Shown here: piece after piece, positions 1 through 64,000 of the stretch
Layout of the letters: each line of letters opens with the position of its first letter
Numbering within the stretch: position 1 is the stretch's first letter
Origin: Imperialibacter roseus
GTDB lineage: Bacteria; Bacteroidota; Bacteroidia; Cytophagales; Cyclobacteriaceae
NCBI RefSeq assembly: GCF_032999765.1
Contig: NZ_CP136051.1
Span: 1,774,417-1,838,416, forward strand
Reading direction: 5' to 3'
Length of the DNA: 64,000 bases
Made by a program: the position numbers and the translations under genes
Notes under the pieces: model-generated
What the model saw: only the letters and a program-made list of their open reading frames with translations
Databases searched by the model: none
Told to the model about the DNA's origin: nothing

Positions 1-307
1 ATTCATATGAAATGACGGTTTGGTCATCTGACTTCGCTGACCTTAGCAAATTGCGGCTATAGGAAAGCTTATGCGTAGATTCAAAGGTTCCGTCTTCCGG
101 GTTTGTTAGTCCGGAGACAATGGTCGTTAGCCTCCCGCCGGCATCATACGTCAGGGTTCGGTAGCTTTTGCTGGAGCCAAAGGAATAGGTCAACTTTTGG
201 GCACGGAGCGTTACCGGTGATGGTGCTGGCTCATATTCATAGCATGATTGTAGTGTCAAGGCTGCCACTACCAGCAACAGACTTGAAGTAAATTTCGAGC
301 TTTTCAT
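1..307 (-). CDS. Lipoprotein, N-terminal part (runs off the left edge)
   Basis: Reading the minus strand from an ATG at 307 gives an open frame of 102 codons to the window edge. It begins with a short basic start, a hydrophobic stretch and a lipobox ending LTLQSC (Cys22), so it is an exported lipoprotein. The mature part contains a segment like TYDAGGRLTTI, the look of RHS/YD-type repeats, which suggests a cell-surface beta-rich protein. Function is unknown. The stop lies outside the window. A downstream gene for it cannot be seen. Confidence 0.6.
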   Translation of the reverse strand, partial: MKSSKFTSSLLLVVAALTLQSCYEYEPAPSPVTLRAQKLTYSFGSSKSYRTLTYDAGGRLTTIVSGLTNPEDGTFESTHKLSYSRNLLRSAKSDDQTVISYE

Positions 308-475
308 GGAGCATAAGACAGCCTTTGTGGCGCAAAGGTTGCAGTGTGAAATGAAAAGTTCAGGGCCTGCATGTACGACATTGGCACGCTGTATCAACAA
401 CAAATGCCAGCGAAAACAAAAAAGTGATTCGATTGGCAGAAGCAACTTCACGTCAATGAAAAATTTAAGCATTTG

Positions 476-1780
476 TTAGTCATCTTGATTTGGAGTGGGC
501 GTAAAGAGTGGCTCGTGACTTGCAATTTCAAATCCGTGGCAATAGTATCTATTCCATGTTTCTTTCATTTTCCTCCAAACCAGAAGTCCTGAGCAAAAAG
601 TAAGCAGCCCGGCCACATGTACAGCCCATGTTAGCCCTAAGAAAGAGGCAACAATGCCTGCCATTAAAGCTCCAGCGGCATAGCCCATGTCTCTCCAAAA
701 ACGGTAGACGCCTACAGAGGAAGCCCTCCATGAGGGGTGCGCTGCATCACTCACTGCTGCCAATAGGGCTGGATAAACCATTGCCGTGCCAATGCCCAGC
801 AATACAGAACCCGCCAGGCCGGTAAAAAGTGGAAATGAGGCACCAAAGCCAATAACGACGTGACCAATAGCCTGAACCATCATGCCCCAAACGATCAATG
901 GTTTTCTTCCAATCCTGTCAGCCAATGGGCCGGTGATCACCTGACCGAGGCCCCACACGACGGGGTAAACCGCCTTGATCCAGCCTATGCCCTCTATTCC
1001 CACACCCACTGATGCAAAGAGCAACGGAAACACACCCCATGACATGCCATCGTTTAAATTATTGATCAAGCCTGCTTGGGAAACTGAAAACAAGGTTTTA
1101 TTGCGCCAGCTAGTTTCACCAAACACCCATAGCAGATTGGGCTTGTTCTCACTTTCGTCGGCATTGGTTTTTTTTAGTTGTGCAGCTTCCATTTGTGCAT
1201 GGCCTCTGGTGTCCTTAATCAGAAACACAGAAATAATCAGACCAGCTGCTGTGTAAAAGATGCCTATGTAGAATGGTTCAGGTCGCAGACCATACGACGA
1301 AGCAATGTATCCCGTGAGCAGCGCTGTTATCCCTACGGCGCCATAGCCGGCGGCTTCGTTCAAGCCCATAGCCAGTCCTCTTCTTGCAGGTCCAACCAGA
1401 TCGATCTTCATGTTGACCGTCATTGACCAGGCCAGGCCCTGGCTGATACCCAAAAGCACATTTGCTAAAATAATCCAGTTCCACGCTGGCCCCCAGCCCA
1501 ATAGGAATGGGACAGGAATTCCTACCAACCAGCCAAGTATTAGCACTTTTTTTCTAGTGAGCTGGTCAGCCAGCACACCAGAAACGAGGTTTGTAATGGC
1601 CTTAACCACACCAAAAGCGATGATGAAAGAAAAAATAATCATCTCGGAGCCAATGCCAAATTCCTCAGTGCCGACGAGTGGGACCACCGTTCTCTCCAGG
1701 CCCACCATTCCACCCACGAATGCGTTGACCAAAACCAACAGCGTGAATTGTCTCCAGTTTTCTTTTAAGCCCAATTGCAT
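476..1780 (-). CDS. MFS transporter, 434 aa
   Basis: A 12-helix major facilitator protein of normal length. The loop after helix 2 carries the MFS motif A (LADQLTRKK, about residue 67) and the second half repeats it (LADRIGRKPL, about residue 288). The substrate cannot be read from the sequence. It follows the ArsR-rhodanese gene on the same strand after about 150 bp, so it is probably an efflux pump controlled by that regulator, with a thiol-reactive, sulfur or metal(loid) compound as plausible cargo (inference). The gap between the two genes (1781-1928) shows no terminator. No truncation is seen. Confidence 0.85.
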   Translation of the reverse strand: MQLGLKENWRQFTLLVLVNAFVGGMVGLERTVVPLVGTEEFGIGSEMIIFSFIIAFGVVKAITNLVSGVLADQLTRKKVLILGWLVGIPVPFLLGWGPAWNWIILANVLLGISQGLAWSMTVNMKIDLVGPARRGLAMGLNEAAGYGAVGITALLTGYIASSYGLRPEPFYIGIFYTAAGLIISVFLIKDTRGHAQMEAAQLKKTNADESENKPNLLWVFGETSWRNKTLFSVSQAGLINNLNDGMSWGVFPLLFASVGVGIEGIGWIKAVYPVVWGLGQVITGPLADRIGRKPLIVWGMMVQAIGHVVIGFGASFPLFTGLAGSVLLGIGTAMVYPALLAAVSDAAHPSWRASSVGVYRFWRDMGYAAGALMAGIVASFLGLTWAVHVAGLLTFCSGLLVWRKMKETWNRYYCHGFEIASHEPLFTPTPNQDD

Positions 1781-1928
1781 CTAAGACATGTCAAGCAATT
1801 GCACAGCGATTGGCGTCGGCTTTCAATTCCGCAGGTTGGTGACCTTACATCCAACATAAAGAGCGGCTCGTGCCTGTCAAGCATCCTCCGGAGTGTTTGT
1901 ACAGAAATTGTTTCTCCTTTCATTGTGG

Positions 1929-2603
1929 TCAGAATTCAGTGGGCGTTGGTTCAATAGGCAGGCCCATGGCTGCCCAGTCCGGGAATCCCTCTTCCATGCG
2001 GTTAGCGTTAAAGCCCTTGCCCCGGAGTAGCTCTACAGCCTCGTCGGCAAAAACACAAAGAGGTCCCCGGCAGTATGCAATAATTTCCTTGCTTTTTGAT
2101 AGCTCGGTGATACGTTTGGCAAGCTGCTCCATGGGAATAGAAAGAGCCCTGTGAATATGGCCACGCTGATACTCCTGTTCAGGCCGGACATCGAGCAAAA
2201 CAACATCGTCCGACGCTAGTTTCCCGAGAAGCTCTTCTGTACCAATTGGCTCCATAGAATGATACCCCCTGCGGTAGTCACGCATTAGCTTTTCGACTTC
2301 GGCATTACTGTGTATACCAAGCTCCCTGAGCGCTCTCCAGGCAGTAAACACCCTTTCATTCGTAAGGTGATAGTAGATAAAATTTCCTTTGCGGGTAATC
2401 TGAACCAGCCTGGCACCTTTCATTACCTGCAAGTGCTGGGAGGTATTGGCAATGGTCATTTCTGAATGCGAAGCGATGGCCTCAACTGTATATGGACCCT
2501 GTGCCAATAAGTCAAGTATTTCCATTCGGTGCGGATTAGCTAATGCTTTGGTGACTTTGGCCAGTTCACCATAAACATTGTTTTTAAACTTTCTCTTATC
2601 CAT
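1929..2603 (-). CDS. ArsR-family repressor fused to a rhodanese domain
   Basis: A 224-residue two-domain protein. Residues about 10-95 form a winged-helix ArsR/SmtB domain (ALANPHRMEILDLLAQGP, then the recognition helix NTSQHLQVMKGA). Residues about 118-218 form a rhodanese domain with active-site loop CRGPLC (Cys178, with a second Cys at 183). The helix-3 cysteines of classical metal-sensing ArsR proteins (ELCVCDL) are missing. Any sensing may therefore occur at the rhodanese cysteines, for instance through persulfide (inference). A 24-bp palindrome about 50 bp upstream of the start is the likely self-operator. It probably controls itself and the MFS gene behind it. Confidence 0.88.
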   Translation of the reverse strand: MDKRKFKNNVYGELAKVTKALANPHRMEILDLLAQGPYTVEAIASHSEMTIANTSQHLQVMKGARLVQITRKGNFIYYHLTNERVFTAWRALRELGIHSNAEVEKLMRDYRRGYHSMEPIGTEELLGKLASDDVVLLDVRPEQEYQRGHIHRALSIPMEQLAKRITELSKSKEIIAYCRGPLCVFADEAVELLRGKGFNANRMEEGFPDWAAMGLPIEPTPTEF

Positions 2604-2651
2604 TTGGAGCTGTTTTGCCTCAGTAACGATGAAAGTGAAATCATAGTTCTA

Positions 2652-2675
2652 CTATTCAATATAATTATTGAATAG
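2652..2675. promoter_or_regulatory. Probable ArsR operator (perfect palindrome)
   Basis: Two perfect 10-bp arms, CTATTCAATA and TATTGAATAG, surround a TAAT centre. The ATTCAA...TTGAAT core is the form typical of ArsR/SmtB operators. It lies 48 bp upstream of the ArsR-rhodanese start codon, in the divergent space before the copper island. The rest of this roughly 370-bp spacer (2604-2977) shows no gene. Confidence 0.7.
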
Positions 2676-2977
2676 ATGAAACATATACCCATTGGATGTA
2701 TAGCTAAGAGCAAGGCAAGTAATTAATAATCAGAAAGATAACTCAGGGTATAGTAGCGCCAATAATTTCAACTTTTTTAGAACACTCGCTTCAGCGCAGA
2801 AATGAGGCTGTGAATTTCAATATGTTACTTGGAGCCCAACTTAAAGAAATGGTAGATTCCGCACTTATTTCATGACAAACAAACTAAATTGACCTCTCTG
2901 TGCTTTACTGATATGGTGCGATATGAGTTCGCACAGTGCTCGTGACATTGTCAAAAATCACTCCTGGCATTTTCCCA

Positions 2978-3562
2978 ATGAAAGACCAAAAATCAATTCA
3001 TATCAAAAACATGGTTTGCAACCGCTGTATCATGGTGGTGGATCAAATCTTTCAGCAAGCAGGACTTGAAACTGCCTCCATCAGTCTTGGCGAGGTGAAA
3101 CTGGCTGCTGACTCTGTCTCTGCCGACAAGCTTTCTGCACTCGACTCTCTATTACTAAAGCACGGCTTTGAGCGCATCGATGACCGCAAAAGCCAGCTGC
3201 TGGAGCAAATTAAGGCCGCAGTGATTGATGCCATACACCATCACGAAAATTTTGAAGTCAATATTAACTGGTCGCACTATCTTTCGGACAAGCTGAACTA
3301 CGACTACAACTATCTGAGCAGTCTTTTTTCTTCTGTTACCGGAATTACTTTGGAACAATATATCATCAGGCAAAAAGTGGAAAAGGTCAAAGAGTTTCTG
3401 TTTTATGATGAGCTTTCAGTGAAAGAAATTGCCTACAAACTAGGCTACAGTAGCGTGGCCCACCTTTCCTCGCAGTTCAAGAAAATAACAGGGCTCACAC
3501 CAACCGAATTCAAAGAATCCCGACAAACTGATATTAGAACTCCTCTCGACAATATCATATAA
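2978..3562 (+). CDS. AraC-family regulator with N-terminal CxxC heavy-metal-type domain (copy 1)
   Basis: A 194-residue protein if started at the ATG at 2978. An upstream in-frame start at 2936 would add 14 unlikely residues, and the shorter form matches the length of the paralogue that follows. Residues 1-65 resemble a small HMA-type fold with the metal-site loop NMVCNRC (Cys14, Cys17). The C-terminal ~85 residues are an AraC DNA-binding domain (VKEIAYKLGYSSVAHLSSQFKKITGLTP region). It probably binds Cu(I) or a similar soft metal and activates the copper genes downstream. Function is inferred from domains and position. Confidence 0.82.
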   Translation: MKDQKSIHIKNMVCNRCIMVVDQIFQQAGLETASISLGEVKLAADSVSADKLSALDSLLLKHGFERIDDRKSQLLEQIKAAVIDAIHHHENFEVNINWSHYLSDKLNYDYNYLSSLFSSVTGITLEQYIIRQKVEKVKEFLFYDELSVKEIAYKLGYSSVAHLSSQFKKITGLTPTEFKESRQTDIRTPLDNII

Positions 3563-3584
3563 TCATATAACCAAATCTGGTGAT

Positions 3585-3598
3585 TATGTAACGCCCCC
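3585..3598 (+). promoter_or_regulatory. Candidate copper-regulon box, copy 1
   Basis: TATGTAACGCCCCC lies 40 bp upstream of the second AraC-HMA gene. Close relatives are found before copA and before the small CxxC chaperone. A perfect 12-bp palindrome, CTTTGTACAAAG (3617-3628), lies between it and the start codon. Confidence 0.35.
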
Positions 3599-3616
3599 CA
3601 TGGCTATTGTTCCCAA

Positions 3617-3628
3617 CTTTGTACAAAG
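3617..3628. promoter_or_regulatory. 12-bp palindrome in the promoter of the second AraC gene
   Basis: CTTTGTACAAAG is perfectly self-complementary and sits 10 bp upstream of the start codon at 3638. That position suits a repressor site or a transcript-leader element. The binder is unknown. Confidence 0.35.
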
Positions 3629-3637
3629 CAAAATAGC

Positions 3638-4222
3638 ATGGAACAGTTTACCGAGATCAATATCAAAGGGATGGTGTGCAACAGGTGCATATTCACTATC
3701 AAAGAGCTGCTACAATCCCACGGCTATCCTGTAGAGCATGTTGCCCTTGGTAAGGTAATTTTTGCAAAACCCGTCGATAACACAGAAAAAGGCAGCGTAA
3801 AAGACCTGCTGAGCCTGCTGGGGTTTGCACTGATAACGGATAAAAACGAGCAATTACTTTCTCAAATAAAACAGTCTATCGAGGAGTGGCTCAGTAAGAA
3901 TGGAGATGGAGCCAGAACCGCAAAGCTTTCATCTTATTTGTCGGGCCAACTTGGAAAAAACTATGATTCTTTAAGTGAGTTCTTTGTGACCCATGAAGGA
4001 AACACAATAGAGAGATATGCCATCGCCCTAAGAATTGAAAAGGTAAAAGAGTTGCTTGTTTATACTGACCTTGGTTTGTCGGAAATAGCTTTTAAAACCG
4101 GGTTCAGCAGTGCGCATCATCTTTCTTTTCAATTTAAGAAGACAACAGGTTTAAATACATCAGCTTATAAACCACTGCGGTCAGTCAAACTCAAGGCAAG
4201 GGAAGCTATGGAAACTATGTAA
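3638..4222 (+). CDS. AraC-family regulator with N-terminal CxxC heavy-metal-type domain (copy 2)
   Basis: A 194-residue paralogue of the preceding regulator with the same layout. The metal-type loop is GMVCNRC (Cys14, Cys17). The AraC domain lies at about residues 105-185 (LSEIAFKTGFSSAHHLSFQFKKTTG region). The two proteins are clearly diverged, so they are an old tandem duplication rather than a recent one. They may sense different metals or levels, or form heterodimers (inference). It precedes copA by 73 bp. Confidence 0.82.
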   Translation: MEQFTEINIKGMVCNRCIFTIKELLQSHGYPVEHVALGKVIFAKPVDNTEKGSVKDLLSLLGFALITDKNEQLLSQIKQSIEEWLSKNGDGARTAKLSSYLSGQLGKNYDSLSEFFVTHEGNTIERYAIALRIEKVKELLVYTDLGLSEIAFKTGFSSAHHLSFQFKKTTGLNTSAYKPLRSVKLKAREAMETM

Positions 4223-4232
4223 TGCAATCCCA
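4217..4232 (+). promoter_or_regulatory. Candidate copper-regulon box, copy 2
   Basis: TATGTAATGCAATCCC overlaps the stop codon of the AraC gene and lies 63 bp upstream of copA. It matches the boxes at 3585 and 7729 apart from a 2-bp insertion and single changes. Confidence 0.3.
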
Positions 4233-4265
4233 AAATGATGTAAAGCTGATTGTCGGCACCGAACG

Positions 4266-4273
4266 TACCTTTG
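4266..4273 (+). promoter_or_regulatory. Probable -7 promoter element of copA
   Basis: TACCTTTG matches the Bacteroidota -7 consensus TAnnTTTG and ends 22 bp before the copA start codon. No convincing -33 TTTG was found at the right spacing, which would suit an activator-dependent promoter. Confidence 0.4.
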
Positions 4274-4295
4274 CATAGAAAAAACTCAAAATAGA

Positions 4296-6554
4296 ATGAC
4301 AACATTAGAAGCAAACAAAGTGGATACAGATAATTTATCTGGCAAACTCACAAAAGAAAGTTTTCCCGTTACGGGAATGACTTGCGCTGCATGCGCAGTA
4401 AGCGTGGAGTCGATGCTCGCCAATACCAAAGGAGTAGTGGGGGCAGGCGTTAATTTCGCCACCCAAACTGCCTGGGCGCAATTCGACAACACTGTCGCAT
4501 CAGTGGAAGATTTACGGCAGGCCGTGCAGTCGATTGGATACGACCTCATTGTGGATGTGGAAGACCCGTCGGAGGCGCAGGCACAACTGCAGCTGGAGCA
4601 TTATAAGTCAATCAAAAAGAGATTGACCTGGTCGGCGATACTTACACTGCCAGTGGTGGTGATCGGCATGTTTTTTATGGACTGGGAAGCTGGCAAGTGG
4701 ATATCCATGGCGCTTTCAGCTATCATCCTGTTTTACTTTGGCAAGAACTTCTTTGTCGTCGCCTGGAAGCAAGCCAAGCATGGCAAAGCGAATATGGACA
4801 CTCTGGTGGCTCTCAGCACCGGTATCGCCTTCGTATTTAGCGTGTTTAATACTGTATTTCCGGAGTACTGGCACAGCAGAGGGATCCATGCCCATGTCTA
4901 CTTCGAGGCGGCCGTGGTTATTATCACCTTCATTTCGCTGGGCAAGCTTCTGGAAGAAAAGGCAAAGTCAAACACCTCTTCTGCTATCAAAAAGCTGATG
5001 GGCCTTCAGCCCAAAACGGTAAAGGCCATTGTAGATGGTGAGGAAGTAGAAATTCCCATCTCTTCGGTGCAAGAAGGCTATATTTTGATTGTAAGACCCG
5101 GGGAGAAAATCCCGGTTGATGGCGAAGTGGCCGAGGGCAAATCGTATGTGGATGAAAGTATGATCACCGGCGAGCCTGTTGCAGTGGAAAAAACAGCCGG
5201 AGCCAAAGTTTTTGCAGGCACTGTCAATCAAAAAGGCAGCTTCCGAATGGTGGCGAAAAAGGTAGGCGGACAAACTGTGCTTGCCAGCATCATCAAAATG
5301 GTGCAGGAAGCCCAGGGCAGCAAAGCACCTGTTCAAAAGCTGGTGGATAAAATTGCCGGCATATTTGTGCCAGTAGTGCTGGGAATTTCTATCCTTACCT
5401 TTATTGTGTGGATGATTTTTGGTGGCGACAACGCCTTTACCATGGCGCTGCTTGCTTCTATCACTGTGCTGGTTATTGCCTGCCCCTGTGCGCTTGGGCT
5501 GGCCACCCCAACAGCCATTATGGTGGGCGTTGGCAAAGGTGCTGAGAACAATATCCTCATCAAAGATGCGGAGAGCCTGGAGCTGGGGCACAAGGTGAAT
5601 GCCATCATTCTTGACAAAACCGGTACGATCACGGAAGGCAAGCCAGCTGTGACTGAGGCGATATGGCTGAGCGATGAAAATCTGGATAACCACAAAGGGA
5701 TATTGCTTAGCATGGAATCCCAAAGTGAGCACCCGCTGGCAGAGGCAGTTGTCAATCAGCTGAAGGAAGAAAAAGTAGCGGAGGGATCGATCACAGGATT
5801 TGACAGCCTGACAGGTCGGGGAGTGACAGCAACAAGTGGAGAGGAAGTTTACTACGTGGGCAACCGAAAACTAGTGCTTGAAAAAAACATTATCATTGAC
5901 GACAGCCTGTCGATAGAAGCTTCTAAATGGCAAAATAAGGCGAACACAGTGGTCTATTTCACAGATAGCAAGCGAGTGATTGCTGTATTGGCTATTGCCG
6001 ATAAGATCAAGGCAACTTCTAAGGAAGCGATCCAGACGCTGCAAGGGCGTGGCATTGAAGTATATATGCTGACAGGCGACAATAACGAGACGGCGGCGGC
6101 GGTGTCGAAGCAGGTAGGGTTGAAACATTTTAAGGCTGAAGTATTGCCTTCCGAAAAAGCGGAGTTTGTCAAGGCCCTGCAGGCTGAAGGAAAAGTAGTC
6201 GGCATGGTAGGGGACGGCATCAACGACTCGCATGCGCTGGCGCAGGCCGATGTCAGCATCGCCATGGGGAAAGGTTCCGACATAGCGATGGACGTTGCCA
6301 AGATGACCCTCATCACCAGTGACCTTAACGTAATTCCCAAAGCGCTGATGCTGTCGAAAAAGACCGTCATGGGCATACGTCAGAACTTGTTCTGGGCATT
6401 TATCTACAACCTGATAGGCATTCCGTTGGCTGCCGGAGTTTTGTACCCCATCAATGGTTTCCTTTTGGATCCAATGATCGCAGGTGCAGCCATGGCCTTT
6501 AGTTCAGTATCAGTTGTCGCCAACAGTTTAAGGCTGAAGGTGGCTAAGATTTAA
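4296..6554 (+). CDS. copA: Copper-exporting P1B-type ATPase, CopA type
   Basis: A 752-residue inner-membrane ATPase that moves Cu(I) out of the cytoplasm. One N-terminal HMA domain carries GMTCAAC (Cys30, Cys33). The phosphatase loop has TGEP. The transmembrane metal site is CPC (about residue 396). The phosphorylation site is DKTGTITEG (Asp about 440), the nucleotide-binding HP motif is SEHPLA, and the hinge is GDGIND (about residue 638). The last helices contain the N and M-SS residues typical of Cu(I) pumps ([14 protein letters not shown]). It lies directly behind the two AraC-HMA regulators and opens the island's effector genes. Confidence 0.95.
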
Positions 6555-6592
6555 TAAGTCAAAAACCCAAAAATTGCAACCCTTTCAAGTTG

Positions 6593-6612
6593 CCGGCATC
6601 AAATGATGCCGG
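6593..6612 (+). other. Strong hairpin between copA and the reductase gene
   Basis: Perfect 9-bp arms CCGGCATCA and TGATGCCGG around a 2-nt loop. No T run follows, so it is not a standard terminator. It may mark mRNA processing or partial attenuation between copA and the next gene (inference). Confidence 0.45.
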
Positions 6613-6648
6613 GCTTGGAAGAGTCTGCTCCAACAAACATTTTTTATC

Positions 6649-7704
6649 ATGGAAAACAGCGTCAAAATCCACAAAGTTATTCGTGAGACCAGGGATGCCA
6701 TCACTTTACAATTTGAAAACCATCCTTCGTTACGCAATTATTCACCAGGTCAGTTCATTAACATTTATGGTGAAGTAGACAATGAAACGATCAGCAGGTC
6801 ATACTCTTTTTCTTCATCACCCCTGGCTGGTGAACGGCCCTCAGTAACCATCAAAAAGATGGCCGGTGGACGCCTGAGCAGGCAGCTGGTTGAAACGGTG
6901 GGGCAAGGTGATTCGCTCACCGTAAGTGAGCCAGCAGGCAGGTTTGGGCTGAGAAATGAAGGTAGTCCTGTCAAGCACATGATCTTCATCGCAGGAGGAA
7001 GCGGAATTACCCCCCTTTTTTCCATGATCAAGACGATTCTTAATTCCAAATCTCAGCAGCAAGCGCCGCCGCTGGTCACCCTGCTTTATTCTAACAAGGA
7101 GCCTGATACTGTCATTTTTGGAGATCGGCTTGATGAGCTCGAGGCGCAAAACCCCGGCAGGTTCAGCGTGATTCATTTTTTGCAAAAGTGGGAAGCCAAT
7201 CGCCAGATGGACAATGTGCATCATGGCTATATTAATAAAGCCAGGCTGGCTGCCTTTTTAGACAGCGGATATAGTGACGCAACTGAAATCTATCTATGTG
7301 GCCCTGAGGCGATGATGCAAGCCATATTGAAGGACCTTGAAGCGCTGAATTTTGACCTGAGTAAAGTGTACAGTGAGTCGTATCAGCCCACAGTTGCTTT
7401 GAGCCAATTTGAAGCAGAATCAAATGTGAGAAGGTCTGAGGTTACTTTTTTGAAGGGGGCTGAATCGTTTTCTCTGGAGCTATCAAGCGATGAGTTCATT
7501 CTGCAAACAGGGCTCAATAAAGGCCTGCAGCTTCCACATTCATGCAAGGAGGCCATGTGCGGAGCGTGCAAAGTGAAGCTGCTCTCAGGCAAAGTCAATA
7601 TGGTTGAAAACTATGCCCTTACAGACAGTCAACTCAAGGAGGGATATGTGCTTCTTTGCTCCGGAAAACCAGGCTCAGAGGCTATCACGCTTTCCTACAC
7701 CTGA
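6649..7704 (+). CDS. Ferredoxin-NAD(P)H reductase with C-terminal 2Fe-2S domain
   Basis: A 351-residue flavo-iron-sulfur reductase of the PaaE/HmpX-like type. The FAD domain (1-100) has RSYSFSS. The NAD(P) domain (about 105-235) has GGSGITPLFSM and LCGPEAMM. The plant-type ferredoxin domain (265-351) has all four cluster cysteines (C299-x4-C-x2-C and C near 339). It passes electrons from NAD(P)H to an unknown acceptor. Its place between copA and a copper chaperone is unusual. It might keep copper as Cu(I) or repair damaged Fe-S proteins (inference). Confidence 0.85.
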   Translation: MENSVKIHKVIRETRDAITLQFENHPSLRNYSPGQFINIYGEVDNETISRSYSFSSSPLAGERPSVTIKKMAGGRLSRQLVETVGQGDSLTVSEPAGRFGLRNEGSPVKHMIFIAGGSGITPLFSMIKTILNSKSQQQAPPLVTLLYSNKEPDTVIFGDRLDELEAQNPGRFSVIHFLQKWEANRQMDNVHHGYINKARLAAFLDSGYSDATEIYLCGPEAMMQAILKDLEALNFDLSKVYSESYQPTVALSQFEAESNVRRSEVTFLKGAESFSLELSSDEFILQTGLNKGLQLPHSCKEAMCGACKVKLLSGKVNMVENYALTDSQLKEGYVLLCSGKPGSEAITLSYT

Positions 7705-7728
7705 ATTATGAAATACAAGCCGGGAATT

Positions 7729-7742
7729 GTGTAACGATCCCG
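7729..7742 (+). promoter_or_regulatory. Candidate copper-regulon box, copy 3
   Basis: TGTGTAACGATCCC lies 47 bp upstream of the small chaperone gene. It shares TGTAACG plus a C run with the box at 3585, which suggests a separate promoter for the operon that starts here. Confidence 0.35.
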
Positions 7743-7789
7743 AATCACAAACAAGCTAATTTTACAATACAATTTAAATTCAAAATAAA

Positions 7790-8002
7790 ATGGAAACATT
7801 AAAGTTCAAATCAAACATCAAGTGTACTGGGTGTATCGAAAAAGTGACCCCTTTCCTTAATGAAGCAGCCGGCGCTGAAAAATGGGAAGTTGATCTCAAG
7901 AATCCTGAGAAAATTCTTACGGTTCATGCTGAAGGAGTTACGTCTGAGCAGATTAGCCAGGCAATGCAAAAAGCAGGCTACGTAGCAGAAGTAATCAGCT
8001 AA
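7790..8002 (+). CDS. Small HMA-type copper chaperone
   Basis: A 70-residue cytoplasmic protein of the CopZ/Atx1 size and fold with the metal site CTGC (Cys12, Cys15). The usual Met before the first Cys is replaced by Lys (IKCTGC). It probably delivers Cu(I) to CopA or to the AraC-HMA sensors. It is followed after 5 bp by the DUF3347 gene and then the multicopper oxidase, so these three form a tight operon. Confidence 0.85.
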   Translation: METLKFKSNIKCTGCIEKVTPFLNEAAGAEKWEVDLKNPEKILTVHAEGVTSEQISQAMQKAGYVAEVIS

Positions 8003-8007
8003 TCACG

Positions 8008-8493
8008 GTGAAAGCGATGCTATTCTTGCTGGGGGCTGCCCTTTCTGTGGGCAGCCTTTCAGCTCAAAGCGGATCAATGAACCAGATGCTTAATGACTAT
8101 CTGGTGGTGAAGGAAGCCCTTGTAAAAGGTGACGTTAAGCAAGCGTCGACTGGCGCTGGTCAGCTAGTGGCAACAATTACGACAGTCGACTTAGCGACGC
8201 TGAGTGAGACCGATAAGAAAGCGTTTTCAGCAGTGAGCGCTGAGCTACTAAAGCAGGCACAGGTCATTGCAGGTGCAAAGGAGGTTGAAAAGCAAAGAGC
8301 TGGCCTTGCTGCACTTTCGCAGCAACTGTGGCCATTGGTCAAAGGATCTGACGCAATAGGCAGAACGGTTTTCTATGACTACTGTCCCATGAAACAGAGC
8401 TATTGGCTAAGCGCAGAGGTGGCTATTCGAAATCCATTTTATGGAAGTCAGATGCTTGGTTGTGGCAAAGTGGACGACAAGATCAATGAATAG
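8008..8493 (+). CDS. DUF3347 secreted protein (copy 1)
   Basis: A 161-residue exported protein with a signal peptide ending near LSAQS. The start is a GTG at 8008. An ATG at 8017 would remove the basic residue before the hydrophobic core. The C-terminal part carries the family signature FYDYCPMKQSYWLS, then NPFYGSQMLGCG, with two conserved cysteines and methionines that look suited to copper. DUF3347 domains also occur attached to CusB-type efflux proteins, so a periplasmic copper-binding role is likely (inference). Its last codons overlap the start of the oxidase gene, which suggests coupled translation. Confidence 0.8.
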   Translation: MKAMLFLLGAALSVGSLSAQSGSMNQMLNDYLVVKEALVKGDVKQASTGAGQLVATITTVDLATLSETDKKAFSAVSAELLKQAQVIAGAKEVEKQRAGLAALSQQLWPLVKGSDAIGRTVFYDYCPMKQSYWLSAEVAIRNPFYGSQMLGCGKVDDKINE

Positions 8494-8497
8494 ACTG

Positions 8498-10624
8498 ATG
8501 AAGAAACTGCTGTTATTTTTAGCATGTTTGCCAGGGTTTGGGTCGGCATTTACGCAACAGCTGGTGAGGTATGACCTGACCGTCACCGATACGGTGGTAA
8601 ATTACACCGGCAAGGCAAAAATGGCCATAGCCATCAACGGTCAGCTACCAGCACCGACACTGCATTTTATCGAAGGCGATACAGCTGAAATTCATGTGCA
8701 TAACAAAATGCACCATGAAACATCCATCCACTGGCATGGCTTGATACTGCCAAACGAGCAAGACGGGGTTCCATACCTCACCACCACGCCGGTCAAGGGC
8801 ATGAGTACCCATATTTTTCGCTTCCCCATCGTTCAGAGCGGCACTTATTGGTATCATTCGCACACCATGCTGCAGGAGCAACTCGGCATGTATGGGGCTT
8901 TCATTATCAGCAAAAGGGAGACTGACCCGATGCAGGAATATACCATGCTGCTCAGCGACTGGAGCAATGAAAACCCCAATCAGATTGAGAGATCCCTGCA
9001 CAATGCGACCGATTGGTATGCCATAAAAAAGGGAGCCGCCCAGAGTTATTGGGAGGCTGGCAAAGCCCATCACCTGGGCACGAAATTCGGCAACGAATTC
9101 AAGCGGATGATGGCCATGGACGTAAGCGACGTGTATTATGAAAGAGTGTTGCTTAATGGGCTTCCAGCCCAGGCGGCCGCTTTTGCCGCAGGTGAACAGG
9201 TGAGGCTCAGGATTATCAACGGCAGCGCTTCTACCTACTTCTGGCTGAAATTTTCCGGCGGCAAGATGTCGGTAGTTGCCAACGACGGGGCCGACGTGGT
9301 GCCGGTGGAGGTAGACCGATTGATTGTGGGCGTATCAGAAACCTACGACGTAGTCGTCACAATACCTGGTGCTGGAAAATATGAATTCCTTGCCACCTCG
9401 GAAGACCGCACCCAAAGCGCCTCTCTTTGGCTGGGTGAGGACAAGGAGGTTCCTGCGGGGGCAATGCCACGGCTCAAGTACTTTGAAGGAATGAAAATGA
9501 TGAATGACATGATGACCGTAGGTGGCAAAATGGAAGACATGGGCATGAACATGAGTTTGCAGCAAATGGACATGAATACTGTGATGTACCCCGAGATTGT
9601 GGACAGCAGCGAGCCTACCGTTACCCTCAACTACAGCATGTTGAAGTCACCTGTGGAAACTACTTTGCCCGATGTGCCCACCCGTGAGCTAAAATTTGAG
9701 CTTACTGGCAACATGAATAGGTATGTGTGGTCAATTGATAACAAGACTGTTTCCGAAACAGACAAAATCCTGATCCGGAAAGGTGAAAATGTGCGCATTG
9801 TGATCTACAATAATTCAATGATGCGGCATCCAATGCACCTGCATGGCCATTTTTTCAGAACCCTGAACGGGCAAGGCACCTACTCGCCGATGAAAACGGT
9901 GTTGGATATTTTGCCTATGGAAACCGACACCATCGAGTTCCATGCGTCTGAAGAGTACGGTGACTGGTACTTTCATTGCCATATTCTTTACCATATGATG
10001 TCGGGCATGGGCAGGATATTTTCCTACGAAGGCAGTCCGGCAAATCCTGAGCTAGGCAACCCTAAGAAGGCCCTTCGAAAGGTGTATCATGATGATCGGC
10101 GCTTCTATTCCGGCGCAGAAATTAGCCTTGAAAGCAGTGGGAGCGATGGAGAGGTTTGGGTGGCCAATACCCGCTGGTCGCTACAAACGGAGTGGCGGCT
10201 TGGGTTCAATCAAACCACAGGGCAAGAATCTGAGAGTCATATTGGGAGGTATATTGGCAGAAACCAATTCTTTATGCCCTATGCCGGTTGGGATGTCCGC
10301 AGCAGATCGGTGGAGGGCGATGAGAAAAATATTTTTGGAATTCGCAACACAAAGGATAACAGAAGCGTAATATGCTTTGGCCTGGAATACACGCTGCCCT
10401 GGTTTGTAAAAACAGACCTTAGGGTCGACCACACAGGGAATGTTCGCATCCAGTTCGCTCGTGAGGACATACCGGTTTCTTCCCGAGTCAGGCTTTGGGG
10501 CGTATGGAACACTGACATGGAATATAGCGTTGGGGCCAAGTATATTATTACCAAGTACTGGTCACTTTCCACACACTACGACAGCGATATGAAGTGGGGT
10601 GGTGGATTGTCGCTGACCTACTAA
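8498..10624 (+). CDS. Multicopper oxidase (CopA/PcoA-like) fused to a C-terminal barrel-like domain
   Basis: The start at 8498 gives a normal signal peptide (MKKLLLFLACLPGFG). An ATG at 8486 overlapping the previous stop is also possible. Residues about 20-510 are a multicopper oxidase with all four copper-site motifs: HWHGL (about 78), WYHSH (about 117), HPMHLHGHF (about 444) and HCHILYHMMSGM (about 492). A Met-rich segment (about 331-364, many MxxM) precedes the last oxidase domain. It probably oxidises Cu(I) in the periplasm. The last ~195 residues are not oxidase. They alternate polar and aromatic residues and end GGGLSLTY, like an outer-membrane beta barrel of the CopB/PcoB kind. Confidence 0.85.
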   Translation: MKKLLLFLACLPGFGSAFTQQLVRYDLTVTDTVVNYTGKAKMAIAINGQLPAPTLHFIEGDTAEIHVHNKMHHETSIHWHGLILPNEQDGVPYLTTTPVKGMSTHIFRFPIVQSGTYWYHSHTMLQEQLGMYGAFIISKRETDPMQEYTMLLSDWSNENPNQIERSLHNATDWYAIKKGAAQSYWEAGKAHHLGTKFGNEFKRMMAMDVSDVYYERVLLNGLPAQAAAFAAGEQVRLRIINGSASTYFWLKFSGGKMSVVANDGADVVPVEVDRLIVGVSETYDVVVTIPGAGKYEFLATSEDRTQSASLWLGEDKEVPAGAMPRLKYFEGMKMMNDMMTVGGKMEDMGMNMSLQQMDMNTVMYPEIVDSSEPTVTLNYSMLKSPVETTLPDVPTRELKFELTGNMNRYVWSIDNKTVSETDKILIRKGENVRIVIYNNSMMRHPMHLHGHFFRTLNGQGTYSPMKTVLDILPMETDTIEFHASEEYGDWYFHCHILYHMMSGMGRIFSYEGSPANPELGNPKKALRKVYHDDRRFYSGAEISLESSGSDGEVWVANTRWSLQTEWRLGFNQTTGQESESHIGRYIGRNQFFMPYAGWDVRSRSVEGDEKNIFGIRNTKDNRSVICFGLEYTLPWFVKTDLRVDHTGNVRIQFAREDIPVSSRVRLWGVWNTDMEYSVGAKYIITKYWSLSTHYDSDMKWGGGLSLTY

Positions 10625-10840
10625 GTACGGGCTTTCCAGTAATTGTATTAACCAACACGTACGAATTTAAAAAACCATCATTTGAAGATGATGGCAGGGA
10701 GAGGAGTGCTTTTTTCCGGCGATTCGGCTGGCCGTGAGCTCGTTATCCTTTGGTAGTTGATTTTTTCCTTAGTCGGATTTGCAGGATAATTATACGCTTT
10801 TTTCAACAACACATTATTTAAAGGTAAAACTCAAAATTCA

Positions 10841-12262
10841 ATGAAAACTCATTTTTTCAAATCATTTTTTTATGCTGTTGCCATTGGTGCAACGCTGTTT
10901 GGCTGTTCCAAAGACGACGATCAGGAACCAGGTCCGGTAGCCGTGTCAGTCGAATTTTTAAACACTACCCACAATATTGCTGAGGTAGGCGATTCCGTGC
11001 AGGTGGTAGTGGCTTTAAGCGCTGATGCGCCAACCGACGGCACTGTTTTTGTCAAATTATTTGGCGATGCGGTGTATGGTGAGGACTTCGTTACTAAGCC
11101 AGCGGCAGTGAACGGCGTGGTGAGAATGGACTTTCAGGAGGTAATGCGCACAAACATTTTTACAGTGCACAGGCTGAAAAACGACAACAAAAGGGACGAG
11201 TCGACAATTACTCTCACTGTAGCCAACGTATCGCAAGGCTATTTGATTGGTAGTAAGGCAACGTCAAATGTAAAGCTTTTGGAATTGCCCGAAGAGCCAG
11301 CGGGAGCGAGAATCAATTTCGAGGATGTATTCCTTCACCTTTCAGAATACGAAGTGAATGGGTACGCTGTTAATCTCAAGCTGACCAATCCTTTGACTGA
11401 AAAGGAAACGGTAACGCTTGTGATTGACGCACCCAACGGTCGCAATTATGGGACTCATTTCACTACTGCACCAGCAGCTGTTCAAAATATGATTGAGATA
11501 GAGGTTTTGCCCGGTGCAAGCGCTGTTCAGTTCATCATCTTTCCAGCCGATGATGCGTTGGTGCTAGGTACCTATGAGATGACCTTCAGCATTGATGCCA
11601 CTACGGGCAGGCTTGAAAAAGGAGAGATTTTGCAGTTGGCTGTGCGAATAGAAGAAAATGATGAAGAACAAGCAGTTGAGGTGCACAGCATTGCTGAGCT
11701 TAGGGACTACTTCGATGAGTTTGATGGCGAATTTTGGATGTCGACTGACTATTTAATCGAGGGAGTGATCACGTCGGCAGACAACGTCATCGATGACAAA
11801 ACAGCCTATATTCAGGATGAAACAGGTGGCATTATGTTGCGTTTCACCGGTAGGAACTTCCTGAAAACGGGCGATAGAGTTCGCATCAATCTTGTGAACG
11901 GATCTGGTAATAATTTCAATGGACAAAAGGGCATTGCCAATGTACATGATATGCTTGGCGTGGTGCTTCAGCACAACCAGACAGTAGCGCCCGAAGTAAT
12001 TACTTTTGACCAACTCTATTCAGGAAACTATGAAGGAAAGAGGGTGACTATTACTGGTGTTAAGTTTAGAGATGCCGACGGGGCCAAGGCCTTTAATGGT
12101 ACTTGGGCCATTGTTTCTGAGGCATCCGGTGCGTATGTTAATACCTATCCGAGGGCATCTTTCAGTCATTTTAAGCTACCGGAAGGAACTGTAACTGTAA
12201 CCGGTATAGTCGGGGACTGGGGCCGGATTTTACCGCAAGATCTCCAGGATATTCTTAGGTAA
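10841..12262 (+). CDS. DUF5689 lipoprotein with Calx-beta-like repeats
   Basis: A 473-residue lipoprotein with lipobox TLFGCSK (Cys22). Two segments (about 30-150 and 155-270) resemble Calx-beta-type immunoglobulin-like domains. Residues about 275-473 form a DUF5689 domain, an OB-fold-like domain common in Bacteroidota surface proteins (VITSADN, AYIQDETGGI, GDRVRI motifs). Function is unknown. It may bind a ligand at the outer membrane. It follows the oxidase after 216 bp and ends at a clear terminator, so it is the last gene of that transcript or its own unit. Confidence 0.78.
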   Translation: MKTHFFKSFFYAVAIGATLFGCSKDDDQEPGPVAVSVEFLNTTHNIAEVGDSVQVVVALSADAPTDGTVFVKLFGDAVYGEDFVTKPAAVNGVVRMDFQEVMRTNIFTVHRLKNDNKRDESTITLTVANVSQGYLIGSKATSNVKLLELPEEPAGARINFEDVFLHLSEYEVNGYAVNLKLTNPLTEKETVTLVIDAPNGRNYGTHFTTAPAAVQNMIEIEVLPGASAVQFIIFPADDALVLGTYEMTFSIDATTGRLEKGEILQLAVRIEENDEEQAVEVHSIAELRDYFDEFDGEFWMSTDYLIEGVITSADNVIDDKTAYIQDETGGIMLRFTGRNFLKTGDRVRINLVNGSGNNFNGQKGIANVHDMLGVVLQHNQTVAPEVITFDQLYSGNYEGKRVTITGVKFRDADGAKAFNGTWAIVSEASGAYVNTYPRASFSHFKLPEGTVTVTGIVGDWGRILPQDLQDILR

Positions 12263-12267
12263 CTTTC

Positions 12268-12299
12268 GAAAACCACTCTCAAAATAGGGTGGTTTTTTT
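12268..12299 (+). terminator. Rho-independent terminator
   Basis: The stem AACCAC / GTGGTT (12271-12276 and 12289-12294) is followed by a run of seven T and preceded by A residues. It begins a few bases after the stop of the DUF5689 gene. Confidence 0.8.
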
Positions 12300-12328
12300 C
12301 TGGAATTCGATAATTAAACTCAAAACGC

Positions 12329-13324
12329 ATGAAAGCAGCTGTACTCAATCAGGCGTCATATCAGCTGGAGGTGGCCGAAATGGAAACCCCCGCACCCGCC
12401 AAAGGCGAAGTGCTGGTTAAACTAAAAACGGCATCAATCAATCATCATGAACTTTGGTCGATGCGGGAGCAGAGCATCGTTAGCCAGTCCCCAGTCATTA
12501 TGGGATCGGATGGAGCTGGGGAAATAACGGAAGTCGGGCCTGGTGTGGCGAGCACATGGATAGGTAAAGCGGTAATGATCAATCCCTCGTTGAACTGGGG
12601 GAGTAATCCACGAGTGCAGGGGCCCGATTATCAAATTCTCGGTTTCCCCCGAAACGGAACATTCGCCGAGTATATCAGTATACCCGTTGAGTACGTTTAT
12701 GAAAAACCTTCGCATCTGGACTTCGACGAGGCGTCAGCCATACCGCTGGCAGGGCTTACTGCTTACCGGGCCCTTTTTATTAGAGGGGAACTCGAAACAG
12801 GAAGCAACGTGTTGGTCACGGGAGTAGGTGGCGGAGCCGCTCTGTTTGCCTTGCAATTCGCCATTGCAGCTGGTGCCAACGCCTATGTTACCTCAGGCAG
12901 CGAGGAGAAAATTCAAATGGCCGTCAGTCTTGGGGCCAAAGCTGGTGTCAACTACAAGGAACCTGGATGGGACAAAAAGCTGCTGGCATTGGTCGGAGGA
13001 TTTGATATTATCATCGATAGTGCGGCCGGAACAGGCTTTGCAGCCCTTACAGAGATAGCCAATCCAGGTGCCAGAATAGTCCTTTTTGGAAGAACAGCGG
13101 GGAAAATCACCCAGTTGAATCCAAGCACCATTTTTTGGAAGCAGCTATCTATTCATGGATCGTCTATGGGAAATGATGAGGAGTTCCGGGCAATGATAGA
13201 TTTCTTTGGCGTCTATAAGCTACACCCAGTAGTTGACAGCCTATTTGGCCTCGAAGACATTAATAAGGCTTTCGAAAGAATGGAGTTAGGCCAACAATTG
13301 GGGAAAATGATCATAACTTTGTGA
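12329..13324 (+). CDS. Zinc-type alcohol dehydrogenase-like / quinone oxidoreductase
   Basis: A 331-residue medium-chain dehydrogenase/reductase. The GroES-like N-terminal half contains NHHELW and GSDGAGEITEVG. The NAD(P)-binding half contains VLVTGVGGGAALFALQFA. The catalytic zinc cysteine near residue 40 and the structural four-Cys lobe are absent, so it is more like a zinc-free quinone reductase. Substrate unknown. It sits inside the copper island but no direct link to copper is visible. It may detoxify quinones or aldehydes during stress (inference). Confidence 0.82.
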   Translation: MKAAVLNQASYQLEVAEMETPAPAKGEVLVKLKTASINHHELWSMREQSIVSQSPVIMGSDGAGEITEVGPGVASTWIGKAVMINPSLNWGSNPRVQGPDYQILGFPRNGTFAEYISIPVEYVYEKPSHLDFDEASAIPLAGLTAYRALFIRGELETGSNVLVTGVGGGAALFALQFAIAAGANAYVTSGSEEKIQMAVSLGAKAGVNYKEPGWDKKLLALVGGFDIIIDSAAGTGFAALTEIANPGARIVLFGRTAGKITQLNPSTIFWKQLSIHGSSMGNDEEFRAMIDFFGVYKLHPVVDSLFGLEDINKAFERMELGQQLGKMIITL

Positions 13325-13523
13325 TCAATGACCTACCAGGGAGATAGTTTTTTGTACAATATGCCTGGTACAACTACTTCTGCGTCACGCTTTGACGCCG
13401 ACTGGGCATGTTGGCCGGTAAAGTCATATTTCGGAACGGTTTGAATGAGCCGTTCATTGCACTGCAAAGTTTATTCTTACCTACTGGAAAACTTTTTTTA
13501 GCTTGTGTGCGTTTTTACGACGC

Positions 13524-13943
13524 ATGCAACCGTTCCGAAAAATATTTGCAATACTCTTTTCCTGCATTGTGCTCTTGAGCTCAATGAGTTTCACCATCAA
13601 CACGCATTTATGTGGAGGAAGGGTTGAAAGTGTAGCTTTTTTTGTTGACGCTTCGGCTTGCTCAATGAATGAAAACCCGGGGTGTGCTTCCGACAATCAC
13701 AACCCTGGCGGAAACCTGAAAAGGAGCGATTGCTGCTCTGATTTCAGCCAGCTAGTAGAGGCTCAAACGGATATGAAAAGTACCATGTCTGTTGATATTC
13801 CTGCCTCCAGCTATGCCACACAGGTAGTTTTTACCTCACTTTTTTTGGCGGCGGAAAGAAGCAGTCAGCGTTGCAGCAATGAATACGTTCCCCCATTGAT
13901 AGATCGAGATATTCAAGTGCTCGTTCAGTCATTTCTTATTTAG
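13524..13943 (+). CDS. HYC_CC_PP family protein
   Basis: The 139-residue form starts at the ATG at 13524, directly before a signal peptide (IFAILFSCIVLLSS). The family marks are all present: INTHLCGG near the mature N-terminus, a double cysteine in SDCCSDF, a proline pair in YVPPLIDRD, and a short hydrophobic tail. Such small exported proteins of Bacteroidota are often found by copper and heavy-metal genes. The His/Cys set suggests metal binding (inference). Function is undefined. Confidence 0.75.
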   Translation: MQPFRKIFAILFSCIVLLSSMSFTINTHLCGGRVESVAFFVDASACSMNENPGCASDNHNPGGNLKRSDCCSDFSQLVEAQTDMKSTMSVDIPASSYATQVVFTSLFLAAERSSQRCSNEYVPPLIDRDIQVLVQSFLI

Positions 13944-14086
13944 GCCCCTGATCAATTTGGGAGTTTCAAGGTAGCGCCAAAATACTCTCGGGTATTCGTG
14001 CTCCCCCTCCATATTATTTCCACGAAATTTATTTATCAACTGTCACACATACATGTGGCCGATGGCTGCATCAACAATCTATTAAT

Positions 14087-14590
14087 ATGAAAAAGTCAAT
14101 TCTAATACTCAGCATGGCTTTATTAAGCCTTTCTGCAAGTGCACAACACGACCACGCCAGTGGCACCGCTGAAAAGGCTACAAGTAAACAAATGGCACCA
14201 ATGTTTGAAGATCAGAACATGGGGCTTGCCTATGGCGCATACATTCAATTGAAAGAGGCATTGGTGGCCTCGGAATCAAAAAGCGCAGCCACTGCTGCAG
14301 CCGCACTTCAAAAGTCACTGGCAGCGGTAAACAATAGTAAGTCTGCGCTTGCCGAAGTAGCCAAAGTAGCCAGGGCCACTACGCTGGATGACCAGCGCAA
14401 AGCTTTTGTGGGTTTAAGCAATGAGATGGCTGCCCTGGTGAAGGGAGCTAAGCTTTCAATGGGCACTATCTATTTGGATTATTGTCCTATGGCCAAGGGT
14501 TCGTGGCTTTCTAACGACAAGGAAATAAAGAATCCTTACTACGGGAGCAAGATGCTTTCCTGCGGCAGCGTGAAGGAGACGATTGAATAA
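14087..14590 (+). CDS. DUF3347 secreted protein (copy 2)
   Basis: A 167-residue paralogue of the protein at 8008, with a signal peptide ending SASAQ and a mature start QHDHASG that adds two histidines. The family signature YLDYCPMAKGSWLS...NPYYGSKMLSCG is complete. As with copy 1, it stands close upstream of a multicopper oxidase gene (248 bp). The repeated pairing supports a working relation such as copper loading (inference). Confidence 0.8.
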   Translation: MKKSILILSMALLSLSASAQHDHASGTAEKATSKQMAPMFEDQNMGLAYGAYIQLKEALVASESKSAATAAAALQKSLAAVNNSKSALAEVAKVARATTLDDQRKAFVGLSNEMAALVKGAKLSMGTIYLDYCPMAKGSWLSNDKEIKNPYYGSKMLSCGSVKETIE

Positions 14591-14611
14591 GGGACAGGCG
14601 AAAAATGATAA

Positions 14612-14637
14612 TGATCATTCATAGCACTGATCATTCA
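14612..14637 (+). repeat. Tandem 10-bp direct repeat (TGATCATTCA), period 16
   Basis: TGATCATTCA occurs at 14612 and again at 14628, in the 248-bp space between the DUF3347 and oxidase genes. Direct half-sites are a common form of AraC-type binding site, but the period of 16 bp and the distance to the next gene leave this open. Confidence 0.25.
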
Positions 14638-14838
14638 AAAAAGCTCAATCGCCACTGTTTAGGGTGTTTTTAAAGGCTGAAGTACTTGAAGTCTTTTGAG
14701 TATTTCGGCCATTGAAACAGGCATCAAAGGCAGCGAACTTAAATAGGATGCCATTGTCGTGACGCTGCGAAAATGTATGTGCGAAAGTGTAAAAAAGCTT
14801 AGAAGGGCCGAAAAGAAACTGTTATAATATCCCGTGGT

Positions 14839-16272
14839 ATGAAGAGAAGACATTTTGTAAAGCTTTCCGCTGGTTCTGTAGCTCTACCCATGGTTCTTCA
14901 GAACTGCATGTTCCATGACAGGGATGGCAATGCAGGCATCTTAGACACTGGGTTTGATAGGCCATTGCCATTGCCGGAAGAAGCTGGAGCGTCTCTTGAT
15001 TTGAATCCAGCTAGCCAAAGAACCAGCATTTTAGAAGGCAAAACAACCAGCACGTTCGCCTACAGGAGCAATATTCTGGGTCCCACCATTCGGGCTTTTA
15101 GGGGCGAGATGCTTATTGCCAGCGTGCAAAATGCTCTATCCGAGCCAACAAACGTACACTGGCATGGGCTGAAGGTGCCAGCTAACATGGATGGCAATCC
15201 TGTCGACATTGTAAAAGCTGGAGAATCATTTCAATACAGTTTTCCAATTGATCAAAGAGCCGGAACCCACTGGTATCATCCGCATCCGCATGGCGCCACT
15301 GCAAGGCAAGTGCATACTGGCCTGGCCGGAATGCTTATTATCAATGATGACGAGGAGCTGGCGCTCGGGCTTCCCGCTGGCTATTTTGAGGTTCCACTAA
15401 TCATTCAGGACAAAAGGCTGAAGGCAGGTAAATTGGTCTATGACCCGTCTATGATGGAGACGATGGCCGGGTACTTTGGTCAGACGATCACTGTAAACGG
15501 CGTAGTATCACCTTTTCACGAAGTTCAGGGGAGGTGGTACCGGTTCAGGATATTGAATGGATCTACTGCAAGGGTTTATAACCTTGCTCTGAGCCCCAAT
15601 TTGGGCATGAAAATAATTGGGAGCGATGGTGGTCTGCTTGGTGCGCCTGAAGATGTCAATGAAGTCTTGCTTGGCCCTGGCGAGCGACTGGACGTTTTGG
15701 TAGATTTTTCGGCAGAACCAGTAGGCTCTGAAGTCTATTTGGAAAGCAAAAAGTTCAATGGGGGATCGTCGCAAGGAGCCGAGAGCTTCAAAATCATGAA
15801 ATTTATTATCGGGGCATCAAGCGGTGACACCTTTCAGCCACCCGGCTCTCTTTCGGTCATCGACAAGATTCCTGAAAATCAAGCAACTAAAGTCAGGAAC
15901 TTTGAGATTAACAGGATGGGGATGATGGGTAGTGGAGCTATGCATACTTTCAATGGAAAGTCTTATAAGAGAGGCAGAGTTGACGAGACAGTGAAAGCCG
16001 GGGCCACGGAAATTTGGGAGTTTGACAATGCAGGCGATGAAATACACCCGATCCACATACACGCAGTTCAGTTTCAAATATTGTCAAGAACGGGGGGGAG
16101 GAATGGTATTATCCCCTCGGAGAAAGGATGGAAGGACACCGTTTTGATCTTTCCGAAGGAGAAGGTCAGACTTATTATGACTTTCCCAGATACGCCTGGA
16201 GGTTTTGTGTTTCATTGCCATAACCTGGAGCATGAGGATGATGGCATGATGCTCAACTTTGAAATTGTATAG
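14839..16272 (+). CDS. Tat-exported multicopper oxidase, CueO/CotA-like
   Basis: A 477-residue multicopper oxidase. The N-terminus is a twin-arginine signal (KRRHFVKLSAGSV) with a possible lipobox-like LQNC after it. Copper ligands are complete: HWHGLK (about 107), HWYHPHPHG (about 146), HPIHIHAVQF (about 400) and FHCHNLEHEDDGMM (about 458). Folding with cofactor in the cytoplasm and Tat export fits the family. It probably oxidises Cu(I) to the less toxic Cu(II). It differs clearly from the fused oxidase at 8498, so the island carries two oxidase types. Confidence 0.9.
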   Translation: MKRRHFVKLSAGSVALPMVLQNCMFHDRDGNAGILDTGFDRPLPLPEEAGASLDLNPASQRTSILEGKTTSTFAYRSNILGPTIRAFRGEMLIASVQNALSEPTNVHWHGLKVPANMDGNPVDIVKAGESFQYSFPIDQRAGTHWYHPHPHGATARQVHTGLAGMLIINDDEELALGLPAGYFEVPLIIQDKRLKAGKLVYDPSMMETMAGYFGQTITVNGVVSPFHEVQGRWYRFRILNGSTARVYNLALSPNLGMKIIGSDGGLLGAPEDVNEVLLGPGERLDVLVDFSAEPVGSEVYLESKKFNGGSSQGAESFKIMKFIIGASSGDTFQPPGSLSVIDKIPENQATKVRNFEINRMGMMGSGAMHTFNGKSYKRGRVDETVKAGATEIWEFDNAGDEIHPIHIHAVQFQILSRTGGRNGIIPSEKGWKDTVLIFPKEKVRLIMTFPDTPGGFVFHCHNLEHEDDGMMLNFEIV

Positions 16273-16397
16273 TTGTGAGAAGTGCCTGGTGCTCTGCTCG
16301 TAGCAGATGCAGCCGGGTAGCAATGCTCAGACAGACTTATAAAATTTTCACCTTAGTAATTAATCATTGATTTATCTTATCAAATAAACAAACCATC

Positions 16398-16979
16398 ATG
16401 AAAAACCTAAGTTATCTTTTATTAGCGATGGTGTTGCTAACAGCCGCCTGCGAGTCAAAGAAATCTTCCACGGATGAGCACCAGCACCACGCCACCGAAC
16501 CTGTGGTTGCTTCGGTGGATACCCTGAAAAAAAGCATCCCCAAGGAAGCCCATGGACAGGTGGGAGGGGTGCACGTTTCTATGGCTTACCATGCTCCCGG
16601 AGCGAGAGGACGGGTGATATGGGGAGGCCTTGTGCCTTTCAATGAAGTGTGGGTGACGGGTGCTCACAGTGCTACCAGCATCACCTTTTCGAAAGATGTA
16701 GAAATAGGTGGGGTAACAGTACCAGAAGGGAAGTATGCCTTATTCACCATTCCCGGTAAGGACTCTTGGCAGATAATTATCAATAGAAATTGGGAACAGC
16801 ATTTAGCAGATGATTATTCCGCAGCCGAAGACGTGGTACGTGTCGAAGTAGTACCTCAAACTGATCTTCCGCTCCAGGAAAGGCTTAACTATAATATTGA
16901 GGACAAAGGGGATAGCAAGGGAGCTATTACCATGACGTGGGAAAAACTGGGTGTGACCCTGGAGTTCAGCGACAAATAG
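16398..16979 (+). CDS. DUF2911 lipoprotein with His-rich linker
   Basis: A 193-residue lipoprotein (lipobox LLTAACES, Cys19). A His-rich linker (DEHQHHATEP) follows the anchor. The rest is a DUF2911 domain (RGRVIWGGLVPFNEVWVTGA, then VPEGKYALFTIP, then INRNWEQH), widespread in Bacteroidota with unknown function. The histidines and the flanking oxidase and CopB genes suggest periplasmic metal handling (inference). It lies 22 bp before the copB gene, so co-transcription is likely. Confidence 0.8.
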   Translation: MKNLSYLLLAMVLLTAACESKKSSTDEHQHHATEPVVASVDTLKKSIPKEAHGQVGGVHVSMAYHAPGARGRVIWGGLVPFNEVWVTGAHSATSITFSKDVEIGGVTVPEGKYALFTIPGKDSWQIIINRNWEQHLADDYSAAEDVVRVEVVPQTDLPLQERLNYNIEDKGDSKGAITMTWEKLGVTLEFSDK

Positions 16980-17001
16980 TAACAGACTTAAAATCAGCAC
17001 A

Positions 17002-19017
17002 ATGGAACATCATCATCATACTAGCAATCATGAGCATCATGCTCACGAACATTCTAAACACAGCGGTTCGCACCACCACGGTCACCACGCCCACATGATT
17101 GAGGACTTCAAAAAACGGTTTTGGGTGTCCGTCGCACTAACGCTGCCTATTTTGGCGCTGTCCAAGATGGTGCAGGGATGGCTGGGGTTCGAATTCGGTT
17201 TTCCGGGCGATCAATATGTTTTGTTTGGGCTGTCCACGGTGATATTCTTTTATGGTGGCTGGCCATTCCTGAAAGGGTTTGTCGATGAGGTAAAAGAGAA
17301 GACACCAGGCATGATGTTGCTGATTGCGGTGGCTATTACTGTAGCTTATGGCTACAGTTCGGCAGTGGTATTCGGCTTGGAGGGAAAAGACTTCTTCTGG
17401 GAGTTGGCCACGCTGATTGTCATCATGTTGCTGGGGCATTGGATCGAAATGAAGTCGGTGATGGGGGCTTCCCGGGCACTGGAACTTCTCGTTCAGATGA
17501 TGCCTTCAGATGCGCACCTTGTTAAAGGGGACGATGTGAAGGATGTGCAGGTTAGCGAATTGAAGAAGAACGATATCATTCTCATTAAAGCTAACGAAAA
17601 GCTTCCCGCTGACGGTGTGATAGCGGAAGGTGAAAGCTACCTGGACGAAAGTATGCTTACAGGAGAAAGTAAGCCGGTGAAAAAGAGCAAAGGGGATGAG
17701 GTTATTGGTGGGTCTGTGAATGGCAATCAGTCCTTCAAAGTGAAGGTGGCGAAGACAGGGGAGGAGAGCTACCTGAATAAGGTGATTAAACTTGTGCAGG
17801 ACGCACAAAAGGCAAAGTCGAAAACGCAGAACCTGGCCAATACGGCTGCCAAGTGGCTGGCCTATGTGGCCTTAAGTGCTGGTGCCATTACGCTCATCGT
17901 TTGGCTCGTCATGGGTAAACCGTTCGATTATGCCCTGGAGCGCATGGTGACTGTGATGGTGATTTCCTGTCCGCACGCATTGGGACTGGCTATTCCTCTC
18001 GTCGTGGCTATTTCTACCGCAGTTTCGGCAAGCAAGGGGCTGCTAATCAGGAACAGAACGGCTTTTGAGAATGCGAGAAAGATTTCAGCGTTTGTGTTCG
18101 ATAAAACAGGCACCCTTACGGAAGGTAAGTTTGGTGTTTCCCGGTACGAAAGCCTGAGCGATGACCTGAAGAAGGAAGATATGTTGACAGCTGTGGCGTC
18201 GTTGGAGCAAAGTTCAGAACACCCTATTGCACAAGGTATTGTGAAGGCTGCTAAAGAGATGAAATTGACGCTGGGAAAAGTGGAGAATTTTGAATCTCTA
18301 ACGTCCAAGGGTATTCAGGGAAGTGTTGATGGCAAAAACTGGAAAGTAGTAAGCCCAGGGTATTTAAAGGAAAAGAGCATCGACGTGCCGAAGGAAGCGG
18401 GTGCCGATGCTGCTGAGACTATTGTGTTTGTGCTCCGGGAAGAAAAGTTGGTCGGGTTTGTAGCGCTGTCTGATAAAATCCGGGAGGAGAGTGCCGATGC
18501 CATCAAAACACTGAAGTCGAAAGGCATGAAGCTATTCATGGCAACTGGCGACAATGAGAAGACAGCGAAAGCAGTTAGTGATAAGCTGGGACTCGATGGC
18601 TATTACAGCGAGGTGCTGCCCGACCAAAAGGTCGACATCATTAAGAAGCTTCAGAAGGAAGGTCACTTTGTAGCCATGACCGGCGACGGAGTAAATGACG
18701 CCCCGGCGCTTGCTCAGGCCAATGTGGGTATCGCAGTGGGCTCAGGAACCGATGTGGCGGCAGAGACGGCCGATATCATTCTGGTGAATAGCAACCCAAA
18801 GGACATTGCCAATCTGGTAATTTTTGGCAGGGCCACCTACAAGAAGATGATTCAAAACCTTGTATGGGCAACGGGTTACAACGCCGTTGCGTTGCCGTTA
18901 GCGACTGGGTTTATTCCCGGCTTGGTGATAAGTCCAGCCATTGGTGCTGTGTTTATGAGCCTAAGCACGATCATCGTGGCCATTAACGCTCAGCTGCTTA
19001 AGCGGTCGATGAAATAG
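17002..19017 (+). CDS. copB: CPH-type copper P-type ATPase, CopB type
   Basis: A 671-residue P1B-3-like ATPase. In place of an HMA domain the N-terminal ~33 residues are extremely His-rich. The transmembrane metal motif is CPH (about residue 323) rather than CPC. The other motifs are complete: TGES, DKTGTLTEG (about 367), SEHPIA, and GDGVNDAPALAQA (about 560). P1B-3 pumps are linked to Cu(II) or Cu(I) export at high copper. Together with CopA (4296) the cluster holds both pump classes. Confidence 0.92.
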   Translation: MEHHHHTSNHEHHAHEHSKHSGSHHHGHHAHMIEDFKKRFWVSVALTLPILALSKMVQGWLGFEFGFPGDQYVLFGLSTVIFFYGGWPFLKGFVDEVKEKTPGMMLLIAVAITVAYGYSSAVVFGLEGKDFFWELATLIVIMLLGHWIEMKSVMGASRALELLVQMMPSDAHLVKGDDVKDVQVSELKKNDIILIKANEKLPADGVIAEGESYLDESMLTGESKPVKKSKGDEVIGGSVNGNQSFKVKVAKTGEESYLNKVIKLVQDAQKAKSKTQNLANTAAKWLAYVALSAGAITLIVWLVMGKPFDYALERMVTVMVISCPHALGLAIPLVVAISTAVSASKGLLIRNRTAFENARKISAFVFDKTGTLTEGKFGVSRYESLSDDLKKEDMLTAVASLEQSSEHPIAQGIVKAAKEMKLTLGKVENFESLTSKGIQGSVDGKNWKVVSPGYLKEKSIDVPKEAGADAAETIVFVLREEKLVGFVALSDKIREESADAIKTLKSKGMKLFMATGDNEKTAKAVSDKLGLDGYYSEVLPDQKVDIIKKLQKEGHFVAMTGDGVNDAPALAQANVGIAVGSGTDVAAETADIILVNSNPKDIANLVIFGRATYKKMIQNLVWATGYNAVALPLATGFIPGLVISPAIGAVFMSLSTIIVAINAQLLKRSMK

Positions 19018-19073
19018 TAGCCAGGCGGGTTGACCGCTAGGGGGGACATTTAAGACATTGAACATCATTGAAA

Positions 19074-19292
19074 ATGAATGAAGTTATTTTAGAATCTAAG
19101 ATTACCTGCCCGAAATGCGGACATCAAAAAGACGAAACCATGCCCACTGACGCATGCCAATTCTTCTATGAATGTGAAAGCTGTCACGAAGTGCTAAAGC
19201 CCAAAGCCGGTGATTGCTGCGTGTATTGCAGCTATGGTACTAAGCCATGCCCGCCAATTCAAATGAGCGAAGGGGAGGACTGTTGTTCCTGA
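19074..19292 (+). CDS. GDCCVxC family small metal-binding protein
   Basis: A 72-residue cytoplasmic protein started at the ATG at 19074. A TTG two codons upstream is less likely. It has two N-terminal CxxC knuckles (CPKC, CESC), the signature GDCCVYCSYG, then KPCPPIQ, and a final DCCS. It is essentially a cysteine cage, found in other genomes near heavy-metal genes. It may buffer Cu(I) or mercury-like metals (inference). Some relatives use selenocysteine at this motif, but here all positions are Cys. Confidence 0.8.
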   Translation: MNEVILESKITCPKCGHQKDETMPTDACQFFYECESCHEVLKPKAGDCCVYCSYGTKPCPPIQMSEGEDCCS

Positions 19293-19312
19293 AAGAAGGA
19301 GTTGGTTGAGCG

Positions 19313-20614
19313 CTAATAATTAATCAGTAAATAAGCCCCTGCTCCTACAAGGTAGCCCAACAAGGCCCAGGGAGTGATGCGCTTGAAATACCAAACGAAA
19401 TCAATCTTTAGCATGCCCATCACAGCTACGCCCGCAGCTGATCCAATGATCAGCATACTTCCACCAGTGCCGGCTGCATAAGCCAGAAACTCCCAAATTC
19501 TGCTGTCAGTGGGGAAATACTCTATGCCCTCCATAGCCACAGAAGGATCGGGAGGAGGCAAAGGGTACATACCCTGCGCTGCAGCAACCAGCGGCACGTT
19601 GTCGATAATAGAGGAGGCGATGCCCGTTACGAAAATAACAAGGTCGTTGTTTCCTATCTTTTCAGATAGAGTTTGGCTGAGTGCTTCCAGCTGACCAGTG
19701 CTTTCCAGGCATGCTATTGCCAGCAGAATGCCCAGAAAGAAGAAAACACTTGATACGTCAATCTTTTGTAGGGCCCTGATCACAGAGAAGTTGGCCGTTA
19801 CTTCTTCAGGAGCTTTTCTCTGCAAAATCTCCACTGTGACCCATAAAATTGCCAGCCCAAGCAGCATACCCATGAAAGGAGGGAGACCGGTGAGGGTTTT
19901 AAAAATGGGCACGAAAATAAGTGCCGCCATACCAACACCAAAAATAAGTCTGCGATCAAAATCTTTGACATGGTCTGTCGGTTTTTGAATCGAAGTTTTG
20001 TCAAATACGCCTTTCATTCGAGTAGAGATAAAGATTAAGGGAACAACCATTGACAGGAGGCTTGGAATAAAAAGGCTCCTGATAATGTTCCAGCTTGTGA
20101 TTTGACCCTCGATCCAAAGCATAGTGGTGGTTATGTCGCCAATGGGTGTCCAGGCACCGCCGGCATTGGCAGCTATCACTACCACACCCCCAAAGAACTT
20201 AATATCTTCTTTGGTGTGAATGATCTTGCGAAGCAGGGAAACCATTACAATGGAGGTAGTGAGGTTGTCCAGAATGGCCGACATGAAAAAGGTAAGCAGA
20301 CTAATAACCCAGAGTAGCTGGATTTTATTTCTGGTGGTGATCCGTTTAGTGATGGTTTGAAAGCCTCTGTGGTTGTCGACCAACTCCACGATGGTCATGG
20401 CCCCCATCAGAAACAGCAGAATGCTGGTGATGTCCGACAAGTGATCGTGCAGGAGAAGCCAGGGTTCTGAGATGTCGCTGCTCCCAAGAAAGTAAATGGT
20501 CCAGCAGAGAATGCCTGTTAGAAGCGCAAAAGCTGTTTTATTGATGCCTAGCCTGTGCTCAAATACAATGCATAGATAACCAACGACAAAGACTAATATG
20601 AGGAGAATGTGCAT
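19313..20614 (-). CDS. nhaD: NhaD-type sodium:proton antiporter
   Basis: A 433-residue membrane protein of the ion transporter superfamily with 11-13 helices. Conserved blocks typical of NhaD are present: ILDNLTTSIVMV, ANAGGAWTPIGDITTTMLW, SIIDNVPLVAAAQGM and IGSAAGVAVMG. It exchanges Na+ or Li+ for protons, which fits a marine or saline habitat. It converges with the copper island, leaving only about 20 bp between stops. A strong palindrome lies about 80 bp upstream of the start. Confidence 0.88.
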   Translation of the reverse strand: MHILLILVFVVGYLCIVFEHRLGINKTAFALLTGILCWTIYFLGSSDISEPWLLLHDHLSDITSILLFLMGAMTIVELVDNHRGFQTITKRITTRNKIQLLWVISLLTFFMSAILDNLTTSIVMVSLLRKIIHTKEDIKFFGGVVVIAANAGGAWTPIGDITTTMLWIEGQITSWNIIRSLFIPSLLSMVVPLIFISTRMKGVFDKTSIQKPTDHVKDFDRRLIFGVGMAALIFVPIFKTLTGLPPFMGMLLGLAILWVTVEILQRKAPEEVTANFSVIRALQKIDVSSVFFFLGILLAIACLESTGQLEALSQTLSEKIGNNDLVIFVTGIASSIIDNVPLVAAAQGMYPLPPPDPSVAMEGIEYFPTDSRIWEFLAYAAGTGGSMLIIGSAAGVAVMGMLKIDFVWYFKRITPWALLGYLVGAGAYLLINY

Positions 20615-20690
20615 AGTAAACCGCCGTGTTTTATAATCAAAATGAAATGATTTTGGTCTGACAGTTTACAGAAGCAAAGTAGATACAAAT

Positions 20691-20716
20691 GTTGTTTTTA
20701 CTTTGGTAAAAACAAC
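20691..20716. promoter_or_regulatory. Perfect 11-bp inverted repeat upstream of nhaD
   Basis: Arms GTTGTTTTTAC and GTAAAAACAAC surround TTTG, 77 bp upstream of the nhaD start codon. No T run on either side fits a terminator for the rubredoxin-type gene, whose stop is at 20781. An operator is the better guess. The regulator is unknown. Confidence 0.45.
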
Positions 20717-20780
20717 TCAAAGTGGCATGTTTATTTTGGGGGAATTTCAAACGGAAAAACGTGCTGCTAAAGTCCGCTAG

Positions 20781-22223
20781 TTACGCATTTAGGCTTGTTT
20801 TATGGAAGGAATTTTTGGGCGCTCCGCAGGTAGGGCATGTGTATGTTTCAGGTAGTTGATGGAATGCTACGCCCGGGCCTATTCCGCTCGCTGTATCACC
20901 CAAATTTTCGTCGTAAATAGTCAAACACTCTTCGCATTGGTAGTGCGACTTTGCATCTGAAAGCTCTACTTTGACCTCTTTTTTTCTTTCATTGCTTTTC
21001 TCATCCAGTTGCTCGTAGTACATGTAGCTAAGCTCCAGCAGCAGGGGAGGGATGATTTCCTTTGTGATGTCTTTCACAAAGTACTGGTACTCCATCAGGT
21101 TGGGGTTGAAGTCTTTGGAGAACTGGATATTGTATGTCGGCACATCACCCCCTGCTTCATTTCTTTCGATGACCACAGAGGTAAAAAGTGTCACATTTTT
21201 GTTGGACACGATAGAGAAAGTAAGCCCGTATGTGCTGATATCCATTTTGTCCATTTCCCGAACCAGAAAGCTTTTTAGTTCCATGGCTTCGTTATCAAGC
21301 ACAGGGATATGCCAGTTCAACTCCAGCGATGAGTGCCGCATGTTGATGCCATACCTGCCGAGTAGTTTCTCCCAACCAATACGATGTTTTTCTTCAATGC
21401 CCTTGAGGATAAAGGATTTCCATGGTGAAAGACTGATTTTCCCTATGTCTGTTTCGATACATCGCTGGCAAAGCGCTTTCAAAAACCTGATGTCAAACTG
21501 ATTGTTTCGCCAGTAAAGCCCCAGCCAATACTTTCCATCGGGTATACGGTTGAACCCTTCGTAGTAAGGGAAGTTGACATCCGGATAAACCAGGGCTTCT
21601 TTTACAGGTTGTGTGTTAATTTTTACTCGTTCAAGGGCAGTCTGGTACAGGCTTTCAAAGGATATGTCTTCTTTTTCGTTTCTGGCTTCTTCCAGTGCTC
21701 TGGCCATCTTCGCTATGTCATAGCCATAAATCAAGCTGGGTGCCGCCCAGGGCCTGCTGCCCATTTCATCTGACCTGAGGTACAAATACCAGTAGTTTTC
21801 TATACCCGATGCGATGAAATTGAATTGACCGGATACCAACGGCACCATGCTTTGGCTGGGGTCGACAATGTTGATTTTGTAGCCCGGCCGGTAGTCAAAC
21901 GAGTCGAGTATATAGTGATAGATATGTGGCGCCAGCCAGCTTCTGCGAGGCATTACGTCGAGAGAGACGTAGGAGGTTACTATGTTTTGATACTGATTGG
22001 CGTTGATTTCGTAGTCTGTTTGAATGGAAGCAAACGTTTTGTCAAGATAGCTCCTATCAAAGGTGTCCGCTGGAAAGAGGATGTCCTGCCTGGAGCCAAA
22101 GTGGATATACGAAGAGCCCAAATGGCTGGCGGTTTGAATGATCTTCAAAAAGTCGCCTGGTGAGATGATGCCACCCTTTACAAATACCCTTACCAGATTG
22201 AGTTTATCCATTGTTTCTTGCAC
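20781..22223 (-). CDS. Rubredoxin-tailed NiR/SiR-like protein without catalytic cysteines
   Basis: A 480-residue protein. Residues about 10-60 (GGIISPGDFLKIIQTA, then FGSRQDILFP) and about 300-370 look like the ferredoxin-like half-domains of nitrite/sulfite reductases. The C-x5-C and C-x3-C motifs that hold the 4Fe-4S/siroheme centre are missing; the only Cys pair of that region is CQRC. The last ~55 residues are a rubredoxin (CEEC and CPTC). It starts 6 bp after the nitrate reductase stop, so the two are certainly co-transcribed. It probably carries electrons for nitrate reduction, or is a scaffold (inference). Confidence 0.8.
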   Translation of the reverse strand: MQETMDKLNLVRVFVKGGIISPGDFLKIIQTASHLGSSYIHFGSRQDILFPADTFDRSYLDKTFASIQTDYEINANQYQNIVTSYVSLDVMPRRSWLAPHIYHYILDSFDYRPGYKINIVDPSQSMVPLVSGQFNFIASGIENYWYLYLRSDEMGSRPWAAPSLIYGYDIAKMARALEEARNEKEDISFESLYQTALERVKINTQPVKEALVYPDVNFPYYEGFNRIPDGKYWLGLYWRNNQFDIRFLKALCQRCIETDIGKISLSPWKSFILKGIEEKHRIGWEKLLGRYGINMRHSSLELNWHIPVLDNEAMELKSFLVREMDKMDISTYGLTFSIVSNKNVTLFTSVVIERNEAGGDVPTYNIQFSKDFNPNLMEYQYFVKDITKEIIPPLLLELSYMYYEQLDEKSNERKKEVKVELSDAKSHYQCEECLTIYDENLGDTASGIGPGVAFHQLPETYTCPTCGAPKNSFHKTSLNA

Positions 22224-22229
22224 TCACGG

Positions 22230-25200
22230 TCAATTTAGAACTTCGGCAGGAATAGCCTCAAGATTAAGAATATTTTTTACTTCAGGTTTGCAACTGCCGC
22301 AGCCGAGTCCGGCCCCAGTAGCTTTGCAAAGGGACGGCAAATCGCTGCATCCACCGGCAATGGCTTTTTTGATATTGCCTTCGCCAACATTGTTGCAGCT
22401 GCACACCAGTTTGCCCAGCACAGCTTCTTTTTGCGAGCCCGACCGCAGCAAGCTTTTTCGTTTGTCCGACAGCTCCGTGCCATTTTCTATCAATTCCCTG
22501 AACTCGGCAAACTCAGCCTTGTCGCCCATAAGAATGACGCCCACCAGCTTGTCGTGATGAATGATGCACTTTTTGTAGTAGGAGAGGCCCTTGTCCACAA
22601 GCAATATTTCATCATAGGCGGGGTCATTTTCAGGTGCCTCTGCCATGCCTATGGAACACAGCGAAACATCGGCCATTTTCAGGATGTTCATCGGCGTGCA
22701 GCCTGTGAATCGGCTGCTCAGGTCGCCATTGAGGTAGTGAGCCAGCACGTCTGCATGTTTCTCGGCGGCGGCGGTAATGCCATTGAGCTGTCCGTCATGC
22801 TCCGCTATTTCGCCCAGGGCGTAGATACTCGGGTCGCTGGTTTGCATATAGTCGTTGACTTTGATACCTCTGCCGCAGTCAAGACCAGCTTCTTTGCCCA
22901 GCTCCAAATTGGGCCTGGTGCCAATGGCATACACAATAGCGTGGCTGATAAGGCTCTTGCCACTTTTTAGTTTGGCCTCCAGGCACTGCTCATTGATCCT
23001 TTCTACCGACTGCACCTGATCGTTGGTATAGACCTGTATGCCCATGTTTTCGATTTCCTGGCGCAGCAAAGAACTGGCCAGGCTGTCGAGTTGCCGCTCC
23101 ATCAGCCTTGATGAGAGCTGGATGATGCTCACTTTGATTTTTACCTCGGCAAGGGCAGCTGCCAACTCCAGGCCAAGCAATCCACCGCCCACAACCACCA
23201 CGTGACTGCCTTGGCCCACGGTGGCTTTCAGCTCGTCGGCATTGCGGCGGTCTCGCATGGTAAAGATGCCAGGTAAGTGCATAGGTACGTCAGGTGGGAC
23301 AAACGCCCGGCTGCCGGTGGCCATCACCAGAGTGTCGTAGCTATGGCTCACACCAAACTGGTCAGTGACCATCTTGAGTGCCGGGTCAATACTTTCAATA
23401 CTGTTTGACTGATGCAGATGCACGTTGAGTTGTTCGAATTCTCCAATTTTGAATTTGAGCAGGTCTTCCCACTGCTTTTGATCATTGATGTATTCAGGCA
23501 GCAATACCCGGTTATAAAACGGAAATTCTTCCTTTGAAAATACATGAATTTCGTCGCCCAGGTTGAGCTCCCGATGGGTGTTGATGAAGCGATAGGCTGC
23601 TGCCCCAGCACCGACAATGACAATTTTCTGCGCTGGTTTCTTATGCGGTTTTACCTCTACCGCCGAAAATTTGAATCCCGGCTGCTTGGAAGTAGGGTCA
23701 AACACTGAGGAAGTAAGGTTGTTGGCCCTTGTGAGGTCATTTTGTAATGTTTTGCCCCAATGCATGGGCAGGAAAACAACTCCTTTTTTTATTGTATCAG
23801 TCAGTTTGGCCACCACTTGCACGCTGCCCCTGCTGTTTTCAATTTCTACGGCCATCCCTTCTTTGATCCCTCTTTCTGCTGCATCGTGTGGGTGAATTTC
23901 CAGAAAAGGCTTGTCGATGTGCTGCCTGAGCTTATTAACTTTGCCTGTGCGGGTCATGGTATGCCACTGGTCACGGATGCGGCCCGTGGTGAGGATGAGG
24001 GGATAATCAGGAGTTGGCTCCTCGGTAAGATTTGTTGGTGTGTCAGACTTGATCTGCGCTTTACCTGATGCTGTGTAAAACTGGCTGTCGGTAAAAAGTC
24101 TGGGCGTGCCCGGGTGAACCGAGTCGGGAACAGGCCATTGAAAAGAGCCCTCCTTCTTCAGTCTTTCGTAGCTAAGCCCCGAAATGTCGATTTTTGTGCC
24201 CCGGGTCATGCTACAGTGCTCGGCGTAAACTTCTGCCTGATTTTGGTAATCAAAGCCATGGTAGCCCATTTGCCTGGCAAAACGGATCAGTATTTCACTA
24301 TCAGCCAAAGCCTCGCCCGGTGGAGACACCACTTTGTTCAGGTGGCTTATGCGCCGGTCGGAGTTGGTCATGGTGCCTTCCTTTTCCAACCACCCGGCAG
24401 CTGGCAACACAAGATCCGCATACTGCAAGGTGTCCGATTGGGTGGAGATGTCCTGCACCACCACAAATCGAGCGTTTTTCAGTGCTTCATCTACCAGGCG
24501 GGCATCGGGCATGCTCACCACAGGGTTGGTACAGATGATCCAGATGGCTTTCATCTCGCCGCTTCGCAAAGCTTCGAACATCTGCGTGGCTGTTTTGCCA
24601 GGCTTCTCCGAAATATGGTCTACGCCCCAGTAGGCGGCCACCTCTTTTCGGTGTTCAGGGTTGAGCAGGTTCCGGTGTGACGCCAAAAGAGTAGCCATAC
24701 CGCCGACTTCCCGACCTCCCATGGCATTGGGCTGACCAGTGAGCGAGAAGGGCCCCGAACCTGGTTTACCTAACTGGCCTGTGACGAGGTTCAGGTTGAT
24801 CAGTGCCAGGTTTTTACTCAGCCCCTCAGTGCTTTGGTTGAGTCCCATGGCCCACATGGTGATAAAGCCGGTAGCATTGCCAATATAGCTGGCAGCCTGC
24901 TTGATTTGCTCCAGCGGAACGTCGCAGATATGGGCAGCTTCTTCCAGAGAGGTGCTGAGTACCTTTTGTTTGTAGTCTTCGTAGCCGTCGGTATGGTTCT
25001 GAACGAATTCCAGATCGATATCGCCATTTTCTATGAGGCATCTTCCTATGGCGTGAAGCAGGATCGTGTCGGTGCCGGGCCTGAGCTGTAAATGCAGGTC
25101 AGCCAGGCTGCACGAATCGGTAACCCTCGGGTCGATAACGATCACTTTGATGTCAGGGTGTTGTTCTTTGTGTTGTTCAAGGCGGCGGAAAAGGATGGGG

Positions 25201-25757
25201 TGGCACCAGGCCGGATTAGCACCTGCAATGAGAAAACAGTCGGCCAGTTCAATGTCTTCGTAGGAGATGGGCACCGAGTCTTCACCAAGGCTTTGGGTAT
25301 AGGCCGCCACAGCTGAACTCATGCACAGACGGCTGTTGGTGTCAATATTGTTGGTGCCAATAAAGCCTTTGGTTAGCTTATTGACAAGGTAATATTCCTC
25401 GGTCAAGCATTGGCCCGACACATAAAAACCTACGGAGTCAGGGCCGTATTTAGTAATTAAAGACTTGAACACCGCAGCCGCTCTGCCAATGGCGGTGTCC
25501 CAGTCCGTTCTCTGCATAGGGTGTGATTTACTCCACCGCATTTGTGGATATAGGAGGCGGTCGGAGTGATCGGAAACAGTATAATGGAGGTTCCTTCCTT
25601 TAGAGCAGAGCATGCCCTTGTTCACTGGGTGACTAGCATCACCAGTTAAGTTCAGCCTTCCTCTTTTGTCAACAGATACTTCTACGCCACAACCCGTACC
25701 ACAATAGGAGCAGGTTGATTTTAGGACTTTATCTGTAGATTCTTTCATAAGAGTCAA
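22230..25757 (-). CDS. Assimilatory nitrate reductase fused to FAD/NAD(P)H reductase and 2Fe-2S domain
   Basis: A 1175-residue fusion. Residues 1 to about 690 are a NasA-type molybdopterin oxidoreductase with the N-terminal 4Fe-4S motif CSYCGTGC (Cys16, 19, 23 and a Cys near 50) and the nitrate-type LPAAGWLEKEGTMTNS region. There is no Tat signal, so it is cytoplasmic. Residues about 695-1090 are a pyridine-nucleotide-disulfide reductase module (IVIVGAGAAAYRFI; VVVGGGLLGLELAAAL) as in NasB/NirB. Residues about 1115-1175 are a BFD-like 2Fe-2S domain (CSCNN, then GCGSC). It is a single-chain NAD(P)H-dependent nitrate reductase. Elsewhere these parts are usually separate subunits. Confidence 0.92.
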   Translation of the reverse strand: MTLMKESTDKVLKSTCSYCGTGCGVEVSVDKRGRLNLTGDASHPVNKGMLCSKGRNLHYTVSDHSDRLLYPQMRWSKSHPMQRTDWDTAIGRAAAVFKSLITKYGPDSVGFYVSGQCLTEEYYLVNKLTKGFIGTNNIDTNSRLCMSSAVAAYTQSLGEDSVPISYEDIELADCFLIAGANPAWCHPILFRRLEQHKEQHPDIKVIVIDPRVTDSCSLADLHLQLRPGTDTILLHAIGRCLIENGDIDLEFVQNHTDGYEDYKQKVLSTSLEEAAHICDVPLEQIKQAASYIGNATGFITMWAMGLNQSTEGLSKNLALINLNLVTGQLGKPGSGPFSLTGQPNAMGGREVGGMATLLASHRNLLNPEHRKEVAAYWGVDHISEKPGKTATQMFEALRSGEMKAIWIICTNPVVSMPDARLVDEALKNARFVVVQDISTQSDTLQYADLVLPAAGWLEKEGTMTNSDRRISHLNKVVSPPGEALADSEILIRFARQMGYHGFDYQNQAEVYAEHCSMTRGTKIDISGLSYERLKKEGSFQWPVPDSVHPGTPRLFTDSQFYTASGKAQIKSDTPTNLTEEPTPDYPLILTTGRIRDQWHTMTRTGKVNKLRQHIDKPFLEIHPHDAAERGIKEGMAVEIENSRGSVQVVAKLTDTIKKGVVFLPMHWGKTLQNDLTRANNLTSSVFDPTSKQPGFKFSAVEVKPHKKPAQKIVIVGAGAAAYRFINTHRELNLGDEIHVFSKEEFPFYNRVLLPEYINDQKQWEDLLKFKIGEFEQLNVHLHQSNSIESIDPALKMVTDQFGVSHSYDTLVMATGSRAFVPPDVPMHLPGIFTMRDRRNADELKATVGQGSHVVVVGGGLLGLELAAALAEVKIKVSIIQLSSRLMERQLDSLASSLLRQEIENMGIQVYTNDQVQSVERINEQCLEAKLKSGKSLISHAIVYAIGTRPNLELGKEAGLDCGRGIKVNDYMQTSDPSIYALGEIAEHDGQLNGITAAAEKHADVLAHYLNGDLSSRFTGCTPMNILKMADVSLCSIGMAEAPENDPAYDEILLVDKGLSYYKKCIIHHDKLVGVILMGDKAEFAEFRELIENGTELSDKRKSLLRSGSQKEAVLGKLVCSCNNVGEGNIKKAIAGGCSDLPSLCKATGAGLGCGSCKPEVKNILNLEAIPAEVLN

Positions 25758-25778
25758 TCTAAAGGGTCAATGAAAAAG

Positions 25779-25831
25779 GGAACAGTGGGGCGGCAGGTTT
25801 CCATTTCCAATTTGCACCGCCCCAGGGTTCC
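25779..25831. terminator. Terminator-like hairpin between narK and the nitrate reductase gene
   Basis: Stem arms GGAAC / GTTCC and GGGGCGG / CCGCCCC enclose a 23-nt loop, with CTTTTTC following on the minus strand and TTTT on the plus strand. It lies between the stop of narK (25859) and the start of the nitrate reductase (25757). Since the genes belong to one pathway and strand, it may be an attenuator rather than a full stop (inference). Confidence 0.6.
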
Positions 25832-25858
25832 TTTTAACCAATTCAGTAGTATGAAAAG

Positions 25859-27232
25859 TTATGCGGGTACACGTTCCGGACTCAACTGAGTCTCCTTCAC
25901 AGAAGCCAGCAATTCCTCCATTTCTTTTTCTGCTTCCTTTTCCATGACGGGCGAGAATTTGACGGCAAAAACTGTAAATGATACAGCCACCACAATGAAG
26001 CCCAGGATCATAAACGACTCAGGCCACTCAAGGCCGGTGAGCTCTTTCTTGAAGAGGAACATGCCTGCTACTGCACCGGCGTTGCCGCCAGCACCAACAA
26101 TGCCAGATACTGCTCCTAAGGCCTTTTTGTTGACAAATGGTACCACGCTAAACGTGGCTCCTTCGCTCATTTGGACAAAGATGCTGAAAACCAGCAGTGA
26201 GCCAATGATGGTTGGTATTGTGCCCATTCGTGAGAATATTACGAGAGCGATTCCCTGGCAGAAAAGGGAAACAAAGAGCCACTTTACACGGCCTTTGAGA
26301 CCGTTGGTTTTGCCAAACTTGTCGCCCAGCATGCCGCCCAGAGAGCGGGCAAACAGATTCATCAGACCGAACAGGCCGGCAATCAGGCCTGCAGTCTTCA
26401 GGTCCATGGTAAAATAATCGGCAAAGTAGAGTGCCGCCTTTGAATTCACGATCAACTCCACGCCGAAGCAAGCTCCGTAAATGAGAAACAAAGCCCAAAC
26501 TCTGTAGTCCTTCAATGCCTCTTTGAAAACCTTGCCACTGTTGCCTGATTTCGAATGCGCTACCTTCTCTTCTATTTCTGAGTAGTTGCCCTCAGGTGTG
26601 TCTTTTGTGTATCTGTAGTAAACAAAGCCCATTACCAACAATAGAAAGCCGGGAGCTATCATGGCGTAGCGCCAGGCGAGGTGCTCAGAACCAAAGTAAG
26701 CCAGCGCTCCGGCGAAGACGAACGGCATTACTTGTTGTGTCACGCCGCCGCCCAGGTTACCCCAGCCAGCAGTGGTGGCATTAGCAGTGCCCACCACATT
26801 GGGAGCGAACATCACCGAGGTGTGAAATTGGGTAATGACAAATGAGGCGCCAATGGCTCCGATGAACATACGGGCGATAAGGAACTGCTCGTAGCTTTGA
26901 GAAAGGCCTACCAGCATCACAGGGATAGCACCCAACACCAGCAGCCAGGTGTAGGTGATACGTGGCCCGATTTTATCGCAAAGCCAGCCAACAAACAGCC
27001 TCATGAAGACGGTGGAGGCAACAGCTACCATGTTGGTGGTTACAATTTGATCAGTAGTAATGCCAAGGTCGTCTCTTACGATCTGTAGCATGGGAGCCAA
27101 ACCAAACCAGCCGAAAAAGCAAAGGAAGAAGGCCAGCCACGTGAGGTGAAATGTGCGCATTTGTACCGAACTGAAATTGAACATATCAATCCGGGTTGCC
27201 TTATTTGATTTTGTCATGATACTCATGGTCAT
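25859..27232 (-). CDS. narK: Nitrate/nitrite transporter, NarK family
   Basis: A 457-residue MFS protein with 12 helices and both nitrate signature loops: GWGNLGGGV (about residue 165) and GIVGAGGNAGAVAG (about residue 375). It brings nitrate into the cell for the reductase encoded just downstream. The start at 27232 is preceded by 37 bp after the porin gene, so both transport genes share a transcript. Alternative starts at Met3 and Met5 cannot be told apart. Confidence 0.92.
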   Translation of the reverse strand: MTMSIMTKSNKATRIDMFNFSSVQMRTFHLTWLAFFLCFFGWFGLAPMLQIVRDDLGITTDQIVTTNMVAVASTVFMRLFVGWLCDKIGPRITYTWLLVLGAIPVMLVGLSQSYEQFLIARMFIGAIGASFVITQFHTSVMFAPNVVGTANATTAGWGNLGGGVTQQVMPFVFAGALAYFGSEHLAWRYAMIAPGFLLLVMGFVYYRYTKDTPEGNYSEIEEKVAHSKSGNSGKVFKEALKDYRVWALFLIYGACFGVELIVNSKAALYFADYFTMDLKTAGLIAGLFGLMNLFARSLGGMLGDKFGKTNGLKGRVKWLFVSLFCQGIALVIFSRMGTIPTIIGSLLVFSIFVQMSEGATFSVVPFVNKKALGAVSGIVGAGGNAGAVAGMFLFKKELTGLEWPESFMILGFIVVAVSFTVFAVKFSPVMEKEAEKEMEELLASVKETQLSPERVPA

Positions 27233-27269
27233 TTCTTTTTGAATGGATGAATTGATTGTATGAATAGGG

Positions 27270-28538
27270 TCAAGGGGCAGATTCGAAGAAAGTAGGCTTG
27301 ATGGTCAGCATGACCCACGCCCAGTTGTTAAAAGAACTGCTGCTACCTCCAGGCTTAATGATTTCCATGCTGGAGGTGGCCATCATTTGGGAATAGCCGA
27401 CATGCAAAAGCACGTCTTTGTTGAAAGCCTGGCTGAAAACCAGATCAAGCTCAGTACCAAGGTTGGTTTTGTAGGAACTGTTATCTGCGGATGGAATCTC
27501 AGAACCGCTAATGAACTGGTGAACGCCGGTTTCAAGTGCTCCTTTTTCAGAAAGTTTGAATTTAGCTGTTAGATAAAGGTCTTTGATACCCACGTTGCCG
27601 TGCCCGTTGCCCACGTAGAAGTAGTCCATGTACCCATAAAACTTGTGGTGAGTACCATAAAGCGGGTTGAAAGCATTGTCTTTGCTGCTGGTGGAAGACG
27701 CTCCACTCAGGTAGTCGACACCCAATGTGAGAGGTGTTTTTCCCACCGGGTAGGTGATGTTGGCAGCCAACAGGAAGGCACCTATCGATTTGCCCGACGG
27801 GTTTTTGCCAAACTGATAATAAGCTTCACCATTCAGGCTTACCTTTCCAAGTTTTTTAACTGCATATGCCCCGGCGGTCTGGCTGAAATAGACTGCCGAA
27901 TCAACAGCAGATTGCACCCCGTTGTTGAGCACAAGAAAAGACACATTACCGGATTCGAAAGCCTGATTAAACCAGGAAAACTGCATGGTTTTGTAGTTAC
28001 CTCCCAGGAAGTAGTAGGTGTTCTTTAGTCTGCCCGGCTCGGACGGCGACAGTACATCTTCCTGATTGAAGGCAGCACCAACATGCCACTTCGACTGATT
28101 TTTCTGCCACTGAAAGAGTGCCAGGTCGTGTGATCTGCCCTGTGCAGCCCAGCCCAGGTTACCCAGTATGCGGGCGTTGTCGTAATCCAGCGCCTGCCGA
28201 CCGACCCTGATGGAAAGGGCTTCCGTGAAATTGTATTGTCCCCAGGCTTCATACACGTTGGTTAGCGCAGCATCTGACTTGTAAACCTGCGTGGCACCGC
28301 CCCATAGTCGGACATCCTGGAAGGTGATTTTGGCCGATACTTTGTCAGACTTGTAATCAAAATAGAGCCTGGAGCGCTGCTCGGTAAAGAATGCCGGTTT
28401 GGCATCCTCGCTGGCCAGGGTCTTAAAACCATGGCGATACTCTGTACGTGGTCGTACCTCTCCACCAATACTGAATTGGGCATTAACCTCAATAGCAGCC
28501 AGGCAGGAAATGAATAGGAATAGGTAGATTTTTCTCAT
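27270..28538 (-). CDS. Outer-membrane porin, alginate-export-like family
   Basis: A 422-residue beta-barrel protein with a clean signal peptide (CLAAIEVNAQ). The mature start GGEVRPRTEYRHGF and the segment FTEQRSRLYFDYKS are those of the alginate_exp-type barrels common in Bacteroidota. As first gene of the narK-nitrate reductase transcript it is probably the outer-membrane channel for nitrate, not an alginate exporter (inference from position). Four TACGTA sites stand just upstream. Confidence 0.8.
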   Translation of the reverse strand: MRKIYLFLFISCLAAIEVNAQFSIGGEVRPRTEYRHGFKTLASEDAKPAFFTEQRSRLYFDYKSDKVSAKITFQDVRLWGGATQVYKSDAALTNVYEAWGQYNFTEALSIRVGRQALDYDNARILGNLGWAAQGRSHDLALFQWQKNQSKWHVGAAFNQEDVLSPSEPGRLKNTYYFLGGNYKTMQFSWFNQAFESGNVSFLVLNNGVQSAVDSAVYFSQTAGAYAVKKLGKVSLNGEAYYQFGKNPSGKSIGAFLLAANITYPVGKTPLTLGVDYLSGASSTSSKDNAFNPLYGTHHKFYGYMDYFYVGNGHGNVGIKDLYLTAKFKLSEKGALETGVHQFISGSEIPSADNSSYKTNLGTELDLVFSQAFNKDVLLHVGYSQMMATSSMEIIKPGGSSSSFNNWAWVMLTIKPTFFESAP

Positions 28539-28561
28539 GCTGTACGTCTTTCATGTAAAAG

Positions 28562-28619
28562 TACGTACTAACACTTAAATTACGTAGACAGTGACTAAAT
28601 AATTACGTAATTATACGTA
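28562..28619. promoter_or_regulatory. Cluster of four TACGTA sites before the nitrate transport operon
   Basis: TACGTA occurs at 28562, 28581, 28604 and 28614 within 58 bp, directly upstream of the porin start at 28538. The third lies in the palindrome AATTACGTAATT. A similar cluster is found in the nirB/SUMT spacer. This is a good candidate site for the response regulator encoded at 29199 (inference). The rest of the 28539-28812 spacer shows no gene. Confidence 0.5.
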
Positions 28620-28812
28620 AAAATATTATATCCATAGTTTGGAGCTTGACAAATGAATATTTGGCAATTTCAGAACGTGAAAAGGCTTAGAAATTGAAGC
28701 CATGCAAGTGATTAACCAGTTATACTCTTGTGGGGTTCATAGAACAGGGCTGTGTTTATCGTGAGAGGGTGGCCAGGGCTAACCATTGCCGCCTTAAACT
28801 CCGTCAAGTTCG

Positions 28813-29073
28813 CTATTGAAGTTTTTGACTGTCACCCATTACATCTTCAATCGTAAGATTTGAAATTGGGATATTGTTTTCAGAAAGGATGGTTTCAAAT
28901 GCCAGCCTTGATACGCCAGCTAATTGCGATGCTTTTCCAATGGTTAGCTTTTGCAATGAATACAATCTGATGGCTAGAGAGATTTTTATATCTTTTTTTA
29001 GATCGGTTTCACTCTCGTTGAGTGCAAGTAAGATATCAGAGGGGAAATCTACAGATATTGTCTTGGTGCTCAT
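28813..29073 (-). CDS. UPF0175 family small protein
   Basis: An 86-residue protein started at the ATG at 29073. An upstream in-frame start at 29151 would add a hydrophobic stretch foreign to the family. The family features are seen: IAIRLY-like helix (SLAIRLYSLQKL), TIGKASQLAGVSRLAFETIL and NIPISNL. UPF0175 proteins often act as the antitoxin-like partner of DUF3368 PIN proteins, but no toxin gene follows here. It lies between the nitrate response regulator and the porin, on the same strand, so it may have a local regulatory role (inference). Confidence 0.72.
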   Translation of the reverse strand: MSTKTISVDFPSDILLALNESETDLKKDIKISLAIRLYSLQKLTIGKASQLAGVSRLAFETILSENNIPISNLTIEDVMGDSQKLQ

Positions 29074-29198
29074 ATTCTTGCAGAAGTTTATTAAAAATAG
29101 GAATAATTTTGACCTTTCCTCAAAGCTAACCAGTATGGGTAAGCCATTCAAAAAAAGGTCAAGCTTGCGTGGCTCCAGAAAATAACCAGGCCACCAGA

Positions 29199-29885
29199 CT
29201 ATTGGTTCAACTCCAAAGCCTGTTTCAGAGAGGTATCTCCATCAATTTTACGTAGAAGTTCTGCCAGGTTGTTGGCATCCAGCTTTTTCATGATGTTGAA
29301 ACGATGTGTTTCAATAGTTCGAACGCTTTTGTCGAGTTTTTCGGCAATGTCTTTGTTGCTTTCGCCTTTGTAGATCAGGCTTAAAATTTCCTTTTCCCGC
29401 TTTGTCAGGGCATTGTCCCCAGTTTCTTGTGGAGTGGGGGAGGTAGTTGTCTTGTTTCTCAGGTTGAGGTAATGCTGTACCAAAATATTGGAGATATCAC
29501 CGGTGAAGTATTTTTCTCCTTTTTGAACCGTATGAATGGCTTTGAGAAACTCTTGCTTGTTGGAGCCTTTCAGTAAATACCCCGTGGCGCCCATTTCTAC
29601 AGATTGAAGGATATACTCCTCATCTTCATGCATGGAAAGTACCAGGGCTTTGGTGGTGGGTGAGTAGGATTTGAGCTGGCGAATGGTTTCGATTCCATTC
29701 ATTTTTGGCATGTTAATGTCCACAATCAAAATGTCAGGCTGCTTGTTTTTGCATTCATCCAGCGCTTCCTGGCCGTCGGAGGCTTCGCCCACTACCTCCA
29801 AATCTCCTTCACTTTCTAATAATATTTTAATGCCGTTCCTTACAATTTCATGGTCATCGGCAAGGACTACTCTGATAGCAGGCAT
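29199..29885 (-). CDS. NarL/FixJ-type response regulator
   Basis: A 228-residue regulator. The receiver domain (1-120) has the acidic pair in LADDHEI and the phospho-acceptor Asp in ILIVDINMPKMNG (about residue 56). A LuxR-type helix-turn-helix fills about residues 155-215 (LTKREKEILSLIYKGESN). It follows its kinase gene after 3 bp. By position it controls nitrate and nitrite assimilation. The linker between domains is Thr/Pro-rich. Confidence 0.9.
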   Translation of the reverse strand: MPAIRVVLADDHEIVRNGIKILLESEGDLEVVGEASDGQEALDECKNKQPDILIVDINMPKMNGIETIRQLKSYSPTTKALVLSMHEDEEYILQSVEMGATGYLLKGSNKQEFLKAIHTVQKGEKYFTGDISNILVQHYLNLRNKTTTSPTPQETGDNALTKREKEILSLIYKGESNKDIAEKLDKSVRTIETHRFNIMKKLDANNLAELLRKIDGDTSLKQALELNQ

Positions 29886-29888
29886 AGT

Positions 29889-31706
29889 TTATATAGGTAC
29901 TGTTATAGCGATATGTGTTCCCGTTCCCTTTTCGGATTCAATCTGGAAATCAGCATCTACAAAAGCGGCTCTTTCTTTCATGTTGAAAATTCCATGCCCC
30001 GATTCCGTAAAGTGGCCGGTTTCCGCCAGTTGTTTGTAATCGAACCCTTTGCCGTCATCCACAATACTAATAGTGAGCTGGCTCGGATTATGGGAGAAAG
30101 TTATCGTTATTTTTTTAGCTCCCGAATATTTAATGGCATTATTCACTCCTTCTTGTACAATACGGTAGATGTTCATCTCAATATTGTTCTCCAACCTATT
30201 GATGAACTGCGTTTTGTCTACGAACTCCACTTCAATTTCCGAAACCTTGTTGACCTCCGTACAAAACTTTCGCACGGCCGGCACCAAGCCAAAGTCGCTC
30301 AGGCTGCTGGGTGCCAGGTTGAAGGAAACACGGCGAACCTCTTTCATCACACTGTTGAGGAAATGCTTAATGTCGTCCAGCCGCTGCCTGTTGTGGCTGG
30401 CCCCGGTCAATGACACTGAGTCCAGGTTCATTTTCATGGCGGTGAGCATTTGCCCGATGCCGTCGTGCAGCTCTTTGGCCAGGCGGCTGCGTTCTTCCTC
30501 CTGGCCTTCAAGTATCAGCACCGACCTGTATCGAAGTTCGTTCACGCTCTTCTCAATTTTTTCCCGGTTGAGCTCCCGGGCCATCATTTGCGCTTCCTTC
30601 ACATCGGTGATGTCTCTGCCAACCACCATCAATTCATTGCCGCCAGTACGGTTGGTGGTAGGAGTAATGGTTAAATCAAGCCAGAGGAAGTCTCCTGATA
30701 CTTCAGTAAATTTCATTTCTCCTGTCCAGGTTTTTCCCTCACTCAGAAGTTTTTTTACACCTTCTATGGCATCTCTCTGGTGTCCGTCGTGCTTGAAAAA
30801 ATCGAAAAGCGACTCGGGTAATTTGGTGGTTTCGTCAACAAACTTTTCCCGCATAAACTCCGATGTCCAGTAAATGGCACCGTCGTCTCTGGTTTTGCAG
30901 AGGACGGCATAGCTTTTGGGCTCTACCTTTATGGCTTCCAGGTCTTGATATGACTTGCCCAGCTCCACATAAAGCCTGTTGATTTCGTGCGCCATCTGAT
31001 TGGAGGATAGCTCCGACTCTGCCAGGTTTTTGATGGTTTGGTTGACGTTTCTGGCGGTGGGCTGAAAGATGAAAATGAACTCAAGGATTATAATGGAGAG
31101 GGAGATGGCCACCAATATGAGCTCGGTAACGCTTAGTTTATCGACCCTGGCCCTTGCTTCCTTGTCATACTGGGACACAATGTCGTCCATGGTGGCAAGG
31201 AATGGCCCTTCGTTCTGCAGGATGGTAGCAGTGAGTTCTTTTACTGCGACCTGTAGTGGCTCATCAAAACTAGAGCGGGAAGCAACTCTGGCTATCAGGG
31301 CCCTGGAATTTTCAATGATAATGATGTAGTAGGGGGTAATTGTTTCAAACATCGCTTCAATTTGCCGGCTGTTTTTCCCCTTGAGACCAGCAGTCGTGTC
31401 GCCTTTCAACAAACCATTGTGCGAGGTTTCCCAAAGATCAACCACGTTTTTCAATTCGTCGGCATGTTGTTTCATCTCCTCCAGGCTCTCCGACTGGGAA
31501 ATCAGCAGCGCCGCTTTTGCTATCCGCTGGCTCAGCATCCGTTGCCTGCCTGCCACGTTGATAACGTGAGAATCATCCTGCTGGCTTGCGATGAAGTTCT
31601 GGATAAGCACCTGACTAATGATGATGATCGCAGCTATACCGGATAGCGCCAGAATGTAGAACCTACCTAACCTTTCAAATTTGGATCTTACGTGCTTTTG
31701 GTTCAT
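29889..31706 (-). CDS. Sensor histidine kinase with PilJ/NarX-like periplasmic sensor and PAS domain
   Basis: A 605-residue inner-membrane kinase. Two helices (about 15-37 and 190-212) frame a periplasmic all-helical PilJ-type sensor. Its start, VINVAGRQRMLSQRIAKAALL, resembles the nitrate-binding P-box of NarX/NarQ. A PAS domain (about 255-370) follows, then a HisKA_3 dimerisation helix with phospho-acceptor His in LAKELHDGIGQM (about residue 414) and a HATPase_c domain (VDDGKGFD; GHGIFNMKERA). It probably senses nitrate or nitrite and phosphorylates the regulator encoded downstream. It lies 24 bp after nirD. Confidence 0.9.
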   Translation of the reverse strand: MNQKHVRSKFERLGRFYILALSGIAAIIIISQVLIQNFIASQQDDSHVINVAGRQRMLSQRIAKAALLISQSESLEEMKQHADELKNVVDLWETSHNGLLKGDTTAGLKGKNSRQIEAMFETITPYYIIIIENSRALIARVASRSSFDEPLQVAVKELTATILQNEGPFLATMDDIVSQYDKEARARVDKLSVTELILVAISLSIIILEFIFIFQPTARNVNQTIKNLAESELSSNQMAHEINRLYVELGKSYQDLEAIKVEPKSYAVLCKTRDDGAIYWTSEFMREKFVDETTKLPESLFDFFKHDGHQRDAIEGVKKLLSEGKTWTGEMKFTEVSGDFLWLDLTITPTTNRTGGNELMVVGRDITDVKEAQMMARELNREKIEKSVNELRYRSVLILEGQEEERSRLAKELHDGIGQMLTAMKMNLDSVSLTGASHNRQRLDDIKHFLNSVMKEVRRVSFNLAPSSLSDFGLVPAVRKFCTEVNKVSEIEVEFVDKTQFINRLENNIEMNIYRIVQEGVNNAIKYSGAKKITITFSHNPSQLTISIVDDGKGFDYKQLAETGHFTESGHGIFNMKERAAFVDADFQIESEKGTGTHIAITVPI

Positions 31707-31730
31707 GGAATCGACAACTGCTGCCCTAAT

Positions 31731-32099
31731 TTAGGACAAACCTATGTAAACAACGCCTTCCTCCACCCGGATTGGGTAGGTGTCGATGTCGCAGGTATCG
31801 CCATTGAGGCTTTTGCCAGTCGACAATGAGAAGGTTTTTTTGTGAAAAGGGCAGGCCACTTTGGGCTCTTCTGCCTGCGAACCGATCATTCCACGGCTCA
31901 GAATCATTTGCTGCTTATGTGGGCACATATTCTGACAGGCATACCATTCATTTCTGGCGGAAAAATTGAAAACGGCGATCTGTTTGCCTTCCACGTATAC
32001 GCAGGCCCCTCCGTTTTCAGGGAAGTCCTCAACCCTGGCGGCCAGGTGCCAGTTAACAGTGTCGGTCAGTGTTTGGGAAGTATGTTCTTTTGGAGTCAT
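31731..32099 (-). CDS. nirD: Nitrite reductase small subunit, Rieske type
   Basis: A 122-residue cytoplasmic Rieske-fold protein. Both ligand pairs are present, CPH in CQNMCPHK and CPFH in VACPFHKK, so it can hold a 2Fe-2S cluster, unlike some NirD proteins that have lost it. It is the partner of NirB, encoded 41 bp upstream. The complex reduces nitrite to ammonium with NAD(P)H. Confidence 0.92.
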   Translation of the reverse strand: MTPKEHTSQTLTDTVNWHLAARVEDFPENGGACVYVEGKQIAVFNFSARNEWYACQNMCPHKQQMILSRGMIGSQAEEPKVACPFHKKTFSLSTGKSLNGDTCDIDTYPIRVEEGVVYIGLS

Positions 32100-32140
32100 T
32101 TATTTGTCGTTTTTATGAAGTTGAGTTACGGGGCAAGGTG

Positions 32141-34630
32141 CTACCACCCTACGGGCACTTTCTGAGCTCTTTGCTTGTCAAATTTGAGTGAGGGATCTGC
32201 CTCGGGGCTGTTCACAAAGTGTTTGAACCGGGCTCTCAAAGCCGGATTGTTTACCACTTCTTTCCACTCACAGGCATAAGCCTCCACCAGCAACTGCATT
32301 TCGGCTTCCAGCTGTTTGCCCATGCCAAGTGAGTCTTCCACCACCACTTGCTTCAGGTAGTCCAGGCCTCCTTCCAGTTTGTTCATCCATGTGGCCGTGC
32401 GGTTAAGCGGCTCAGCAGTTTTGATGTAAAACATCAGGAACCTGTCGATATAGGCAATGCACGTTTCTTCGTCGATATCCCCCGCCAAAAGCACGGCATG
32501 TTGTGGGTTCGCTCCACCATTGCCGCCAACGTATAGGTTCCAGCCTTTCTCAGTGGCGATGATGCCGAAGTCTTTGCTGAGCGCTTCTGCGCATTCTCTC
32601 CGGCAGCCCGACACGGCACTTTTTATTTTGTGGGGCGCTCTAAGGCCTTTGTACCTCTCTTCAATTCTGATCGCAAAGCTTACTGAATCGTGCAGGCCAT
32701 AGCGGCACCATGAACTGCCTACGCAGCTTTTCACGGTACGAAGAGCTTTGCCGTAAGCGTGGCCACTCTCGAAGCCGGCGTTGATCAGCTCTTCCCAGAT
32801 TTCAGGCAGCTGGTCAATTCTTGCACCAAGTAAGTCGATGCGCTGACCGCCGGTTATTTTAGCATACAAGTCATATTTTTTAGCTACCTCGCCGATCACA
32901 ATGAGCTTTTCCGGGGTGATTTCTCCACCCGCTATCCTTGGAATAACAGAGTAAGTGCCACCTTTCTGGATATTGGCTAAAAAGCGGTCGTTGGTGTCCT
33001 GAATGGTGTCTTGCTTGAGAATGAGGCCGTTCCAGGCGCTGGCAAGTATCGAAGCAACGGCAGGTTTGCAGGTTTCGCAGCCATGTCCTTTGCCATAATC
33101 ATTGATCAGCTGGTCGAAGGAATGGATATTGTTGAGCTTCACCAAATCGAAGAGCTCCTGCCTTGTGTAGGCAAAGTGCTCGCAAAGTACCTTTCTCACC
33201 TTTTTGCCCATTTTCTTAAGCGTGGCGGTCAATATATCGTTGACCATCGGACTGCAAGCTCCACACCCAGTGCCAGCTTTGGTGCATGTTTTCAATGCTG
33301 CAAATTGCTCTACACCGTCGCCTTCAATCGCCTGAACAAGCGCTCCCTTGGTCACATTTTCGCAAGAGCAAATCTGAGCACCTTCAGGTAGCATATCCAC
33401 TGTGTTTCCAGCAGCAGCACCCTGGCGGCTGGTGTCCATCACCAGGTCTTCGGGATGTGGCGGCAGGGTCATATCGTTCAACATCATCTGAAACAGCATG
33501 TTGTAATTGCTGGCGTCGCCCACCAGAATGCCTCCCATGAGTTTCTTTCCATCTTTGGAAATATTCACACGCTTGTAGATGCCTGCGTTCTTGTCTTCAA
33601 ACACGATGGACTTGTATTGCTTTCCCTCGTCAAGGGCATCGCCAAAGCTTGCCACGTCCACACCGATCAACTTTAACTTGGTTGACATATCCGCCCCAGT
33701 AAATCCTTTCGTATCAGCGCCTGTCAGGTGCTCGACAGCCACAGTAGCCATATCGTAGCCAGGAGCCACCAGCCCGTAGGTCATGCCTTTGTAGGAAGCC
33801 ACTTCGCCGATGGCATATATATCGCAGTCACTGGTCAGCGTTAATTCATCGATTTTGATGCCGCCCCTTTCTCCTTTTTCAAGGCCGGATTCATTGGCCA
33901 GCTCGTCTCTCGGCCGTATACCGCAGGAAATGATGAGCATTTCAGCCTCAAGCGCAGCCCCATCCGTGAAGGTCATGGATGTCATCGCTTCATCGCCGTC
34001 GATGCTTGCGGTAGATTTGCTTAAATGGATATGAAGGCCCATTGACTCCAGTGTGGCTTGGAGCATATCGGATCCAGCTTCATCCAATTGCCTCGGCATC
34101 AACCTGGGAGCAAACTCTATCACATGCGCCTCCAGCCCCATGTCCACGGCGGCTTTGGCAGCTTCAAGCCCAAGCAACCCACCGCCTAATACAGCTGAGG
34201 TTTTGGCGTTTTTGCTATAGGTTTCCATGGCATCCAGGTCTTCTACTGTCCGGTAGACAAAAACGCCCGATTTATTGGAACCTTCAATAGGCGGCACGAA
34301 AGGAGTAGAGCCAGTGGCTAGTACGAGCTTGTCGTAGTTGAAGGTCCTCCCTTTGTGTGTGGTGATACTTTTGGCTTCTCTGTTGATGCTGACCACCATT
34401 TCACTGGTAATGAGTTCTATCGCATTCTCCTCATACCACTGCCTTGGAGCCATTAGTAGTGGCTCTACTGACTTGTGAGCGAAGTACTCACTTAAATGAA
34501 CCCTGTCGTAGGCAGGACTTGGCTCCTCGCCAAAAACGGTGATTTTGAATCCCTCGGGAGCTTTGTTTACAAGCTTTTCGCAAAACTTGTAGCCCACCAT
34601 GCCATTTCCAATTACAAGTACGTCTATCAT
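32141..34630 (-). CDS. nirB: Assimilatory nitrite reductase large subunit
   Basis: An 829-residue enzyme with the full NirB layout: FAD/NAD(P)H module (1-400; VIGNGMVGYKFCEKL; AVLGGGLLGLEAA), a first BFD-like 2Fe-2S domain (CSCEN, then GCGAC), a second Cys-bearing BFD-like stretch (GCETC), a ferredoxin-like half-domain, and the siroheme/4Fe-4S site CVGSSWC plus GCRREC (about 685-735). It reduces nitrite to ammonium with six electrons. Its promoter faces the SUMT gene that makes the siroheme precursor. TACGTA sites lie between the two. Confidence 0.95.
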   Translation of the reverse strand: MIDVLVIGNGMVGYKFCEKLVNKAPEGFKITVFGEEPSPAYDRVHLSEYFAHKSVEPLLMAPRQWYEENAIELITSEMVVSINREAKSITTHKGRTFNYDKLVLATGSTPFVPPIEGSNKSGVFVYRTVEDLDAMETYSKNAKTSAVLGGGLLGLEAAKAAVDMGLEAHVIEFAPRLMPRQLDEAGSDMLQATLESMGLHIHLSKSTASIDGDEAMTSMTFTDGAALEAEMLIISCGIRPRDELANESGLEKGERGGIKIDELTLTSDCDIYAIGEVASYKGMTYGLVAPGYDMATVAVEHLTGADTKGFTGADMSTKLKLIGVDVASFGDALDEGKQYKSIVFEDKNAGIYKRVNISKDGKKLMGGILVGDASNYNMLFQMMLNDMTLPPHPEDLVMDTSRQGAAAGNTVDMLPEGAQICSCENVTKGALVQAIEGDGVEQFAALKTCTKAGTGCGACSPMVNDILTATLKKMGKKVRKVLCEHFAYTRQELFDLVKLNNIHSFDQLINDYGKGHGCETCKPAVASILASAWNGLILKQDTIQDTNDRFLANIQKGGTYSVIPRIAGGEITPEKLIVIGEVAKKYDLYAKITGGQRIDLLGARIDQLPEIWEELINAGFESGHAYGKALRTVKSCVGSSWCRYGLHDSVSFAIRIEERYKGLRAPHKIKSAVSGCRRECAEALSKDFGIIATEKGWNLYVGGNGGANPQHAVLLAGDIDEETCIAYIDRFLMFYIKTAEPLNRTATWMNKLEGGLDYLKQVVVEDSLGMGKQLEAEMQLLVEAYACEWKEVVNNPALRARFKHFVNSPEADPSLKFDKQRAQKVPVGW

Positions 34631-34633
34631 AAC

Positions 34634-34695
34634 TACGTAAATTAATTACGTAAAAATACTTAAATTAAATTAAGTAATGCTAGATTTACTACGTA
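34634..34695. promoter_or_regulatory. Cluster of three TACGTA sites between nirB and the SUMT gene
   Basis: TACGTA at 34634, 34647 and 34690, in the 89-bp divergent spacer. Two are followed by the same AAAAATA-like tail seen before the porin operon. Shared arrangement with 28562-28619 suggests a single nitrate-responsive regulator (inference). Confidence 0.5.
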
Positions 34696-34719
34696 AAAAA
34701 TATCAAAACTTTGAAAAAC

Positions 34720-35499
34720 ATGGTTTCAGGCAATAAAAAGACTCCCAAGCTCATCCTGGTAGGCGCTGGCCCGGGCGACATTGAGCTAATTACCGTGAAG
34801 GCAACCAAGGCACTCCAGTCGGCTGATGTTGTATTGTATGATGCCCTGGCCAATGAAGAACTGCTCACGGAGTATGCACCAAACGCACAGCACGTTTTTG
34901 TGGGCAAGCGAAAGGGGCTCCACCATGTGCAGCAGTACTATATTAATAAGATGATTGTGCGATACGCCAGAAAGTGTGGAACGGTGGTTCGGCTCAAAGG
35001 AGGTGACCCGTTTGTGTTTGGCAGAGGCTTTGAAGAGATGGAATATGCTGTGAGTCATGGTTTGGAGGTGTCATACGTCCCCGGCATCAGCAGTGCTTTT
35101 GCTGTGGCACCCTTGGCAGGCATTCCGCTGTCTGTAAGAGGCGTGAATGCAGGGATTACAATTGTGACTGCGACGGCAAGCGACGGAAGTCTGACTGAAG
35201 AGTTGCAATGGGCTGTGGCTGGCAAAGGCACCGTGATCATTCTAATGGGAGTGAGCAAGCTGAACGAAATAGCGCAGCTGGTTTCTACACACAGAGGCTA
35301 TTCTGAAGTCATGGCAGTGATAAGCAAGGGTAGCCAGCAGGATGAAAGGAAGCTTTTTGCGCCTGCAAGTTCTATTTATAAGGAATCGATGGTGCAGGGA
35401 ATTGAAACTCCTGCTATCATTGTTGTAGGTAAAGTGGTGGCGAGTGCTTTGCAATTGATAAAATCTCAGCTGGCCGCGGCCGAGATACAAAGAACATGA
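34720..35499 (+). CDS. cobA: Uroporphyrinogen-III C-methyltransferase (SUMT)
   Basis: A 259-residue enzyme started at the ATG at 34720. A TTG at 34711 adds three residues. It makes precorrin-2 from uroporphyrinogen III using S-adenosylmethionine, the first step to siroheme. Motifs: LVGAGPGDIELITVKA (about residue 13), VRLKGGDPFVFGRG (about 95) and VPGISSAFAVAPLAGIPLS. It is divergent from nirB, which needs siroheme. No CysG-type dehydrogenase/chelatase is fused to it. Its last 4 bp overlap the DUF4202 gene. Confidence 0.9.
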   Translation: MVSGNKKTPKLILVGAGPGDIELITVKATKALQSADVVLYDALANEELLTEYAPNAQHVFVGKRKGLHHVQQYYINKMIVRYARKCGTVVRLKGGDPFVFGRGFEEMEYAVSHGLEVSYVPGISSAFAVAPLAGIPLSVRGVNAGITIVTATASDGSLTEELQWAVAGKGTVIILMGVSKLNEIAQLVSTHRGYSEVMAVISKGSQQDERKLFAPASSIYKESMVQGIETPAIIVVGKVVASALQLIKSQLAAAEIQRT

Positions 35500-36089
35500 T
35501 TTCAGAAGAAGAAAGACTGAACCTTGCGCTGGCAGATATCGACAGCGTAAACAAGGAAGACCCAAGGCTTGTAGAGGTCGATGGCAAGCCATATCCTACC
35601 GAGTTGCTCTACAGCGTACGAATGACTGAAATGCTGCACTGGTTTGCCCCTCACGCCAGTGTGCAGTTGCAAATTGCAGCAAGAGGCCAGCACATTGGCC
35701 GTTGGAACAGTCCGAGAAACAGCTTCCCGATGGACAGACCGGGCTACCTGAAGTGGAGAAGCAAGCTTAAGCTGTACCATGCCGATCAGTTGTCGGGCAT
35801 TATGGAAAAGAGAGGATTCCCTCAAACCGACATTGATATCGTGAGGAACCTGATTATTAAAAAAGGTGTGAAGCAGGAGGGAGAGATAGCCACCCTGGAA
35901 GACGTTGTATGCCTGGTGTTTTTAAAATACTATGCTGCAGACTTTGCAGGCCAGCATGAAGAGGCCAAAGTCATAGATATTTTGCAAAAGACATGGGGAA
36001 AAATGACTGATAGGTGTCATCAGTGGGCACTATCCATGGAGTTGCCCGAGAGTGTGACTGCTCTTGTTAAAAAGGCGCTGGGAGCTTAA
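35496..36089 (+). CDS. DUF4202 domain protein
   Basis: A 197-residue cytoplasmic protein that begins inside the SUMT stop (ATGA overlap), so translation is coupled. It matches the DUF4202 family throughout: RMTEMLHWFAP, ARGQHIGRWNSPRNSFPMDR, GYLKWRSKL, and VVCLVFLKYYAADF. The conserved His/Arg/Asp set looks enzymatic, and the fold may be HD-like, but no activity is established to my knowledge. The overlap with SUMT in a nitrate island suggests a role in siroheme or nitrogen assimilation (inference). Confidence 0.85.
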   Translation: MISEEERLNLALADIDSVNKEDPRLVEVDGKPYPTELLYSVRMTEMLHWFAPHASVQLQIAARGQHIGRWNSPRNSFPMDRPGYLKWRSKLKLYHADQLSGIMEKRGFPQTDIDIVRNLIIKKGVKQEGEIATLEDVVCLVFLKYYAADFAGQHEEAKVIDILQKTWGKMTDRCHQWALSMELPESVTALVKKALGA

Positions 36090-36457
36090 TTACCTGCTTT
36101 TGGGTTAGGAAACAGGCCACTTTCATCTTCATCGGGCCTTTTGTGCAGGCATTGAAAGTCTTTTTCAACCGCAAGCTTCATTTCAAAGTCGGTATTGGCA
36201 TTGAGGGTTTGATACACGCCCTCTTCTTCGGACTCAGACCAGGCTTTGACCAGGCCCAAGGGAATCTCAATTCTTATTTCACCATTCTGATACTTGCTGG
36301 AGAACTCTCCGTTATCGCTGGTGGCCAGGGTGTATTTGAACGACTGATCGGGAGCAAATGCGACAGACTCAGTAACAGCACCTTGTGTCACCAAGTTTTT
36401 GATCTCATGCTGTTCCAGCCTCAGCCGGATCGAATTGCCCCTTGTTCTTAACTTCAT
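36086..36457 (-). CDS. Conserved hypothetical protein (possibly DUF7009)
   Basis: A 123-residue soluble protein starting MKLRTRGNSIRLRLEQHEI, a beta-rich opening I associate with a Bacteroidota family now listed as DUF7009. That assignment is from memory and uncertain. No signal peptide, no catalytic motif. It converges with the DUF4202 gene and their ends overlap by 4 bp. The C-terminus is charged and ends with FPNPKAGN. Function unknown. Confidence 0.65.
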   Translation of the reverse strand: MKLRTRGNSIRLRLEQHEIKNLVTQGAVTESVAFAPDQSFKYTLATSDNGEFSSKYQNGEIRIEIPLGLVKAWSESEEEGVYQTLNANTDFEMKLAVEKDFQCLHKRPDEDESGLFPNPKAGN

Positions 36458-36590
36458 TGTCCAACTTTATACTCAAAAGTACGAAAAAATACTTAGAATC
36501 TTATCGAGCCTGGTTCATCAATTCCTACGACTTGTGCCTTTTGAAACCGTGAAAGTTCTATGGATGCGTGGTAGAGAGCAGAAAGGCCAA

Positions 36591-36620
36591 TAAAAAAGGC
36601 CGTGGCGCATTTAAGCCACG
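36591..36620 (-). terminator. Rho-independent terminator of truA
   Basis: On the minus strand the stem CGTGGC / GCCACG (36615-36620 and 36601-36606) is followed by GCCTTTTTTATT. It begins 6 bp after the truA stop. Confidence 0.75.
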
Positions 36621-36625
36621 ACCAT

Positions 36626-37423
36626 TTAGTCACCTAGCCCCACCTTCAAAAAGCTGCTGAAGTCTTCCCTGGGTGTAATTTTCAAATAGGGGTACTCTAC
36701 CCTGGAGAGGTAAAGTCCGTTGGGCATTGCGAGAATCATGTTGGGTACTACTATTGTGTTTTTCAGGATATTTTCAAACTCTTCGAAGCTTAACTTTCTG
36801 GTACCTATTTTCAGCAGATAGGCGACCAAAAGCCGCACCATGCTCCTGAGAAAGCGATCGGCAGTGATGGTAAATCGCATGCGTTGTCCATCGTGACTAA
36901 CATACAGCCTGGCGTCGGTTACCTTGCAATGGGTGTGTTTGTAGTCGTCGGGCCGTTTGCAAACTGGCCTGAAATCGCTATAAAAGGGCAGTATGGCCGC
37001 TGCCTTTTGCATCGACTCATAGTCAAGATCACGCAGTCTGTTATAGCAGGAGCTGTACTTGTGCAGCACCGGATCTTCGTACAAATGGATAAAGTAATCG
37101 TAGGTTCTGGAGTTTGCATCGTACCTGCTGTGCCGGCCTTCTTCCATTTCCAGCACCTCATACACTGTAATGTCTTCCGGCAGGTTTTTGTTGAGCCGAA
37201 ACTTCAGGTCAAAGTCAACGTTGTGCTCAATGTCGATGTGCATCATGTACTGACTGGCATGCACGCCACTGTCGGTGCGCCCGCAACCATACACAGTCAC
37301 AGGGGCTTTAAAAATCTTATGCAGGGCTTTTTCTATTGTTTCCTGTACGCTGGTGGCTCTGGGTTGCCATTGCCAGCCGTGGTAGTTGCTGCCGTCAAAG
37401 CCAATATGCAAGAAATAGATCAT
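36626..37423 (-). CDS. truA: tRNA pseudouridine synthase A
   Basis: A 265-residue enzyme that converts uridines 38-40 of tRNA anticodon arms to pseudouridine. The catalytic Asp is in GCGRTDSGVHA (about residue 53). Other conserved blocks: RYDANSRTYDYFIH and RFLRSMVRLLV. Normal length. It stands alone, with its own terminator, between the nitrate island and a carbohydrate group. Confidence 0.93.
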   Translation of the reverse strand: MIYFLHIGFDGSNYHGWQWQPRATSVQETIEKALHKIFKAPVTVYGCGRTDSGVHASQYMMHIDIEHNVDFDLKFRLNKNLPEDITVYEVLEMEEGRHSRYDANSRTYDYFIHLYEDPVLHKYSSCYNRLRDLDYESMQKAAAILPFYSDFRPVCKRPDDYKHTHCKVTDARLYVSHDGQRMRFTITADRFLRSMVRLLVAYLLKIGTRKLSFEEFENILKNTIVVPNMILAMPNGLYLSRVEYPYLKITPREDFSSFLKVGLGD

Positions 37424-37508
37424 TCAGTCGTTCGCTTATAATGCTTCAAAGTAAGCGAGTTTCAATCGATCTATTGCCAGGGCATTCTTGTAAATGGAGT
37501 GATTGGTT

Positions 37509-38741
37509 CTATTGTCCAGTGAAGTTTACCTCTTTTGATACGCCGTTGATGGTTATTTTGTATTTACCGTAGAAAGCAGAAACGGCATATTCTCCTTTTT
37601 TATTAGCAACTCCTGAAGCTTTTGTCCACCATTCTTTGAAAATCAGGTTTTGATAGGCTTCAAGCGCTGGGGTAGGCGACCAGTCACGTTTGTAAAGCGA
37701 GGAAGCTTTGATCCAGTTATTGCCTTCCCAGAATCCCCACATCAATATACCCTCAACTGCCGGGTGAGCAAAACAGATCCGGTAGTAGTCGGCCATCTCT
37801 TTTGCTCTCTCCAACTCCTGTGCCGGTGTCATTACTGGCGGATTGTCACTTAAGTATTTCGAGCGTTGGCCGGGCATATTAAATTCCGTAATACGGATAG
37901 GTAAATTGAAAATAGCAAGCGAATCCAGGCACCGTTTCAGCTCTGCCCGGTCGAAAGTGTCGGTATGCAGATGCCCCTGCACACCAATGCCGGCAAGTGG
38001 CACTCCCTGCTTCAGCAGAAAGCGAATTTGTGCCATGTAGTCATCCAGTCGCTTGCCGGTAAGGATGTCGTAGTCGTTCAAAAAGAGCTTGATGTCAGGA
38101 TCGCCGTTGCGGGCCCATTGTGCCATCTGTTTGGTAATGTCGGATCCAAGCCGATCTTCGTAGTAGTTGCCGTGGATCATTTCATTGTTCAGGTCATACT
38201 CCACGAACCGCCCTTTGTATTTAGCAGTAACCGTTTCGGCCCGGGTTTGAAGTGTTTGTCTCAACTCCTCGTCATTCATCTCTTTTACCCATGGCTGCAC
38301 GAATTTCTCGATGCCCCAAAAAAGATTGTGTGCCCTCAAAGGGATATTGTTTGCTTCGGTGAAGCTTAGAATCGTGTCAATTGTTGCATAGTTAACATTG
38401 CCTTTCTCCCTCTCCATGCTGAGCCACTTCACTGCGTTTTCGGTGACTGCTGAGTTGAAGTTTTCCAGAAACTTCTCTTTGTAGGTCTTTTTGTCTGCTT
38501 CTGACCACCCGCCTACTATGCCGTTGCCAATGGCAGCGCCAAACCAGAAGTCGTGGCTTAGTTGCTCTACAGTGACCTTGTCGCCTGGCTTTGCTTTGAT
38601 GACTAGCTGGCCCTTACGATTGGCAGCAATGTCTTTTTCGATGCCGGGGTATTGCGCCAGAGCATAAGAAAAAAAGGTCAACTGTAGAACAATTGCCAGA
38701 CAAGAAAGAGCAGGCAGCCGCAGTTTATTCGATGAATTCAT
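37509..38741 (-). CDS. GH10 endo-1,4-beta-xylanase
   Basis: A 410-residue secreted glycoside hydrolase family 10 enzyme with a signal peptide ending SYALAQ. The acid/base Glu lies in DLNNEMIHG (about residue 187) and the nucleophile Glu in RITEFNMPG (about residue 285). Other family blocks: RAHNLFWG, GVQGHLHTD and GILMWGFWEGNNW. The N-terminal ~60 residues and the C-terminal ~50 look like small beta-rich extensions. It hydrolyses xylan. It lies on the same strand as the dehydratase gene upstream. Confidence 0.9.
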   Translation of the reverse strand: MNSSNKLRLPALSCLAIVLQLTFFSYALAQYPGIEKDIAANRKGQLVIKAKPGDKVTVEQLSHDFWFGAAIGNGIVGGWSEADKKTYKEKFLENFNSAVTENAVKWLSMEREKGNVNYATIDTILSFTEANNIPLRAHNLFWGIEKFVQPWVKEMNDEELRQTLQTRAETVTAKYKGRFVEYDLNNEMIHGNYYEDRLGSDITKQMAQWARNGDPDIKLFLNDYDILTGKRLDDYMAQIRFLLKQGVPLAGIGVQGHLHTDTFDRAELKRCLDSLAIFNLPIRITEFNMPGQRSKYLSDNPPVMTPAQELERAKEMADYYRICFAHPAVEGILMWGFWEGNNWIKASSLYKRDWSPTPALEAYQNLIFKEWWTKASGVANKKGEYAVSAFYGKYKITINGVSKEVNFTGQ

Positions 38742-38830
38742 AATTGACAGAGTGTTTGTTGATGGCGAAGCTGAAATTTCGATGACTACAACAAGTTACC
38801 CCATTCATCTGTCAGGTACAATGTAATTTG

Positions 38831-39757
38831 CTACCCGGCCAAAATCGCTTTCGACTGGTGAATGAGTGTTGCCAGTGTTTTTGATTCCTCGGCAGTGGGC
38901 ATCGTCAGTGGTGCTCTTACATCACCAGCATTTCGGCCAATGAGCTTTGCACCTGCTTTGATCAGGCTGACGGCGTACCCATTCTTTTTGGATCGAAGCC
39001 GCACAAATGGAATGTAGAATTCTCTAGTGATTTTGGCGACCGTTTCTTTATCGCCAGCTCTCAGGCTTTTGTAGAAAAGGTTAGCCAGCTCGGGTACGAA
39101 ATTGAAGACTGCCGATGAGTAAGTATTAACTCCTATGGAAAGGTAAGCCTCAGCAATAATCTCCGCTGTAGGTACGCCCCCAATATACGACAAGCGGCTG
39201 CCTACCGATTTGATGGTGTCATTAAGCTCCTGCATGTTGCCAGTGCCGTCTTTCAGGCCGATGAAGTTGTCGCAGTTGTCGGCCAGCTTTTGGATGTAGT
39301 CGGCAGAAAGCACGCCATTGGCCCGGTTGTAATAAATGACAGGTAGGCTGGTGTTGTCCATAATGGCCTTGGCGTACTCATAACAGCCGTCTTTCGGGCA
39401 CTCGGTGAGGTAGGGAGGCATCAGCAGCAGTGCACTCATACCAGCTTTTTCGGCTATTTTGGCAAAGGCAATGGCTTCCGGGATGCTACGGCCCACGCTG
39501 GAGATCATGGGTACTTTGGCCTGCACGGTTTCGGCAGTTACTTCCACGATCTTTTTGTACTCCTGCTCCGAGAGGGAGAAGAATTCGCCAGTTCCGCCGG
39601 CTACGAAGATAGACGACACCTTGTGTGTCACAAACCAGTCGAGGCGGGAGGCGTAGGTAGCGGGGTTGAACTGGCCTTTTTCATCCATATCGGTGATAGG
39701 AAAGGAGAGGAGGCCGTCTTCAAGGGAAGCTTTTATTTGGGTGAGGGTGAGTGACAT
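38831..39757 (-). CDS. 5-dehydro-4-deoxyglucarate dehydratase (DHDPS superfamily)
   Basis: A 308-residue TIM-barrel enzyme. The N-terminal SFPITDMDEKGQF and AGGTGEFFSLSEQEY are those of keto-deoxyglucarate dehydratases, which form 2-oxoglutarate semialdehyde from uronic-acid breakdown products. The Schiff-base Lys is in GLKDGTGNM (about residue 169) and the Tyr in PVIYYNRANG (about 143). Related aldolases use other sugar acids, so the exact substrate is not certain. With the xylanase next door it fits use of glucuronoxylan (inference). Confidence 0.85.
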   Translation of the reverse strand: MSLTLTQIKASLEDGLLSFPITDMDEKGQFNPATYASRLDWFVTHKVSSIFVAGGTGEFFSLSEQEYKKIVEVTAETVQAKVPMISSVGRSIPEAIAFAKIAEKAGMSALLLMPPYLTECPKDGCYEYAKAIMDNTSLPVIYYNRANGVLSADYIQKLADNCDNFIGLKDGTGNMQELNDTIKSVGSRLSYIGGVPTAEIIAEAYLSIGVNTYSSAVFNFVPELANLFYKSLRAGDKETVAKITREFYIPFVRLRSKKNGYAVSLIKAGAKLIGRNAGDVRAPLTMPTAEESKTLATLIHQSKAILAG

Positions 39758-39968
39758 GTGAAGTAGGTTTCAAATACTGGAGGCTAATATAGAGATCATT
39801 TGGGTTTGATGCACAAAGTGGTTAGTTGCATCTGTTTGAGCGCCAGTAGCAAGCTCTTGAGTTATTCCCCGGCAAACCAATCTCTGTTTTGGACAGCCTG
39901 CAAAAAAGAGATTGCTAATTTTCTCTAAAATAGTTAGACTTCTTTTTTAACTGTCATTTGCACTCACC

Positions 39969-40952
39969 ATGAGAAAATATCTGTCGATGCACCATTACCC
40001 GATTTCAGTTTCCCTTGTCATTTTGTTCCTGTCAACTGCGTGCAGCAAAGGGCCTGTCGGCGACTTATCTATTTTCCTCAGTACCCCCGATTTGGTGGCC
40101 TTCTGGACTTTCGGCGAAGAACCCGGGGAGCAGCGTGTGTCGGTGGGAGGCAGCCAAACACACTCGCTATCGGAAGTGGGTGGGCCCATTGCCCGGGCCG
40201 ATGTCGGGCCTTTTTCAGGTTACTCGGCCTACCTCGATGGCAGGCAATACCTGAGCATTCCTTATCAGGAAACCGGCGACCTCAACATCTGTGGGCCCAA
40301 TGCGCAGGTATCCATGTTTGCAGTTGTGAAGATTCATGACCTTGAGCAGAGCCGCACCATTGCTGGCATGTGGAGCGAAGGGAAAGGAAAAGATGATGAC
40401 ACAGGCACCCGGCAGTATGCCATGCTGATGAACATGCCTACCTACGGCGGGCCAAGACAGCTCGTGCCTCACATTTCTGCCGAAGGCGGCGTTACCATGC
40501 GGGCCGACAGCACCAAATTCCCCTGGTGTGCCGACTATGCTGCTACCAAACAGGAAGTGCCAGAGGAACGCTGGTGCACCCTGGCTTTTACGTACGACGG
40601 GAAATACATCAAAGCGTATATCGATGGGGTGTTTGAAGAAAGAATGCCAGACCCTGCCAGCGACAAAAGGGAGGACCCCTACTTTATGCAGGAAGGGCCT
40701 GGTGGTGGCAACCGGGGCATGAATCCCTACTATCATGGGCGGGGCATATTCTGCTACGATGAAACGCTGCACGGTCAAACCAAGCCCGACGGTGGTTCAG
40801 CTTTTACGGTCGGGGCACGCTACGCAGTGGGCTCCATGCTGAAGGAAGCCACCATTGGCTATTTTGGCGGCCTGGCGGTATTTGATAGAGCGCTGACGGA
40901 TGAGGAGATATTGAAGCTGCATGAGGCAAGCCATATAGAGCAATTGAAGTAG
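39969..40952 (+). CDS. LamG-domain lipoprotein
   Basis: A 327-residue exported lipoprotein with lipobox LSTACSKG (Cys about 25); a start at Met7 (39987) is also possible. The mature part is a single concanavalin A-like (LamG type) domain: LVAFWTFGEEPGEQ at the start, AFTYDGKYIKAYIDGV in the core and GGLAVFDRALTDEEILKLH at the end. Such domains bind glycans or other surface ligands. It is divergent from the dehydratase gene, with a 211-bp spacer. Confidence 0.82.
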   Translation: MRKYLSMHHYPISVSLVILFLSTACSKGPVGDLSIFLSTPDLVAFWTFGEEPGEQRVSVGGSQTHSLSEVGGPIARADVGPFSGYSAYLDGRQYLSIPYQETGDLNICGPNAQVSMFAVVKIHDLEQSRTIAGMWSEGKGKDDDTGTRQYAMLMNMPTYGGPRQLVPHISAEGGVTMRADSTKFPWCADYAATKQEVPEERWCTLAFTYDGKYIKAYIDGVFEERMPDPASDKREDPYFMQEGPGGGNRGMNPYYHGRGIFCYDETLHGQTKPDGGSAFTVGARYAVGSMLKEATIGYFGGLAVFDRALTDEEILKLHEASHIEQLK

Positions 40953-40997
40953 GTGTCTAAAACTGTTTCAGCTGGGTATCTTCGCAGCCTTCGCCTT

Positions 40998-41059
40998 GGT
41001 TCGTGTCTCACGAAACAGGCGGAGGGGAGTAACGAGTGCGTGAAGATATGCACCAGAAC
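40998..41059. repeat. GTTCTGG-type hairpin repeat, degenerate copy
   Basis: Contains GTTCGTGTCTCACGAAAC (a near-perfect small hairpin) and ends GCACCAGAAC, the tail seen in the other members at 50376, 52311, 54842, 59405 and 60114. It lies downstream of the LamG gene. Confidence 0.45.
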
Positions 41060-41422
41060 CTTTGGATAGATAGCTTTATCTATTTCAAAGCTTCTGTCGA
41101 TATGGTGATTACATCCAGTCGTTAATTTGCGAAGGGGTATTCTTGAAGTGGAAAAAGGCTATACAATTTACCGACAGCTGCACTGACTACTTGAATAGCC
41201 CGCCGCAGACTTGCAGTGCTTTTGCCCAGCCTGGGCAAAGCTGCCGCAAGCTTGTTTTGGATTTGCCCGGGTTGGGCAGGGGGTGGGGAAGAAGTTGTGC
41301 AAGCCAAAGGCATTGCACCAGCGTTCAGTGCTTTTAGCTGGCTTTGCTGGTTGGACTTGCGAGGCATTGCGCTGACATTTGGTGGCTTAGCTCAGCGGTT
41401 TAAAAGGGAAGAGGTTCAGGCT
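41060..41422. other. Intergenic DNA with GC-rich palindrome, no gene seen
   Basis: About 360 bp without a credible gene. It holds a perfect palindrome, TTTGCCCAG-C-CTGGGCAAA (41221-41239), and repeated short words such as CAGTGCTTT and GCATTG. Composition is much richer in GC than the broken nuclease gene that follows. Confidence 0.5.
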
Positions 41423-42281
41423 TTACGCAGCTCTGCCGCAGCATTTTTTATACTTAATGCCACTTCCACATGGGCAGTACTCATTTCGTCCTATTTTCTT
41501 ATTGAATTTGATAGTCTTTCCTTCATTTATGCCGTCAAATAGAGTTTTGACGTAGCCTTCTAGTTCCTCATCATATTGCCATTTTTCATTATTGAAAGCA
41601 ATAGCATCAATAGTCCTTCCACTATCCTTGAGGCAACCAATTCCAATCCAGACATTAGCTCTGCTTTTATATTTTCTACCTCTGCTATGAAGGTAAAGTC
41701 TTTCCTGTAGCTCTTCGAGATTATTATTGTGCCAAGAAATGAAGGTTAACCCATGAGTTGATCGCTCGGGTCCTGACATTAAAGTAAAATTATGAGTCTT
41801 TCCATCTAGCTGGGTTTTTTCTTTAGTAAGCCGCAGTTGATTGGTCAAGTTGTCCCTTGACACTTCAGACCAATCGAGAAGATGAAATATTACGTCGGTC
41901 TTTTTTGGGAAGTTGAAATCGTCAATTTGATAGATTAGATCATCAAAGAATTCATTTTTCCATTTGTTTCTAACTTTATCAGTTTGAGATGAAGTCTCGA
42001 TGCCGAGTTTGTGAGGGTAATAATTTCTGTCAATCAGTTGCCCGTATTCACGGTCAATCAACACATGATCGTATTCTGGATTTTTCCATAATTTCTGCAG
42101 AAGATGAAAGCCCAAAAAATGCATTTCTTCGTCGGAATGATAGTGATCCATCAGATTGATTCTTTGCCTCACATAATAGAATAGATCATAGGGGCTATTC
42201 AGGTAAAATAGAATTAAATCTAAATCGAAGATTGTTAAGACAAGAGGGTAAGGGGCTGTATCATTTTTTTCAAGCAGTGAT
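41423..42281 (-). pseudogene. 3' half of an IS-interrupted gene: SEC-C domain part
   Basis: The frame is open from the left target duplication (42275-42281) to the stop at 41423, 283 codons beyond the duplication. It ends with a SEC-C zinc motif (CPCGSGIKYKKCC) and is AT-rich compared with its neighbours. The possible internal starts (GTG at 42172, ATG at 42151) would cut into sequence that reads as protein right up to the insertion (DLDLILFYLNSPYDLFYYV). It continues the reading frame of the fragment at 43580-45040 exactly. See that entry for the joined protein. Confidence 0.82.
42275..42281. repeat. Left target-site duplication of the IS element
   Basis: CAGTGAT, repeated at 43580-43586 on the other side of the element. 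Confidence 0.75.
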
Positions 42282-43579
42282 GGTAGTATTACATTAACTG
42301 TGTCAGTCTTTAAATATTAAGCTTCAGTCTGTCTCCAAAGATAATGGAAAGTTGAGCTAAAGTCTGGTTCCAGTTGTGTACTGGTCTGTTCCACTTTGAA
42401 CAGATATTCTCCTGAGCCAGGAACAGCAGTTTCATCAAAGCATCTTCAGAAGTAAAGGCTCCTTTGCTCTTGGTTACGTTGCGTATCTGTCTGTAAAACC
42501 CTTCAATGATATTGGTGGTATAGATGATACGCCTGATCTCTTTGGAGTATTGGAAGTAGCAGGAAAGCCTGGCCCAGTTCTTTCTCCAGGAGTCGATCAC
42601 TTTAGGGTATTTGCTGCCCCAGACAGCAGCTAGCTGATCCAGCTGTCTCTCTGCTAACTCTTTGGTGGAAGCCTGATAGACGGGCTTAAGATCCTTCATA
42701 AATGCCTTGAGGTCTTTGTAGGACAAGTACTTCTGAGAGTTACGGATTTGATGCACCACACACAGCTGTACCTCAGTATTAGGGAAGATTGACTCTATGG
42801 CATCAGCAAAGCCTGTCAGGTTATCTATGCTAGCAATGAAGATGTCTTCAACACCACGGTTCTGCAGATCTGTAAGCACCTGCAACCAGAACTTAGAGCC
42901 CTCATTTTCATTGATATACATGCCCAGAAGCTCTTTGTAGCCCTCCTGATTCAATCCAATCATACAATACACTGCACGATTGAGTACCCTGCCTTCATGA
43001 CGAACTTTGTAGTGAATAGCATCCAGCCAAACAAAGGGATAGACCGACTCCAGAGGCCTGCTGCGCCACTCTTGCACCAGAGGTAGTATCTTGTCTGTTA
43101 CACGGCTTATGGTGGCGGTAGACACGTCTAGGCCATACATTTCCTGTAAATGATCGCTGATATCACCATAGCTGGCGCCACGGGCATACAGGGCTAGTAT
43201 TTGCCTGTCCAGGTCAACACCTAAGGTTCGCTGGCGCTTGGGAACCATCTCTGGATCGAAGGTACCATTGCGATCCCTGGGCGTGTCTATCTCGACATTG
43301 CCCAGACTCGTTTTCAAAACCTTACTGCCCTTACCATTCTTGCGATTAGGCACTTCCTCGTCCAGATGAGCATCCAGCTCACCCGAAAGAGCTTCTTCAA
43401 GAAATTCCTTAAGTAATGGAGTGAAGACACCTTCTTTGCCTAACAGGCTGTCTCCTTGCTTGAGCCGCTGAGTAGCGCTCTTCTTGAAGGTCTCATAGTC
43501 AAATTTTCCTTTTTCCATTTATATCAAGTTATCGATTTTTACTAAATCAATGACTTGACACAGTTATTGTAACACTCTC
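42282..43579. mobile_element. Complete IS256-family insertion sequence, 1298 bp
   Basis: Bounded by 24-bp imperfect inverted repeats (42282-42305 and 43556-43579, 20 of 24 matching; shared core TAACTGTGTCA) and by a 7-bp direct duplication CAGTGAT. IS256-family elements usually make 8 bp, so one end may be off by a base. It carries a single intact transposase gene. It split a predicted nuclease-like gene, and both halves are still in frame with each other, so the insertion appears recent. Confidence 0.9.
42310..43518 (-). CDS. IS256-family (mutator-type) transposase
   Basis: A 402-residue transposase of full length. The DDE catalytic residues can be placed: Asp in FVWLDAIHYKV, Asp in IASIDNLTGF, and Glu in NIIEGFYRQIRN. 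The zone between them has the family's C-x2-H block (LCVVHQIRNS). No frameshift or internal stop is present, so it is probably active. Confidence 0.95.
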   Translation of the reverse strand: MEKGKFDYETFKKSATQRLKQGDSLLGKEGVFTPLLKEFLEEALSGELDAHLDEEVPNRKNGKGSKVLKTSLGNVEIDTPRDRNGTFDPEMVPKRQRTLGVDLDRQILALYARGASYGDISDHLQEMYGLDVSTATISRVTDKILPLVQEWRSRPLESVYPFVWLDAIHYKVRHEGRVLNRAVYCMIGLNQEGYKELLGMYINENEGSKFWLQVLTDLQNRGVEDIFIASIDNLTGFADAIESIFPNTEVQLCVVHQIRNSQKYLSYKDLKAFMKDLKPVYQASTKELAERQLDQLAAVWGSKYPKVIDSWRKNWARLSCYFQYSKEIRRIIYTTNIIEGFYRQIRNVTKSKGAFTSEDALMKLLFLAQENICSKWNRPVHNWNQTLAQLSIIFGDRLKLNI

Positions 43580-45040
43580 CAGTGATCGGGCTTGGTGAGT
43601 TAGTGCAGGATAGTTTTCGGTCGTAACAATGAGAATGTATACATCTTCTATATTATCAATGATATTAAGCCTATTTCCATTTTCATCACGGAAAATCGAG
43701 TTTTTCTCAATGATTTTTGTTCGGCTTGTCATTCCCTGTTCATAGGCATCTTGAACAGCTCCTTTAAAATCGGTCTTCAGTTGATTTGAATTTCCTTTGC
43801 GAGACAATTGGGTTAACTTCTTGGACTTTACCTGAACGCAGATTGCCTTGTTGCCTAGAATGCATAGAACGTCAATATCAGTATCATCGTACCCTCTTTT
43901 TGATTCAATTTTTATGGACTTATAAATTCTGTTTTCACCAACAACAGCTTTAAGGAGTTCAAAGGCGATTTCCTCTCCAGCTTTACCTCTACTTTCCGCC
44001 AGGCTATTTCGATAGGATTTGTCTTCAGTCATCCAGTAGTAGGGGCTTTCGTAAACTGCTTCAAAAACAGAAAATATGATTGGGACAAAATATTTATCTG
44101 ATCCGAATGGAATTATAGGGCTCGCTGAGAGAATGTTAAAATCTCCGATGTTTTGAAAATTTTCATTTCGTCCAAATGGAGAGTTGGCTATTGAGAATTT
44201 TTTTAAGAATCTTGAAATTTTGTGTTTTGGAAGAAAGTCGCTTGGTGTGATAGAAAATAAATCTAGAAGTCCCAGATAAAATGATTTCCACCCGTTTTCA
44301 GTTATTTGAGTTGGATCTAGCCCTTTAGCAAGATTACTTTCTGCTTCAAAAAATTCCGAAAATTGATAAAACTCCAATAATGCAAGGAAGTCATCTCTCT
44401 CTTTTTTTGGAATTGACTTACCTTTTCTTAAGTCCTTGAGGATTTGCTGCTTGTTTTCTTTTAGCCCTATGAAATTAACTCTTTGAAACTTGTCTTGATG
44501 TAGTTTTTTGATGTGAGTTACAATTTCAAGGATATTGTCGAAGTCAAAGTCAGCGTTTCTGTTCAACCATTCTTCATTGTATTTATACTTTCTTTTAAGA
44601 AACTCTAGATATTGAATGTCATATATTCCATCACCAGAATAGAAGATTGGTTCGATGAACATATTCTCGTCTCCAAAAAAATCTTTATCGTTTGGAGCGT
44701 TTTGAGAGCTAGGATTTTTGATTAGTTGTTCTATTTTAGCTTGGAAGGGTGCGGTGGTCGAATAATGCAATTCTTCCATGAGGTGATAGGTTTTTTTCTT
44801 TAGCTCAATTAATTCAAATGGAGATTTTGGGGTTTCTAGTGAAATTTCATCTTGAATTAAGAACCCAAGAAGCATAAGAATTTCGTTCTTATTCAGTCTC
44901 GATCGATAGTCGGTCTCGTGCATCGCTTCCACATTTAAGTGAAAGTCATCCACTAGGATTAAGCAAATGGTGTATAGGAACCCCTTTGTTCTTACCAGCT
45001 GTTTTATATCCATCAGTACTTCGGATGTATCTCTTAGCAT
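43547..45040 (-). pseudogene. 5' half of an IS-interrupted gene: PD-(D/E)XK nuclease-like part
   Basis: 487 native codons (starting ATG 45040, or 45013) followed by 10 codons read from the IS end. The first ~350 residues match nothing I recognise. Residues about 352-410 have the pattern of a PD-(D/E)XK restriction-endonuclease fold: E356-E357, Asp390 in DTDIDVL, then Q403-V-K405 in CVQVKSKK. Joined to 41423-42274 it gives a protein of about 770 residues with a nuclease-like centre and a C-terminal SEC-C motif. A truncated protein with the nuclease part could still be made. Low GC suggests horizontal origin. A defence role is possible but unproven. Confidence 0.78.
43580..43586. repeat. Right target-site duplication of the IS element
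   Basis: CAGTGAT, the partner of 42275-42281. In the gene's sense it encodes the same in-frame Ser-Leu codons (TCA CTG) on both sides. Confidence 0.75.
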
Positions 45041-45217
45041 TATTCGTATAACTTTAGATTAAAGTCTGTGCGCAGAAAGTGTTTTTGAGTAGCTGGTGTA
45101 ATTAGACCCTTTTCTTTTTGGAAGATAGGATAGATGAATCTAGCATATTTAGCGAAAAAAAAGTCAGTATTTTGCTAGGGTTTATCTAAGAATATAGAAA
45201 AAATGCAGCCCCGCCCT

Positions 45218-45368
45218 AGCCCTCGTTGTAAACGAGGGCTTCTGAGGCTTGCGCTTGCAGCGCATCTTTACATTCCAGACCAAATAGAGGAGAGATAAAC
45301 ATGCGTTACAAACGCATATTCCAAACGCCCTCGTTACACATGTCCGCCCGCTGGCGGAAACGAGGGCG
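45218..45368. repeat. Nested palindromic repeat region
   Basis: Three hairpins in 150 bp. AGCCCTCGTT-GTA-AACGAGGGCT (45218-45240) is perfect. ATGCGTT-ACA-AACGCAT (45301-45317) is perfect. CGCCCTCGTT ... AACGAGGGCG (45326-45368) encloses CCGCC ... GGCGG. The first and third share CCCTCGTT/AACGAGGG. It ends 6 bp short of the stop of the BNR protein gene. The layout resembles REP-type elements. No REP transposase is in the window. Confidence 0.7.
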
Positions 45369-45374
45369 AGTTCC

Positions 45375-48300
45375 CTACTTCTTCCCCTCAATATCAATCT
45401 TAGCGTTCTCATTGATCAGCTTGTCGTTCAGCTGGGTCACTTGCTTGTCGAGCAGGGTTTGGAATTCTTTCTGCACCCTAACCATCCGTTCGTTCAGCAC
45501 GCCTTTTACCTCGGCCTGCTGGCTGGTGGGCTTAAAGTCCGCTCCCTTGGCCGTTATGTCGCTCGCCAGGGCAGAAAGCCTGCCATAGAGCTGCATCGGC
45601 GTGCGGAAGGCGTCTTCCCGGGCTCCAGTCATGTGAATGTCGTAGAGCTGGCCCGCAATGGCCGTGGCCTGGCCCTGCACCGCCATCAGCTCCTTCTTAA
45701 GTTTGGTGTTTTTGATCGTGGGGATCATCTCCTCCAGCTCTTTTCTGATCCACTCAACCCGGTCAATCATCTCTACCACGGTGTTCATAGCGTCACGCAG
45801 CTGCAGGGAGAACGCCACCTGCTCTTCTATTTCCTGCTGGGTGCCTTCAGTTGAAGGATCTTTCAGTACGTCGACGGTTTTGATGATTTCCGTATCGCCC
45901 ACGTTTATTTTGACGAAATACTGTCCGGGCGCTACCCTTGGTCCCAGCTGTCCGCCCATCAGGTCGAGGTCCCAGGTCACAAGAGGCCGCCAGCCTTCTC
46001 CGTTCATTTCTACCCAGGGGCGGCCTTCTGGCTTCGTCCTGAGCTTGGGCTTAAAGGTGGGCTCGTAGCGCAGATCCCACACCGTTCGGTTTATGCCAGC
46101 AGTTTGCTTGCCTTTGAGGGTGCGGACCACCTCCTGCTGCTGGTTGAGGATGGTGATCACCACTGGCTGTTCCACAGAGTCCTTCAGGTAGTAGTTCACG
46201 CCCACACCATAGGCCGGGTTTTGTCCGGCGTTCAAGCTAGGCCCATCGGTTTTGATGGCTTCTTTTTCCTGGAAGCGGTAGGCTTTGCGCAAGTCAAATG
46301 CATGCACCGCTGTCGCCTGCACCTCTTCAGAAAACTGCCGGATAGGGGAGATGTCGTCCATGATATAATACCCACGGCCGTAGGTAGCCACCACCAGGTC
46401 GTCGAAGTTTTCCTGAATAGCCAGCCAGTACACAGGCGCAGGAGGGAGGTTGTTTTGCAACGGCAGCCAGGTGGCGCCATCGTTGGGCGAGTAGTACACG
46501 CCATTGTCGGTGCCGGCAAACAGCAGCCCCTGCTTCTTCGGGTCTTCCCTCACCACGTGTGCGAAGCTCAGGATAGACTTAGGAATGCCGTCGCTGATTT
46601 TCTTCCAGGTCTTGCCGTAGTCGCTCGTCTTGAAGATATAAGGATCAAAGTCGGCCATTTGGTGCAGGTCGATGGTGATGTAGGCGGTGCCTGCGTTGTA
46701 GCGTGACGGCTCTATGTTCGAGATAGTACCCCAGGGCGCCACGGGAATGTTTTTGCTTACGTTCGTCCAGGTTTTGCCGCCATCCTGGGTCAGCTGCACC
46801 TGTCCGTCGTTGCTGCCTGTCCAGATCAAGCCTTTTTGAATGGGCGATTCTTCCACAGCAAACAACGTAGCGCCATCAAACGTCATCAGGTTGTCGATGG
46901 CAATGCCGCCAGAGTTCTGCTGATGGGTTTTGTCGTTCAGCGTCAGGTCGGGGCTGATGAGCTGCCAGCTTTGGCCACCGTCGTCGGACTGGTGCACATA
47001 CTGGCTGCCCACATACACCCGGTGTGGCGTGTGCGGAGAAAAGCTCAGCGGGAAGTTCCAGTGCCAGCGATACTTCAGATCGGCGGGCTTCCAGCCATAC
47101 CCGGCTTCCGGCCACACCCTCACCTCCCGGGCATGGCCTGTGCGCATGTCGAAGCGCTGCAGGCCACCGTCGTAGCAACCTGACCAAATGATGTTGTTGT
47201 CGAGCGGATCAGGCTTGGCGAAACCACTTTCGCAGCCGCCCACACCCTGCCACAAACCAAGGGGGATATAACCCTGCAAGCTGTTGCTGGGGCCCCGGTA
47301 AGAGTAGCCATCCTGCCGGTTGCCGTACACAAAATAAGGAGCATTGTTGTCCACGGCCACGTGGTACATCTGCGCAATGGGCAGCACCACCCGCTGGAAA
47401 CTCTTGCCATGGTTCAGGCTGATGCTGGCGCAGCCATCGTGGGCCACCATCATGCGGTCGGCGTTGGTGGGGTCAATCCACATATCGTGGTTGTCGCCAC
47501 CACCACGGGGAGGGCGCTTTTCCAGCGTTTTGCCGCCATCCAGCGACTGCGAGAAGCGAACGCTCATGAAGTAGATTTCATTTTCATTGGCGGGAGAAAC
47601 CGCAATACGAGTGTAGTAGGGTGCCCGCTCTGCCATGTCGTGGTGATTGCTGATGAGTGTCCAGCTTTCACCGGCGTTTTCTGTGCTGTACAGGGCTGGG
47701 CTTTTGTCTTCAAACAGGGCGTACACTTTGTTGGGGTTGCCGGGCGCTACTGCCACAGCTGTTTTGCCAACAGGATGGTCTTTGCCTCCCGGCAGGCCAT
47801 TAGCGGCCATCGGCTTCCAGGTATCGCCGCCATCGGTAGATTTATAAATGCCGCCACCGCCACCGCCGCTGCGCAGTCCCCAGGTGTTGATATGAATGGA
47901 CCACATGGCAGCGTAAAGCACATTGGGGTTGGTGGGATCCATGCTCAGGTCTGCAGCGCCTGTGTTTTCATCCACAAACAGCACTTTTGTCCACGTCTTG
48001 CCACCGTCTTTGGTGCGGTAAATACCCCGTTCCTGCTGTGGGCCGTAGGTATGGCCGAGGGCTGCTGCATATACAATGTCAGGATTCGAAGGATGCACAA
48101 TCACCCGGCCAATGCGGGCTGTTTTTTCCAGTCCCATATTGGTCCACGACTTACCAGCGTCGGTCGATTTGTAGATGCCGTTGCCTATAGAGTGCGCCGG
48201 ACGAATCAGGAAGGTTTCGCCGGTGCCCGCCCACACTGTAGAGGGCTCGGTCGGTGCCAAAGCCAGGGAGCCGATAGAGGAAACGTTCTGGTCGTCGAAG

Positions 48301-48542
48301 ATGGGATCCCACGATACGCCGCCGTCTTCCGTTTTCCAGATCCCGCCTGAGGCAGCGCCTATATAGTTGACCATGGGGTTGCCCGGCTCGCCCACAATGG
48401 CAATGGCCCGGTTGCCCTCAGGGCCAATGAAGCGGTACGAAAGGTCGTCGAAGACCTTTGAGTCGACCTGGCTGAATGACAGGAGGGGGAGGAGCAGGCA
48501 GGCGGCTATGCCAGTCAGGCATTTGGACACAATTGAGTTCAT
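45375..48542 (-). CDS. Secreted sortilin-like (VPS10/BNR) repeat protein
   Basis: A 1055-residue exported protein with a signal peptide ending LLSFSQ. At least nine Asp-box (SxDxGxxW) turns are seen, among them TEDGGVSW, STDAGKSW, TKDGGKTW, STDGGDTW, SDDGGQSW and SPNDGATW, which form a large beta propeller or two. The C-terminal ~300 residues carry a FlgD-like beta segment (VVRTLKGKQTAGINRTVWDLRYE) and then a helical, coiled-coil-prone tail. Such proteins are common in Bacteroidota periplasm or surface. Glycan or protein binding is likely. No sialidase active-site set is seen. Confidence 0.85.
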   Translation of the reverse strand: MNSIVSKCLTGIAACLLLPLLSFSQVDSKVFDDLSYRFIGPEGNRAIAIVGEPGNPMVNYIGAASGGIWKTEDGGVSWDPIFDDQNVSSIGSLALAPTEPSTVWAGTGETFLIRPAHSIGNGIYKSTDAGKSWTNMGLEKTARIGRVIVHPSNPDIVYAAALGHTYGPQQERGIYRTKDGGKTWTKVLFVDENTGAADLSMDPTNPNVLYAAMWSIHINTWGLRSGGGGGGIYKSTDGGDTWKPMAANGLPGGKDHPVGKTAVAVAPGNPNKVYALFEDKSPALYSTENAGESWTLISNHHDMAERAPYYTRIAVSPANENEIYFMSVRFSQSLDGGKTLEKRPPRGGGDNHDMWIDPTNADRMMVAHDGCASISLNHGKSFQRVVLPIAQMYHVAVDNNAPYFVYGNRQDGYSYRGPSNSLQGYIPLGLWQGVGGCESGFAKPDPLDNNIIWSGCYDGGLQRFDMRTGHAREVRVWPEAGYGWKPADLKYRWHWNFPLSFSPHTPHRVYVGSQYVHQSDDGGQSWQLISPDLTLNDKTHQQNSGGIAIDNLMTFDGATLFAVEESPIQKGLIWTGSNDGQVQLTQDGGKTWTNVSKNIPVAPWGTISNIEPSRYNAGTAYITIDLHQMADFDPYIFKTSDYGKTWKKISDGIPKSILSFAHVVREDPKKQGLLFAGTDNGVYYSPNDGATWLPLQNNLPPAPVYWLAIQENFDDLVVATYGRGYYIMDDISPIRQFSEEVQATAVHAFDLRKAYRFQEKEAIKTDGPSLNAGQNPAYGVGVNYYLKDSVEQPVVITILNQQQEVVRTLKGKQTAGINRTVWDLRYEPTFKPKLRTKPEGRPWVEMNGEGWRPLVTWDLDLMGGQLGPRVAPGQYFVKINVGDTEIIKTVDVLKDPSTEGTQQEIEEQVAFSLQLRDAMNTVVEMIDRVEWIRKELEEMIPTIKNTKLKKELMAVQGQATAIAGQLYDIHMTGAREDAFRTPMQLYGRLSALASDITAKGADFKPTSQQAEVKGVLNERMVRVQKEFQTLLDKQVTQLNDKLINENAKIDIEGKK

Positions 48543-48617
48543 CTGTTTGGCTTAGGTTGTAAACCTAATTCTACTCAATTGGCGGGAATGTGGAAAGGAA
48601 ATTTGGGTGATCGGTTG

Positions 48618-48664
48618 ATTAAAGAGGTTATTCTCTGCGGAAGTGCAGATGGAACCTTTTTAAT
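48618..48664. repeat. 48-bp double-stem palindrome, copy 1 (degenerate)
   Basis: ATTAAAGAGGTTAT ... GGAACCTTTTTAAT with the inner CTGCGGAAGTGCAG. It lies downstream of the sigma-factor gene. Related to the perfect copy at 50282 and to 52229. Confidence 0.6.
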
Positions 48665-48773
48665 CCGTTGCAGATAGTGACCTCGTTAATGCGTTTCGCT
48701 ACGGATAGCCAAGTGTCCATGGCAGCCTGCCAGTATTTTGGCATCAGCCTGCGCAATGATGGCGCAAGACTTA

Positions 48774-49574
48774 CTAGTTATCGCTCAGTATCTTCTTGGT
48801 ACTAATCATCTGATGTAGGTGGGCAATCAGGTCGCCAGTGCTCTGAAACGTGCCGTGGTTGTGGTATATCCCCGACAGAGAGCTGAGCTCTTCCATTTCG
48901 TCGTTGTACAAGTCGACATGGGTGGTGAATGATAGGTTGGCTTTGTCTATCCTGCCGCAAGCCAGCGCCGTATTGATCCGTTTGCTGCACCTGCAGCTAT
49001 TTTTTGGGTTGTACACCCCACAGTTACTGTTCAGGAAGCTGCCCAGAACGCTCCGTGCCTGCTCAAGTCTTTTGCGAAAGTTTTCTGGAGTGCCTCCCAT
49101 TATCTCTGCGCCTACTTTACTGTTGATCTTCAGGGTGCTGCCCAAAATGAACGCTGTCCGTTGTTCTCTGTTCAGGCACTGCAGCATGGCCAGGGTGCAA
49201 CTGGTCTTTACCTCCTTTTCCAGCAGGGCTTTGTCCGGTAAGTTATAGTCGGTTGGCATTTTGAAATACTGAAGATCGGCTGCATAGACATCGAAGGAGG
49301 TGAGCACACCCTCTATTTTGGTTTGCTTTTGGCTGATCAGGTAGTTGGTGGCCACCCGATAGGCCCAGGTTGTGAACTTACTTCGCCCGTCGTACTTGCT
49401 CAGGTTGGTGACAAGCTTCAGGAGAATTTCCTGTGTAGCGTCTTCTGCATCCATCTTGTTGTAAAGAAACCGGACGGAGAGATTAAATATAAGGCCCTGC
49501 ACCGAGGCGATCAGTTTTTCCAGACTTTGTTTGTCGCCTTCCAGGCACCGTTGTACTAGTTTTTGATCTTCCAT
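48774..49574 (-). CDS. Sigma-70 family (ECF-like) RNA polymerase sigma factor
   Basis: A 266-residue protein started at the ATG at 49574; a longer frame from 49616 is less likely. Region 2 lies at about 20-90 (FLYNKMDAEDATQEILLKLV; TWAYRVATNYLI). Region 4 lies at about 125-175 (LNREQRTAFILGSTLKINSKVGAEIMGGTPENFRKRLEQAR). About 90 residues beyond region 4 form a tail with four or more cysteines (CGVYNP, CRCSKR, ACGR), unusual for an ECF sigma factor. The tail might sense redox state or metal (inference). No anti-sigma gene is adjacent. Confidence 0.85.
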   Translation of the reverse strand: MEDQKLVQRCLEGDKQSLEKLIASVQGLIFNLSVRFLYNKMDAEDATQEILLKLVTNLSKYDGRSKFTTWAYRVATNYLISQKQTKIEGVLTSFDVYAADLQYFKMPTDYNLPDKALLEKEVKTSCTLAMLQCLNREQRTAFILGSTLKINSKVGAEIMGGTPENFRKRLEQARSVLGSFLNSNCGVYNPKNSCRCSKRINTALACGRIDKANLSFTTHVDLYNDEMEELSSLSGIYHNHGTFQSTGDLIAHLHQMISTKKILSDN

Positions 49575-49637
49575 TGCGTTCAATTTAAGCAATAAAGGAT
49601 ATGCTTGCCAGTGCATATCCTTTATTGACAGGATGCC

Positions 49638-50159
49638 TTATTGATTGAGAAGTAATTGTCCGTGAGGATTGTCCTGAATCATCAGCCAGCCGCCGTTGGA
49701 CTGCTTTCTTAAAACGGCTACCGACAAGCCACTTTGTTCAATTTTAGTGCCGTCATGTAAATGCCCGGTCATTTTCCATGGAGCAACATGCGTGGCTATA
49801 TCGCCGGATACATATACTTCGTGTCCGCTAAATGTGTACTGAGGGTTCATGCCAACAAATTGGGTAAAGGCCGCCCTTAAATTCTCTTTGCCCTGCACAG
49901 GCTTTTGAGGCTCAAACATCACAATGGCGTTGTTTTCATAGGTGGCAAGCACCCCGTCGATGTCCTTGGCTTCGAATGCCGCTACCATTCTCTGAATGGT
50001 GCTGAATACTTTCTTTTGCTCTTCATTAAAGTTGTTGTCCATTTTTGTTCGTGTTTGTTGAATTGGTTGGTGGTGTTTTTCGATTTGTTTGGGTGGTGCA
50101 AAACCAGCGACGGTCATGCCACAGGCCAATGCCATCCATACGATGTTTGTTTTTTTCAT
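49638..50159 (-). CDS. Secreted SnoaL/NTF2-like protein
   Basis: A 173-residue protein with a signal peptide (WMALACGMTVAG) and an NTF2-like domain from about residue 48: AAFEAKDIDGVLATYENNAIVMFEP, then GKENLRAAF and GWLMIQDNPHG. This is the pattern of DUF4440/SnoaL-like proteins of unknown substrate. It lies 64 bp upstream of the sigma-factor gene on the same strand and may share its transcript. An internal start after the signal (Met40) would give a cytoplasmic form. Confidence 0.8.
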   Translation of the reverse strand: MKKTNIVWMALACGMTVAGFAPPKQIEKHHQPIQQTRTKMDNNFNEEQKKVFSTIQRMVAAFEAKDIDGVLATYENNAIVMFEPQKPVQGKENLRAAFTQFVGMNPQYTFSGHEVYVSGDIATHVAPWKMTGHLHDGTKIEQSGLSVAVLRKQSNGGWLMIQDNPHGQLLLNQ

Positions 50160-50281
50160 AGCTCATCTTTTAAAAGGCCGCATTGTTGCGGCTTCAGTTC
50201 ATTAGACTGCTATAAAAAGGGAGTGTGAATTTTTTCGGTGATTATTTTTTGCCTGATGCAGGCACTCTCCACGCATTAACC

Positions 50282-50329
50282 ATTAAAGAGGTTACTATGT
50301 GCGGAAGCACAGATAGTAACCTCTTTAAT
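50282..50329. repeat. 48-bp double-stem palindrome, copy 2 (perfect)
   Basis: Outer arms ATTAAAGAGGTTACT and AGTAACCTCTTTAAT (15 of 15 paired) enclose an inner hairpin TGTGC-GGAA-GCACA. It lies between the NTF2-like and VOC genes. Copies at 48618 and 52229 are degenerate forms. Confidence 0.75.
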
Positions 50330-50375
50330 CTGCTCCAGCACACCTGCCCTCGAGTTTGCCATGTCAGCGTTCGGG

Positions 50376-50399
50376 AGTGTGTCTCACACACCGGAACTG
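50376..50399. repeat. GTTCTGG-type hairpin repeat beside a stop codon
   Basis: GTGTG-TCT-CACAC followed by ACCGGAAC, directly next to the stop of the VOC gene (50401). Member of the family also seen at 40998, 52311, 54842, 59405 and 60114. Confidence 0.55.
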
Positions 50400-50400
50400 C

Positions 50401-50763
50401 TCACCATTGCTGAATAATGATACATACCTGGTGATCCCTCAGTGCAAATTCTTTTGCTCCCCAGGGGCGAAGCGTGACTTTGCTAAGGTTTGGATGAAGA
50501 AACTCAGGGTGTGCGGCGCTTACCCTTTTGTACACTTCATCAATAGTATTTGTCACAAGCCTGAACTCAGGGTTATGTTCCTTTGCCAGTTCTTTATGTT
50601 CAAAAAGGAGCATTTGCAACTCGCCCTGCTTGATCACACAAAACGGATTGTTTGAATTGAATTCTTCGTGGCCCATACTGAATCCAAGGCAATCCACAAA
50701 CATTTTTAGCCCGTCTTGGATATCCTGATAGTAGACATTAGGAACTAACCTGGTAAAACTCAT
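50401..50763 (-). CDS. VOC (glyoxalase/bleomycin-resistance) family protein
   Basis: A 120-residue vicinal-oxygen-chelate fold protein: MSFTRLVPNVYYQDIQDGLKMFVDCLGF at the start is the usual first beta-alpha unit, and LRPWGAKEFALRDHQVCIIIQQW closes the second. Candidate metal ligands (Glu/His) are only partly recognisable, so activity is unclear. It stands alone between repeats. Confidence 0.82.
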   Translation of the reverse strand: MSFTRLVPNVYYQDIQDGLKMFVDCLGFSMGHEEFNSNNPFCVIKQGELQMLLFEHKELAKEHNPEFRLVTNTIDEVYKRVSAAHPEFLHPNLSKVTLRPWGAKEFALRDHQVCIIIQQW

Positions 50764-50960
50764 AACTCAATTTTGAAATGATTTTTGTGAACATACTGAG
50801 CAAAGATGTCCTTTATTTTCGTTAGTGATACTTGATCACAGTCAAGAAATGTATGGATTGTTCCCTGTGCGGGCATCGCATGAATTGCTAATGGCTAAAC
50901 TTCCCATTGCAGCCGTCACTTCCTTTAGGATTGTAGGGAGAGAAAATTCTAAGAATGTTT

Positions 50961-51068
50961 GCAGTGTCTCTATCCAGCTCACTGCTATTCCCATGGGGAT
51001 GCCGTTCCACGTCGGCTCGCTCGTTCCTCACAATCGGCATGACGTTGGAGTTGTGATGGTGGATGAGC
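50961..51068. repeat. Dispersed 90-135 bp repeat, copy 1 (internally deleted)
   Basis: Shares GCAGTG...TATCCAGCTCA, then GGGATGCCGTTCCACGTCGG, CTCGCTCGTTCCTC and GCATGACGTTG with the copy at 61159, but lacks about 30 bp after the middle. It abuts the end of the Memo-family gene. A false frame through it (RNERADVERH) recurs at 61240, only because the DNA is repeated. Confidence 0.7.
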
Positions 51069-51081
51069 CCATTCTGGTTAG

Positions 51082-52149
51082 TCACTCATACACAATACTC
51101 GTATATGCTACCCAGTGGTGGTTGGTAGAAAGCGCCGATACCGTCATCCCAATGTCTTCCACTTCCATGAGGGGATGATCAATGCTGGTTTGGTAGCCCA
51201 GGAAGGTGCCGGTCAACGGCTGGCCAGTTTCCAGCACGTTCAGCTTGTTCGCAAACGACAGCCCGAAAGGCACCGAGTACCTGCCGCACCACACCCATTT
51301 GTACTCTTTGTAATCGGCTTGCTGCACGGTGTATTCCGTGAACAGCTTGATCTTTTCGGCTGAGAGCTCGTTGGTCAGGCATTTGTCAATGATTTCCAGG
51401 TCCATCTGCCGGGCCTGCTCTGTGCCGGCTGAATCGGTGCCCATGGGCGCTAGCGTGGTAGAGCCGCCCCAATCCTCGTCGCCATAGTGCACGGCATCAT
51501 TGGAGATCACAATAGCCACGTCTTTGCCATACGTCCATCCCTTGGCCTCCAGGATCTCATGCACAGCCTGGGCCAGATGAGCACTGATCGAGTCGATGCC
51601 TGTGTAGCTGATGTAGGGCACCAGTATCGGGACGATTTCCGCCTTCCGGTTCTTTTTGTGGAGCCATGGAATAATGGCCTCCAGCGAATGCTCAATCACC
51701 TGCATGCTGTCGTGCACAATAAAGTCCTGCTCCAGCAGGCGACTCATGATGTCCTCTCCCAGTGATGAGACCTTGATGCCTCCATAGGGCGACTCCCATT
51801 CGGTAAAGGTGCCAAAAACCAGCTTGTCCTGCAGGTCGAAATTGCGGGCCCGGTGGGCTACGCCAATGAGGATGATGTGGGGTGCGTTGATGCCCCGCAA
51901 TGATTTGTAGTAGAGCTCACCGGCAAAACGGTAGTTGTCGTGCGGGCTGATGGCGGCCTTCCACTGTAAGTCGTTGGCGGTGTCTTGCAGGTGCAATCTG
52001 TTGTAAATCGAATCCATTTGCCAGTCGTGCTGCGCATAGCCTCGTGCCTGGCGGACTTTTGCCTCCGGCGCTTGTGTGTTCTTTTCATCTGATGGTTTGC
52101 AGCCAAAGCTGACAATGACGATAAATAAAAAAAAAGGGAAAGCTCTCAT
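51082..52149 (-). CDS. Memo-family (AmmeMemoRadiSam B-like) lipoprotein
   Basis: A 355-residue protein started at the ATG at 52149, which puts a lipobox (VIVSFGCKP) at the N-terminus; a longer frame from 52176 would spoil the signal. The fold is that of Memo/class III dioxygenase-like proteins: AAISPHDNYRFAG, ILIGVAHRAR, EHSLEAIIPWLH and VVISNDAVHYGDEDWGG, with His/Asp/Glu residues suited to a metal. Most relatives are cytoplasmic, so the lipoprotein anchor is notable. Substrate unknown. Confidence 0.82.
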   Translation of the reverse strand: MRAFPFFLFIVIVSFGCKPSDEKNTQAPEAKVRQARGYAQHDWQMDSIYNRLHLQDTANDLQWKAAISPHDNYRFAGELYYKSLRGINAPHIILIGVAHRARNFDLQDKLVFGTFTEWESPYGGIKVSSLGEDIMSRLLEQDFIVHDSMQVIEHSLEAIIPWLHKKNRKAEIVPILVPYISYTGIDSISAHLAQAVHEILEAKGWTYGKDVAIVISNDAVHYGDEDWGGSTTLAPMGTDSAGTEQARQMDLEIIDKCLTNELSAEKIKLFTEYTVQQADYKEYKWVWCGRYSVPFGLSFANKLNVLETGQPLTGTFLGYQTSIDHPLMEVEDIGMTVSALSTNHHWVAYTSIVYE

Positions 52150-52228
52150 GCCTGGTGGTGGTTGGTTGAGAGGCAAATGTAGCTGTTGGCTAGTGTCTTT
52201 CCAGTGATTTTATCTGGGAGGCGAATTA

Positions 52229-52276
52229 GTTAAAGGGGTTATTCTCTGCGGAAGGGCGGATTGTAACCTTTTTAAT
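52229..52276. repeat. 48-bp double-stem palindrome, copy 3 (degenerate)
   Basis: GTTAAAGGGGTTAT ... TTGTAACCTTTTTAAT with inner CTGCGGAAGGGCGG. It lies in the 431-bp divergent space between the Memo-family and oxidoreductase genes. That spacer holds this repeat, the hairpin at 52311, and no gene. Confidence 0.55.
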
Positions 52277-52310
52277 TTTCTAAGTATGTTTTCATACCCC
52301 GGTATCATTG

Positions 52311-52342
52311 GTGCTGGTGTGTGAAGACACCCACCAGAACGA
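52311..52342. repeat. GTTCTGG-type hairpin repeat
   Basis: CTGGTG (52314) pairs with CACCAG (52332) around TGTGAAGACAC, followed by AACGACGG. This is the fullest hairpin of the family in the window and the only copy not next to a stop codon. Confidence 0.55.
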
Positions 52343-52580
52343 CGGAGGGATACTGGTGAACTCTCCAAGGCTCTTAACAATCCGGTAAACATCCTAACCA
52401 ATCCTCCTCTGATTTCCCAACCCGACCGCTCGTCAATTTAATCGGCTTTTTTCGTACCTTATGTAAGTGATTACCCTGGCTACTTCGTCTTACAGTAGCA
52501 GGTCAACCGCATGCCCGATGCAGGTTGCAAGCCTGGTTGAAACAATGAAAACTAATAGTCCTACTTAAAATAATAAATGA

Positions 52581-53924
52581 ATGAAAATGGAACCAACTAG
52601 AAGAGAGTTTATAAAGAAAACAGCCGTGGCCGGGTCGGTGGCGTTTGCACTACCCACCATCATGCCGTCAAGCGTTTTTGGTGCCAACGACCGGATCAAT
52701 GCCGCTGTTTTAGGCGTTAATGGCAGGGGCAAGAGCCATATCAAGAGCTTTATGGTGCAGGACAATGTTCAGATCACCCACCTGTGTGACCCTGACATGC
52801 CTCTTCTGAAAAAGCGCCAGGCAGAGTTCAAAGAAACGTACAAAAAAGACGTGCTCCTTGAGCAGGACGTTCGCAAGATCATCGACAACAAGGACATTGA
52901 TGTGATCAGCATCGCTATGCCCAACCATTGGCATGCATTGGCCACTATCTGGGCTTGCCAGGCGGGCAAAGACGTGTATGTAGAAAAGCCAGGCTCTCAC
53001 AATATATGGGAAGGCCGCAAGATGGTGGAAGCAGCCCACAAGTATGACAGAATAGTGCAGCATGGCGTGCAGCTAAGAAGCTCACCAGCTATCAATAAAG
53101 CTATTGACCTGATGCGCAACGGCTACCTGGGCAAGGTATACATGTCACGTGGTCTTGTGTTCCGCTGGAGACCTAGCATAGGTGATCAGGGATTTTCTCC
53201 GGTGCCAGAAGGCCTTGATTACGACCTGTGGACTGGCCCGGCAGGCAAGCGTGCCTTCACCAAAAACCTTGTGCACTACAACTGGCACTGGGCATGGGAC
53301 TACGGCAATGGCGACGTAGGCAACCAGGGTATTCACGAAACCGACCTGTGTATGTGGGGATTGGACGTGGGGCTACCTACTAAAATCACCTCTATGGGTG
53401 GTAAATTTCTTTGGGACGATGCCAAAGAGGTGCCTGAGGTGCTTACCTCCATCTATAACTACCCTGAAGAAGGTAAGATCATCCAGTTTGAAGTGCGTCC
53501 GTGGTGTACCAACACTGAGGATGGTGCCACAGTGGGCAATATCTTCTACGGTGAAAAGGGCATCTTAGTGGTGGATGGCTATGACAAGTTCAAGACCTAC
53601 ATGGGCCAGGACAGAACGCCGGGCGAATCAGGCGACGACGGCATGGCGTCGGGCACTGGCATGGACCGTGGCGACGGCGGCACCGACGGACACTTCAAGA
53701 ACTTTATCGAGGCTGTTCGCAAGCGTGACAGGTCTGTGCAAAACGGCCCTGTAGAAACGGCGCACCTTGCCTCAGGACTGGCGCACCTTGGTAATATTGC
53801 CTACAGGCTGGATCGTGTGCTGACGTTTAATCCAAGCTCCGAAACCTTCGTAAACGACCCTGAAGCCGATAAAATGCTGAAGCGCAATTACAGAAAGGGA
53901 TTCGAAGTTCCTGAGATAGTGTAA
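52581..53924 (+). CDS. Tat-exported Gfo/Idh/MocA-family oxidoreductase
   Basis: A 447-residue NAD(P)-dependent sugar oxidoreductase-like protein. The N-terminus is a twin-arginine signal (TRREFIKKTAVAGSVAFALP). The Rossmann part has INAAVLGVNGRGKSHI and VDVISIAMPNHWHA-like blocks. The catalytic EKPGSHN replaces the common EKP and is typical of the exported Bacteroidota group. It acts on a sugar or polyol outside the cytoplasm, with tightly held cofactor. The neighbouring isomerase-like gene begins 25 bp downstream and is also Tat-exported. Confidence 0.88.
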   Translation: MKMEPTRREFIKKTAVAGSVAFALPTIMPSSVFGANDRINAAVLGVNGRGKSHIKSFMVQDNVQITHLCDPDMPLLKKRQAEFKETYKKDVLLEQDVRKIIDNKDIDVISIAMPNHWHALATIWACQAGKDVYVEKPGSHNIWEGRKMVEAAHKYDRIVQHGVQLRSSPAINKAIDLMRNGYLGKVYMSRGLVFRWRPSIGDQGFSPVPEGLDYDLWTGPAGKRAFTKNLVHYNWHWAWDYGNGDVGNQGIHETDLCMWGLDVGLPTKITSMGGKFLWDDAKEVPEVLTSIYNYPEEGKIIQFEVRPWCTNTEDGATVGNIFYGEKGILVVDGYDKFKTYMGQDRTPGESGDDGMASGTGMDRGDGGTDGHFKNFIEAVRKRDRSVQNGPVETAHLASGLAHLGNIAYRLDRVLTFNPSSETFVNDPEADKMLKRNYRKGFEVPEIV

Positions 53925-53949
53925 GCGAAGCATCTGGATGGAACAACGT

Positions 53950-54831
53950 ATGAAAATGAATAAATCACGTCGTGATTTTATAGGAAAAAGTGTTATTGCC
54001 GGAGTGGGTCTGTCGTTGATAGACCCACTTATGGTAAGTGCGTTTGCCAAAAAGTCGAAAATGAAGCTCGGCCTGGTGACCTATCAATGGGGGAAAGACT
54101 GGGATTTGCCTACCCTCATTGCCAACTGCGAAAAGACAGGCTTATTGGGTGTGGAACTGCGCACAGAACATGCCCATGGTGTGGAGACAAGTCTTTCTGC
54201 CAGTCAGCGGGCGGAGGTGAAAAAGCGATTTGCTGACAGTCCGGTGAAGTGCCTTGGCTACGGTTCTAATTTCGACTACCACCATGCCGACCAGGCAAGG
54301 GTTCGCAAGAACATTGAAGGTACCAAGCAGTATCTTCAGCTTTGCAAGGATATCGGATCTACCGGCATCAAGGTGAAGCCCAATGGCTTCCCGGATGGGG
54401 TTGCCAAAGAGAAAACCATCGCTCAGATAGCGGCATCGTTCAATGAATGTGGCAAATATGCAGCTGACCTCGGGCTGGTGGTGCGGGTGGAAGTTCACGG
54501 CGAGGGAACCCAGGAGTTGCCTAACATGAAGGCTATCTTTGAGCAGGTAACGGAGAAAAGCGTGAAGATGTGCTGGAACTGCAACGATCAGGACCTGTGG
54601 GAACCAGGGCTGGAAGCCAACTTCAATTCTGTGAAGAAATGGTTTGGCGACACCGTGCACATTCGGGAGCTGAACGTGGGTGAATACCCTTACCAACAGC
54701 TTATGAACCTGTTCAACGGTATCAAATATGATGGCTGGATTTTGCTTGAAGCCCGCACCGAACCTACCGACAGAGTGGCTGCCATGAAGGAGCAGTTGCA
54801 GCTGTTTAATAAGATGGTGGGGAATAGCTAA
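53950..54831 (+). CDS. Tat-exported sugar phosphate isomerase/epimerase-like protein
   Basis: A 293-residue AP-endonuclease-2/xylose-isomerase-like TIM barrel, started at 53950 to keep a compact Tat signal (KSRRDFIGKSVIAGVGLSLI). Starts at 53938 and 53956 are possible. Blocks: GLVTYQWGKDWDLPTL, GVELRTEHAHGVE, IKVKPNGFPDG and MCWNCNDQDLWEP, then WILLEARTEP. Metal-ligand Glu/His/Asp residues fit a sugar isomerase. It forms an operon with the preceding oxidoreductase, probably for one exported sugar pathway. Confidence 0.85.
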   Translation: MKMNKSRRDFIGKSVIAGVGLSLIDPLMVSAFAKKSKMKLGLVTYQWGKDWDLPTLIANCEKTGLLGVELRTEHAHGVETSLSASQRAEVKKRFADSPVKCLGYGSNFDYHHADQARVRKNIEGTKQYLQLCKDIGSTGIKVKPNGFPDGVAKEKTIAQIAASFNECGKYAADLGLVVRVEVHGEGTQELPNMKAIFEQVTEKSVKMCWNCNDQDLWEPGLEANFNSVKKWFGDTVHIRELNVGEYPYQQLMNLFNGIKYDGWILLEARTEPTDRVAAMKEQLQLFNKMVGNS

Positions 54832-54841
54832 GACTGTTTTT

Positions 54842-54870
54842 GTTCCGGCGGGTGTCCTCACACGCCGGGA
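54842..54870 (+). terminator. Hairpin terminator-like repeat after the isomerase gene
   Basis: CCGGC (54845) pairs with GCCGG (54864), with GTGT-CCTC-ACAC inside, followed by GATTTCTTCCC. It starts 11 bp after the stop. It is also a member of the GTTCTGG-type family (TTCCGG... form), which suggests that family acts in part as terminators. Confidence 0.55.
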
Positions 54871-54976
54871 TTTCTTCCCTCTCCTCCCTCAGAGTCCCTT
54901 ATCAGGAGGCGCTGAGGGAGATCGGGAGATTGATGTTTCCCAAAGCGTGAGAAGACATTCGCTGTTCGTTCCCGCA

Positions 54977-55071
54977 GACTACAAAAGTTTGGTCAAACAG
55001 CTTCTGCTGGCTAACGGATTGAAATGCAGGGAATGGCTGCAATCCGGCGATCCAGCGAAACCTTTGTAGTC
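54977..55071. other. Long nested stem-loop between convergent genes
   Basis: GACTACAAAAGTTT (54977-54990) pairs with AAACCTTTGTAGTC (55058-55071), 13 of 14. An inner stem GGATTG / CAATCC lies at 55016-55021 and 55040-55045. It falls within the 260-bp space between the isomerase and TPR genes, ending 20 bp from the TPR stop. It may be a bidirectional terminator or a structured RNA. Confidence 0.45.
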
Positions 55072-55091
55072 TTTTCTTCCTGCTGATAAAA

Positions 55092-56705
55092 CTACCTCAC
55101 AGCCACCTTTTGAGCCGGGGCGTATTGAGAAATAATGGCTTTCACTTCTTTCGCTTCGTCGGTTCTGCCCAGGGCTTCCAGCGCCGCTAGCTTTCCACGC
55201 AAGGCTTTGTTGCGGTTTTTTCGGTTGGTCAACGATTGGTTGAACTGGGTTAATGCTTCTTCCGGCCTGTTTTGCGCCAGCAGCCAATCGCCGTATTGTT
55301 CAAAAGAAGGGTAGGCGATGAAAGGCGGCCCTGCATCGTAGGAACACTCACTTTCAAGCTGTGTTGCTTTAGCGAGGTGGTCTTCTGTTAATGCAGCATC
55401 GCCCTTTAGCTGCGCCAGCAGCGCTCCCATCTGGTGAATCACGACCTGTGTTTTTTTCAACCCCTCTTTGGTAGGTGCATACCGGGTGGGCCCTGCGCTG
55501 CACATGGCTATGCCTTCGTCATTTACCAATAAACTGGCTTTGCTGAGCTGACGGTTAAGCCCATCAATTTCCACCTGGAGCCCTGCGGCGTCTTTTTTAT
55601 CGAAAGCCAGCGAACTATTGAAAAAATGCATGGCCGACTTTTCCGAAAGTCCAAGCTTGGAGTAGTCTACTTGCTGTGGCGTGAGCCCTTCCGGCCAGTA
55701 CCCCGCCTCGATGCGCTGCTCGTTTTGCATGGTAATCAAATAGCTCTTCGATGCGGTGGAATCCTGGTGGTAACCAATGATCTCAGCCAATAAATCAGCC
55801 GCTTTCTGATACTCGCCCGTCTGCAGGTAGCCGTAGTGCAGCCAGGCCATGGCATGATAGCCTCTTTCCTTACCGCCAAGTCCTTTTGCCTCCATGCGAT
55901 GTAAGCTTGCCTGGTAGGAGGCTATGTTGGAGCTCACTACTTTGTCCCACATACCAAGGGCCACGTAGATATGCGAAGGCATGTGCAAAGCGTGGGAGGC
56001 GTCGGGCGCCACGGTGGCGTATTTGTCGGCTGCGGTGAGGGCGATTTGGGCGTATTCAGGATCGTCATTGGCGTGAATCATGTAGTGCAAAGCACCCGGG
56101 TGAGTGGGGTTCTCTGCAATGATGCCTGCAGCCACCTCGGCGGATTTATTGAGGTTATCCTGGTTGGTATAGCCAGCCCACATAAGGCCCAGGGCGTAAA
56201 ACGCTGCTACTTCCTGATTGTCGGGGTTGGCCTCATATACCCCGGCCATATGATCGGCATAGCGCTGGTTTCGCTCATCGAGCTCACCTTCGCCATAGAG
56301 TATTTCTACACCTTCCCAAAAGGCAGCCTCCAGCTGATTTTCTGCTTTGGCCATCCTGGCTTCTTTGGTTTTCCCAACAGCCTGAATGACTTTGCGCCCG
56401 GCTTCGACATCTTGCAGGCCCCAGAGCGCCCGGTAGTGGGTCATGGCCAGTCCCCAATGAGCCATGAGCTCGTCAGGGTCGGCCTCAATGGCTTTTTGGA
56501 AGGCCTCGTTCGCATCGTCATATTCGAAGCTATGCAGCAGCAAAAGTCCCTGGTCAAAAGACTCGCTTGCCTTGTCAGATATAGAGAAGCTGTGGTGGAG
56601 GTCGCCCAGTTGAGTGTCTTCACCTGAAGACGATTGCTGAGTGCACGATGCTGCGATAAGAACGAAGAGCGAGAGAGTCAGGGATATAACGGTCGGTTTT
56701 TTCAT
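55092..56705 (-). CDS. TPR-repeat lipoprotein
   Basis: A 537-residue lipoprotein (lipobox LIAASCTQ, Cys about 21). Tetratricopeptide repeats are visible: SFEYDDANEAFQKAIEADPDELMAHWGLA near residue 60, GLMWAGYTNQDNLN, a block near MLHYGYLQTGEYQKAADLLAEI, and a last one at RPEEALTQFNQSL. A conserved HAMAWLHYGYL and ALHMPSHIYVALGMWDKV region is typical of a family in Bacteroidota and Proteobacteria of unknown role. Protein-protein interaction is likely. Confidence 0.82.
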   Translation of the reverse strand: MKKPTVISLTLSLFVLIAASCTQQSSSGEDTQLGDLHHSFSISDKASESFDQGLLLLHSFEYDDANEAFQKAIEADPDELMAHWGLAMTHYRALWGLQDVEAGRKVIQAVGKTKEARMAKAENQLEAAFWEGVEILYGEGELDERNQRYADHMAGVYEANPDNQEVAAFYALGLMWAGYTNQDNLNKSAEVAAGIIAENPTHPGALHYMIHANDDPEYAQIALTAADKYATVAPDASHALHMPSHIYVALGMWDKVVSSNIASYQASLHRMEAKGLGGKERGYHAMAWLHYGYLQTGEYQKAADLLAEIIGYHQDSTASKSYLITMQNEQRIEAGYWPEGLTPQQVDYSKLGLSEKSAMHFFNSSLAFDKKDAAGLQVEIDGLNRQLSKASLLVNDEGIAMCSAGPTRYAPTKEGLKKTQVVIHQMGALLAQLKGDAALTEDHLAKATQLESECSYDAGPPFIAYPSFEQYGDWLLAQNRPEEALTQFNQSLTNRKNRNKALRGKLAALEALGRTDEAKEVKAIISQYAPAQKVAVR

Positions 56706-56819
56706 AGGATGAAGTTAATGAAAAAACGCATGTTAAGTAAATGATGTGCCGGGTGCAATTGCGGAGCGACAGGTGGCAGTTTACTTGTGCACAGATAGTG
56801 CTGGCTCCCGGGAAATGCA

Positions 56820-57158
56820 TTATTTTAGCGTGCAGGCAAATTCATCTGGCTGCCAATATATTTTGCCATTTTTGAGCTTATCAGACTCAATATCATCCCC
56901 AAGGGTTCCAATTGAGTTGCCTAAGCAGTTGCGGATATCGGGTGCAACAGTGGAGCAATTGGGACAGCAGTTGCCGACATAAAAAACCGCCATTCCCTTG
57001 TATTCAGCCTGATACACATAAAAAAACTCAACAAGCTCGGATTGCTTTAAAGTTTCTATTTCCGCATCTAACCAGGACAAATCGTCGCACGGAATATCTT
57101 CTTTACATGAAAAGGTAAAAAAAGCAACCAATACGAGGAGGAGGTTCTGTAATCTCAT
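56820..57158 (-). CDS. Small Cys-rich lipoprotein
   Basis: A 112-residue protein started at the ATG at 57158, giving a signal and lipobox (VAFFTFSCKE). The mature part contains VFYVGNCCPNCS, a cysteine cluster that could bind a metal or form disulfides, plus cysteines in IPCDD, RNCLG and FACTLK. I do not recognise the family. Spacing to the TPR gene (114 bp) leaves co-transcription possible. Nothing else is seen in the 247-bp gap to the next gene. Confidence 0.6.
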   Translation of the reverse strand: MRLQNLLLVLVAFFTFSCKEDIPCDDLSWLDAEIETLKQSELVEFFYVYQAEYKGMAVFYVGNCCPNCSTVAPDIRNCLGNSIGTLGDDIESDKLKNGKIYWQPDEFACTLK

Positions 57159-57441
57159 TGTCTGTCGAATTTGTTGTTTCTGATGACACCCCAACGCAGC
57201 TTATGGTTGGAGTAAACCAGCCTTGCCTCCCTCTATGGCCCTTAAATGTTGATTTTGTTGTTGCTCAGTGTCTCCAGCCGATTCCTTTCAGGAGAGACTG
57301 ATTGAAACGAAAGGGTGCGGAGTTGATTACCCGATCATTTGTTTGAGCGGCAGGACGCTGAAATTTATCACTCACAAGCCTGCCCGGATGGCGGAGACCC
57401 TTGCGAGATGAGGTTTCCTGAAGAGTCATGGCTCTTCTGAC

Positions 57442-57591
57442 TTATTTCTTATCTGCCCACTTTCTGTGCTTCTCAATATAGGATTTGTACTGCTCGAAGG
57501 TCATTCCTTCTGTTTCTTTTGCTATTCTCTCTTTTTCCTTCCTGAAGAAGCTGACGGTATCGAATTGCTTTTCTTTAATCTTTGTCTCCAT
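57442..57591 (-). CDS. Small antitoxin-like partner of a PIN protein
   Basis: A 49-residue acidic/basic helical protein (ATG 57591, TAA 57442) that is easily missed. It reads QFDTVSFFRKEKERIAKET, then GMTFEQYKSYIEKHRK. Short proteins with this FD-x-V-x-F-x-R opening accompany PIN-domain genes in many Bacteroidota and probably neutralise the toxin. The start overlaps the end of the PIN gene by 17 bp, so they were translated together. Confidence 0.65.
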   Translation of the reverse strand: METKIKEKQFDTVSFFRKEKERIAKETEGMTFEQYKSYIEKHRKWADKK

Positions 57592-58043
57592 AATTGACAA
57601 TTTCTTTTGGTGAACGAATATCCAGCAGCCCTAGACCGTTTTTAACGTTGATTGAGTTATAGCCCCTGATTCTAAATACATTGACAATATGCTTAAAATT
57701 CCAACTCACCAGATAATTCACTTTACACAGTGTTGCAGTAGCGATGTGTAAACAATCATCATAGCTCGTTCTTCCTACAACCTTTTCGTTGATGTATTGG
57801 TCGGCGAGCACGAAGCTTTCTCCAGTAATTTGAACCAGCTCAATATTACTTTGCGGCAAATGCTGGAAGTGCGTTCTTACTCGCTCAGGCGCATTTTCTA
57901 ATTCTGCGATAGTCAGGTCAGAATAAACGCAAGTGATTTCTCCGTTCTCAACCATGCCAAAAAGGTTTTTCTGTTTCCATTCGGAACTCTTCGTCATAAA
58001 TTCCGCCAAAAATAGACGTATCAAAATATAGCCTTGGTTTCAC
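57575..58043 (-). pseudogene. PIN-domain (VapC-like) toxin gene with a frameshift
   Basis: From a GTG at 58043 the frame reads VKPRLYFDTSIFGGIYDEEF, the classic PIN start with the first catalytic Asp, and then ETEK before going out of frame at a run AAAAACCTTTTT near 57960-57971. The rest continues in another frame: LFGMVENGEITCVYSDLTIAE, GRTSYDDCLHIATA, VSWNFKHI, to the stop at 57575. Removing one C restores a single ~155-residue PIN protein. As written, a later start (58024) gives 149 residues lacking the catalytic N-terminus, so the toxin is probably dead unless this is a sequencing error. Confidence 0.75.
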
Positions 58044-58216
58044 AATTTGAAGTTAGTGATTTCAAATTTGATAGTTAACGTTTCTAAACTACAAACAGGT
58101 TTTTGTTGATGAATATTAGCCGTCTAGTGCCCACTTGTCGCTGCTTCTCTCACAGAAAATGCTTCTCTTCCATTCCCCAATCCTTTTTATATTAGCCTAC
58201 CCAATCACAATAATGC

Positions 58217-59410
58217 ATGAAGCACCTCCTCTTGTCCCTGTTTGCCGTCTGTATTTGCAGCACTTTGGTTGTCGCCCAAAGCGCCACCAATTTCATCATC
58301 AGCCAGCAACTCATCTTCCCCCCACAGTCTGAGCATACCCACGCCAGCAGCCTGGTCATTTTGCCCAACGGCGACAAGCTGGCTGTGTGGTTCCAGGGGA
58401 GTGGTGAACGCACTGCCGACGATGTGCGCCTGATGGGAGCGAGGCTAAAGAAGGGCACGACCAGCTGGACGGCTCCGTTTCTCATGGCCGACACGCCTGG
58501 TCTGCCTGACTGCAACCCCGTACTCTTCCTGAACGGAAATGGTAAGCTTTTCCTGGTGTGGATTGCCGTGCAGGCCAACCGCTGGGAGAACTCCATTTTG
58601 CGGGTGCGCACGTCGACCCGCTACAATACAGCCGGTGCCCCGGACTGGGACTGGCAGGACAATATCCTGCTGGCACCCGGAGAGGCATTTGCGGCAGAGG
58701 TGGCCGCTAAGTTCAAAGACCTGCCGGACAACCCGGCTGGCTGGGCGGAGTATGCGCCGTCGTACGACAGAATGATCATAGAAGCCAGCAAGGACGAACG
58801 CAAAACCAGTACGGGCTGGATGACACGCATCAAGCCGCTGATACTGCCCAACGGCCGTATTCTGCTGCCGCTTTACTCCGACGGCTTCAATATGTCGCTG
58901 GTGGCTATTTCCGACGATGACGGTGCTACCTGGCGGGCAAGTCTGCCCATTGTTGGCCGTGGGCCGATACAGCCTGCCCTGGCACTGAAAGAAAACGGAG
59001 ACATCGTGGCACTGATGCGGGACAGCGGCGATGCACCGTCCAGAGTGCACAAGAGCGTGTCGAGGGATGGCGGGGAGTCGTGGAGTGCCACAGTAAAAAC
59101 CGACATTCCCAACACTGCCAGCGTGGAGCTGCTCAAGCTGAAGGATGGCAAGTGGGCCTTTTTGGGCAATGACATTGACGATGGCCGCTACCGGATGAGC
59201 CTCTACTTGTCGGACGACGAAGGCGAGACCTGGAAGTGGAAAGTGCACCTCGAAGACCACGAAAAAGGGGATGGCAGCAGCTACTCTTACCCCTGTCTGG
59301 TGCAAGACGACAAAGGGCTGCTACACATCACCTATTCGTCCCGCACCAGCGAGATGGAGAAGTCGATTAAGTATGTGGTGGTGGATCCGGTGAGAGTGAT
59401 AGGCATGTGA
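58217..59410 (+). CDS. Secreted sialidase-like (exo-alpha-sialidase, BNR) protein
   Basis: A 397-residue exported protein with a signal peptide ending TLVVAQ. Three Asp-boxes are clear (SDDDGATWRA, SRDGGESWSA, SDDEGETWKW) and the six-bladed propeller pattern of the sialidase superfamily is present. RIKPLILPNGRILLPLYSDGF and VALMRDSGDAP match the BNR-4/sialidase-like group that degrades plant or algal glycans in other Bacteroidota. The arginine triad cannot be fully placed by eye, so true sialidase activity is uncertain. A hairpin repeat overlaps its stop codon. Confidence 0.83.
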   Translation: MKHLLLSLFAVCICSTLVVAQSATNFIISQQLIFPPQSEHTHASSLVILPNGDKLAVWFQGSGERTADDVRLMGARLKKGTTSWTAPFLMADTPGLPDCNPVLFLNGNGKLFLVWIAVQANRWENSILRVRTSTRYNTAGAPDWDWQDNILLAPGEAFAAEVAAKFKDLPDNPAGWAEYAPSYDRMIIEASKDERKTSTGWMTRIKPLILPNGRILLPLYSDGFNMSLVAISDDDGATWRASLPIVGRGPIQPALALKENGDIVALMRDSGDAPSRVHKSVSRDGGESWSATVKTDIPNTASVELLKLKDGKWAFLGNDIDDGRYRMSLYLSDDEGETWKWKVHLEDHEKGDGSSYSYPCLVQDDKGLLHITYSSRTSEMEKSIKYVVVDPVRVIGM

Positions 59411-59424
59411 GACACACCAGAACG
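59405..59424. repeat. GTTCTGG-type hairpin repeat overlapping a stop codon
   Basis: ATGTGAGACACACCAGAACG; the TGA is the sialidase stop. Opposite orientation relative to its gene compared with the copies at 50376 and 60114. Confidence 0.5.
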
Positions 59425-59463
59425 GCATTACAGATTCCTCAAAGTAGGATCAAAGCTCCTTTT

Positions 59464-59952
59464 TCAGAAGTACCTTGCATACGTTATCTCAAAAAGTAAT
59501 TCAGCGACCTGCCCCTCTGATATTGTTACGGTGTTAATACCGTCCGCTGTGCCACGATTTGCATAGAGGCTGTCACCTTCCTGAACAAAAACGCTATAGA
59601 TTCCCGGTTCAAGATAAACCTCAAAAAAGCCTTTTGCATTGGAGGTTGTTGTCGCAATTAAATCAGTTTTAACTGTTTTGAAGAATATCAGCGTACCTTC
59701 AAATACTTCTGCGTCTTTTCTGGTCGCTTGCTGATAGATATGGATAGTTCTTTCAACGGGAGTGATTGACCCGCTAGCACATATAGGTGCAAAATCTCCT
59801 TCGTAGAGCCAAACATCTCCCCATAGCCCCTGCTTTATAGTAACAGCATCACTGTTTCTTTTTGGGTCTGCTGGCCAGCAGTCTGAATCGTCGTCTTGAC
59901 GGCAGGAAAATGAGATAAGCAGAACAATAGCTGACACAAGCCATGGTTTCAT
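59464..59952 (-). CDS. Lipoprotein with a transthyretin/CnaB-like domain
   Basis: A 162-residue lipoprotein (lipobox LLISFSCRQ, Cys17). The segment TTSNAKGFFEVYLEPGIYSVFVQEGD is that of carboxypeptidase-regulatory/CnaB-like beta sandwiches. The first part contains IKQGLWGDVWLYEGDF. No enzymatic motif. Probably a surface protein of unknown role. It converges with the sialidase gene. Confidence 0.72.
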   Translation of the reverse strand: MKPWLVSAIVLLISFSCRQDDDSDCWPADPKRNSDAVTIKQGLWGDVWLYEGDFAPICASGSITPVERTIHIYQQATRKDAEVFEGTLIFFKTVKTDLIATTTSNAKGFFEVYLEPGIYSVFVQEGDSLYANRGTADGINTVTISEGQVAELLFEITYARYF

Positions 59953-60113
59953 AAATAAGGTTTTTTGCTCCCAAGTGATCGAATTTACTGTAAATCAACC
60001 ATTTTTTATTGCTATATATTCTATTATTTATTTGCAAAAAAGTTAACGCCGACTTCTGGTTGTTAGTCTGGAGGTGCCGGTGAGTGGGCGTAACAGTAGC
60101 GGTGAACCGGCGA

Positions 60114-60133
60114 GTGAGACACGTACCAGAACG
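60114..60133. repeat. GTTCTGG-type hairpin repeat beside a stop codon
   Basis: GTGAGACACGTACCAGAACG lies 4 bp downstream of the stop of the DUF3592-like gene (60138). Confidence 0.5.
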
Positions 60134-60137
60134 ACTT

Positions 60138-60548
60138 TTATTCACCTTCATCGGGCCACCCGAGGTAGCAGGCCAATAAGCCCAGGGGAAGGAAAAGTAC
60201 GATCAGGTATCTTCCGTCGTTGGCCAGCACGTAGTCGGTGGGGTTTAATGGGTTGTAATAGATGCGAATATGCTGGTCTTCTGCACCTGTGGCTGGTGAA
60301 TCACTTTCTTCGTCATCATCTTCTTCGCTAATGTGATGGATGACACCCTCATGATCAGTAAAATCCATGAGTGTCAATCGTTCCGCCTCTGGCCCATCAT
60401 TATTTAGCACTGTTCCCGTAATGATGGCCTCGGTGGGCGTCCAGTAAAGTTGTGCATAGAGATAGTTCAAAGGAACGAGGACGCTCGTGGCCACCAGCGC
60501 TACACCGGGAACGAGAAACCAGAGTTGATAGAGTTTGAACTTTCTCAT
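60138..60548 (-). CDS. DUF3592-like membrane protein
   Basis: A 136-residue protein with two membrane helices (about residues 8-32 and 108-127) framing a soluble beta-rich domain. ATGTVLNND-like opening (IITGTVLNNDG), then DHEGVIHH and IRIYYNPLNPTDYVL are the DUF3592 pattern. An acidic run (EEDDDEESD) breaks the middle. Function unknown. Confidence 0.75.
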   Translation of the reverse strand: MRKFKLYQLWFLVPGVALVATSVLVPLNYLYAQLYWTPTEAIITGTVLNNDGPEAERLTLMDFTDHEGVIHHISEEDDDEESDSPATGAEDQHIRIYYNPLNPTDYVLANDGRYLIVLFLPLGLLACYLGWPDEGE

Positions 60549-61158
60549 CGCTACGAGAACTGAAGTGTTTTTGCGGTCAGAATAAAAAAAAGAAGAATTT
60601 CAAAAATAAATAGTTTTAAATGTGTTTGCCCCGGAACCAAGCTACCACATTTTCAAAAGAAAGAAAAAACCAGTAGCTGATGTGCCGCCAGTTCCGGAGG
60701 GGTTCGTTGCTGCTAAAGCCAGGCCTTTGCCACCCCTCGGGCATAAGCCTTTGTGCAGGTACCTGTTAAGCGCTTGTCTCCCTACCTTATAAGCGCTTAT
60801 GAGAGGTGTAGTAAAGGCGTTAAAAGAAGTGGGACAACGCCTTATCGTAGGTGAGTAAAGGGCTTATCAGGAGGCTATGGTGCGCACCATACCTGGTCAG
60901 TGGTAGGCAGCATGGATAGTGAGTGCTGGGCAGCAAAGGTAGTGGATGGTGGGCAGGCGTCGGTACGGCGAGCTTAGCCTACTGGGGAGGAGCCGTCAGA
61001 CGCCGGAAAGGGAATGCGGCCCTCTTTACTTGCAATTTCCTGCTAAAACCGGGCCAATTTGAGGTGTTTAGGAAAGCTGATGGATAGCCAAGGTACAATA
61101 GTGCTTGTCACTAGCAGTGAAACGGAGCCGACGCAGGAACGAAATCCAAGTGACCTGG
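60549..61158. other. Intergenic DNA with palindromes, no gene seen
   Basis: About 600 bp (876 bp to the next gene) without a credible coding frame. It contains perfect palindromes ATAAGCGCTTAT (60789-60800) and TATGGTGCGCACCATA (60876-60891), and several AAGCGCTT/GCTTAT words at 60767-60865. It leads into the dispersed repeat at 61159. The composition suggests decayed mobile DNA or a replication/partition-type site. Neither can be shown. Confidence 0.4.
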
Positions 61159-61294
61159 CAGTGTGTTTATCCAGCTCAGTGCCATTCACAGGGGGATGCC
61201 GTTCCACGTCGGCTCGCTCGTTCCTCGCCATCGGCCCCACCTACACTTTGTTTCGGTGGACAAGCATGACGTTGATGTGGTGAGGGAGGATGTG
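61159..61294. repeat. Dispersed 90-135 bp repeat, copy 2 (longest)
   Basis: Starts GCAGTGTGTTTATCCAGCTC and ends GTGAGGGAGGATGTG. The middle holds CTACACTTTGTTTCGGTGGA, found again at 62651 but deleted from the copy at 50961. No gene lies in the following 130 bp. Confidence 0.72.
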
Positions 61295-61424
61295 GCCGCT
61301 GCACCACAAAAGCATCCACAACGACGTCATTTCGATCCGCTAACCGGCGGAGAGAAATCCCCCTGGTCTGGCACTGGATTCAAGAGTAGAAAGTATAAAT
61401 GTACGTGGCTGTCGCTTAGCACCT

Positions 61425-61979
61425 TTATTTTAAAAGCTCAAAAGAGTCCATAAAGCGATGTATAGATTCATTGTTGCTTTTGCCTGTTTCTGTAATGGTT
61501 TGCAACATGTATGCCCTGTTGTTTATCAGAAAAAGCCTCATTCTGATGATTGCCATTCCTTGGCCATAGTCTACTGTAATTTCTCTGCCAGGATAATCAG
61601 CCAGGTTTTTGACTTCTTCCGTTAGCAACTTTCCTTTCACATTATTTACAGCTCCGTCAATGGCGCCTCTGAAGAACTTATCTAAAATATCCGTTCTATC
61701 TGAATTTATCAGGGAGTCAGGGTATTCTGTAACATTCGTCATATAAAGCAGATTGTCGTCATTTCCTTTTTCAGAAGCATCGTACATGACGATATTCATT
61801 TTCAATTGGCCTATCTCTGAATCTATCATTTGTGGCGTTGCTGTTGGTTCCTCCGGGAACTCAATTTTGAATCCAAATTCTTTGTCTTCAAAAAGAAACC
61901 ATTTGCCTAAAGCGAAGCTTGATAAAACTGTCAGTAATGCTATTGAGGTGAGTAAATGGGTGTCAGATTTCAGATTCAT
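61425..61979 (-). CDS. Secreted protein, PsbP/DUF1795-like
   Basis: A 184-residue exported protein with a signal peptide ending SSFALG. The body begins EDKEFGFKIEFPEEPTATPQ, contains ADYPGREITVDYGQGMAIIRMRLFLINNRAYML and ends with IHRFMDSFELLK. This order is that of PsbP-like (DUF1795) single-domain proteins that occur in many bacteria without known function. It stands alone. Confidence 0.75.
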   Translation of the reverse strand: MNLKSDTHLLTSIALLTVLSSFALGKWFLFEDKEFGFKIEFPEEPTATPQMIDSEIGQLKMNIVMYDASEKGNDDNLLYMTNVTEYPDSLINSDRTDILDKFFRGAIDGAVNNVKGKLLTEEVKNLADYPGREITVDYGQGMAIIRMRLFLINNRAYMLQTITETGKSNNESIHRFMDSFELLK

Positions 61980-62068
61980 GTTTGCCTGGTTTTTGAGAAA
62001 GCGTCTGATAGGGGTGTGGGAGTTTTATGCCGCTCCGTTTATGCTAAAAGTTAGCTGTTGTGATGCTT

Positions 62069-62365
62069 TCACTGCGGCTGAATAGTTTTCACATTCAGAT
62101 GTCCGCCCACAGCCCTAAGAACTTTTAGTATCGTTTCAAATTGAGGTTTTGATCCATGTGAGAGTGCCTTGTACAAACTAGGGCGACTCAAGCCTGTTTC
62201 CGCAGCAATTTTTGACATTCCCTGAGCTTTTGCTACATGTCCAAGGGCGGCAATTATGTCCGATGTTTCGCCTTCCTCTAGTACGTTGTTTAGATATTCT
62301 GCGATCATATCGTCGTCATCTAAATATTCGGCGATATCGAATTTTGTTGTCTTCATTTTCTTCAT
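62069..62365 (-). CDS. Orphan Xre/HigA-type antitoxin (addiction module antidote)
   Basis: A 98-residue protein started at 62365 (or 62356). MKTTKFDIAEYLDDDDMIAEYLNNVLEE is the usual opening of the putative addiction-module antidote family, and MSKIAAETGLSRPSLYKALS is its helix-turn-helix. In the present DNA the frame is open further upstream to 62476, but those codons are the remains of the toxin gene (see 62370). It probably still binds the operator at 62469. Confidence 0.85.
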   Translation of the reverse strand: MKKMKTTKFDIAEYLDDDDMIAEYLNNVLEEGETSDIIAALGHVAKAQGMSKIAAETGLSRPSLYKALSHGSKPQFETILKVLRAVGGHLNVKTIQPQ

Positions 62366-62369
62366 ATTC

Positions 62370-62476
62370 CTAAAATGACTTTTTGTACTCTTCCCATAAT
62401 TGCCGGGTTTTGCACGATTATCTTTTAGCTTCTTTAACCACTTGTCGAATTCGTTGGTCTTTTCCACAGAATACAT
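62370..62476 (-). pseudogene. Internally deleted RelE/HigB-type toxin gene
   Basis: The first 23 codons read MYSVEKTNEFDKWLKKLKD..., the start of the addiction-module killer (HigB-like) family. The last 11 codons, in another frame, read RQLWEEYKKSF and stop at 62370, the usual end of the same family. About 65 codons between them are missing, and the join shifts the frame so that translation now runs into the antitoxin gene. The toxin is dead. The antitoxin is left alone. Confidence 0.75.
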
Positions 62477-62490
62477 ACGTAAATGTATTC
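62469..62490. promoter_or_regulatory. Probable autoregulatory operator of the toxin-antitoxin locus
   Basis: GAATACAT and ATGTATTC (perfect 8-bp arms) around ACGTAA, overlapping the start codon of the dead toxin gene (62476). Position and symmetry fit antitoxin binding. Confidence 0.55.
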
Positions 62491-62650
62491 ACTTGGATAC
62501 ACTTTTCCAATTGCTGCCAAATAGAAATGTTGAATGGGGTAAGGTACCTCACAACAAAAGAATACCGACCAATATTCTCTATTATCAGTACCATTCTTCC
62601 ATATTATCTAACAATTGAAAAAGCCAGGAAACAGCTGCCATCATCAGGGG

Positions 62651-62738
62651 GACGTCTCGCTCGTTCCTCGCCATCGACTACACCTACACTTTGTTTCGGT
62701 GGACAAGCATGACGTTGATGTGGTGAGGGAGGATGTGC
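62651..62738. repeat. Dispersed 90-135 bp repeat, copy 3
   Basis: About 85 bp nearly identical to the second part of the copy at 61159, including CTACACTTTGTTTCGGTGGA and GTGAGGGAGGATGTG. A weaker echo (CTACATTTCGTTTCAGTCGG) follows at about 62758. The 454-bp spacer 62477-62930 holds this repeat, the operator above and no gene. Confidence 0.7.
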
Positions 62739-62930
62739 TACTGAATGAGTTCTTCTACCTACATTTCGTTTCAGTCGGAACGTACGAAGCCGTGTGTGTA
62801 AGGCGGCAGTCACCCTACTCTAATACGCCAGCACAGGAGCCATCCCCCCTGAGCCACTGTAACGCTGCCCCTACAAACATTTCCCACAAAATCGTAACTT
62901 GGTTGGCGGGTACCCTTACGACCATCAACA

Positions 62931-63695
62931 ATGAGTTCTATTACTGAGTCAACTTCCGAGGCAGTGTCACACCGAAGATGGGTAAAAGTCTCGCATTGGA
63001 TAGTAACAGTTAGCTTTCTGCTGCTGGCTTTTTCCGGCTTCGAGATACTCATGGTGCACCCAAGACTCTATTGGGGAGAAGTTGGCAACGAATTAACGCC
63101 GGCACTGCTGGAGCTACCCATTAGCCGGAACCATCAACGGGATACCTGGGAGGAAAGTAAGCCTTTCTTTGATTCGGATGAGTCGCCGGTTAGTGCCGCA
63201 CGTACGTCCGATGAGTTAATGTTTAACCAAAATGGATGGGGGCGAAGCCTTCATTTCCTGGCTGCCTGGCTGTTGATCGTGCCTGGAGTGATTTACCTGC
63301 TGATCGGGGTTTTTAGTGGCCATTTCCGAAACCATATCTGGCCAAAAAGAAAGGAGCTGACGGCTGCGTCGGTTTGGAGGGATGTGAAGGACCACCTGCG
63401 CATGCAGATTGCTCCGGCTACTGGTGGGCCTCACTATGGTTTACTACAGAAGCTCGCTTACATGATGGTTATATTTGTTGCCTTGCCCCTGGCAGTGGTC
63501 ACGGGCCTTACCATGTCGCCAGCCATCACTGCGGCTTATCCTTTCCTGCTAAAGGTGTTTGGCGGCTATCAGTCGGCCCGTACTATTCACTTTTTTACTT
63601 CGCTAACCCTTGAGTTGTTTCTGTTCATGCATTTGGCCATGATTATCAAAACTGGGTTTACACAGCAAATACGTTACATGACCCTGGGAAAGTGA
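62931..63695 (+). CDS. Cytochrome b/b6-domain membrane protein (DUF4405/thiosulfate reductase-type)
   Basis: A 254-residue membrane protein with four helices (about 22-42, 108-130, 175-198 and 222-242). Histidines at helix positions (KVSHWIV, LHFLAAW, IHFFTSL, FMHLAMI) suit binding of two b hemes. It resembles the cytochrome b subunits that feed electrons to or from periplasmic oxidoreductases. It ends one base before the next gene starts, so the two work together. Confidence 0.83.
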   Translation: MSSITESTSEAVSHRRWVKVSHWIVTVSFLLLAFSGFEILMVHPRLYWGEVGNELTPALLELPISRNHQRDTWEESKPFFDSDESPVSAARTSDELMFNQNGWGRSLHFLAAWLLIVPGVIYLLIGVFSGHFRNHIWPKRKELTAASVWRDVKDHLRMQIAPATGGPHYGLLQKLAYMMVIFVALPLAVVTGLTMSPAITAAYPFLLKVFGGYQSARTIHFFTSLTLELFLFMHLAMIIKTGFTQQIRYMTLGK

Positions 63696-63696
63696 T

Positions 63697-64000
63697 ATGA
63701 GTAATATGAAAAGGAAAGACATCATTACCAGAAGAAAAGCCCTTGCAGTAAGCGCCTCCGCTCTGGGGGCTCTTTTGTTGCCTGGATGTTCCAAAACGTC
63801 GCCACCTACTTATGGCAGTCTGCTGCGCATGGGAGATGCGTTGACCTACAATGCCCAGCGAACCCTGTTACCGGGACAATCTCTGGCGAAAGAGTACAGC
63901 TTTGGCGAAATCTCATCGTTTCCAGCTACGGGCACTATCAATCCGGCTGATAGCTCAAAAGAATACTACAGCGAAGAGTATGAACGCCTCAAGAGCGGGC
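63697..64000 (+). CDS. Exported molybdopterin oxidoreductase, N-terminal part (runs off the right edge)
   Basis: An open frame of 101 codons from the ATG at 63697 to the window edge, one base behind the cytochrome b stop. The N-terminus combines a Tat-like pair (TRRKALAVSASALGALLLP) with a lipobox (PGCSK). The following RTLLPGQSLAKEYSFGEISSFPATG and YYSEEYERLKSG recall the leader of sulfite-oxidase/YedY-like enzymes that pair with a cytochrome b. The catalytic part is outside the window, so the call rests on context and the start only. Confidence 0.55.
   Translation, partial: MSNMKRKDIITRRKALAVSASALGALLLPGCSKTSPPTYGSLLRMGDALTYNAQRTLLPGQSLAKEYSFGEISSFPATGTINPADSSKEYYSEEYERLKSG

What the first reader, a model, noticed from the sequence alone, without database searches (positions are those of the whole stretch)
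41423..45040. A predicted ~770-residue PD-(D/E)XK nuclease/SEC-C protein split by a fresh IS256-family insertion
The element (42282-43579) has 24-bp inverted repeats and a CAGTGAT duplication. Removing it and one duplicate joins the two frames exactly (Ser-Leu codons shared) into one protein: ~350 unknown residues, a nuclease-like core (E356, D390, QVK 403-405), ~280 residues ending in a SEC-C zinc motif. The region is AT-rich against its surroundings. This architecture is unknown to me and could be a defence or DNA-processing system. Function is inference.
Basis: partly seen in the sequence, partly recalled or inferred. Interest (0 to 1): 0.75.

Follow-up and report, generated by a model that had tools for sequence, protein, structure and literature searches.

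The report
Transposon-broken NERD/SEC-C nuclease, likely anti-phage
A jumping gene has recently cut a single bacterial gene in two; intact copies of that gene are scattered through distant bacteria, plasmids and phage satellites, and it most likely makes a stand-alone DNA-cutting enzyme that protects against viruses, though no activity has been tested.

Summary
A 1298-bp IS256-family element (42282-43579; imperfect 24-bp ends, 20 of 24 matching; 7-bp duplication CAGTGAT) interrupts one minus-strand gene (41423-45040). The two pieces match neighbouring parts of one intact 785-aa protein: residues 15-502 (48% identity) and 504-783 (50%). The insertion is recent: another copy in the genome is 100% identical.

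The gene belongs to an unnamed family: an N-terminal region of about 300 aa, a NERD-type PD-(D/E)XK core (E-D-[Q/E]-x-K in 40 of 40 rows), a C-terminal region and usually a SEC-C zinc tail. It is sparse and spread across phyla. No full-length match was found in PADLOC (16 members), PHROGs (E. coli copy), NCBIfam (window pieces) or PDB.

Context points to defence. The only two carriers among 5426 E. coli genomes have it in a P4 satellite exactly between psu and the integrase, the published anti-phage hotspot. Elsewhere it adjoins or lies near Avs2, Mokosh, mad3-like and BREX genes.

Best reading: a stand-alone, infection-triggered nuclease defence gene (confidence about 0.6), inactive in this genome. 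Eight of 45 copies counted are broken.

The parts
41423..45040 (-). Whole interrupted gene (N-terminal part, insertion, C-terminal part)
43580..45040 (-). 5' part of the gene (N-terminal region and NERD core). The ORF as it stands, 43547-45040, runs 33 nt into the IS and stops after 497 aa
   Evidence: match to an intact relative
43727..43990 (-). NERD (PF08378) match, residues 351-438
   Evidence: E=3.8e-5, above the Pfam cut-off
43826..43975 (-). Predicted PD-(D/E)XK active site: E356, D390, Q403, K405
   Evidence: motif kept in 40 of 40 rows
42282..43579 (.). IS256-family insertion sequence, 1298 bp
42310..43518 (-). IS256-family transposase, 402 aa
42282..42305 (+). IS terminal inverted repeat, left (20 of 24 matching)
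43556..43579 (-). IS terminal inverted repeat, right
42275..42281 (.). Target duplication CAGTGAT, left copy
43580..43586 (.). Target duplication CAGTGAT, right copy
41423..42281 (-). 3' part of the gene: C-terminal region and SEC-C tail, open to its stop codon
41432..41488 (-). SEC-C zinc motif (PF02810)
   Evidence: E=1.3e-7, 31.8 bits against a cut-off of 20.4
40937..45375 (.). Segment without a match in the same-genus genome G001: the flanking genes match at 81% and 89-90%, with 1.86 kb of other DNA between them there

Best explanation
The intact gene encodes a stand-alone anti-phage / anti-mobile-element nuclease. The N-terminal region (about 300 aa) and the C-terminal region would sense or gate infection (inferred). 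The NERD-type PD-(D/E)XK domain, with a complete E-D-Q-x-K site, would cut nucleic acid, probably DNA (residues shown, activity inferred). The SEC-C zinc tail would help binding or recruitment and is dispensable, being absent in several relatives (absence shown, role inferred). The gene travels as single-gene cargo on plasmids, in P4-like satellites and near other defence genes (shown for relatives). In this genome a recent IS256-family insertion separates the N-terminal region and nuclease from the C-terminal part, so the system is very likely dead here: the remaining 497-aa ORF keeps the active-site residues but loses about 280 C-terminal residues (shown; loss of function inferred).
For: E. 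coli: 2 of 5426 genomes carry it, both annotated in a P4 satellite at ssrA between psu and the integrase; in GD33, PHROGs confirms psu (phrog_6366, E=4.4e-99), integrase and primase. PMC9122126, section 8 read, describes this slot as a reservoir of anti-phage systems; of the canonical P4 gene set plus 18 other systems tested there, seven gave robust resistance. Neighbours by profile: Avs2 (E=0), MkoA (2e-217 and 4.7e-181), PDC-S39 and PDC-S02, mad3-like (1.2e-107); by annotation: HsdS, an abortive-infection protein, AbiEii, brxL/pglZ. Active-site motif in 40 of 40 rows. Sparse and cross-phylum: in the tree, starred branches force at least 4 label changes for Bacteroidota and 5 for Pseudomonadota. 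Other NERD proteins are listed in defence systems (passage: Mokosh type I, Nhi-like, passages: PglW, DndF).
Against: No function was tested. The defence inference is by location, without a matched control; accessory plasmid DNA is rich in defence genes anyway. Three of 14 named contexts show no annotated defence gene (Rippkaea, Vibrio, Diaphorobacter; their neighbours were not scanned with PADLOC), two more only toxin-antitoxin genes. The window's own neighbours are metabolic or housekeeping. Six of ten large neighbours scanned singly had no PADLOC hit, nor did the two from G014. In PMC9122126, 12 of the 19 sets tested gave no robust resistance. No structure supports the domain boundaries.
Confidence: 0.6

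Rival explanations
1. A nuclease for DNA processing in mobile elements (plasmid transfer, maintenance or repair) rather than defence.
For: Many copies lie on plasmids, some near integrase, relaxase or partition genes. NERD was first named a DNA-processing-related domain (title in a reference list).
Against: In canonical P4 the same slot holds non-essential genes. Copies occur on chromosomes and plasmids of unrelated types, and I saw no constant partner gene in the contexts read.
Confidence: 0.2
2. An RNA-cutting or toxin-like growth-arrest protein that acts by suicide, with the PD-(D/E)XK site directed at host nucleic acid.
For: Frequent inactivation (8 of 45 copies counted) suggests cost. NERD domains are proposed as suicidal back-up effectors (passages of PMC12839542 and PMC10853773).
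Against: No antitoxin-like partner is constant in the contexts read. Some broken copies may be sequencing errors.
Confidence: 0.15
3. Two separate genes that happen to flank an IS.
For: A few relatives read as two ORFs (Bradyrhizobium, Salmonella plasmid, Nitrosomonas).
Against: Both pieces match one intact protein end to end, and those relatives break at other places.
Confidence: 0.02

Closest known systems
NERD (PF08378) nucleases, including those listed for Mokosh type I, Nhi-like, PglW and TALON
   Same: NERD-type PD-(D/E)XK core; the window piece passes the Pfam cut-off
   Different: No helicase, kinase or PLD domain passes in the six relatives scanned with Pfam; NERD sits mid-protein, usually followed at the end by a SEC-C tail. 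PADLOC MkoA matched 1 of 16 members, at E=0.042. Papers seen as passages only.
Shedu (SduA)
   Same: Single-protein nuclease defence (table passage of a review); that it has a regulatory region beside a PD-(D/E)XK domain is from a passage
   Different: No Shedu or DUF4263 match for the window's pieces in Pfam or PADLOC. Similar in plan only.
PADLOC PDC-S12 and E2 models and phrog_24700, with a SEC-C tail
   Same: Share about the last 25-30 residues (SEC-C)
   Different: Where coordinates were shown (window C piece, L017, E. coli copy) the match is confined to the tail.
P4 satellite psu-int cargo systems (PARIS, TIR-NLR, gop-beta-cII and others)
   Same: Same genomic slot in E. coli
   Different: Neither SEC-C nor NERD occurs in the main text of PMC9122126; its supplementary tables could not be read.
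IS256-family insertion sequences
   Same: Transposase family, imperfect inverted ends, short target duplication
   Different: Nothing unusual; duplications of 7, 8 and 7 bp (8-9 bp is the usual figure, recalled).

Membership tests
IS256 family | Transposase matches the family model | tested here: met
   NF033543 402 bits, cut-off 150
IS256 family | Terminal inverted repeats and target duplication | tested here: met
   20 of 24 matching; duplication 7 bp here, 8 and 7 bp at the two other copies
NERD (PF08378) | Profile match above the curated cut-off | tested here: met
   Window 24.6 against 22.1 bits. Of six relatives scanned four pass; L002 (15.4) and L010 (21.2) fall below
PD-(D/E)XK nucleases | E, D, (Q/E)xK active-site residues in order | tested here: met
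   40 of 40 rows (one row, G837, is a doubtful member)
PD-(D/E)XK nucleases | Restriction-endonuclease-like fold | not testable with these tools
SEC-C | CxC...CC zinc motif, profile match | tested here: met
   Window 31.8 against 20.4 bits. Strict pattern in 27 of 40 rows (all but the window's N piece); the 13 misses include two truncated copies and two near misses
Shedu (SduA) | DUF4263 or Shedu profile match | tested here: not met
   Absent from Pfam and PADLOC results for the window's pieces
Mokosh type I / Nhi-like | Helicase, kinase or PLD domains together with NERD (features recalled) | tested here: not met
   Only NERD and SEC-C pass their cut-offs in the six relatives scanned
PADLOC defence families of 2023 | Strong full-length match to a named model | tested here: not met
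   16 members scanned: best E over all members 8.4e-9 (PDC-S12); coordinates are given for the first member only, where matches lie in tail or core. E. coli copy: tail only
P4 psu-int hotspot cargo | Gene between psu and int of a P4-like satellite | tested here: met
   2 of 2 E. coli copies by annotation, checked by PHROGs in GD33; shown for relatives, not for the window gene
Anti-phage defence system | Protects cells from phage | not testable with these tools
   Needs plaque assays

The most novel reading that the evidence does not exclude
NERD-SEC-C proteins are a new, widespread family of single-gene anti-phage nucleases with large novel sensor regions on both sides of the active site. They are spread over at least four bacterial phyla, carried by P4-like satellites, plasmids and defence-gene neighbourhoods, and costly enough to be knocked out again and again, by transposons in at least two lineages (this genome and the Rippkaea plasmid).
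Probability: 0.5. Interest if true: 0.6.

Novelty: new variant of a known kind. Interest (0 to 1): 0.5.

Why it matters
A single-gene candidate defence nuclease with no full-length match in the profile libraries searched, found in the P4 hotspot of E. coli, can be tested at once in K-12. If active it would add a stand-alone nuclease whose trigger must lie in its own uncharacterised regions. The window copy also shows a horizontally acquired gene of this kind shortly after transposon inactivation. The IS insertion itself is ordinary.

Tried and rejected
Searches with the SEC-C tail included were swamped by unrelated SEC-C proteins: only L017-L023, 7 of the 80 loci kept, match over most of the query (474 candidates passed, 80 kept), 287 of 395 genomes 'match' but only seven (own genome included) over 400 or more model positions. 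Later searches used alignments without the tail.

PADLOC scan of nearest neighbours: 98 proteins from 27 family loci hit 136 models at 1e-10, 108 proteins from 27 unrelated SEC-C loci hit 15. Not used as a statistic: the output counts models, not proteins, and three UvrD-type helicases hitting many redundant GajB models account for much of it. One of the 27 family loci, L247 (G837), is a doubtful member.

The phage collection gave no match with two queries and one 43-residue tail match with a third. Solved structures: only SEC-C tails at E below 0.001; best E 0.91 and 0.12. Promoter and terminator counts do not clearly exceed shuffles. A hairpin upstream of the gene was checked as a repeat and is unique in the genome. 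Comparing strains with and without the IS was not possible: the only same-genus genome in the sample has no match to the gene. L104 and G837 (branch length 9.0) are doubtful members. A genus name looked up was a guess and is not used.
Full report
What is in the window. On the minus strand, 41423-45040 holds one gene cut by a 1298-bp IS256-family element at 42282-43579. The element's ends match at 20 of 24 positions and CAGTGAT abuts both sides. The own genome is one 6.75-Mb contig. It has 13 SusD-family matches, a family that among 14 control genomes rang only in a Bacteroides, so it is very likely Bacteroidota. It holds three copies of the element: the window's, one identical, one with 13 differences; duplications are 7, 8 and 7 bp. 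The insertion is therefore recent.

One gene, not two. A 772-aa intact relative in G014 runs through the junction at 45-46% identity to the two pieces. Apart from the insertion both pieces are open. As it stands, the first piece reads 33 nt into the IS and ends at 497 aa, keeping the nuclease core and losing the C-terminal part.

The protein. Pfam finds only NERD (residues 351-438) and SEC-C above their cut-offs. The residues E, D, Q/E and K of the active site are present in 40 of 40 aligned rows (41 rows less the window's C piece; G837 included although doubtful). A strict SEC-C pattern is in 27 of 40 rows (all but the window's N piece). Of the 13 without it, Rippkaea and Bradyrhizobium are truncated copies, two have near-miss motifs (sequences), and others such as L021, L101, L102 and L014 lack it. 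Shorter relatives (L003, L103, L242) keep the tail or a near miss but lack roughly the second half of the region before it. No solved structure matches outside the tail at E below 0.1.

Distribution. Window relatives: 1 of 97 other genomes. Same phylum: 6 of 394 other genomes match over 400 or more model positions. Phylum of the Pannonibacter genome: 4 of 397 others over nearly full length, one of these with an in-frame stop, plus one doubtful partial. Plasmids: 34 of 72,556 records at 1e-10, 19 of them Agrobacterium, four records only in part. E. coli: 2 of 5426 genomes. IMG/VR contigs hold members; the annotated phage collection gave none beyond one tail match. A Gracilibacteria copy is open for 681 aa when TGA is read as glycine, with 26 such codons; the window's two pieces match it at 33% and 38% over ranges that meet at residue 406. 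In a maximum-likelihood tree of 37 rows (four dropped: the window's C piece, a short paralogue and two near-duplicates) the phyla interleave: starred branches force at least four changes for Bacteroidota and five for Pseudomonadota, although both labels are more clustered than in most shuffles (3 of 500 as low for each). The window groups with G347 and G014 (100/99). I read this as repeated horizontal transfer with some vertical signal.

The site here. The same-genus genome G001 has both flanking genes (90% and 81%) but nothing that aligns to window 40937-45375; 1.86 kb of other DNA lies there (one 65-base match inside it is to window 48618-48679). It has a 323-aa ORF without Pfam or PADLOC match. 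With 36-37% GC in the gene against 48% in the window, the gene looks like acquired DNA at a variable spot.

Context elsewhere. I read 14 named contexts: 13 of the 34 plasmid records, within about 8 kb (left out were 18 further Agrobacterium records and three archaeal partial matches), and the E. coli P4 element (counted once). Seven have named defence-system genes by annotation or profile: Shewanella HsdS, Azonexus Avs2, Bradyrhizobium abortive-infection protein, Sphingomonas AbiEii, Polaromonas BREX, Agrobacterium and Rhizobium MkoA. One is the P4 hotspot. One, Pontibacter, has two PADLOC candidate families. Two have toxin-antitoxin genes only (Acuticoccus, Salmonella). Three have none annotated (Rippkaea, Vibrio, Diaphorobacter) and were not scanned. 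Profiles: of eight neighbours picked by hand, six hit PADLOC models (one only weakly) and the two from G014 did not; of ten large neighbours, four hit (mad3-like in Psychrobacter, E=1.2e-107; three helicase-like proteins) and six did not. There is no matched control for these contexts.

The P4 position is the strongest single clue. In both E. coli strains the gene lies between psu and the integrase beside ssrA; in GD33 psu, integrase and primase are confirmed by PHROGs. Section 8 of PMC9122126 reports this slot in 5,251 of 20,125 E. coli genomes as a reservoir of anti-phage systems; of the canonical P4 gene set and 18 other systems tested, seven protected robustly.

Decay. Of 45 copies counted, 8 are broken: the window (IS), Rippkaea (a transposase gene between two matching parts), Bradyrhizobium, Salmonella, Nitrosomonas and L100 (frame changes), L244 (in-frame stop), Polaromonas (only the C-terminal part). 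The 37 counted as intact are the rows less window, Rippkaea and Bradyrhizobium; they include near-duplicates and the doubtful G837. Not counted: L023 (other code), L104, L248 and the other partial matches. Some frame changes may be sequencing errors. Repeated loss fits a costly accessory gene.

Mechanism. Shown: active-site residues, domain order, spread, defence-rich settings of relatives, the insertion. Inferred: nuclease activity on DNA, sensing by the flanking regions, nucleic-acid or protein binding by SEC-C, defence as the purpose, death of the window copy. It works like Shedu in plan (passages) but is not a Shedu protein by profile.

Literature. Searches for SEC-C together with NERD found no paper, nor did SEC-C with 'anti-phage defense'. 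One search (SEC-C metal-binding, phage) listed one plasmid paper and one Vibrio phage paper with 'SEC-C motif' (PMC12038007); neither was read. The 30 papers listed show no 'SEC-C domain'. The library holds open PMC papers only and supplements could not be read, so the family may be listed in a table somewhere. PMC9519451 was searched by term: neither SEC-C nor NERD occurs in its main text. PMC10952713, PMC12458937, PMC12839542, PMC10853773 and PMC12948488 were seen as passages.

Verdict. The observation and the structural interpretation are right. The insertion is ordinary; the family is a good, apparently unnamed anti-phage candidate.

Noticed in passing
L186 (same-genus genome) 6993-8848: At the same spot between the same flanking genes the same-genus genome carries other DNA with a 323-aa ORF without Pfam or PADLOC matches: a variable spot.
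   Followed up: partly
L005 (Rippkaea plasmid) 7986-11125: The cyanobacterial copy is also interrupted by a transposase gene: matches to the family lie on both sides of it. The ends of that element were not determined.
   Followed up: partly
L023 2268-4313: A Gracilibacteria orthologue, 681 aa, has no ORF of 100 aa or more over the match under table 11 but is open under genetic code 25, with 26 TGA codons read as glycine: the gene has settled in a recoded lineage.
   Followed up: yes
L185 7992-10081: A copy without an annotated gene on a Salmonella plasmid reads as two overlapping ORFs of 266 and 430 aa.
   Followed up: partly
window 45219-45239: Near-perfect hairpin GCCCTCGTT...AACGAGGGC upstream of the gene, unique in the genome; perhaps a terminator.
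   Followed up: partly
L237 9505-15087: A member from the window's phylum has its copy directly beside RecD-like and UvrD-like helicases.
   Followed up: no
L003 1099-2724; L242 8801-10432; L103 9653-11644: Short variants keep the nuclease core but lack part of the C-terminal region; G014 carries a long and a short version on different contigs.
   Followed up: partly
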